A stretch of 39,017 nucleotides of DNA from Fidelibacterota bacterium (GTDB taxonomy: Bacteria; Fidelibacterota; Marinisomatia; Marinisomatales; UBA1611). Position 1 is the first letter of the stretch, and every line of letters begins with the position of its first letter. The notes beneath the pieces were generated by a model. The model ran no database searches. It was not told the DNA's origin and worked only from the letters and a program-made list of their open reading frames with translations. Below, piece by piece: positions 1 through 39,017 of the stretch. The position numbers were made by a program, and so were the translations under genes. Location: positions 1 through 39,017 of the forward strand of contig JABHGY010000012.1 in assembly GCA_018671775.1 (NCBI GenBank). Reading direction: 5' to 3'.

Positions 1-954
1 ATGTCAAAATTATTAGAGCAAGTCAGCGATAAAATCCGCTTAAAGCATTATAGCCATCGAACAGAAAAAACATATAAACACTGGATAAAACACTATATTT
101 TATTCCACAACAAAACACATCCTGATAAATTAGACGGTAAAGCACTCAATGCCTATTTAACTTATCTCGCCAAGGAAAAACATGTATCTGCATCGACACA
201 AAATTTGGCAAGAAATGCCATTCTTTTTTTATATAAACAGGTTCTCAAAAAAGACATAGGGGATTCCAAAAATTATGTCATTGCAAAGCGTTCTAGAAAA
301 GTGCCAACTGTCTTTTCTCAAGATGAAGCTAAAAGAGTCATTGCGCAATTAGAGGGTCGTAATGCATTGGTGGTTAAATTACTGTATGGCACAGGGATGC
401 GCATTTCTGAATGTTTACAGCTTCGCATCAAAGATATAGATTTTGACCAAAACCTCATTGTAGTTCGAGATGGCAAAGGGGAACAAGATCGCGTAACGAT
501 GTTACCTGAGACATTAAGAGATTTAATCAAGCATCAAATAGAGCGAGTGGCTTACTTGCATGCATTAGACCAAAAAAATGAAGTTCCTGGCGTTTTTATT
601 CCATATTCGATTGAAAAAAAATATCCTAGCGTGAGTAAAGACTTTGGCTGGTATTTCTTATTCCCGGGAAAATCATTAAGTAAAGATCCTATAACCGGAA
701 TTATTAGGCGCCATCATGTTCACGAGTCTAATATTCAACGTGGCGTAAAAAAAGCAATCAAAATGGCAGAGATTTACAAACAAGCAGGATGCCATACTTT
801 TCGTCATTCTTTTGCGACACATTTATTAGAAAATGGCTACGATATTCGGTCCGTACAAGAATTATTAGGACATAAAGATGTTCGTACGACGATGATTTAT
901 ACGCATGTCATGCAGAAAGGACCTTTGGCGGTTAAAAGTCCATTGGATAAATAA
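1..954 (+). CDS. intI: Integron-type tyrosine recombinase (IntI-like integrase)
   Basis: 317 aa. Tyrosine recombinase motifs (LLYGTGMRISECLQLRIKDIDF, HTFRHSFATHLLENGYDIRSVQELLGHKDVRTTMIYTHV). Contains the IntI-specific insertion region (KDFGWYFLFPGKSLSKDPITGIIRRHHVHESNIQRGVKKA) and the C-terminal SPLDK typical of integron integrases. ORF begins at base 1, so the exact start is unverified. Confidence 0.93.
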   Translation: MSKLLEQVSDKIRLKHYSHRTEKTYKHWIKHYILFHNKTHPDKLDGKALNAYLTYLAKEKHVSASTQNLARNAILFLYKQVLKKDIGDSKNYVIAKRSRKVPTVFSQDEAKRVIAQLEGRNALVVKLLYGTGMRISECLQLRIKDIDFDQNLIVVRDGKGEQDRVTMLPETLRDLIKHQIERVAYLHALDQKNEVPGVFIPYSIEKKYPSVSKDFGWYFLFPGKSLSKDPITGIIRRHHVHESNIQRGVKKAIKMAEIYKQAGCHTFRHSFATHLLENGYDIRSVQELLGHKDVRTTMIYTHVMQKGPLAVKSPLDK

Positions 955-958
955 TGTG

Positions 959-980
959 CCACGACTATCCTTAGTCGTGG
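959..980. repeat. REP-like palindrome: 9-bp stem CCACGACTA / TAGTCGTGG, loop TCCT
   Basis: Perfect inverted repeat read directly, starting 5 nt after the intI stop. Could also act as a 3' stabiliser/terminator. Confidence 0.85.
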
Positions 981-989
981 AGTTTAAGC

Positions 990-1007
990 ACAAGCACGGA
1001 TGCTTGT
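990..1007. repeat. REP-like palindrome: 7-bp stem ACAAGCA / TGCTTGT, loop CGGA, followed by TCCAC
   Basis: Perfect inverted repeat read directly. Opposite orientation to the 959-980 palindrome (BIME-like pair). Confidence 0.8.
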
Positions 1008-1060
1008 TCCACAGTTATTGGTCGTAGTTTACGTGCATAGGAACAGCTTGAGTTATAGAA

Positions 1061-1150
1061 ATAAACGATAAGGGGTTTGTGCCATAATCATCCTTGATTG
1101 TGTTCATAAACGATAAGGGATTTGTGCCATAATCATCCTTGATTGTGTCA
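1061..1150. repeat. Two 45-bp direct repeats (1061-1105, 1106-1150), each containing a CATAATCA-TCCT-TGATTGTG palindrome
   Basis: Unit ATAAACGATAAGGG(G/A)TTTGTGCCATAATCATCCTTGATTGTGT(TC/CA) occurs twice in tandem with very few differences. Confidence 0.9.
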
Positions 1151-1153
1151 ATG

Positions 1154-1173
1154 AACGAGAAGGGATTCTCGTT
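1154..1173. repeat. REP-like palindrome: 8-bp stem AACGAGAA / TTCTCGTT, loop GGGA, followed by CCAC
   Basis: Perfect inverted repeat just upstream of the RAYT start codon. Confidence 0.85.
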
Positions 1174-1191
1174 CCACTTTGAAAGGAAAAA

Positions 1192-1815
1192 ATGAAAAGG
1201 ATATATCAAAGAGATTTACCTCACATTCAACCCCCTGGATCGACAATTTTTATCACATTTCGATTAGCGGGGAGTTTGCCTAAATCAAAAATAATTGAGA
1301 TAAAAAGCGATTTTGAGCGATTAGCAAAAATAATAAAATCAAATACTTTAAATAAAGAGCAAACAGTGAATGAACAGTTTTTACTGATTCAAAAGTTTGA
1401 TAAGTATTTGCATGCTTCCGTTTCGGGACATCATTTTTTAAAAGAGCCAAAAATTGCAAAACTTATCTGTGATACAATACACTTTCACGATGGAATACTG
1501 TACCAATTATTTGCATATTGTATCATGCCAAATCATGTTCATCTCGTTTTAAAACCAAATCCGATTGATGATGAAAATGAGATCTTACTGGAAAAAATAA
1601 TGCATAGCCTTAAAAGTTATACAGCTACCGAAGCGAATAAAATTTTGCAAAGGAAAGGACAATTTTGGATGCATGAAAGTTTTGATCATTACATTCGTTC
1701 TCAAGAGAGTTATGAGCGCATTATCAAATATGTGATGGATAATCCTGTGAAAGCAAATCTCGTTAAAAAATCATCAGATTGGCCATGGTCATTCAAGTGG
1801 CACAATCATCCTTGA
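1192..1815 (+). mobile_element. REP-associated tyrosine transposase (RAYT; Y1_Tnp/TnpA_REP family)
   Basis: 207 aa. HUH motif in YCIMPNHVHLVLKP, RAYT-like C-terminal region HESFDHYIRSQESYERIIKYVMDNPVKANLV...WPWSF. Flanked on both sides by REP-like palindromes. Confidence 0.92.
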
Positions 1816-1820
1816 TTGTG
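1801..1820. repeat. REP-like palindrome: 8-bp stem CACAATCA / TGATTGTG, loop TCCT, overlapping the RAYT stop codon
   Basis: Perfect inverted repeat; RAYT stop TGA at 1813-1815 lies in the hairpin. Confidence 0.9.
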
Positions 1821-1822
1821 TT

Positions 1823-1962
1823 CATAAACGAGAAGGGATTCTCATTTCACAATAAACGAGAAGGGATTCTCATTTCACAATAAACGAGAAGGGATTCTCA
1901 TTTCACAATAAACGAGAAGGGATTCTCATTTCACAATAAACGAGAAGGGATTCTCATTTCAC
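1823..1962. repeat. Tandem array of five 28-bp units (AATAAACGAGAAGGGATTCTCATTTCAC), each with a GAGAA-GGGA-TTCTC hairpin
   Basis: Units at 1823-1850, 1851-1878, 1879-1906, 1907-1934 and 1935-1962, identical except the first base pair of unit 1. Confidence 0.97.
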
Positions 1963-1972
1963 AAGGATTCTT

Positions 1973-4063
1973 CTACAGATTCTCAAGCGTAAAATTAGCT
2001 CTTTGTTTTTCAAAAAGCACCGCAAGAACCTTTACGCTTACTTTGTCACCTAAGCGGAATTCATGTTTTGTTTTTCGTCCCCGGAGACAATAGCGGTCTT
2101 CGTCGTAAGCATAATCATCATCTGACATGGTGTCGATATGGATTAAGCCTTCAGCTAAAGATGATTTCAATTCTACAAAAATTCCAAAATTAACCACACC
2201 GGAAATTCGCCCTTCAAAGGATTTGCCAATCCGTTCATTGAGCCATCGCAATTGTTTCATTTTGATATATTCCCGTTCTGCCGACAATGCTTTCAGTTCC
2301 ACTTCATTCGAAATCATAATCGATTTTAGCATGAGCTCTCTCCATGCTTCTGCTTCTTGAATAGATTTATTGCAAAGCATTTTTATCATGCGATGAACCA
2401 TGAGATCTGGATATCGTCGAATGGGCGATGTGAAATGGGTATAATGATTGAATGCCAGTCCAAAATGTCCTTGATTTTTCATGGAATATTCTGCTTTACT
2501 CATGGTGCGCAATGCCACATTTTCGATAAGAGATCGATAAGGCGAATCTTCTACATGTTTTAGAACGTTTTTAATGTCATTCGGTGTGAGTTCCCCTTTT
2601 GGAATGTGAATACCCAAATTAAGAATTTTAAGTAGATTTGTAAATCGAAGCACATCCTTTTGATCTGGGTCTGCATGGACGCGATACACAAATGGATATT
2701 TTTTCGGCAGTTTTTTGGGGATTTCCTCCGCGACCACACGATTGGCTAATAACATACATTCTTCCACAATTCGATGGGATGCCATCCGTTCACTGGGACG
2801 AATTTCATGGGGAATCCCTTTTTCACCCATTTCAAAAATAGGCTCGGGAATATCAAAATCTATACTCCCAGCTTCAGAACGGTTTTTGAATAATTGTTTC
2901 GCCAATCGCTTCAAGATGAGAATATCATTTTTGAAAGGGTGATCTTTCTTGCCTTCAAGAATATCTTCCACATCCTGATATGTGAATCGTGCTTTACTGT
3001 TGATAACCGTAGGCAAAATATCCGTTTCCATAATATTAAAATCTTTATCCATTTTCATAATGGCAGATACGGCCAATCGATCTTCATTAGGCCTAAGAGA
3101 GCAGAGATTCGCCGATAATGCTTCCGGTAACATGTGGACCACGCCTTCTGTGAAATAAACCGAAGTGCTACGCTGGATGGCCTCCCGATCAATACATGTA
3201 TTTTGCTTTACAAAATGGCTTACGTCTGCAATATGAACGCCCAAATCATACCCATTCTGATTGCGTTTAATAGAAATGGCATCGTCAAAATCTTTTGCAT
3301 CTACAGGATCGATGGTGAATGATGTCCATTTTCGTAAGTCCCGCCGGTTTGGGATTTCTTGAGTAATGTGCTTTTGACTAAAACACTTCACTTCATCCAC
3401 GACTTTTTGTGGAAATGCCTGAAGATAATCATATTTACTCAGAATCATTTTCATATCGTTTACCGGGTCTTCCGCCTTCCCAATAACGGTTTGCAATTCT
3501 GCAATGATGGGTTCTTCCAAGGATCCCCAATCTTTGACGTGTGCTTTTACTATTTGCCCTTCGCCCAAATCTTTTTTCGCTTTGATGAGCCGAATTCCGC
3601 GCCCAGGATTCACCGGCGAAATCGTCATGAATAATTTCCCCATATATTTATAGGTAACACCGATAAAAGAGTCTGAACCACGCACTAAGACTTTTTGGAT
3701 CCGACCTTTCAATCCTTGAGGACTTGGACGTCCTTGCAATTTCACGCGGACATGATCCCCATGGATGGCATCGGCCATGGACCGGCGACCGATGAATATA
3801 TCTTCTGAATCATCGTCAGTGATGACAAAGCCAAATCCTTTTTGGGTTACGGTGAGACGACCTTCAAATTGATTCTGTTCTCGAGGGAGAGTATATCGTT
3901 TTCCTTTCACTTGAACAATTTCCCCAGACTGGACCCATTCATTCAGTAAACTTTTAACCCCAGCTATTTCGTGCTGTTTTACCTTCATCTTGTGGAAGAT
4001 TTCTTTTTGCCGAAGTAATTTCCCCGGGTTTTTATTAAATATGGATAATAGTCGTTTTTTCAT
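1973..4063 (-). CDS. rnr: Ribonuclease R (RNB-family 3'-5' exoribonuclease)
   Basis: 696 aa. RNB signature (TSFTIDPVDAKDFDDAISI, GVHIADVSHFV, HYTHFTSPIRRYPDLMVHR) and C-terminal S1 domain (GVVNFGIFVEL). Confidence 0.95.
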   Translation of the reverse strand: MKKRLLSIFNKNPGKLLRQKEIFHKMKVKQHEIAGVKSLLNEWVQSGEIVQVKGKRYTLPREQNQFEGRLTVTQKGFGFVITDDDSEDIFIGRRSMADAIHGDHVRVKLQGRPSPQGLKGRIQKVLVRGSDSFIGVTYKYMGKLFMTISPVNPGRGIRLIKAKKDLGEGQIVKAHVKDWGSLEEPIIAELQTVIGKAEDPVNDMKMILSKYDYLQAFPQKVVDEVKCFSQKHITQEIPNRRDLRKWTSFTIDPVDAKDFDDAISIKRNQNGYDLGVHIADVSHFVKQNTCIDREAIQRSTSVYFTEGVVHMLPEALSANLCSLRPNEDRLAVSAIMKMDKDFNIMETDILPTVINSKARFTYQDVEDILEGKKDHPFKNDILILKRLAKQLFKNRSEAGSIDFDIPEPIFEMGEKGIPHEIRPSERMASHRIVEECMLLANRVVAEEIPKKLPKKYPFVYRVHADPDQKDVLRFTNLLKILNLGIHIPKGELTPNDIKNVLKHVEDSPYRSLIENVALRTMSKAEYSMKNQGHFGLAFNHYTHFTSPIRRYPDLMVHRMIKMLCNKSIQEAEAWRELMLKSIMISNEVELKALSAEREYIKMKQLRWLNERIGKSFEGRISGVVNFGIFVELKSSLAEGLIHIDTMSDDDYAYDEDRYCLRGRKTKHEFRLGDKVSVKVLAVLFEKQRANFTLENL

Positions 4064-4111
4064 TATAAATCTGAACGGAATTTATGCTTTATTTTGGGAA
4101 AAGGGGGAAAG

Positions 4112-4513
4112 TCATGCATTTAGTTGACGGTGTTTCCGCATCATACAATCGTTCATGATAACGAGCAAGCCTGCCTCTTCTGCTTTTTGTCCAGCTTTTT
4201 CGTTGATAACCCCATCTTGCAACCAAAGGGCTTTGGCCTCAATTTCAATCGCCGCATCAACAATGGGCTCCACATGTTCAGGATTTCGAAACACATCCAC
4301 CACATCGACTGCCACCGGAATCTCTTTTAAAGAAGGGTAGCATTTTTCACCAGCGATTTCTTTTTGTCCAGGATTGACAGGAATGATGGTATAACCCTGA
4401 TCTCGGAGATATAAAGCGACGTAATGGCTGGGGCGTTCTGCTTTGGGAGACATGCCAACCACAGCGATGGTTTTCATTTTATAGATTTTTTGATAGGTAT
4501 TTGCTTCATTCAT
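4112..4513 (-). CDS. CoA-binding domain protein (YccU-like)
   Basis: 133 aa. Rossmann start KTIAVVGMSPKAERPSHYVALYLRDQGYTIIPVNPG; LWLQDGV and MNDCMMRKH motifs. Confidence 0.9.
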   Translation of the reverse strand: MNEANTYQKIYKMKTIAVVGMSPKAERPSHYVALYLRDQGYTIIPVNPGQKEIAGEKCYPSLKEIPVAVDVVDVFRNPEHVEPIVDAAIEIEAKALWLQDGVINEKAGQKAEEAGLLVIMNDCMMRKHRQLNA

Positions 4514-4516
4514 GAC

Positions 4517-5464
4517 TCATTTTCCTTTGAAAAAGTTTTTCAGCACATAAGAAATAATTTTTGGATTTTCTTTAAGACGACGCACTGAATAATCGAACCA
4601 AGCAGAACCAAAAGGCACATAAATCCGAACCGTATATCCTTTTTTGGCTAGAGATTCCAAGCGCCCTTCCATGGGCACGCCATACAAAACCTGGAATTCG
4701 AATTGGTCTTTTGGTATATTGTTTTCTGCCACCCAAGATTCAATTTTACTGACGAGGGTCAAATCATGCGTCGCGATGGCGCAATAACCCGATTTTTTGA
4801 TAACCGCTTGGACTAAGCTAAAAAAATGTTCCGAAATCTCCGTTTCGCTTTGGTAGGCAATCTGCTCCGATTCTTGATATATCCCTTTACAAATACGTAC
4901 ATTAAAATCTGATGCACTCAAACGATGGACATCATCCATACTTCGATGTAAATAGGCTTGAAGCACAATGCCAGTTTGGGCGTGAATACTTTTACAATGG
5001 TCGAGGAGTTCAAACGTAGCGTCAGTATAGGGAGAGTTTTCCATATCCAATCGTAAAAAGTTATCCGTATTTTTTGCGGCATTTGCGATGAGATGAACAT
5101 TCGCCATGGTTTCAGCCAAAGAAATAGACAAGCCAATGTGAGTGGGCTTAATGGAGACATTACAATCAAGCTTTTCTGCTTCTATGCTTGCGTATAAATC
5201 GCAATAGGCTTGGGTAATTTTTCGAGCTTCTTCTTTACTCTCAACATGTTCTCCTAAAATATCAATAGTGGTTTTAAATCCTTTTTCATTTAGGGCGCGG
5301 ATATGATACTTTGCTTCTTCAAACGTTTCGCCAGCTACATAAGGGTTTGCAAAAGGTCGCACAAACCAGCGAGGAAGGATAGGGAGGGCAGTAGCGATGA
5401 TTTTATTGAATAAAGCCACATAGAAAATTACACTTTTCTTTGGAATGGAATCAAAATGTTTCAA
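4517..5464 (-). CDS. Proline dehydrogenase (monofunctional)
   Basis: 315 aa. TIM-barrel ProDH features: DILGE, LSIKPTHIGLS, LRLDMENSPYTDATFELL, VRICKGIYQE, IATHDLTLV, FQVLYGV. Confidence 0.9.
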   Translation of the reverse strand: MKHFDSIPKKSVIFYVALFNKIIATALPILPRWFVRPFANPYVAGETFEEAKYHIRALNEKGFKTTIDILGEHVESKEEARKITQAYCDLYASIEAEKLDCNVSIKPTHIGLSISLAETMANVHLIANAAKNTDNFLRLDMENSPYTDATFELLDHCKSIHAQTGIVLQAYLHRSMDDVHRLSASDFNVRICKGIYQESEQIAYQSETEISEHFFSLVQAVIKKSGYCAIATHDLTLVSKIESWVAENNIPKDQFEFQVLYGVPMEGRLESLAKKGYTVRIYVPFGSAWFDYSVRRLKENPKIISYVLKNFFKGK

Positions 5465-5568
5465 AAAGATTTTATGGCCTAATTTTGTATTTTACAATGC
5501 AACATAGTTATTGCTGTATGGAAAAGGTCTCTATAAATTCACTATCTTGAATCGGTAATTATTCATTT

Positions 5569-5985
5569 ATGTACAGAGACTTCGGAACAATTTTACTCGC
5601 CGCCCTACTGGGTATTGTTATGGTATTTGTGCCACTTTTGGTGCAAAAGCTGATTGCTCCCTCCAAGAAATCCCGCGAAAAGTTAGACACGTACGAATGT
5701 GGAGAAGAAGTTGAAGGTTCGGCTTGGCTCCAATTTAATATTCGATTTTATATAATTGCACTTATATTCCTCATTTTTGACGTAGAAGTTGTTTTCCTTT
5801 TCCCTTGGGCTGTCGTTTTTAAAGAATTAGGTTTGCTGGCTTTTGTTGAAATGGGCATCTTTCTTGTCATTCTTATCGTTGGGCTCGCCTATGTATGGGT
5901 AAAAACAGATTTAGATTGGGTAAAGCTTAAAGTCGCTTACGGAAGTGGTCGGTATCGCAAAATTAAATTAGAGGAGAAAGTCTAA
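5569..5985 (+). CDS. nuoA: NADH-quinone oxidoreductase subunit A
   Basis: 138 aa; KLDTYECGEEVEGSAWLQFNIRFYIIALIFLIFDVEVVFLFPWA. Confidence 0.97.
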   Translation: MYRDFGTILLAALLGIVMVFVPLLVQKLIAPSKKSREKLDTYECGEEVEGSAWLQFNIRFYIIALIFLIFDVEVVFLFPWAVVFKELGLLAFVEMGIFLVILIVGLAYVWVKTDLDWVKLKVAYGSGRYRKIKLEEKV

Positions 5986-6477
5986 ATGGGCGTATTGGAA
6001 CATAAATTTCAAGACAATATCGTCGTAGAAAAATTAGATAAACTTCTGGGTTGGGCTCGTTCTACCTCTCCTTGGTATTTTCAATTTGGTTTGGCTTGTT
6101 GCGCCATTGAAATGATGGCCACGGCTGCCAGTCGTCACGATTTAGAACGCATCGGCATGATGCCCCGTTCTTCGCCTCGCCAAGCAGATATTATGATTGT
6201 GGCTGGAACCGTAACCATGAAAATGGCCTTGCGGGTTAAAAAATTATACGAGCAAATGGCAGATCCTAAATATGTAATTGCTATGGGATCGTGCGCTACG
6301 TCTGGAGGTCCTTACTGGCAACACGGATATCATGTTTTGAAAGGGGTTGATTTGGTGGTGCCTGTAGATGTGTATGTTCCTGGATGTCCGCCTAGACCGG
6401 AAGCACTGATTGAAGGATTGCTTAAGCTTCAAGAAAAAATTCAAAAGGGAAGACCCTTAACCAAGATAGATTCATGA
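5986..6477 (+). CDS. nuoB: NADH-quinone oxidoreductase subunit B
   Basis: 163 aa; [48 protein letters not shown]. Confidence 0.98.
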
Positions 6478-7175
6478 CAGACGATAGAGATAAACTGATT
6501 TCAGAAGTGGTAGAAAAAGCGCTTCAAGGCGACATGGATGCGATTAACAATATTGAAGATCGCGTGATTCGCTCCAAAGCAAAGGCTGCTTTGCATAAAG
6601 CAAAAAAAGCAGCAAAAGCGGTTGAAAGTTCAGCCTCTGATGCGAATGAAGACAAAACGGAGACATCTCCAAAAGCTGAGCAGACGATCCATCAGAAAAT
6701 GGCTATTTTAATTGAAGAAAAAGAATCTGGATCTGTAATCTCTCAAGAGGGTGAAGAAGAAGCTTGTATTTACATCAAGCCCGAATCATGGGAATCGCTT
6801 GCGCCAATTTTACGAAACGATGATGCTATGGATTTTGATTCTTTGCAATGTATTACGGGGATGGACATGGGCGAGGGTATTTTAGAATCTCGTTACAATT
6901 TTCATTCCATGAAATTGCGCCACGCCATTGAAATTAGAATTGCCGTGCCCATGGAAAAGCCAGATATTTATTCTATTGAGCAAATTTGGAGAATTGGTGA
7001 TTGGTTTGAGCGAGAAGTATATGATATGTATGGTATTATTTTTACAGGACATCGCAATTTAAAACGCATGTTACTTCCTGACGATTGGGAAGGATGGCCC
7101 TTACGAAAAGATTATGAAACGCCCCAAAGTTATCATGGCATTGCCGTGCCGAAAGTGAAAGAAGAATGGGAATAA
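6474..7175 (+). CDS. nuoC: NADH-quinone oxidoreductase subunit C with a long N-terminal extension
   Basis: 233 aa; NuoC core [44 protein letters not shown] preceded by about 70 aa of charged, Ala/Lys-rich sequence. ATGA overlap with nuoB. Confidence 0.95.
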
Positions 7176-8287
7176 TTCACGGCGAAGAAATGGTCCTAAA
7201 TATCGGGCCTCAGCATCCAAGCACTCACGGCGTACTGCGACTCAAAGTGCGGACGGATGGTGAAGTGGTTTCAGATATTTATCCTGTGATTGGTTATCTC
7301 CATCGTTGCTTTGAAAAGCATTGTGAAAATGTCACCTATGAGCAGGTTATCCCTTACACGGATCGTTGTGATTATGTGGCATCTATGAACAACAATTTAG
7401 GATATGCAATTACGGTAGAAGAATTGATGGGCATTGAGGTGCCTGAAAAAGTAGAATATATTCGCATTATTATGGCGGAATTTAATCGTATTGCAAGCCA
7501 TCTATTGGCGCTTGGGACTTACGGTTTGGATGTGGGCGCTTTTACGCCTTTTCTCTATATGTTCAGAGATCGGGAACGGATTTTGGATATGTTTGAGTTG
7601 ATTTGTGGCGCACGTTTATTATACAACTATATTTGGGTCGGTGGTGTTTCTCATGACTTACCCAAAGGATTTGTAGAGACGGCTTATGGTTTTTTAGATT
7701 ATTTTGAGCCTCAAGTCAAAGAGTATAATAATTTGCTCACCTATAATAAAATTTTTATCGAACGGACTGCTGATGTGGGTGTGATGCCTCCTGATGTGGC
7801 CATCTCTTACGGCGTAACCGGCCCGAATCTTCGCGGTTCTGGCGTTAAGTGGGATATTCGAAAAGATGAGCCTTACTCTATTTATAATAAGTTTGATTTT
7901 GAAGTTCCCGTGGGAAAAGGTGAGTTGGGAACCGTTGGCGATTGTTGGGACAGATATTGGGTTCGCATGAGAGAAATCGAGGAAAGCGTCAAGATATTAA
8001 GGCAAGCGTTAAAAGCTTTGCCCAAAGGGGGAGATGTGCATCAAGCGATTCCGAAAAAAATTCGTCCGCCTAAAGGGTCGATTTATAAACGGACAGAAAG
8101 TCCTCGCGGTGATTTGGCTTATTATATTACCAGTGATGGAACGCCGAAGCCCTATCGTTTGAAAATGCGATCACCTGCTTTTACGTCTATTAGCGTATTG
8201 AATGAAATATCTCGTGGTTGGATGTTGTCGGATGTGATTGCAATATTGGGATCTTTGGATATTGTCTTGGGGGAAATTGATCGATGA
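7166..8287 (+). CDS. nuoD: NADH-quinone oxidoreductase subunit D
   Basis: 373 aa; LNIGPQHPSTHGVLRL, YTDRCDYVASMNNN, GVTGPNLRGSG, C-terminal LGSLDIVLGEIDR. Confidence 0.98.
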   Translation: MGIIHGEEMVLNIGPQHPSTHGVLRLKVRTDGEVVSDIYPVIGYLHRCFEKHCENVTYEQVIPYTDRCDYVASMNNNLGYAITVEELMGIEVPEKVEYIRIIMAEFNRIASHLLALGTYGLDVGAFTPFLYMFRDRERILDMFELICGARLLYNYIWVGGVSHDLPKGFVETAYGFLDYFEPQVKEYNNLLTYNKIFIERTADVGVMPPDVAISYGVTGPNLRGSGVKWDIRKDEPYSIYNKFDFEVPVGKGELGTVGDCWDRYWVRMREIEESVKILRQALKALPKGGDVHQAIPKKIRPPKGSIYKRTESPRGDLAYYITSDGTPKPYRLKMRSPAFTSISVLNEISRGWMLSDVIAILGSLDIVLGEIDR

Positions 8288-9357
8288 CGGTTGATGCGCT
8301 ATATCATTGGCTCAACGAAACTTTTCCCTTTTTAAGTGGAAATGAAATTTTGATTGTATTGGCAATTTTAATTCCCTCTGTAGCCCTTTTTATGGTGATT
8401 GCTGTCAATGCGCTGGTTTTGGTTTATGCAGAGAGGAAAGTTTCAGCTTTTATGCAAGATCGCGTCGGCCCAATGGGTCAAGGTGTGGGTTTACATGCGG
8501 GAAAGTGGGGTTTGCTTCAGACCGTTGCAGATGCACTTAAACTAATTTCGAAAGAGGATATTATTCCACGATTGGCGGATAGAAAATTATTTATCATGGC
8601 GCCGTTTGTAATTTTTGTAGGCGCATTTATCGCAGTGATTGCTCTGCCTTTTGGAGAGACAATAATTATTGCGGATATGAATATTGGAATTTTTTATATT
8701 TTGGCCGTGAGTTCTTTTGGGGTAATTGGCCTGATTTTGGCGGGATGGTCATCTAATAATAAATGGTCTTTGTATGGAGGAATGCGGTCTGCGGCACAAA
8801 TTATATCCTATGAAATTCCAGCTGGATTATCGTTGATTACGGTTATTATGTTAACAGAAACTCTGAGTATGCAGGGGATTATTCAGTATCAATCCGGTGG
8901 ACTATTTTCTTGGATTGTATTTTCGAGTCCATTCTCATTTATTGCTTTTATTGTTTATTTTATTGCGGCCATTGCGGAAACAAATCGAACACCATTTGAT
9001 ATTCCAGAAGCAGAGTCAGAATTGGTGGGTGGATTTCATACGGAATATTCTGGTATGCGCTGGTCATTTTTCTTTTTGAGTGAGTATGCGAATATGTTGG
9101 TGGTTTGTGGCGTGGCTGTTACTGGATTTTTAGGAGGCTGGCAAAGTCCAATTCCTGGATATTTTAATACGGCGGGTTGGAGCATTTTTTGGTTTATATC
9201 AAAGATTCTATTTTTAGTGTTTGTCATGATGTGGGTGCGGTGGACTTTCCCCAGATTGCGCGTAGATCAACTCATGGATATTTGTTGGAAGTATCTCCTT
9301 CCGATTGCTTTATTTAATATTTTTGGCGTAGGGATTTGGACCCTTATTTTTGGGTAA
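8284..9357 (+). CDS. nuoH: NADH-quinone oxidoreductase subunit H
   Basis: 357 aa; AERKVSAFMQDRVGP, EDIIPRLADRKLF, AETNRTPFDIPEAESELVGGFHTEYSGMRW. Confidence 0.98.
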   Translation: MTVDALYHWLNETFPFLSGNEILIVLAILIPSVALFMVIAVNALVLVYAERKVSAFMQDRVGPMGQGVGLHAGKWGLLQTVADALKLISKEDIIPRLADRKLFIMAPFVIFVGAFIAVIALPFGETIIIADMNIGIFYILAVSSFGVIGLILAGWSSNNKWSLYGGMRSAAQIISYEIPAGLSLITVIMLTETLSMQGIIQYQSGGLFSWIVFSSPFSFIAFIVYFIAAIAETNRTPFDIPEAESELVGGFHTEYSGMRWSFFFLSEYANMLVVCGVAVTGFLGGWQSPIPGYFNTAGWSIFWFISKILFLVFVMMWVRWTFPRLRVDQLMDICWKYLLPIALFNIFGVGIWTLIFG

Positions 9358-9361
9358 ACTG

Positions 9362-9949
9362 ATGAAGCAATATTTTTTAAATATCTGGGAAACGATTATA
9401 TCACTTTCGACCGGTTTTGGCATTACTTGGGTGCACATGCTTAATATTAAAAAGGGGAATGTAACGCTACAGTATCCAGAAGAAAAGTGGCCTCGCCCTG
9501 AACGAAATATCGGATTTAATCATGATGATTATAATGTAATTCGTTCCCGCTTAACTGTAGATATGGATGATTGTATCGGGTGCTTAAAATGTATGCGCGC
9601 ATGTCCTGTGGATTGTATATCGATTGAGACCGTCAAAGCAGAAACAAGAGGGGAAGATATTAAAGATATTGGTCACGTTGGCATTACATCCAGCGGTTCG
9701 AAAAAAGCCATGGTGGTAACCCGTTTCGATATTGATATGACCGAATGTTGTTACTGTAATTTATGCACTTATCCTTGTCCTGAAGATTGTATTTTTATGA
9801 CAGGTGGACCCAATGCTGATCGTCATCCAATTGATTATGAATTTTCAGAATATGATCGGACGGACCTGATTTATCGTTTTGCGAAAAAAGGTTCAAAGGA
9901 AAAAATGGAAGCACAAATGTTTCCTAAAAAAGAAAAGGCGGAGGCTTGA
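9362..9949 (+). CDS. nuoI: NADH-quinone oxidoreductase subunit I (2x[4Fe-4S])
   Basis: CIGCLKCMRACPVDC and CCYCNLCTYPCPEDC. ATG at 9362 preferred over the TTG at 9350 in the track. Confidence 0.96.
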   Translation: MKQYFLNIWETIISLSTGFGITWVHMLNIKKGNVTLQYPEEKWPRPERNIGFNHDDYNVIRSRLTVDMDDCIGCLKCMRACPVDCISIETVKAETRGEDIKDIGHVGITSSGSKKAMVVTRFDIDMTECCYCNLCTYPCPEDCIFMTGGPNADRHPIDYEFSEYDRTDLIYRFAKKGSKEKMEAQMFPKKEKAEA

Positions 9950-10437
9950 TGTCTGAATTCGCATTTTGGATGGTGGCAGCATTGACCATTATTTCGGCTG
10001 GATTGGTTGTCTTCTCGGGACAATTAATTTATTCGGCGGTCGCATTGCTTTTTACTTTGTTGGGCGTTGCGGGCTTGTATGTATTTTTGTGGGCAGACTT
10101 TATGGCTGGCGTGCAAGTGATGGTCTATATTGGTGGTATTTTGGTTTTAATTGTTTTCGGCATTATGTTGACGCATAAAATTGTTTCGGTAAAGATATCT
10201 CAAACCAATGTTCAGCGTCGTATTGGGGGTTTTGCCGCAGGACTATTCTTGGTCATTTTGATTTCGGCCATGGGAAGCGCTTCGTGGTTTATGGAAGTGA
10301 CGCCCGAACCGGTTGAGACGGTCAGGACAATTGGAATATTATTGATGACTAAATATTTATTACCATTTGAAGCGGCATCGCTTTTGCTTTTGGGTGCTTT
10401 AATTGGTGCGGCTATGTTATCGAGAAAGGAGAACTAA
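9949..10437 (+). CDS. nuoJ: NADH-quinone oxidoreductase subunit J
   Basis: Membrane protein in conserved nuo order; FMAGVQVMVYIGGILVLIVFGIML. ATG at 9949 preferred over TTG at 9946. Confidence 0.95.
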   Translation: MSEFAFWMVAALTIISAGLVVFSGQLIYSAVALLFTLLGVAGLYVFLWADFMAGVQVMVYIGGILVLIVFGIMLTHKIVSVKISQTNVQRRIGGFAAGLFLVILISAMGSASWFMEVTPEPVETVRTIGILLMTKYLLPFEAASLLLLGALIGAAMLSRKEN

Positions 10438-10742
10438 TGGATCAGTTGACAAATTATCTTTTTATTTCTGCCATTCTTTTTTCTCTCGGATTATTTGGTG
10501 TTATGACGCGCCGAAATGGTATCGCAGTATTAATGGGCGTAGAGCTCATTTTAAATGCAGCGAATATAAATTTTGTTGCATTTTCTCGATTTGGCGGAAT
10601 GGATTTAAGCGGACATATTTTTTCACTTTTTGTCATTGTCTTAGCTGCCGCTGAAGCGGCTGTTGCGCTTGCCATTATTATCACAATCTATAACTCAATG
10701 CAAACCGTCAATATCGACGATGCATCAAGCATGAAGCAATAA
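10437..10742 (+). CDS. nuoK: NADH-quinone oxidoreductase subunit K
   Basis: 101 aa; GVELILNAANINFVAFS, VIVLAAAEAAVALAIII. Confidence 0.97.
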   Translation: MDQLTNYLFISAILFSLGLFGVMTRRNGIAVLMGVELILNAANINFVAFSRFGGMDLSGHIFSLFVIVLAAAEAAVALAIIITIYNSMQTVNIDDASSMKQ

Positions 10743-12790
10743 TGGAAAATACGCATATTACTTACAGTCTCGCGATTTTATTTTTGCCTTTGTTGGCATT
10801 CTTGATTCAGATTTTTGTGGGTAAACGATTGCCTCGTCAAGGAGATTGGGTCTCCATTTCTGCGATAGTCACAACACTTGTTTTAGCGAGTTTGTTATTT
10901 GTGGATATGTTTCAGCAATATAATCCAAATTTTAAAATAGAAGCTTCTTTCTTGTGGATGGATTTAGGTGATTTTAAGATTTACCTCGGTTTTTTGGTGG
11001 ATAATATCACCATTATTATGCTTCTTGTTGTGGCGTTGATTTCTACTTGCACTCATATTTTTTCTTTAAAATATTTAGAAGGAGATGTTCGTTATTCTCG
11101 ATATTATGCTTATTTGGGTTTATTCACATTTAGCATGAATGGAATCGTTCTCGCTAACAATTTGGTCTCCATGTATATTTTTTGGGAATTGGTTGGCGTT
11201 AGTTCCTATTTATTAATTGGACATTGGTTTGAAAAAGAGTCTGCAGCCAATGCAGCGAAGAAAGCATTTTTAACAAATCGTGTTGGCGATATTGGATTTT
11301 TTATTGGCATCATGATTATTTTCACAGCAGTGGGTTCATTTGCTTTCACTGATATTTTTGCAAGTGTTGCTTCGGGCACAATCGGAGGCACGACATTAAC
11401 ATTTGCGGGTATATGTCTTTTTGCTGGCGCTATGGGAAAATCCTCTCAATTTCCACTTCATATTTGGTTGCCGGACGCGATGGAAGGCCCCACGCCAGTA
11501 TCGGCTTTGATGCACGCTGCAACCATGGTCGCGGCTGGTGTTTATTTAACCGTGAGAATCTTTCCTTTATTGACGTCAGATGCCTTATTGTTTGTCGCAT
11601 ATATCGGTGGGTTTACGGCCTTATTTGCAGCGGCCATCGCATTGACGCAAAATGATATTAAAAAAGTCTTAGCGTATAGTACGGTTAGTCAGTTGGGCTA
11701 TATGATTTTGGCCGTAGGAACGGGCGTTTATACCGCTGCGTTTTTCCATTTATTGACCCATGCTATGTTTAAGGCAAACCTTTTTTATGGCAGTGGTTCT
11801 GTGATTCATTCTATGCATCATGCTTTGCATAAAAAACACGATCATGAGACCGATCCGCAAGATATGCGAAATATGGGTGGTTTTAAGGAGAAAATGCCCA
11901 TTACTTTTTTGAGCATGACGGTCAGCACTTTAGCGATTGCGGGTGTTCCTTTCTTTTCTGGGTTTTTATCAAAAGATGCTATTTTGGGCGGAACCCTTTC
12001 CTTTGCTCAGCATCATCCTCAACATTTTCTCTTGCCTGTATTTGGTTTTGGTGCAGCAACCATGACCGCTTTTTATATGTTCCGCATGATATTTATGACG
12101 TTTTATGGAAAGTCTCAAAAACCCGAACTTTATGCTGATATTCATGAATCGCCAAAGGAGATGACCGGCCCGCTCGTATTATTAGGCACTTTGAGTATAT
12201 TTATCTTTTATACTTTACCTCATTTTAATCCATTTTCCACCCACGGTTGGTTTACGGATTTGGTTGTAGCAAAAGATTCATTTGTCCCTGGAAATATTTC
12301 TGCTCATACGATTGCAGAACATGCGCACCATGCGCATATTCCAGCCATGATTTTATCCCTGTCGGTTGCCGGGTTTGGGATTATTTTGGCGGGACTTATG
12401 TATTTGAAAAAATCAATTTCTGCCGATGCGTGGGCGAAAAAATCAGGTCCATTATATAAGCTGAGCTTGAACAAATTTTATTTTGATGAAAATTATGAAC
12501 GATTTTTATATCAACCTTTAATGAAACTTGCAGGAAAAATCGCATATTTTGATTGGGAAGTTTATGATAAATATTTCATCAATGGCTTTGGGCGGTTTAC
12601 ATCGTGGCTTTCAGCTATTTCTGGAAAGTTCGATTATGAGGGGATTGATCAAGGTCTGGTAGATGGTGTAGGACATGCCACGCAAAAAATGGGACGTTCT
12701 TTAAAGCAAATTCAAACGGGGCGATTGCAGAATTATCTATTGTTCGTATTGGCTGGGGCGATTTTAATCATCATTATTCAAGCAGTTTAA
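10742..12790 (+). CDS. nuoL: NADH-quinone oxidoreductase subunit L
   Basis: 682 aa; MYIFWELVGVSSYLLIGHWFEKESAANAAKKAFLTNRVGD, HIWLPDAMEGPTPVSALMHAATMVAAGVYL. Confidence 0.98.
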   Translation: MENTHITYSLAILFLPLLAFLIQIFVGKRLPRQGDWVSISAIVTTLVLASLLFVDMFQQYNPNFKIEASFLWMDLGDFKIYLGFLVDNITIIMLLVVALISTCTHIFSLKYLEGDVRYSRYYAYLGLFTFSMNGIVLANNLVSMYIFWELVGVSSYLLIGHWFEKESAANAAKKAFLTNRVGDIGFFIGIMIIFTAVGSFAFTDIFASVASGTIGGTTLTFAGICLFAGAMGKSSQFPLHIWLPDAMEGPTPVSALMHAATMVAAGVYLTVRIFPLLTSDALLFVAYIGGFTALFAAAIALTQNDIKKVLAYSTVSQLGYMILAVGTGVYTAAFFHLLTHAMFKANLFYGSGSVIHSMHHALHKKHDHETDPQDMRNMGGFKEKMPITFLSMTVSTLAIAGVPFFSGFLSKDAILGGTLSFAQHHPQHFLLPVFGFGAATMTAFYMFRMIFMTFYGKSQKPELYADIHESPKEMTGPLVLLGTLSIFIFYTLPHFNPFSTHGWFTDLVVAKDSFVPGNISAHTIAEHAHHAHIPAMILSLSVAGFGIILAGLMYLKKSISADAWAKKSGPLYKLSLNKFYFDENYERFLYQPLMKLAGKIAYFDWEVYDKYFINGFGRFTSWLSAISGKFDYEGIDQGLVDGVGHATQKMGRSLKQIQTGRLQNYLLFVLAGAILIIIIQAV

Positions 12791-12811
12791 CAGGGTTTTA
12801 TTGAGGTTATT

Positions 12812-14359
12812 ATGGAATCAAATTTATTAAGTCTATTGGTCTGGTTACCGGTGATTGGATTAGCGGCAATTGCTCTTATGCCACGGGACAAAACAAAAGA
12901 AATTAAGCTTATTGCCGCATTGGCAACGGGCGTTCAACTTGTGATGGCTTTGGTCTTATGGGCAAAGTTTGACCCGGCCATTGCTGGAATGCAATTTGTA
13001 GAGCGGGCAGAATGGATTCCCTCCTTTAATATTGCTTACATTTTAAGTGTAGATGGTCTGAGCTTGCCTATGGTGATTTTAACGGCTTTGCTCTGCTTTA
13101 TTGGTATTTTTGTTAGTTGGAAAATTGATTATGCCGTAAAAGGATATTTTGCATTATTCCTTTTATTAGATACGGGAATTATGGGCGTATTCGTTTCGGG
13201 TGATTTGTTTTTATTCTATATTTTTTGGGAAGTCATGTTACTCCCTATGTATTTCTTGATTGGTATTTGGGGTGGCCCGCAACGAGAATATGCTGCGATT
13301 AAGTTTTTTCTTTATACCTTATTCGGTTCGGTTCTCATGCTCATTGGAATTTTAGGGCTTTACTTTACTTGTGGACAAACGTTTGATATTCAAGCCTTGA
13401 TACAAAATGCGCCAGAGATGTTACAGGGTGTTTCTTGGTGGGGAATGAGTGCGATTAAAGTGATTTGGGTCCTACTCTTTATTGGGTTCGCCATTAAAGT
13501 GCCCGTGTTTCCCTTTCATACTTGGTTGCCCTTGGCGCACGTGGAAGCACCGACTGCCATTTCTGTTTTATTGGCTGGGATTTTGTTGAAGCTCGGTGTT
13601 TATGGTATCTTACGTTTTAATTATGGTCTCATGCCTGATGGAGTTTGGTGGTTTGCTGGTGCCTTGGCATTTTTGGGATTGATTAATGTCATTTGGGGTG
13701 GACTGTGTGCTTTGGCACAAACGGATTTAAAAAAACTGGTCGCTTACTCCAGTATTAATCACATGGGATATTCTCTGATTGGGATGTCTGCTGTGATTGC
13801 AGCAGGGTCTGCAAATGGTGCAAATACAACAGCGGCACAAGCGGGATTGGCTGGCGCTGTTTTCCAAATGTTTAATCATGGAACTATTTCGGCTATGCTC
13901 TTTATTTTGGTCGGAGTCATCTATGATAGAGCGCACCACAGAGAAATCAATGGTTTTGGTGGATTAGCAAAACAGATGCCAATTTATACTGGTATTACAG
14001 CATTGGCTTTTTTCGCTGGCTTGGGCCTTCCGGGGTTTTCAGGATTTATCAGTGAAGCCATGTGTTTTATTGGTGCCTTTCCTGTTTTTAAAGGTATTGT
14101 AATCGCTTCAACAGTAGGAATTTTATTGAATGCAGCTTATTTCTTGTGGGCTTTTCAACGCATCTTTTTTGGTGAGTTAAATGAAAAATATACAGATTTA
14201 CCTGAAATCAATAAAATGGAATTATTTACTGTGATTCCTTTGGCTGTGATTACGATTATTTTGGGAGTTTATCCGGCGCCTTTTATTAATCTTGTGAAAT
14301 CAACACTTAATTTAATGATTGATATGGTGGCTTCCGGCTCACCCATCGCAGGCATGTAA
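12812..14359 (+). CDS. nuoM: NADH-quinone oxidoreductase subunit M
   Basis: 515 aa; FYIFWEVMLLPMYFLIGIWGG, FPFHTWLPLAHVEAPTAISVLLAGILLKLGVYG. Confidence 0.98.
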   Translation: MESNLLSLLVWLPVIGLAAIALMPRDKTKEIKLIAALATGVQLVMALVLWAKFDPAIAGMQFVERAEWIPSFNIAYILSVDGLSLPMVILTALLCFIGIFVSWKIDYAVKGYFALFLLLDTGIMGVFVSGDLFLFYIFWEVMLLPMYFLIGIWGGPQREYAAIKFFLYTLFGSVLMLIGILGLYFTCGQTFDIQALIQNAPEMLQGVSWWGMSAIKVIWVLLFIGFAIKVPVFPFHTWLPLAHVEAPTAISVLLAGILLKLGVYGILRFNYGLMPDGVWWFAGALAFLGLINVIWGGLCALAQTDLKKLVAYSSINHMGYSLIGMSAVIAAGSANGANTTAAQAGLAGAVFQMFNHGTISAMLFILVGVIYDRAHHREINGFGGLAKQMPIYTGITALAFFAGLGLPGFSGFISEAMCFIGAFPVFKGIVIASTVGILLNAAYFLWAFQRIFFGELNEKYTDLPEINKMELFTVIPLAVITIILGVYPAPFINLVKSTLNLMIDMVASGSPIAGM

Positions 14360-14374
14360 TCTGGATTTTTTCAA

Positions 14375-15865
14375 ATGAATAATCTTCAAAGTTTATCTCT
14401 TTTTTGGCCCGAACTCATTTTAACGGTGACCGTTTTGAGCGCTATCATTGCTGATTTATTCTTGCCAAAAGAAAAATCGACACATGTGGCGTGGTTTGTC
14501 TTTGTCGGTTTAGTTTTCTCTGGAATCGCAATTCTTACTCAAAACGAGCAAACAACCACATTATTTATGGATGCGATTGCTCTTGACCCATTTGCAAAAT
14601 TTTTCAAACTTTTAATACTCATAGCCACCTTATTTGTCATCGTAGCCAGTAGAGAAAATCGAGAATTAGATCCTTACGGAAAAGGCGAATATTATTCATT
14701 GATGGGTATTTTAGTTTTCGGTCTCTTCCTCATGGTTTCTTCTGTAGATTTGATTTCAGTTTATCTTTCTTTAGAAATTGTTTCCATTATGTCATTTATT
14801 TTATCGGGCTATTTAAAAGGGGACAAGCGTTCCAATGAAGCGGCATTAAAATATGTGATTTATGGAGCGTTCTCATCTGGGGTCATGTTATATGGGATGA
14901 GTTTGGTTTATGGGCTAACAGGAAGCACAAACTTTTTTGATATTCAAAAAGTATTGACGGAGAATGCAGGTAATATTGACTTGGTTTTAATCATTGCCAT
15001 CGTAATGATATTAGTCGGCTTCGGCTACAAGATATCTATGGTGCCATTCCATTTTTGGACACCGGATGTCTATGAAGGAGCCCCTACAACCATTACAGCA
15101 TTTTTATCGGTTGCACCCAAAGCAGGAGGCTTGGCACTATTTATCCGATTTTTCCACCAAGCCATGTCGGATGGTGTTGCAATGGAAGGAAATGGATTAT
15201 TAACAGAGACAGATTTACCCTGGCCACAAATCATAGCTGTTTTAGCTGTTGCGACCATGACTTTGGGAAATCTGGTTGCTTTACAGCAAAAAAGTATTAA
15301 GCGTATGTTAGCCTATTCCAGTGTGGCGCATGCAGGATATATGTTGATGGCCATTCCGGTTTTATCAGCAGAGGGAATTCAGGCGATTATGATTTATCTC
15401 GTCATGTATTTATTTATGAATTTGGGTGCCTTTTTTGTCGTTATCGATGTAAAAAACAAAACAGGAAATGAAACGTTCGAAGATTATAGCGGGCTTGGAT
15501 GGAAAATGCCCTTTGTTGGTATTGCAATGTTAATATTTATGGTTTCTTTAACAGGGCTTCCTCCAACGGCTGGATTTATTGGTAAATTTTATATTTTTGC
15601 AGCAGTGATAAAGGGAGGGAGTCAATTTTATTGGTTAGCCTTTTTTGGTGCATTTAATAGTGTCATTTCACTTTATTATTATTTTCGAGTAGTAAAAGTG
15701 ATGTTTCTTGAAGGTGAAAAATCTGATTCAATTCAACTTCCAAGCCGTGCAATAATGGGACTTTTATTGGCAACGGCCATTCCCACTTTGATTTTAGGAA
15801 TCTATTGGCAACCCGTGATTAATTGGGTTGAAAATTCATTCCATTTTTTTGTTCAAATCCTGTAA
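14375..15865 (+). CDS. nuoN: NADH-quinone oxidoreductase subunit N
   Basis: 496 aa; YLSLEIVSIMSFILSGYLKGDKRSNEAALKYVIYGAFSSGVMLYG, VPFHFWTPDVYEGAPTTITAFLSVAPKAGG. Confidence 0.98.
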   Translation: MNNLQSLSLFWPELILTVTVLSAIIADLFLPKEKSTHVAWFVFVGLVFSGIAILTQNEQTTTLFMDAIALDPFAKFFKLLILIATLFVIVASRENRELDPYGKGEYYSLMGILVFGLFLMVSSVDLISVYLSLEIVSIMSFILSGYLKGDKRSNEAALKYVIYGAFSSGVMLYGMSLVYGLTGSTNFFDIQKVLTENAGNIDLVLIIAIVMILVGFGYKISMVPFHFWTPDVYEGAPTTITAFLSVAPKAGGLALFIRFFHQAMSDGVAMEGNGLLTETDLPWPQIIAVLAVATMTLGNLVALQQKSIKRMLAYSSVAHAGYMLMAIPVLSAEGIQAIMIYLVMYLFMNLGAFFVVIDVKNKTGNETFEDYSGLGWKMPFVGIAMLIFMVSLTGLPPTAGFIGKFYIFAAVIKGGSQFYWLAFFGAFNSVISLYYYFRVVKVMFLEGEKSDSIQLPSRAIMGLLLATAIPTLILGIYWQPVINWVENSFHFFVQIL

Positions 15866-15896
15866 TTTTATGTCCAATATTTAGCCACTTTATCAT

Positions 15897-17240
15897 ATGT
15901 CTCATATAGAAATAAAAAAGGGTCACAATATCCGAATAACCGGTATTCCTTCGGAAGAAATTAGGAATGCAAAAATACCCACGTCCTTATCAATTCAACC
16001 AAAAGAATTCAAATCGATTAAGCCAAAACTAATGGTCAAAGAAGGTGATTCTGTTAGCATAGGCTCACCTTTGTTTTTTGATAAAAATAATCCAAATATA
16101 AAATGGGCGTCTCCGGGATGTGGAGAGGTCAAGGAAATTAAGTTTGGCCCGCGACGAGTTATTGAAAATATTATTATTGAATTGGCCAAAGAAGAAGAGG
16201 CCGTAATTCAAGAATCGTTTGAAGCGAGTGCCATCAAGTCATTGGGGCGAGAAAAAGTGCTTCAGTGTATTTTGGATGGACATTTATTCCCAATGATTCG
16301 ACAGCGTCCCTTCAATAAAATAGCGAATCCGGATCAAGCGCCTGATGCTATTTTTATCTCTGCCGTGAACACAGCTCCTTTAAGCGTTAATTTAGAAATT
16401 GCTATGAAAGATAGACTAAGTTCATTTCAAGCAGGGATTGATGCTTTGTCTCAATTAACTGAGGGAAAGATGTTTTTAACAACAAAGAAATATTCTATTT
16501 TCAGCGATATGCAGCATTGTGAAATCAATACGATTTCTGAGCTTCATCCAGCTGGAAATGTGGGCATTCAAATCCACCATATTTCCCCATTAAAACCTAA
16601 AAAAATTATTTGGACAGTGGATGTGAACCACGTAGCAATATTAGGCGATTTATTTTTAACGGGTAGCTATCAACCGGCTATGATTGCAAGCGTGGCGGGA
16701 CCGGGCGTTCTAAACCCATCTCACGTAAAAACGCGCATAGGTGCATCCATATCCTCATTGCTAGACAATCAATTAGCTGATGGAAATTCACGTATTATTT
16801 CTGGTGATGTATTGACCGGGAGTCACAGCTCTTTAAATGAATTTTTAGGATATTATGATTCTTCTATTTCGGTTCTTAGCGAAAGCGATGAACGTGAGTT
16901 TTTAGGATGGTTAAAACCAGGAAGTGGAAAAACGCGTTATTCTCTAACACGTGCTTTTTTTGGACAAGGGAAACAAGCCTTTCCTTTTTCGACCATATTG
17001 AACGGAGGAAAAAGAGCATTAGTCCCTGTCGATGCTTGGGAAAATGTTTTGCCCATGGATATTATGCCGATAGCTCTATTTCGGAGCATTTTGGCTTGCG
17101 ATATTGAAGAGATGGAGCAGTTGGGTATGATTGAATGTGATCCGGAAGATTTTGCGTTATGTGCTTTTGCTTGTCCCAGTAAAATTGAATTATCTGCAGT
17201 AATTCAGCAAGGATTAGATATCCTTGAGGCGGAAGGATAA
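15897..17240 (+). CDS. nqrA: Na+-translocating NADH-quinone reductase subunit A
   Basis: 447 aa; IEIKKGHNIRITGIP, VKEGDSVSIGSPLFFDK, WASPGCGEVKEIKFGPRRVIENI; first gene of nqrABCDEF. Confidence 0.95.
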   Translation: MSHIEIKKGHNIRITGIPSEEIRNAKIPTSLSIQPKEFKSIKPKLMVKEGDSVSIGSPLFFDKNNPNIKWASPGCGEVKEIKFGPRRVIENIIIELAKEEEAVIQESFEASAIKSLGREKVLQCILDGHLFPMIRQRPFNKIANPDQAPDAIFISAVNTAPLSVNLEIAMKDRLSSFQAGIDALSQLTEGKMFLTTKKYSIFSDMQHCEINTISELHPAGNVGIQIHHISPLKPKKIIWTVDVNHVAILGDLFLTGSYQPAMIASVAGPGVLNPSHVKTRIGASISSLLDNQLADGNSRIISGDVLTGSHSSLNEFLGYYDSSISVLSESDEREFLGWLKPGSGKTRYSLTRAFFGQGKQAFPFSTILNGGKRALVPVDAWENVLPMDIMPIALFRSILACDIEEMEQLGMIECDPEDFALCAFACPSKIELSAVIQQGLDILEAEG

Positions 17241-17242
17241 TA

Positions 17243-18418
17243 ATGAAATCTCTTCGAAATATAATGAATAAGATTGCACCTGTTTTCGAAGAAAAGGGTA
17301 AACTAGAAAAATTATATCCGTTATGGGAAGCCATTGATGTAGGAATTTTCAATAGTAATAAAAAAACGAATATAGGTCCTCATATTCGTGATAGCGTAGA
17401 TATTAAACGGGTGATGATTATGGTCGTCTTCGCTTTATTGCCCCTTTATATTTTTGGTGCTATTAACATTGGTGTTCAATCCGGAATCGCTCAAAATGTA
17501 TCGCAAACGTGGAATCAAAATTTTGTAATAGGGATTAAAATATTACTTCCCATATTTTTAGTGACGTTTATAACAGGTGGACTTTGGGAAGTGATTTTTG
17601 CTTCTGTTCGAAAGCATGATATTAACGAAGGATTTTTTGTAACTGGTTTTCTTATACCACTGATTGTCCCGCCCACAATTCCGCTTTGGCAAGTGGCGGT
17701 GGCGACCACATTTGGTGTGGTCATTGGAAAAGAAATCTTTGGGGGAACGGGCTATAATATTTTTAATCCAGCACTCACAGCGCGTGCTTTTATATTTTTT
17801 GCGTATCCAGGTGCCATTTCTGGAGATAAAGTTTGGGTGAGCGGTGTGGATGGCTATTCAGGTGCAACAGGATTATCCATTCCTGCTGCTGTAGAAGGAG
17901 GCAATGCGAAAGCATTATTAGACGGAGTTACACAATTCGATTATTCTTGGTGGAATATGTTCGTAGGGTGGATTCCAGGTTCCATTGGAGAAACCAGTAA
18001 GATTCTTATTCTTTTGGCTGGATTATTTCTCATTCTGACAAAAATTGCATCTTGGCGAATAATGGCAGGTGGCCTTTTGGGATTATTTGCAACAGCTTGG
18101 CTAACGAATTCACTGTCATCTTATTCCACGAATACCATGTTATCTTTGCCCCCTGAATATCATTTGGTCATGGGCGGATTTTTGTTTGGACTTGTATTTA
18201 TGGCTACAGATCCAGTGTCCGCTGCGCAAACAAATAAGGGTCGTTGGATTTATGGATTTTGCATTGGTGCGATGACCATCATCATTCGTTCAATTAACCC
18301 AGCATATCCCGAAGGAACCATGTTGGCCATTTTATTTATGAACGCTTTTTCTCCTTTAATTGATTATTTTGTTGTCAAAGGAAATATTAAAAAACGAATG
18401 GTACGCTATGCGAAGTAA
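17243..18418 (+). CDS. nqrB: Na+-translocating NADH-quinone reductase subunit B
   Basis: 391 aa; RDSVDIKRVMIMVVFALLPLYIFG, GGTGYNIFNPALTARAFIFFAYP, flavinylation motif SGAT (17858-17869). Confidence 0.97.
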   Translation: MKSLRNIMNKIAPVFEEKGKLEKLYPLWEAIDVGIFNSNKKTNIGPHIRDSVDIKRVMIMVVFALLPLYIFGAINIGVQSGIAQNVSQTWNQNFVIGIKILLPIFLVTFITGGLWEVIFASVRKHDINEGFFVTGFLIPLIVPPTIPLWQVAVATTFGVVIGKEIFGGTGYNIFNPALTARAFIFFAYPGAISGDKVWVSGVDGYSGATGLSIPAAVEGGNAKALLDGVTQFDYSWWNMFVGWIPGSIGETSKILILLAGLFLILTKIASWRIMAGGLLGLFATAWLTNSLSSYSTNTMLSLPPEYHLVMGGFLFGLVFMATDPVSAAQTNKGRWIYGFCIGAMTIIIRSINPAYPEGTMLAILFMNAFSPLIDYFVVKGNIKKRMVRYAK

Positions 18419-19094
18419 TACCTATACACTCGTTTTTACCGCATCGATTACGGTCGTTCTTGGATTCATGTTGTCTTTGGCGGCTACGTCATTGAAAGAG
18501 CGACAAACATTGAATGTCGAATTAGATATCAAAAAGAATATTTTAATTGCCTTAGATATTCCAGCGGATGGCGAAAAATATTTGCCAGAAGAAATTCAAG
18601 AAAAATATACAAAAATTGTAGTTCCAATATATGTTGACGATGAAGGTAATCTTTTAGAAGAAACAGAGGAAAATGACAAAGCACTTCCTGTATTTATCCA
18701 GAAAATGGGCGAGACAATTGAAGGATATGCCATTCCCATTTCGGGCAAAGGATTGTGGTCCACGCTATATGGCTATCTCGCTTTAGAGTCTGATGGTAAA
18801 ACCGTAAAAGGAATTACTTTTTATAAACATGGTGAGACACCTGGTTTGGGTGGAGAAGTAGAGAAAAAATGGTTTACCAATAATTATAAACAGAAAAAAA
18901 TAGTAGATGAGAATGGCGTTTTGGTTAGCATTCAAGCGATGAAAGGAAAAGCAGACCCGAGTTCTGCAGATTTTTATCATGAGGTTGATGGTGTTTCGGG
19001 CGCAACCATGACTACAAAGGGATTGAATCTCTTTCTAAAAGAAAACTTGCAAAATTATGACTCCTATTTTCAGCAAATTAGGTTGGCACAATAA
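18408..19094 (+). CDS. nqrC: Na+-translocating NADH-quinone reductase subunit C
   Basis: Start ATG 18408 (MRSNTYTLVFTASIT) preferred over the 18360 start in the track. FMN attachment motif SGAT in DGVSGATMTTKG (18996-19007). Confidence 0.95.
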   Translation: MRSNTYTLVFTASITVVLGFMLSLAATSLKERQTLNVELDIKKNILIALDIPADGEKYLPEEIQEKYTKIVVPIYVDDEGNLLEETEENDKALPVFIQKMGETIEGYAIPISGKGLWSTLYGYLALESDGKTVKGITFYKHGETPGLGGEVEKKWFTNNYKQKKIVDENGVLVSIQAMKGKADPSSADFYHEVDGVSGATMTTKGLNLFLKENLQNYDSYFQQIRLAQ

Positions 19095-19721
19095 ATGAGT
19101 TTTTTAAGCAAAAAATCACAAGAAGTGCTTCAGGATCCATTGGTAAATAATAATCCCATTGCTACACAAGTTTTGGGAATTTGTTCTGCCTTGGCTGTAA
19201 CGGTGAAAATGGATACAGCCGTTGTGATGACTTTAGCTGTTATTGCGGTTTTGAGTTTAAGTAATCTCATTATTGCTATAATGAGAAAATGGATTCCGGG
19301 CAAAGTTCGGATTATTGTTCAGCTGACGATCATTGCTTCCTTGGTGATTTTGACGGATCAAATTTTGAAAGCCTATCTATATGATATTAGTAAACAATTA
19401 TCCGTATTTGTGGGACTCATTATTACCAATTGTATTGTGATGGGGCGAGCAGAAGCCTTTGCCATGCAGAATCCACCGGGTAAATCTTTTTTGGATGGAT
19501 TAGGAAATGGCTTGGGTTATGGTTTGATTCTCATTTTAGTCTCTTTCTTTAGAGAACTACTCGGGAGCGGAACAGTTTATGGTATCCAATTGATTCCCCA
19601 AGTGGTGTATGATATGGGATACACAAATATGGGGCTCATGAATTTGGCGCCAGGAGCATTTATTATTTTGGGATTGATTGTGTGGGTACAAAGAATCATG
19701 TCTGGAATAGAAGAGGAATAG
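19095..19721 (+). CDS. nqrD: Na+-translocating NADH-quinone reductase subunit D
   Basis: 208 aa membrane protein; [52 protein letters not shown]. Confidence 0.97.
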
Positions 19722-19725
19722 AGCA

Positions 19726-20337
19726 ATGATTGAGCATTATTTATCCTTAGCCGTAAAAGCCATTTTTGTAGAAAATATTTTATTGGCATATTTCCTCGGA
19801 ATGTGCTCCTTTTTGGCTATAAGCAAAAAAGTGGAAACCTCCATTGGTTTGGGATTTGCCGTGGTATTTGTCCTCACGATTACAGCACCCGTTAATTGGG
19901 CCATTCACCATTATTTTCTGCAAGAAGGTGCGTTGGCGTGGGCAGGATATCCAGATGTAGATTTGAGTTATCTCAATTTTATTGCTTTTATTGCCGTCAT
20001 TGCAGCCATGGTTCAATTGGTTGAAATGATTATGGATCGATTTACGCCAGGATTATACTATTCACTGGGGATTTTCTTGCCATTGATTGCAGTGAATTGT
20101 GCTATTTTAGGTGGCAGTTTATTTTTGGTTGAGCGAGATTATAATTTGGCAGAATCGATTGTTTTTGGTTTTGGATCTGGTTTGGGATGGTTTTTGGCAA
20201 TCGCTTCTATGGCGGCAATTCGATGGAAATTACGCTATTCAAATGTGCCGAAAGGATTAAGAGGCTTGGGAATAACCATGCTATTAACCGGCTTGCTTTC
20301 GCTCGCGTTTATGTCATTTTCCGGGATTAATTTGTAA
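19726..20337 (+). CDS. nqrE: Na+-translocating NADH-quinone reductase subunit E
   Basis: 203 aa; [47 protein letters not shown]. Confidence 0.97.
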
Positions 20338-21566
20338 TGATTACTGCACTCATAGGCGTTATTGTTTTTACGAGTTTAATCGTCATTTTGGTTGTGATTT
20401 TAAATTTCGCTGAGTCCAAACTTTTACCTCAAGGAGAAGTGTCGATTGAAATCAATCAAGACACAGACAAAAAAATTGTCACCCGCCCTGGATCTACATT
20501 ATTGAATGCGCTTTCAGAAGAAGAGATATTCCTTCCTTCCGCCTGTGGTGGAGGCGGAACTTGTGCCATGTGTAAATGTCAAATATTTGAAGGAGGCGGA
20601 GAAATATTACCCACGGAAATAAATCATATTAATCGGAAATCTGCGAGAGATCATTGGCGGCTTGCATGCCAAGTGAAAGTCAAAGAAGATATGAAAATTC
20701 AAATTCCCGATGAGATTTTCAGTATAAAAAAATGGGAATGCACCGTTCGTTCAAATAATGGGATGGCCACTTTTATTAAAGAACTTGTCCTTGAGTTACC
20801 TAAGGGAGAAAATTTAGATTTCCGAGCTGGCGGATATATACAAATTGATATTCCGGAATTTAAAGGAATACAATTTAAAGATTTTTCCATTGAGAAAGAA
20901 TACCACCCGGATTGGGATAAATATAAAATTTGGGATTTAGTCGCTCATAATGAGGATTGCGTTGTGCGTGGATATTCTATGGCAAATCATCCAGCAGAAG
21001 GCAATATCGTGATGCTCAATGTGCGAATTGCCACACCGCCGCCCCCACTTTGGAATGATGTTCCCCCTGGAATCGGTTCTTCCTATATTTATAATTTAAA
21101 GCCAGGTGATAAGGTGATGATTTCTGGACCATTTGGAGAGTTTTTTTCTAAGGAGACTAATAATGAAATGGTCTTTATTGGAGGTGGGGCAGGAATGGCG
21201 CCCATGAGAAGTCATATTTTCGATTTACTCAAAACTAAAAAATCTCAACGAAAAATCTCGTTCTATTATGGTGCACGCTCATTAAGAGAAATGTTTTATG
21301 ATGATGAATTCAAAAAGCTAGCAGAAGAGAATTCTAATTTTTTATATAATGTGGCCTTATCTGAACCCATGGAAGAAGATGAGTGGACAGGCCCAACCGG
21401 ATTTATTCATCAAGTGCTATTTGATAAATTTTTAAAAGACCATGAAGACCCAACAGAAATTGAATATTATATGTGTGGGCCACCCATGATGATTGATGCT
21501 TGCGATAAAATGCTTTATGATTTAGGCGTGGAAAAAGAAATGATCGCTTATGATAAATTTGGATAA
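20337..21566 (+). CDS. nqrF: Na+-translocating NADH-quinone reductase subunit F (2Fe-2S/FAD/NADH)
   Basis: 409 aa; ferredoxin motif SACGGGGTCAMCKC, flavin/NAD motifs VVRGYSMANHP, FIGGGAGMAPMRSHIFD, YYMCGPPMM. Confidence 0.98.
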   Translation: MITALIGVIVFTSLIVILVVILNFAESKLLPQGEVSIEINQDTDKKIVTRPGSTLLNALSEEEIFLPSACGGGGTCAMCKCQIFEGGGEILPTEINHINRKSARDHWRLACQVKVKEDMKIQIPDEIFSIKKWECTVRSNNGMATFIKELVLELPKGENLDFRAGGYIQIDIPEFKGIQFKDFSIEKEYHPDWDKYKIWDLVAHNEDCVVRGYSMANHPAEGNIVMLNVRIATPPPPLWNDVPPGIGSSYIYNLKPGDKVMISGPFGEFFSKETNNEMVFIGGGAGMAPMRSHIFDLLKTKKSQRKISFYYGARSLREMFYDDEFKKLAEENSNFLYNVALSEPMEEDEWTGPTGFIHQVLFDKFLKDHEDPTEIEYYMCGPPMMIDACDKMLYDLGVEKEMIAYDKFG

Positions 21567-21567
21567 A

Positions 21568-22593
21568 ATGTATTATAGATTTCCATTAAAGAAAGCCCAA
21601 CTATTGTTGGGCTTTTTGATTTTATTCCAAATCTCCTGTCAAAAGGCAGGAACACAAAGTATCACTGGCCGAACCATGGGCACCACTTATGAAATCATAT
21701 TTGGCGAACAACTGAGTGAGGAGACATTAGGACATTTAGAGAATAGTATTGACTCCATTTTAATAAATATTAATCAAGAAATGTCTGTATATATTTCAGA
21801 AAGTAATATTTCCCTATTTAATAAAAAGAGAAATATTTTACCTAGCGAAATACCGAACTCATTCAAAAAAGTAATAGAACGTAGCCTTTTTTGGTTTAAA
21901 GAAACGGGCGGTGCTTTTGATATTACTGTAATGCCTTTGGTGAATTTGTGGGGATTTGGAACAAAAGAAAAAATTGAAACACTTCCAGATATAGAAAAGA
22001 TTCATGTTTTAATGGCATCAATTGGCAGTGATTATATTTCGTTAAATGGAAATTTACTGATAAAAAATAATGTGGACGTTCAAATCGATTTGGGCGCAGT
22101 TGCGAAAGGATTTGCTGTTGACGTTATAGCAGAATTTTTAGAACGAAAAGGCGTAAGACATTATTTTGTAGAAATTGGTGGAGAAATTAACTGTGAAGGG
22201 AAAAATCGTGAGGGAAAAATCTGGACTATAGGTATCCAAACACCCAAGCGAAATAGCTTAGATTACTCAGTGATTAAAAAAATAAAGTTAAAGAATAGAT
22301 CAATTGCTACATCGGGTGATTATAAGAATTTTGTAGAGATTAATGGAAAATTTTATTCCCATGCTATCAATCCAAAAACAGGCTACCCAGTTGAGAGCCA
22401 AGTTGCATCTGTATCAGTTATCGCTCCCAATTGTATGGATGCGGATGCCCTTGCAACTGGACTTATGATTATGCCTTTATCTGAAGGAAAAATCTTAGTC
22501 AAAAAATTTAATGAGATGGATGCAATGTGGATTTTGAGGAATGAAAATGGATTATATAATATTGAAAAGACCAGTGGATTTAATTTTGATTGA
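21568..22593 (+). CDS. apbE: FAD:protein FMN transferase (ApbE), lipoprotein signal
   Basis: GRTMGTTYEI, AVAKGFAVDVIAEFLE, VEIGGEINCEGKN, HAINPKTGYPVES. Signal peptide with lipobox-like ISC. ATG 21568 or 21550 are both possible starts. Confidence 0.95.
   Translation: MYYRFPLKKAQLLLGFLILFQISCQKAGTQSITGRTMGTTYEIIFGEQLSEETLGHLENSIDSILININQEMSVYISESNISLFNKKRNILPSEIPNSFKKVIERSLFWFKETGGAFDITVMPLVNLWGFGTKEKIETLPDIEKIHVLMASIGSDYISLNGNLLIKNNVDVQIDLGAVAKGFAVDVIAEFLERKGVRHYFVEIGGEINCEGKNREGKIWTIGIQTPKRNSLDYSVIKKIKLKNRSIATSGDYKNFVEINGKFYSHAINPKTGYPVESQVASVSVIAPNCMDADALATGLMIMPLSEGKILVKKFNEMDAMWILRNENGLYNIEKTSGFNFD
21592..21615 (+). terminator. Intrinsic-terminator-like hairpin inside the 5' end of apbE: AAAGCCCAAC-TATT-GTTGGGCTTT followed by TTGATTTTATT
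   Basis: Perfect 10-bp stem and 4-nt loop, U-rich tail, 26 nt downstream of the nqrF stop. Overlaps apbE coding sequence, so its function is uncertain. Confidence 0.5.
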
Positions 22594-22619
22594 TTTGTGA
22601 AAGACAACCAATCAAAATG

Positions 22620-22793
22620 TTATTGTGATGACTCTGTATTCTCACATTTCTCGGAATTTCCGTGACATGTGGAGCAGGAACCATCTGCGTTTCCTCCGCA
22701 CGATCCAGACAATGATTTATCGTTGAAAATAACACCGATAGACAGACCGAAAACGGCAAGCCCCAAAACCAATAATCCGAGTAAAAATTCCAT
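22620..22793 (-). CDS. nqrM: Na+-NQR maturation factor NqrM (DUF539-like, Cys-rich single-pass membrane protein)
   Basis: 57 aa ORF below the 60-aa cut-off of the track: MEFLLGLLVLGLAVFGLSIGVIFNDKSLSGSCGGNADGSCSTCHGNSEKCENTESSQ. N-terminal TM helix, GSCGG and four Cys, adjacent to the nqr operon. Confidence 0.88.
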   Translation of the reverse strand: MEFLLGLLVLGLAVFGLSIGVIFNDKSLSGSCGGNADGSCSTCHGNSEKCENTESSQ

Positions 22794-22911
22794 TCCTAAA
22801 TTTACTAAACATTAATTTTAGAACGATAATTAAAATAAATCTGCTTTCGATTTCATTTATTGGATTCGATAAGATTGAGTAAATTCTATGCTTGATTAAA
22901 AAAGGATTAAT

Positions 22912-24339
22912 ATGATTCACAAAAAAATGGCAATAATGGCAACTGTTCTATTATCAAATGGTTTGCTTTGGGCTTCTTCTGAAGGGCATGCAGGTCCTCA
23001 TTTAGATGGCGCACATTTATCCGCATTTTGGATTATTCCATTTGTGGGAATCCTCCTTTCAATCGCGCTTTTTCCTCTTATTGCACCTGAGTTTTGGCAT
23101 CATCATTTTGGCAAAGTATCTGCTTTTTGGGCAGTCAGTTTACTCATTCCATTTTTATTGAATGAGCAGATTGGATTTTCCACAACAATATATTCATTAA
23201 TTCATACGGGATTTTTAGAGTATATCCCTTTTATTATCTTACTTTTAGCCTTGTTTACCATCTCAGGCGGTGTGCAATTAAGGGGTTCTTTGATTGGGAC
23301 TCCAGTTGTCAATGCAGGGATTATTTTGATTGGGACAATTCTTGCCAGTTGGATGGGTACAACTGGTGCTGCCATGTTGCTCATTCGGCCTTTGATACGC
23401 GCCAATAAACATAGAAAAAATAAAGTCCACGTTATTGTCTTTTTCATTTTTCTAGTTGCGAACATTGGCGGTTCATTGACCCCTTTAGGAGACCCACCTT
23501 TGTTTTTAGGGTTTTTGAAGGGCGTTGATTTCTTTTGGACGACAACCCAAATGATTTTACCTATGATTTTTATGGTTACAATGCTACTCATTATCTTTTT
23601 TATTTTAGATACGTATCATTATAAAAATGAGGTTTTAGAACCTATTGATGAAAGCAATGAGAAGTTTGCCTTAAAAGGATCCTTTAATTTGGTATTAATT
23701 TTGGGTGTAATTGGCGCTGTTTTGCTCAGTGGATTTTGGCATCCCAACATTCATTTTACAATTTATCATGTAGAGATAGAACTTCAAAATATCGCGAGAG
23801 ATGTTCTTTTGCTTATTTTAACGTGGTTGAGTTGGACGAAGACATCCAAACGTATTCGAGAAGCCAACGAGTTTACTTGGTTTCCTATCGTAGAAGTAGC
23901 GAAGCTTTTTGGTGCCATTTTTATTACCATTATTCCTGCAATCGAAATATTGAAAGCAGGGAAAAATGGTGCCTTAAAAATGGTAGTGGAGCAAGTTTCA
24001 ACCGAAGGTGGTGAACCCATTAATCGCATGTATTTTTGGTTGACTGGCATTTTATCTAGTTTCTTGGATAATGCGCCAACTTATCTCGTGTTTTTTAATA
24101 CGGCGGGCGGAGATGCAGATTATTTAATGAACCAAATTCCTAATACTTTATTAGCGATTTCTGCGGGAGCTGTTTTTATGGGAGCCAATACCTATATTGG
24201 CAATGCGCCTAATTTTATGGTCAAATCTATTTCTGAAGCCTCTGATATTGAAATGCCCAGTTTCTTTGGATATTTCTTTAAGTATGCCTTGCCGATTTTA
24301 TTCCCTTTATATCTCTTAACTTCGTATCTCTTTTTCTAA
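22912..24339 (+). CDS. Na+/H+ antiporter, NhaD-like / CitMHS_2-type ion transporter
   Basis: 475 aa polytopic protein; WMGTTGAAMLLIRPLIRAN, ANIGGSLTPLGDPPLFLGFLKGVDFFW, SSFLDNAPTYLVFFNTAGG, MGANTYIGNAPNFMVKSISE. Confidence 0.85.
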   Translation: MIHKKMAIMATVLLSNGLLWASSEGHAGPHLDGAHLSAFWIIPFVGILLSIALFPLIAPEFWHHHFGKVSAFWAVSLLIPFLLNEQIGFSTTIYSLIHTGFLEYIPFIILLLALFTISGGVQLRGSLIGTPVVNAGIILIGTILASWMGTTGAAMLLIRPLIRANKHRKNKVHVIVFFIFLVANIGGSLTPLGDPPLFLGFLKGVDFFWTTTQMILPMIFMVTMLLIIFFILDTYHYKNEVLEPIDESNEKFALKGSFNLVLILGVIGAVLLSGFWHPNIHFTIYHVEIELQNIARDVLLLILTWLSWTKTSKRIREANEFTWFPIVEVAKLFGAIFITIIPAIEILKAGKNGALKMVVEQVSTEGGEPINRMYFWLTGILSSFLDNAPTYLVFFNTAGGDADYLMNQIPNTLLAISAGAVFMGANTYIGNAPNFMVKSISEASDIEMPSFFGYFFKYALPILFPLYLLTSYLFF

Positions 24340-24340
24340 A

Positions 24341-24886
24341 ATGCGACTGAGCAAAGTCACAACAAAAGGTGGCGACAAAGGGATGACTTCTTTAGGCGAT
24401 GGAAAAAGAGTCTCAAAAAACAGTCCACATATTAAAACCATTGGACTGTTAGATGAGTTAAATGCAAGATTGGGGCACGCCAGTCTAGAAACCCAATCTG
24501 GAAATATATTTGACAGCTTAAGATTAGCGCAAAATGATGTTTTTGATTTGAGTGGTGAATTATCTTTAGCCAGTAAGGCAAAGCCTATTTTTCAAAAAGA
24601 TCGTATTCTGGAAATTGAGTCTGAAATCAAAAAAATGAACCTAAGTCTTCCCCCATTAAAAGAATTTATTTTGCCTGGAGCAGACGAATTATCAGCAAGA
24701 ATACATCTTGCGAGAACAGCTTGCCGTACAGCAGAATTATCCTTATTCGCTTTAGAGGAAGACCTCAACTTCAGAGAGTGTTTGGGGATATATTTAAATA
24801 GATTGTCCGACTATTTATTTGTGATGGCGCGATTTCATGTCACAGGGAATAAACTTAAAGAAGCAGAGTGGAAGCATCAAAAATAA
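24341..24886 (+). CDS. Cob(I)yrinic acid a,c-diamide adenosyltransferase, PduO type
   Basis: 181 aa; TTKGGDKGMTSLGDGKRVSK, IGLLDELNARLGHA, FILPGADELSARIHLARTACRTAE, YLNRLSDYLFVMAR. Confidence 0.95.
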   Translation: MRLSKVTTKGGDKGMTSLGDGKRVSKNSPHIKTIGLLDELNARLGHASLETQSGNIFDSLRLAQNDVFDLSGELSLASKAKPIFQKDRILEIESEIKKMNLSLPPLKEFILPGADELSARIHLARTACRTAELSLFALEEDLNFRECLGIYLNRLSDYLFVMARFHVTGNKLKEAEWKHQK

Positions 24887-25911
24887 TGAATCAATCTAAA
24901 GCAAACATTGATTGGCGAGTGGCTGGTGAGATTATATCATCGGCAAATCGAATTCTTCTTTCTACTCACGAAAATCCCGATGGAGACGGCTTGGGTTCAG
25001 AATTAGCCATGGCTTCATATTTTAAAAATAGCGGCCAAGACTTTAAGATTATTAATACGTCCAAACTTCCAGTAGAATACGATTATTTAAATACATCCGG
25101 TGTTTTCGAAACTTATGATACTCATAAGCATAGCGATTGGATTAAGTCTGTTGATTTAGCGCTTATTTTTGATGTAGGTGATTTTTCTCGCTGTCGTTCT
25201 GTTGCTGAAGAAATCACAAAAAATCAAATAAAGATTATGAATATTGATCATCATCCTCATCCTGAAAAAAATGGATTCCATTATCATTATGTTGATTTAA
25301 GTGCGGCCGCGACGGGGTGTATGGTTTTTGATTTTTTATTAGCAAACATGAAAACTTCGTTTAACCGAGAAATGTTAACAGGGATTTATACAGCAGTTAT
25401 GACCGATACGGGATGCTTTCGTCATAGCAATACGGATGAAAAATGTCACCAAATTGCAATTGAATCCATAAAAGTTGGCGTAAATACATCTGAGATTTAT
25501 CAACGAATTTATGAGAATAGTTCAAAACAACGCATGGCCTTATTAGGTCAAATACTCAGTGATGTCCATTACGAATTGGATGGAACGTTTGCGTGGTTTA
25601 TTCTTACGCAAAAAATGCTAGAAAATGCGAAAGCTGAAAAATCAGATGTAGATGGTTTTACAGATTTTATTCGAACCATCAAAGGCGTGCAAGTGGCGAT
25701 GATGATTTTTGAACAGGACACTAAATCTTGCAGAATCAATCTTCGTGGTAAAGGAAAATTTAGTGTTAATGGCATTGCAAAATCAATGGGCGGTGGCGGT
25801 CATCGATTGGCAGCCGGTGCTGTTGTGTATGATAGGTTGGATCGTGTCGTAGAAAAAGGAATAAAAATAGCAATGCAATCTATTGAAGAAGAGGCATCAT
25901 CAAACGCATGA
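24886..25911 (+). CDS. DHH-family phosphoesterase (NrnA-like oligoribonuclease/pAp phosphatase)
   Basis: STHENPDGDGLGSELAMASYF, DVGDFSRC, NIDHHPHPE, DTGCFRHSNT, SMGGGGHRLAAGA. ATG 24886 preferred over 24868. Confidence 0.93.
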   Translation: MNQSKANIDWRVAGEIISSANRILLSTHENPDGDGLGSELAMASYFKNSGQDFKIINTSKLPVEYDYLNTSGVFETYDTHKHSDWIKSVDLALIFDVGDFSRCRSVAEEITKNQIKIMNIDHHPHPEKNGFHYHYVDLSAAATGCMVFDFLLANMKTSFNREMLTGIYTAVMTDTGCFRHSNTDEKCHQIAIESIKVGVNTSEIYQRIYENSSKQRMALLGQILSDVHYELDGTFAWFILTQKMLENAKAEKSDVDGFTDFIRTIKGVQVAMMIFEQDTKSCRINLRGKGKFSVNGIAKSMGGGGHRLAAGAVVYDRLDRVVEKGIKIAMQSIEEEASSNA

Positions 25912-26771
25912 AAATAATTTTAGCAAAAGATGCGGGCTATTGTTTTGGTGTGCGAGAAGCAGTAAAAGTGGCTTATCGGGAATCTGAAAATCATGGAGAA
26001 GTTTATATGTTGGGCCATATTGTGCATAACGAAACCGTGGTGGAAGATTTGGAAAAAGTCGGAGCAAAAGTAGTAGAAACCTTGGAGCAAGTGCCAAAAG
26101 ATAGGCCTGTATTATTCCGCGCACATGGAACTACGCCAGAGATTTGGAGTAAAGCAGATGAAGAAAAATTAAATATTGTTGACGCAACCTGTCCACTTGT
26201 GACTGAAATTCATGAAGAAATAAAACAGCTTGAAAAAGAAGGACGACAGACCATCATCATCGGTGACCACGGTCATGATGAGGTTATCGGTATCGCGGCT
26301 CAAGTTGATTATCCAATTATTATTTCAAATATTGAAGAAGCAAAAGAATTAAAGAAAATGAAAAGTGCCGGTGTGGTTACCCAGTCCACTCAAATGATTG
26401 AGAACGTTCAAGATATTATAAAGGTTTTAATGACAAAAGTATTTGATTTGAGATTTGTCAATACGATTTGTTATCCTACGCGACGAAATCATGAGCAAAT
26501 AAAAGCTTTAGCAGAAAAATGTGATCTTATGATTGTCATCGGATCTTTTACCAGTGCAAATTCGAAACGATTGACACAATTGGCTTTGGAAAGGAATTCA
26601 AAATCTTATCAGGTTACTTGTGCAAAAGACCTCAATATAGATTGGTTTAAAGAAGTGGAAGTTGTGGGAATCTCCGCCGGAGCATCAACGCCAGATTCTA
26701 TTATAACGAGTGTTACAGAAAAAATTAGAAAAATAGGGAACATAAATAAAGAGGAAGTATTATATGACTAA
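25908..26771 (+). CDS. ispH: 4-hydroxy-3-methylbut-2-enyl diphosphate reductase
   Basis: 287 aa; [67 protein letters not shown]. Confidence 0.98.
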
Positions 26772-27645
26772 AAACACATTTGATTTAAAAGTTGGATTAG
26801 CCGAAATGCTAAAAGGTGGCGTCATCATGGATGTAACCAATACAGAGCAAGCCAAAATTGCAGAATCGGCAGGAGCTTGTGCTGTGATGGCATTGGAAAG
26901 AATTCCGTCTGATATTCGAGAAGATGGAGGGATTGCGCGCATGAGTGATCCTCAAATGATTATTGATATTCAAAAAAATGTTTCAATCCCCGTGATGGCA
27001 AAATGTCGGATAGGCCACTTTGCTGAGTCTCAAATCCTTGAAACATTAGAAGTGGATTTTATTGATGAGAGTGAAGTCTTAACGCCAGCGGATGAGCATA
27101 ATCATATTTGGAAACATGATTCCAAAATTCCATTTGTATGTGGCGCGCGCAATTTAGGCGAAGCCCTTCGACGCATCGGAGAAGGAGCCGCTATGATACG
27201 AACCAAGGGAGAAGCGGGTTCAGGAAATATCGTTGAAGCGGTTCGGCACATGCGCACTATTCAAGGGGAAATGAAGCGATTGACCATTTTAAGCAACGAA
27301 GAGCTTATGGCAGAAGCAAAAGAAATGGGTGCCCCTTTTCCTTTAGTAGAAACAGTGGCAAAACTGGGCAAACTTCCTGTGCCTAATTTTGCGGCAGGCG
27401 GAATTGCAACGCCAGCGGATGCATCCTTGATGATGCAATTAGGCGCAGAATCTGTTTTTGTTGGATCTGGGATTTTTAAAAGTGATGATCCAGAAACGCG
27501 AGCAAAAGCAGTGGTTAAAGCAACGACGCATTACCAAGATGCGAAAAAAGTGGCGGAAGCTTCCACTGGATTGAAAAGTGCCATGAAAGGATTAGACATG
27601 TCAGAGATACCCGAGGGAGAAAGATTGCAGGAGCGTGGCTGGTAG
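26764..27645 (+). CDS. pdxS: Pyridoxal 5'-phosphate synthase subunit PdxS
   Basis: 293 aa; [94 protein letters not shown]. Confidence 0.99.
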
Positions 27646-28253
27646 TGAAGAAAATCGGTGTATTAGCGCTGCAAGGTGATTTTGAAAAGCATCATCAATT
27701 GCTGGCTGAATTGGGGCTTGAATCTATTTCGGTCAGAACCCAAGACTGTTTAGAGCGAGTCGAAGGTTTGGTGATTCCAGGTGGAGAATCCACAACCCTC
27801 TCCATTTTAATGGAAAGTGATAATTTCGTTTCATCTATTCAATCCTTTGGAAAAACATATCCGATTTTAGGCACATGCGCCGGACTTATTATGATGGCAA
27901 AATCTGTTTTAGATCAACGCATAAATCCATTAGGACTATTGGATATTCAAGTGAATCGTAATGCGTACGGACGGCAAATACAATCATCCACAGAATTAAT
28001 ACAAATGCATTGGAAAGATACAATTCATGCTATACCAGCGACAATGATTCGTGCACCAAAAATTGAAAAAGTGGGTGACGATGTTAAAATTTTAGCAGAA
28101 TGGAATGGCGCTCCTGTGGCGGTTATGGAGGGTCATCATATTGGCATTAATTTTCATCCCGAGTTAAATAAAGTTTCCTTATTTCATGAAATTTTATTCC
28201 AGCCAAAAAGTCAAAATTTTCACAAAGCAATTCAGGAAAAAAATGTCAGCTAA
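27645..28253 (+). CDS. pdxT: Pyridoxal 5'-phosphate synthase glutaminase subunit PdxT
   Basis: 202 aa, GTG start; GVLALQGDFEKHHQLL, LVIPGGESTTLSILM, LGTCAGLIMMAK, FHPELN. Confidence 0.97.
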   Translation: MKKIGVLALQGDFEKHHQLLAELGLESISVRTQDCLERVEGLVIPGGESTTLSILMESDNFVSSIQSFGKTYPILGTCAGLIMMAKSVLDQRINPLGLLDIQVNRNAYGRQIQSSTELIQMHWKDTIHAIPATMIRAPKIEKVGDDVKILAEWNGAPVAVMEGHHIGINFHPELNKVSLFHEILFQPKSQNFHKAIQEKNVS

Positions 28254-30129
28254 ATTATTGAAAACTATCCAGTCACCTGCAGATTTAAAAGAATTAAATC
28301 TGGACGAACTTCATACAATTTGTGATGAATTGCGCCAACATATTATTGAAACAATTACACAAACGGGTGGGCACCTTGCACCTACATTAGGTGTTATCGA
28401 ATTGACAGTGGCTTTGCATTATATTTTTGAGGCGCCAAAGGATAAAATTGTCTGGGATGTGGGGCATCAAGCATACGCGCATAAATTATTGACAGGTCGA
28501 CTTGAGCAATTTCCCACCATTCGTCAATTTAAAGGTTTGAGTGGATTTTTAAAACGCAATGAAAGTGAATATGATGTTTTTGGTGCGGGGCATGCTTCCA
28601 CATCCATTTCGGCTGGTTTAGGTATTGCGGTTGCTAGAGATCATAATGGGGATAATTTCCGAGTTGCCTCTATTATTGGCGATGGATCAATGTCAGGCGG
28701 TTTAGCATTTGAAGGAATTAATAACGCAGGACATCTTCGAAAACAATTGCTTGTGATTTTGAATGACAACGAAATGTCAATCTCACCCAATGTGGGTGCC
28801 ATGCATCATTATTTGACTCGAATTGTGACCAATCCTGTTTATAACCGAATCCGAGATGAAATATGGAATATTACTGGAAAATTACCGTATGGAAAAAAGA
28901 TATCAAGATCGGTCATCCGAAAAATTGAAGAAAGTATTAAAAGTCTTTTGGTGCCAGGCATTTTATTTGATGAATTAGGTTTCCGATATATGGGGCCGAT
29001 TGATGGACATAATTTAGACGAAGTCGTACATACGTTAAATAATATCAAAGACATTAAAACACCGATTCTGCTTCATGTTTTAACCAAAAAAGGAAAAGGC
29101 CTAAGTAAAGCTGAAAATGATCCTGTGAATTTCCATGGAGTGAAGCCCAGTGAAAAAAATGAGCCAGTTAAAGAAGAAAAGCCAGTAAGCGCCCCTTCAT
29201 TTCAATCTGTTTTTGGATATTTAGCTTGCGAGGTGGCACGGAATCAAAATGAAACGGTTTGCATCACCGCGGCCATGCGGGAAGGAACGGGACTGGTTCC
29301 TTATGCAAAAGAATTTCCTGATCGTTATTATGATGTGGGGATTGCGGAGGGACATGCGGTTACATTTGCGGGCGGTCTATTGACAGAAAAAGTGCGTCCC
29401 ATTTTGGCCATATATTCTTCATTTCTGAAGAGAGCTTTTGATCATATGGTGCATGACATCGCGACGCAACATTTACCTGCAATTTTCTGTTTAGATCGTT
29501 CTGGACTCGTGGGCGAAGATGGGCCAACCCACCATGGCACTTTGGATATTGCTTATATGCGGTGTATTCAAGATATGGTTGTGAGTGCGCCGAAAAATGG
29601 GAATGAGTTTCGACATTTACTTTATACCGCTTTAAATCAATCGAAGAAACCCTTTTCGATCCGCTATCCCAAAAATTCGTCTGTTGAATTTGATGAAAAT
29701 GGGCAAGCGGAATTATTGCCTATCGGTTCTTGGGAAGTGATGAGCCGTGGTTCAGATATAGCCCTACTTGCCGTTGGACCCTTGGTTTATACCGCTTTGG
29801 AGATTGGAAAAACATTAGCAAAAGAAGGCATTCAATGTGAAATAGTGAATTGTCGCTTTATTAAGCCCATGGATACTCAATATCTCGCATCGATTGTGTC
29901 TAAATTTTCGAAAGTAATTACGATTGAAGAAGGTAGTATAACTGGCGGATTTGGTGACGGCGTTGCTTCGTGGTTATTGGAAAATAATTATCAAGGTTCA
30001 TTGAAACGTATTGGATTACCAGATGAATTTATTGAACATGGCTCGAGAGATGAATTGTTGGATCTTGTGGGATTGACCGCAACAAAAATGATGGAAACCA
30101 TTCGTATGCAATTATCGGATTCAAAATAG
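28243..30129 (+). CDS. dxs: 1-deoxy-D-xylulose-5-phosphate synthase
   Basis: ATG 28243 preferred over 28186. TQTGGHLAPTLGVIELTVALHYIF, DVGHQAYAHKLLTGR, GAGHASTSISAGLG, IGDGSMSGGLAFEG, LDRSGLVGEDGPTHHGTLDIAYMR. Confidence 0.98.
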   Translation: MSAKLLKTIQSPADLKELNLDELHTICDELRQHIIETITQTGGHLAPTLGVIELTVALHYIFEAPKDKIVWDVGHQAYAHKLLTGRLEQFPTIRQFKGLSGFLKRNESEYDVFGAGHASTSISAGLGIAVARDHNGDNFRVASIIGDGSMSGGLAFEGINNAGHLRKQLLVILNDNEMSISPNVGAMHHYLTRIVTNPVYNRIRDEIWNITGKLPYGKKISRSVIRKIEESIKSLLVPGILFDELGFRYMGPIDGHNLDEVVHTLNNIKDIKTPILLHVLTKKGKGLSKAENDPVNFHGVKPSEKNEPVKEEKPVSAPSFQSVFGYLACEVARNQNETVCITAAMREGTGLVPYAKEFPDRYYDVGIAEGHAVTFAGGLLTEKVRPILAIYSSFLKRAFDHMVHDIATQHLPAIFCLDRSGLVGEDGPTHHGTLDIAYMRCIQDMVVSAPKNGNEFRHLLYTALNQSKKPFSIRYPKNSSVEFDENGQAELLPIGSWEVMSRGSDIALLAVGPLVYTALEIGKTLAKEGIQCEIVNCRFIKPMDTQYLASIVSKFSKVITIEEGSITGGFGDGVASWLLENNYQGSLKRIGLPDEFIEHGSRDELLDLVGLTATKMMETIRMQLSDSK

Positions 30130-30182
30130 GTTCTAAATCTTATTTATAGATTTTAACTACTTTAATCAATGGACACAGATAC

Positions 30183-31853
30183 ATGAAAAAAACGAATATG
30201 AAACAATTGAATTTGTTTGAAGAAAATAAAAAGCAGTGGAAAAAATCTGTTCAAAAATTGGGTCATCGATCAGCTAATTTTGAAACCTTAAGTGGGGAGA
30301 AAGTAGATATATGCTATTTCCCTGAAAGCCCCAATGAAGACTATGTAAATGATTTAGGCTTTCCTGGACAATTCCCTTACACGCGAGGTGTTCACCCAAA
30401 TTTATATCGAGGACGCCTTTGGACTATGCGTCAATTTGCTGGATTTGGCACGCCAGAGGATACAAATAATCGCTACCATTTACTTTTAAGCAAAGGGCAA
30501 ACGGGCTTGTCCGTTGCATTTGATATGCCCACCTTAATGGGCTATGATCCAGATCATCCATTTTCTGAAGGGGAAGTGGGGAAATGTGGCGTGAATGTTT
30601 CAGCCTTAAAAGATATGGAATCATTATTTGATGGGATTAATTTGGGCGATATCTCTGTTTCTCAAACCATCAACGGTCCAGCTATTATTTTACTCGCTTT
30701 TTATATTGCGACAGCGGAGAAGCAAAACGTGCCATTAGATCAGCTTCGAGGCACCATGCAAAATGATATTCTCAAAGAATTCATTGCGCAAAAAGAATGG
30801 ATTTATCCGCCAAAACCTTCCATGCGAATCATTACCGATATGCTCTCTTTTTGCACGGAACACATGCCACAATTCAATACAATTTCCATTAGCGGTTATC
30901 ATATTCGTGAAGCAGGATCCACCGCAGCGCAAGAATTGGCTTTTACTTTAGCCGATGGATTTTCTTACGTGGAGCACGGGATAGCAGCGGGATTGAATGT
31001 GGATGATTTTGCTCCTCGACTCTCATTCTTTTTTAACTCACATTTAGATTTCTTTGAAGAAATTGCAAAGTTTCGAGCAGCGCGTAGAATTTGGGCAAAA
31101 CGAATGAAACATAAATATGGCGCGAAAAGTGAACGTTCTTGGAAGTTAAGATTCCATACACAAACGGCAGGATGTAGTCTTACGGCGCAACAACCAGAAA
31201 TCAATATCGCCCGAACGGGCTTTCAAGGGTTAGCTGCTGTTTTGGGAGGAACCCAAAGTCTCCATACAAATTCCATGGATGAAACGCTGGCGCTTCCCAG
31301 CGAAAAAGCCGCAGAAATCGCGTTGCGAACCCAACAGCTTATTGCTTTTGAAACTGGCGTTGCAAATGTGGTGGATCCTTTAGGTGGATCTTGGTTTATT
31401 GAGGATTTAACGAATAAAATTGAAGAGAAAGCAGAGGATTATTTTCATCAAATTGATGAATTGGGTGGTGTAATTTCTGCCATAGAAAAGGGGTATTTTC
31501 AAAGAGAAATTGCAAAAGCAGCTTCAGATTATCAAGAAAAAATTGACAAAAAAGAACGGATTGTGGTTGGCGTAAATACTTTTGTAAATCAAAATGAAGC
31601 CATAGATATTCCGATTTTAGAAATTGGTGCTGAAGCGGAACAAAAACAAACCAAAGCCCTACAAACCTTAAAAGAGAATCGGGACTCTGGTGCAGTTCAA
31701 TCTTCGTTGGACAAAATACAAAAAGCGTGCGTTGGAACAGAGAACCTCGTTCCCCTTATTGTAGCAGCGGCAAAGGCAGATGCGACCCTTGGCGAAATTG
31801 TAGATGCGATGAAAAAAGAATTTGGAGAATGGCAAGAAACAGCCGTTTTTTAA
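30183..31853 (+). CDS. Coenzyme B12-dependent acyl-CoA mutase large subunit, IcmA-like (probable isobutyryl-CoA mutase type; would usually be auto-annotated methylmalonyl-CoA mutase)
   Basis: 556 aa; [98 protein letters not shown]. No C-terminal B12-binding domain in this ORF. F85 and Q203 occupy the Tyr89/Arg207 positions of MCM. Confidence 0.85.
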
Positions 31854-31886
31854 AAAATTATTTAATGACGAAAAAAGGAGTCAATA

Positions 31887-32321
31887 ATGAATTCAAAAAA
31901 TAAATTTATCCTAGCCATATCGGGCATTGTTGTGGTCTTTGTCTTATGGATTTACTGGGTATCAAATTCGTCTGGCGAAGGCAATCAATCCATGGTTGAG
32001 TTTATTTCCGTCGATGATTTGGACGATTATGAAAATGAACGTGTCCGATTGGGTGGACTAATTCAGGATGAATCCATCCGAATCTCTGAAGACAATTTGC
32101 TTGATGTCCATTTTATGCTTGAGCAAGGGGATGAGGCCGTCAAAGTTCACTATGGAAAAACCCGCCCTGATTTATTTAAGGATGGGGCAGAAGTGATTGT
32201 GGAAGGGATTTATACGGCTGGCATTTTTCAAGCGGATATGCTACAAACCAAATGTGCTTCTCGTTATGAAGGCGATTTACGTGATGAGTCAGATTATAAT
32301 ATGGATGAGGTCGAAATATGA
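31887..32321 (+). CDS. ccmE: Cytochrome c maturation heme chaperone CcmE, CxxxY variant
   Basis: 144 aa; single N-terminal TM helix, OB-fold region VRLGGLIQDESIRI...VHYGKTRPDLFKDGAEVIVEGIY..GIFQADMLQTKCASRY. Directly precedes ccmF. Confidence 0.88.
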   Translation: MNSKNKFILAISGIVVVFVLWIYWVSNSSGEGNQSMVEFISVDDLDDYENERVRLGGLIQDESIRISEDNLLDVHFMLEQGDEAVKVHYGKTRPDLFKDGAEVIVEGIYTAGIFQADMLQTKCASRYEGDLRDESDYNMDEVEI

Positions 32322-34291
32322 TTCCTTTAACAGGCGCAATCTCTCTAAATCTTTCTTTAGCGTTTGGGATTCTTACTTTATTTGTCATAGGGTTTTATAT
32401 TCGTAACGATGATTTTCGTTTATATCGAACAGGGCAAAGGCTTTCTCTTGTAACGTCGGGATTAAGTTTACTCGCAACGGGCGTATTGACCAATGAATTG
32501 ATTGCAGGAAATTTTGACTTAGATTATGTGGCGCACTATACTAGCAATGAAACGCCATTTATGTATAAAATTACTGCTTTATGGGCGGGACAATCTGGGT
32601 CCATGCTTTTTTGGCTGGCGATCCTTTCTGTCTATGCAATGGTTGCTGTTTTACAAAACAAAGATAAGCATCTGTCACTTATGCCCTGGGTTATTTTTGT
32701 TACCACTATTGTTCAATTATTTTTCCTCGCCATGACAAATTTTGTTACGAATCCATTTGAACCTACCAATGCTGATTTTGTGATTATGAACGGAAACGGA
32801 CTAAATCCCTTGTTGCAAAATCCCACTATGGCCATTCATCCACCCATGTTGTATTTGGGTTATGTTGGATTTACCATTCCTTTTGCATTTGCCTTGGCAG
32901 CGCTTATTAAAAGAGATGCGAGCTCTCTGTGGATTAAAACTGTTCGGCGTTGGACTTTAGTGACCTGGCTCTTTTTAGGTATTGGCATTATCCTTGGTGG
33001 ATGGTGGGCGTATTTAGAATTAGGTTGGGGCGGATACTGGGCTTGGGATCCTGTGGAGAATGCATCCTTTATGCCTTGGCTGACGGGAACCGCATTTGTC
33101 CATTCTATTATCATTCAAGAAAAAAAGAATATGCTCAAAATCTGGAATATGATTTTGATTATCGTCACCTTCACGCTGTGCATATTTGGAACTTTCCTCA
33201 CGCGGTCCGGCGTAATGTCTTCGGTGCATTCTTTTACAGCAAGTGGATTGGGGCCTCTCTTTTTGAGCTTCGTTTTCATCATCATGATTGTCAGTTTTGG
33301 GCTCCTTTATTACAGAAGAGCGGACTTCAAATCAGAAAAACGTTTGGAGTCATTTACGTCGAGAGAGAGTGGATTTCTTTTCAATAATGTGGTTTTTGTG
33401 GTTTTATGCTTCGCAGTGTTTTGGGGCACAATCTTCCCAGTGATATCAGAAGCAGTTCGGGGGACAAAAATTACGGTGGGAGCTCCATTTTTTAATCAAA
33501 TCAATATTCCTATTGGCTTGATATTATTATTTTTGACAGGAGTTGGTCCTTTGTTGGCGTGGCGGAATACGAGCAAAGAGAGTTTAATTAAGAATTTTAC
33601 CAGTCCAATTATTGTGGCATTGCTTACTGGGGGCGTTTTATTTGCATTAAATGTCCGTGGTAATTCTCTGGTCGCTTTATCTTTAGCCAGTTTTGTAGCA
33701 ACGACAATTCTGATAGAATTTTGGCGTGGAATTAGTGCCCGGACAGGAAAATTTGAAGAATCTGTTTTTACTGCTTTTATTCGACTCATCCAAAAGAACC
33801 GTAGCCGTTATGGCGGATATATTACGCATCTTGGTATCGTTTTGATGTTTGTGGGCTTTAGCGGTCACGCATTTGATATTGAAAATGAATGGGGATTAAA
33901 AGCAGGAAATCGAGAAACGGTTGGAAATTATGAAGTTGAGTTACTGAAAATTAGCCAGGAAGAACGACCCAATCACTATGCTTATATTGCAGATTTAAAT
34001 GTGTATCAAAAAGAGGATGGAAAATTTGTCACAGATTTGCATCCAGAAAAACGCATTTATTTCCATCGTGATCCCAATCCAGATAAACGGCAACCTCATA
34101 GTGAATTAGATATTTACTCCACGCTTGTTCGTGATATTTACTCTATTTTTACTGGCGTTGATCCTGAGAATAATGTGGGCTATTTCAAAATTATGATTAA
34201 TCCACTGGTGCAGTGGGTTTGGATTGGCTCTTATCTATTAGTTATTGGAACGGTCATTGCCATGTGGCCTGCCAAAAGGAGAATTGTATGA
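32318..34291 (+). CDS. ccmF: Cytochrome c maturation heme lyase CcmF
   Basis: 657 aa; WWD-type motif GGWWAYLELGWGGYWAWDPVENASFMPWL, ALWAGQSGSMLFWL, GTFLTRSGVMSSVHSF. Confidence 0.97.
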   Translation: MIPLTGAISLNLSLAFGILTLFVIGFYIRNDDFRLYRTGQRLSLVTSGLSLLATGVLTNELIAGNFDLDYVAHYTSNETPFMYKITALWAGQSGSMLFWLAILSVYAMVAVLQNKDKHLSLMPWVIFVTTIVQLFFLAMTNFVTNPFEPTNADFVIMNGNGLNPLLQNPTMAIHPPMLYLGYVGFTIPFAFALAALIKRDASSLWIKTVRRWTLVTWLFLGIGIILGGWWAYLELGWGGYWAWDPVENASFMPWLTGTAFVHSIIIQEKKNMLKIWNMILIIVTFTLCIFGTFLTRSGVMSSVHSFTASGLGPLFLSFVFIIMIVSFGLLYYRRADFKSEKRLESFTSRESGFLFNNVVFVVLCFAVFWGTIFPVISEAVRGTKITVGAPFFNQINIPIGLILLFLTGVGPLLAWRNTSKESLIKNFTSPIIVALLTGGVLFALNVRGNSLVALSLASFVATTILIEFWRGISARTGKFEESVFTAFIRLIQKNRSRYGGYITHLGIVLMFVGFSGHAFDIENEWGLKAGNRETVGNYEVELLKISQEERPNHYAYIADLNVYQKEDGKFVTDLHPEKRIYFHRDPNPDKRQPHSELDIYSTLVRDIYSIFTGVDPENNVGYFKIMINPLVQWVWIGSYLLVIGTVIAMWPAKRRIV

Positions 34292-34566
34292 CGTGGAATG
34301 ACACAATCCTAATCTTTATTATCTTTGTTGCTTCTGCGTGGTATGTGATTCAGCCATTGATGAAAGAGACGGTGCTTAGGCCTGCGGATGAAGATGTTTC
34401 ACAAGCATTATTGAGACAAAAGATGATGCTCATGGACCAAATTAAAGAATTGGAAATGGATTTTGAAGTGGGGAATATGGATGAAAAAGATTATAAGGAA
34501 CAACGGAATGCTTTAAAGCGAGACATTTCATCTTTGCTAGAAAGAATGAAGAGCAAGGGAAAATAG
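34288..34566 (+). CDS. Short membrane-anchored protein of the ccm cluster, CcmI/CcmH N-terminal-like
   Basis: 92 aa from ATG 34288: TM helix then KMMLMDQIKELEMDFEVGNMDEKDYKEQRNALKRDISSLLERMK, resembling the CcmI N-terminal coiled coil. Overlaps the ccmF stop. Confidence 0.7.
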   Translation: MTWNDTILIFIIFVASAWYVIQPLMKETVLRPADEDVSQALLRQKMMLMDQIKELEMDFEVGNMDEKDYKEQRNALKRDISSLLERMKSKGK

Positions 34567-34611
34567 CTTTATTAAAATCTGGATCTTTTTATAAAAATTA
34601 CAATCTATGAA

Positions 34612-35940
34612 ATGAAGAAAACCTTCCCGTTCTTACTCTTATTTTCCGCCTGCTTCCTTTTTAACAAAGAGAATGAACAAAACACAGATTTAACCTTATC
34701 TCTTCACTCTGCGGGCGTTACCAGTATAAACCTAAATGTAAGTCCGGAGGATTCATTAAGTTTTTTTACTTTTGAACTCAGCCGAAATGATTCGGTCGTG
34801 AAAACTTTATCCATTCAATCGAATACACTTATAAAAGACACAGGGCTTAATCCAAATACAGCCTACACTTACAAAGGCTATTGGATGAATGGAACAAAAC
34901 GCGTTGGAGAAAGCAATACGCTTAATGTAACGACCATGGATACCACCAGCCATAACTTTACGTGGGAGATAGATACATTGGGAGAATACGGAAGTTATTT
35001 GAATGATGTATGGATTGTTGACGAGAATGATATTTGGGTGGTGGGTGCATTATCCATTGATGATTCTACCCTGAATTATGAGGGGCATCTAAATTATAAC
35101 GCCGCTCATTGGGATGGAAATGAATGGGAATTCAGAAAAGTAATGCAACCAGGAGGGTATGTTATTCCTGTTAGTTGCATCTATTATTTTGATGAGAATG
35201 ATATTTGGTTTGGACAAGGGGGTTTACCGATTCAATGGAATGGCGATGAATACTATATGTTCATGCCTTCAAACGGGGAACACCCAGGACAACCTACTAT
35301 TAACGCAATATGGGGCACGTCATCATCCAATATGTATTTTGTTGGAAGAAGGGGTAGCATTGTTCATTATGATGGAACTGAGTTTGTACAGATGGAAAGT
35401 GGGACGAATGTAAATTTAAAGAACATTCATGGCTCTGGTGATGGAGAGTTTGTATTTGCAACTGGGTTTACCATTTCAGGGGAAAATGCAGGGCAGACTG
35501 TTGCGTTAGAACTTATAGATAATGAATGGCAGACCCTTTATTCATATCACACAACCTGGCCTAATAATGAATCCACCGGTGGAGTTTATGCCTGTTATGT
35601 ATATGGAGATACCGTATATTTTAACAGAACCGGTGGATTTTGGAAATTTAACTACTTGACAAGAGAATCTACGATTATTCCACCTGAAAATACTGGCGGG
35701 TTAAGTGGATTTGGTTTTCAAAAAATAATTGTAGCAAATACTAATGATATTCATTTTATAGCAAATGGGTTTTCATATCTGCACTTTAATGGTGGCAGTT
35801 GGTATGTTGACCATAGTGTTAATACTTATTTTTTATCGGAGTGTGTATCAAACAACTTCGACTATGAGGCTAACAGCATAACAATGGTTGGGTACATTAC
35901 TTTAGGCAAAGGGATTGTGGTTTTGGGCAGACACAAATAG
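34612..35940 (+). CDS. Predicted lipoprotein with Fn3-like domain and propeller-like repeats
   Basis: 442 aa; N-terminal signal with lipobox-like FSAC, Fn3-like segment, then repeated WxxDENDIWxVG / DIHFIANG / MYFVGRRGSIVHYDG motifs. Confidence 0.7.
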   Translation: MKKTFPFLLLFSACFLFNKENEQNTDLTLSLHSAGVTSINLNVSPEDSLSFFTFELSRNDSVVKTLSIQSNTLIKDTGLNPNTAYTYKGYWMNGTKRVGESNTLNVTTMDTTSHNFTWEIDTLGEYGSYLNDVWIVDENDIWVVGALSIDDSTLNYEGHLNYNAAHWDGNEWEFRKVMQPGGYVIPVSCIYYFDENDIWFGQGGLPIQWNGDEYYMFMPSNGEHPGQPTINAIWGTSSSNMYFVGRRGSIVHYDGTEFVQMESGTNVNLKNIHGSGDGEFVFATGFTISGENAGQTVALELIDNEWQTLYSYHTTWPNNESTGGVYACYVYGDTVYFNRTGGFWKFNYLTRESTIIPPENTGGLSGFGFQKIIVANTNDIHFIANGFSYLHFNGGSWYVDHSVNTYFLSECVSNNFDYEANSITMVGYITLGKGIVVLGRHK

Positions 35941-35960
35941 AAAAAAATGGAGGAATAACA

Positions 35961-38900
35961 ATGAGAAACACAATATTTATATGTTTGGCTATTTTGCTAC
36001 CCTGGCAGCCAGCATTTATGCAGGAGGCCGAAACACACTACCACTTCAAAGACCAGAATATTACTTCGCCATTGTTCAATGGGGATCCGTCAAGTATGGA
36101 AGATTACTCTGTAGTATATTCTGTAGAGATTGGAGAATCGGAAGCACCATTCTTGCGTCTATATTTTGGCAATTTAAATTTGGGTAACGAGAGTTATGTG
36201 AAGATAACATCCCTTTATGATAATGTTGTGCAGGAACATAATTCTGAAACCTTAACCAGTTGGAGAAATACATCCATATTTTTCAACGGTGATGAATTGT
36301 TGGTAGAACTATTTGTTCACAAATATGATACAAATATTCAAATGGTACTGGAAAAACTGTTAGTTGGGGATAGGCTCAGTGACCAATCTGCCCAACTTTC
36401 CAGAACAATATGTGGCGAGGACGATAGAGTTTCTTCGGATGATAATGCAGTAGCGAGAATGGTTCCAGTTGGATGCACCGCTTGGATTGCACACAATGGA
36501 TTGCTCATATCAGCAGGTCATTGCCATTATTTTAGTGGCAATTTTTCAGAAGAGATTATTCAGTTTAATGTGCCATCTTCTTTGGGCGATGGTACGATTC
36601 AACACCCTGGCGTAGATGATCAGTATATTATCGGCGACTATGAACACCACAATTACGTATATGGTGAACCACCAGGGATTGATTGGTTAGTATTTAACGT
36701 ATTCGATAATCCGACCACGGGGTTACAACCCTTAAATGCGCAGGACGCATATTTTGAATTAGAAAGGACCGATATATTTGATGATAATGAAGTAATTCGT
36801 ATAACAGGCTATGGTGTTGATGGTCCGTCGCCTGATTATGGTAGCAACGATTCTCCGAGAGATGAGGGTAGTCAAACCCAGCAGACCGAATCAGGTGATT
36901 TTTATTCCTTATCAGGTACAAGACTCAATTATGTGGTAGACACCCAAGGTGCAAACTCCGGAAGTCCAATAATTAGAGAAAATAGTGGAAAAGCGGTCGG
37001 TGTCCATACAGATGGTGGGTGCACCAGTACAGGTGGATATAACTCAGGAACAAGTTTGCTCAATGAGAACTTCTGGGATGCGATTGGTGTAGAGGTAACC
37101 GCTACCCTCACAAACAGAAACTTTGAAACAGATGAACTGTTGGAAGATACGTTAGCATTAAAAGAATTAGAAACTGGTACAGAGATAATAGTGAACTCAT
37201 TGGATGATGAAGAGATACCTATAAGTATAGAACACAGTTATACAGCGAGAACGTTCAATTATGAGATAGACGAACTTCATCACCATAACTGGAATACTAA
37301 TAAGAGTTACTTGATTAAGTGGGAAAACATTAATATACCCGGAGGTGTCAACAATTTCCCTGTTACGGCATTTTTTCAAAACAAGTTTCAGATATCTGTA
37401 ACATCTGATTACCCTGTAGAAACGCACCTCCATGACCCCTGGTATTTAGAGAATCCTGAGGCAGACCCGAGCGATTGGATTCAGCCCGATGCGTTTCGAC
37501 CTTTAAGCGATCAGATTGATGAAAATGGGAACCTTCAGGTGTTTTTGAATCAAGGTCAAATTAATAACCCAAATTCCACCGCCCCCATCTACCGAATAAA
37601 AGCACCAGCCATAGGGGAAATAGGGCAAAATGACATATTTATTTTTTCCCATTGGGCACCCCATGAAGGTATAGATTACGGAAATGGCATTAATACACCC
37701 TCCTATGATTTGGAAACAGATGTGGTTTTTAAGGATGCCAATGCAGAAGTGACTCCTGTCTATTCATCTGTTTCCGAGCTTCCAAATTATACGTTAACGA
37801 TCGAACAAGGAACAACACTATCTATTCAATCAGGTACTTCAATACAATTTGCATCTGGTTTTAAAATCATTGTTGAAGGAGAACTGGATTTTCAGGCTAC
37901 AGCAGAAGCCCCAATAACATTAGAAGGCGTGGCTGATGAAAGATGGGCTGGAATAGAAGTAATGCCAAGTAGTTATTGGAATCCATCACACATCATACTT
38001 AAAGATGCAGAAATTGCTATTAAAATGGATAATGTGGAGCCTGCATCTATATTCAGTTGTCAATTTGAAAATTGCGGGACAGGGTTAGAGTTATCTCGAA
38101 GCATTTTTACTGTATCAAATAATTCATTTCGTAATTCATTTGGAATACGAGTATATAGTCCCCATGGTATTACGATTGCTGATATAAATAATAATGATTT
38201 TAATAATTGTTCAATTGGGGTTATGGCAGATGGAACTGCTACTATTAGAGTAAGCAGAAATGTTTTCTCTCAGGATTCTTATGGAATGGCTTCGATTATA
38301 ACATCCATCAACTCATATTCAACTAATCGCATTATAAATAATACAATTGTGGGTAATCCGAATCAAACAATGGGAATTGCTCTTTATAGCCCTGACGTCG
38401 AAGTAAAGAATAATATCATTATCAATTGTGAAAGAGGAATTACATCAACGTTTCTTCCAACAAATTGTGAAGAAAACCCATTTGTATTGCCTGGTGGCTT
38501 TAATGATATATGGGGAAATGAGCTAAACTATTGCAATATTTATCCAACAGAAACAGATGTTTCTGTTGACCCTCTTTTAGATAGCAATAGGCATTTAACA
38601 GAAAATAGCCCCTGTATAGATGCGGGCGATCCAGACAGCCCCTTAGACCCAGATGGAACTCAAGCAGACATGGGTGCTTATTATTATGATGCACCTCCAC
38701 AAGCTCCTGAGAATTTAAGTTCAGCATTTCTATCAGAGCCAGCCTGTCAAAATTGTCATAATGTGTCTTCAGCTGTTGAGCTATCATGGGATGAATTACC
38801 CATAACAGATTTATCTTATTATACAATATATCGTGCTGAGAATGAAGGAAATTGTATCCAATGTCATGAAGGGAACAATCATGAACCTTTAGGAGAGAGA

Positions 38901-39017
38901 AGAGAACTCATGGACGATCCATTTATCTTAGGAAAAGATTGTCCAAATCTTTCAGGTGAAGTAATAGGATTATCAAGAAACAGAATAGAAATAGAGACAG
39001 GATGTCGTTCAAGCAAT
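35961..39017 (+). CDS. Secreted trypsin-like serine protease with right-handed beta-helix and Fn3-like region (truncated by window end)
   Basis: Open frame of 1019 codons from ATG 35961 to the last base, absent from the ORF track because no stop is reached. Signal peptide MRNTIFICLAILLPWQPAFMQ. Triad candidates H187 (LISAGHC), D241 (IDWLVF), S333 (GANSGSP). Beta-helix repeats NNSFRNSFGIRVYS...NNDFNNCSIGVMADG...NNTIVGNP...NNIIINCERGI, then NSPCIDAGDPDSPLDPDGTQADMGAYYYD. Confidence 0.85.
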   Translation, partial: MRNTIFICLAILLPWQPAFMQEAETHYHFKDQNITSPLFNGDPSSMEDYSVVYSVEIGESEAPFLRLYFGNLNLGNESYVKITSLYDNVVQEHNSETLTSWRNTSIFFNGDELLVELFVHKYDTNIQMVLEKLLVGDRLSDQSAQLSRTICGEDDRVSSDDNAVARMVPVGCTAWIAHNGLLISAGHCHYFSGNFSEEIIQFNVPSSLGDGTIQHPGVDDQYIIGDYEHHNYVYGEPPGIDWLVFNVFDNPTTGLQPLNAQDAYFELERTDIFDDNEVIRITGYGVDGPSPDYGSNDSPRDEGSQTQQTESGDFYSLSGTRLNYVVDTQGANSGSPIIRENSGKAVGVHTDGGCTSTGGYNSGTSLLNENFWDAIGVEVTATLTNRNFETDELLEDTLALKELETGTEIIVNSLDDEEIPISIEHSYTARTFNYEIDELHHHNWNTNKSYLIKWENINIPGGVNNFPVTAFFQNKFQISVTSDYPVETHLHDPWYLENPEADPSDWIQPDAFRPLSDQIDENGNLQVFLNQGQINNPNSTAPIYRIKAPAIGEIGQNDIFIFSHWAPHEGIDYGNGINTPSYDLETDVVFKDANAEVTPVYSSVSELPNYTLTIEQGTTLSIQSGTSIQFASGFKIIVEGELDFQATAEAPITLEGVADERWAGIEVMPSSYWNPSHIILKDAEIAIKMDNVEPASIFSCQFENCGTGLELSRSIFTVSNNSFRNSFGIRVYSPHGITIADINNNDFNNCSIGVMADGTATIRVSRNVFSQDSYGMASIITSINSYSTNRIINNTIVGNPNQTMGIALYSPDVEVKNNIIINCERGITSTFLPTNCEENPFVLPGGFNDIWGNELNYCNIYPTETDVSVDPLLDSNRHLTENSPCIDAGDPDSPLDPDGTQADMGAYYYDAPPQAPENLSSAFLSEPACQNCHNVSSAVELSWDELPITDLSYYTIYRAENEGNCIQCHEGNNHEPLGERRELMDDPFILGKDCPNLSGEVIGLSRNRIEIETGCRSSN

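Follow-up and report, generated by a model that had tools for sequence, protein, structure and literature searches.

What kind of element is formed by palindromes that surround a transposase-like gene of a Fidelibacterota bacterium, and that combine a constant loop and flank with stems of apparently unrelated sequence? An earlier note on this DNA, here referred to as the window (the whole analysed stretch of 39,017 nucleotides), had placed four such palindromes around a RAYT gene and had proposed that recognition by the RAYT is confined to loop and flank, while the identity of the stem is free and whole stems are diversified or swapped. Our analysis indicates that the locus is very probably a REPtron, composed of a RAYT, i.e. 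a derivative of HUH Y1 transposases, and its own BIME- or REPIN-like head-to-head REP pairs; further pairs of this family are scattered over the genome.

All four palindromes are present, although the third extends over 1153-1174 and is thus one base pair longer than described. They pair perfectly over 9 bp (959-980), 7 bp (990-1007), 9 bp (1153-1174) and 8 bp (1801-1820), in agreement with their reported self-complementarity, and each contains the NGGA loop, which reads TCCN in the orientation used for REPs. Seven further copies in the window include one G-T wobble each (1083-1102, 1128-1147, and five in tandem within 1826-1962), and altogether 11 GTG-tagged hairpins are found around the single RAYT (Table 1). 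Their common plan in REP orientation is 5'-GTG(G/C/A)-9 nt arm-TCCN-arm, with stems of 7-9 bp, a loop of 4 nt and z-scores for folding as single-stranded DNA between -3.7 and -6.0. The flank was thought to end always in (G/C)CAC; CAC is indeed invariant, corresponding to GTG at the hairpin foot in 11/11 window copies, but the fourth base can be G, C or A, the full GTGG tag being found at 1801, 1153 and 990 and GTGC or GTGA in the other copies. A palindrome is strand-symmetric except for its loop and flank, and reverse complementing the CCAC flank yields GTGG, one form of the 5' tag of classic REPs (GTAG/GTGG). REPs are defined by a GTRG tetranucleotide located 5' of a palindrome (PMC3686654, PMC3733652, PMC6006769), and the combination of a variable palindrome with a constant GTRG tag is part of this published definition (PMC3686654). 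The contrast with classic REPs drawn previously therefore disappears, as the flank is simply the other strand of the tag.

Table 1. Positions of the RAYT gene and the REP hairpins in the window
Feature	Position	Strand	Sequence in REP orientation	Remarks
RAYT / TnpAREP	1192..1815	+		207 aa; NF047646, Y1_Tnp, HUH and Tyr by alignment, 4er8
REP, class A	956..980	+	GTG-CCACGACTA-TCCT-TAGTCGTGG	ssDNA fold z -5.5
REP	988..1012	-	GTG-GAACAAGCA-TCCG-TGCTTGTGC	head-to-head with 956-980
REP	1079..1103	+	GTG-CCATAATCA-TCCT-TGATTGTGT	unit 1 of 45-bp repeat
REP	1124..1148	+		copy 2 of the 45-bp unit begun by the REP at 1079..1103
REP, class B	1153..1177	-	GTG-GAACGAGAA-TCCC-TTCTCGTTC	head-to-head with 1124-1148
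REP	1797..1821	+	GTG-GCACAATCA-TCCT-TGATTGTGT	overlaps RAYT 3' end
5 tandem REPs, 28-bp period	1826..1962	-	GTG-AAATGAGAA-TCCC-TTCTCGTTT	degenerate tag GTGA

Such hairpins are clearly more frequent than expected by chance. Perfect hairpins with a TCCN loop and a stem of at least 7 bp occur four times in the window, whereas 60 dinucleotide shuffles contained 0.17 on average and never more than 2; if the GTG tag is included the comparison is 4 versus 0.017. Like REPs of the GTAG superfamily, they have a 5' tag that is followed within 0-2 nt by a palindrome with a stem of about 6-13 bp and a short loop, exist in multiple dispersed copies, and form inverted dimers (BIME/REPIN); the fourth base of the tag, however, is not always G. 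The previous description of the palindromes as REP-like and belonging to the RAYT, with loop and flank as their most constant parts, is thus confirmed.

This does not apply to the view that the stems share no sequence. With arms anchored on tag and loop, between which the distance is 9 nt throughout, 4/9 columns are invariant in the arms of the four perfect palindromes (A3, C4, A6, A9), and across all six REP types of the window A3, A6 and A9 of the arm are common and 13/25 REP columns are invariant. The window arms contain 10.7 bits of information, compared to 5.8 bits in permuted arms. In REPtrons elsewhere, arm position 4 is a C in 27/28 REP types and positions 5-6 are purines in 28/28, in a set that was read by hand from RAYT loci elsewhere in the order and in other phyla and from which one more hairpin (locus L032) with a different spacing was omitted. 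The arms of these REPtrons contain 6.4 bits versus 1.5 bits for permuted arms, where it should be considered that the 28 types are related and were picked for a GTR tag and that the permutation P value ignores phylogeny. Differences between stems are compensated: 98.3% of cells are paired versus 24-50% in slid controls, a figure partly built in by choosing the hairpins for pairing, and 8/9 stem pairs show changes on both sides. Covariation, for which the earlier note had suggested a test, consists of single compensated base-pair changes. Stem differences are accounted for by two REP classes per pair and by compensated base-pair drift around a conserved C-R-R (CRR) core, and nothing indicates that whole stems were swapped.

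Copies outside the window contig further illustrate this. A degenerate pattern derived from the window REPs yielded 30 matches in the genome, compared to 5 for a reversed control, and a covariance model yielded 31; perfect hairpins with a wholly different stem could escape both searches. About 20 REPs are spread across 10 other contigs, usually as one class A and one class B REP arranged head-to-head. Arm positions 2-9 of class A read CACGAATA in 8/10 dispersed copies, and the class B arm reads CACGAGAA in 7/9. Stem identity is therefore not free; it was foreseen that conserved stems with variable loops would speak against this idea, and while the stems are conserved, so are the loops. Pairs with the tags on the outside are located on contigs C4 (two), C75, C76, C82, C107 and C110 and in the window. 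Contig C82 contains a cluster related to the REPs linked to the RAYT, including a copy identical to the class B REP of the window (13871-13895). Five of the dispersed A/B pairs are separated by a homologous 32-nt spacer, and some pairs (L048, L055, L068) also have about 40 bp on one side in common. Dispersal may thus have occurred at least partly as part of a longer repeat, and movement driven by the RAYT stays putative. One locus (L146, G000:C63, approximately 5353-5406) shows a 'double-foot' REP, GTGGCACGAGAA-GGA-TTCTCGTGCCAC, that carries a tag on each strand. The genome contains about 31 copies in total; for REP-rich genomes copy numbers above 100 are usually quoted.

The RAYT protein scores 79.6 bits against the NCBIfam model NF047646, just 0.4 bits short of the curated cut-off of 80, and also matches the Y1_Tnp domain. 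Alignment identified the HUH motif as H115-V-H117, the catalytic residue as Tyr180, and the Y---NP signature (Y180, N184-P185). W159, D165, H166 and R169 align with W94, E100, H101 and R104 of the tag-recognition region of the E. coli protein; D165 resembles subclasses 2.5 and 2.7 of Quentin et al. By sequence, the only solved structure matched by the RAYT is that of E. coli TnpAREP, 4er8 (E 3e-5), and a fold search with its AlphaFold model (pLDDT 78.5) retrieved the same entry (E 4e-7) as the sole PDB match with an E value below 0.001. This structure shows TnpAREP in complex with a REP hairpin. As expected for a RAYT, the gene is flanked by REPs and present in a single copy, a search of its own genome yielding only one match. 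The REP at 1797-1821 supplies its last codons and stop. In the related RAYT genes L031 (3378-3426) and L038 (3379-3570) REPs are located within the coding region, a situation also known from TnpAREP subclass 2.4 (Quentin et al.), in which REPs lie inside the RAYT gene.

Homologous RAYT loci were found in many phyla. RAYTs with 32-53% amino acid identity in other genomes are associated with the same plan of GTR tag, 9-nt arm and short loop, and a single gene is often accompanied by stems of two classes facing in opposite directions. A survey of relatives with a first model (R1) was circular, as REP-rich genomes had supplied its training sequences, and was replaced by a model built solely from REPs of the own genome (R2). 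With this model, at least two REPs were detected in 4/7 other genomes with a close RAYT, compared to 2/53 genomes without (P = 0.001). Two genomes of the same genus contained neither REPs detectable with this model nor a comparable RAYT; in one of them (G002) only a weak, stop-riddled match was seen. We also searched for an empty site using the RNase R-like gene (RNB domain) encoded at 1973-4063 on the minus strand, for which no match was found in six relatives including the two of the same genus, either because the gene is missing there or because the search did not reach it. A corresponding search via intI led to REP-free neighbourhoods, but these differed in gene context.

The constancy of loop and tag might nevertheless suggest that the RAYT reads these parts only and that a separate mechanism exchanges stems. 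Across 20 REPs the GT of the tag and the T of the loop are invariant and the CC of the loop is almost so, while the stems covary, and for group 3 TnpAREP enzymes specific loop bases are essential, the tag guides the choice of cleavage site, and the effects of altered stems are moderate (Corneloup et al. 2021, PMC8266576). Reading of loop and tag with tolerance for stem changes is thus already published. The same experiments, however, showed that the central and upper stem influence cleavage, and REPtron stems retain C4 and the purines at positions 5-6. Considering also the two conserved stem classes among dispersed copies and an information content of the stems far above that of permuted arms in the window as well as in other REPtrons, we regard a system with free stems as very unlikely; the locus is a real but ordinary REPtron whose REPs are modest in number, and a free-stem RAYT need not be assumed.

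The neighbourhood of the locus raises the question of whether the hairpins are attC-like recombination sites. The contig opens with the ATG of an integron integrase gene (window 1-954; TIGR02249, 432 bits), which ends just ahead of the GTG of the first REP, and integron integrases act on attC sites in folded, single-stranded form (PMC8266576). Yet R''/R' boxes (RYYYAAC...GTTRRRY) are absent from the hairpin flanks when compared by eye, hairpins are present on 10 other contigs although the genome encodes a single intI, and RAYT loci of many phyla bear them. Moreover, hairpins of this type are missing directly downstream of the intI genes of G001 and G039, which show 86-88% identity. A role as attC sites is thus hardly conceivable. 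The integrase copies at this level of identity belong to a genome of the same genus and to another family of the order; attI and cassettes, if there are any, would fall outside the contig. It is also extremely unlikely that the hairpins are intrinsic terminators or RNA structures acting solely on transcripts. They are located at gene ends, and for one of the 11 a weak T-rich tail is seen on the minus strand, but no terminator match was obtained for the other 10 window REPs, an Rfam search of the hairpins was empty, and the strand-specific tag, the fixed spacing and the head-to-head pairing would be left unexplained. A secondary role at the transcript level is possible, as for other REPs.

For the REPtron we propose the following mode of action, which relies on analogy with TnpAREP of E. 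coli, S. maltophilia and Marinomonas. Anatomy, conservation and dispersal of the REPs and the homology of the RAYT are documented by the sequences, while binding, cleavage and mobility are inferred. The working strand reads 5'-GTG(G)-stem-TCCN-stem, and when it is single-stranded the RAYT would bind the REP hairpin by contacting the tag, the loop and some of the stem. GTGG might act as guide for the cleavage dinucleotide, which is predicted to be CA or CC from Marinomonas GTGG mutants; with GTGG substrates, group 3 enzymes cleave at these two dinucleotides (Corneloup et al. 2021, PMC8266576). Cutting and rejoining of REP single-stranded DNA by Tyr180 could then lead to the spread of pairs.

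In most respects the locus resembles described systems. REPs of the GTAG superfamily (Di Nocera et al. 2013, PMC3733652) also carry the tag at one end, with GTRG/GTGG variants, have stems of mostly 6-9 bp, a short loop and complementary stem changes within families, and form head-to-head dimers flanking the RAYT; the window REPs differ in the looser fourth base of the tag and in the TCCN tetraloop. The group 3 REPtrons Sm and Mb share the perfect palindrome and short loop, with GCT and TTTA instead of TCCN as loops (PMC8266576); essential loop bases, a guiding tag and partial tolerance towards the stem sequence, established there by experiment, would be further common features. S. maltophilia REPs (Nunvar et al. 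2013, PMC3686654, Table 2) likewise have perfect stems of 8-9 bp directly at the GTRG, and orthologous RAYTs are associated with differing REPs, but they show high copy numbers and GC-rich stems. Among the Stenotrophomonas REP classes printed in that study, 11/13 contain the C-R-R core, offset by 1-2 bases in the tag frame. Several REP subfamilies are associated with nearly half of the surveyed RAYT genes (PMC6006769), and in the E. coli BIMEs a single RAYT is likewise combined with unlike REP classes (Y and Z) in inverted pairs (PMC6006769). The E. coli REP stems are longer and bulged, whereas the fold of the E. coli protein (4er8) matches that predicted for the RAYT.

It is tempting to speculate that the mobile unit of this RAYT clade is an obligate pair of unlike REP classes serving as distinct ends, and that RAYTs of many phyla recognize one common code (GTR tag, a loop 9 nt away, C-R-R at arm positions 4-6) while other stem pairs drift by compensation, but we consider this rather doubtful. 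The regular pairing of two classes is of interest in itself, and the CRR core together with the constant spacing across phyla represents a testable recognition rule, not a new system. Our analysis adds GTRG REPs and RAYTs for a lineage for which we found no description in the literature consulted, and the related REPtrons provide a comparative test bed in which fixed positions (tag, spacing, loop and CRR core) can be distinguished from drifting ones.
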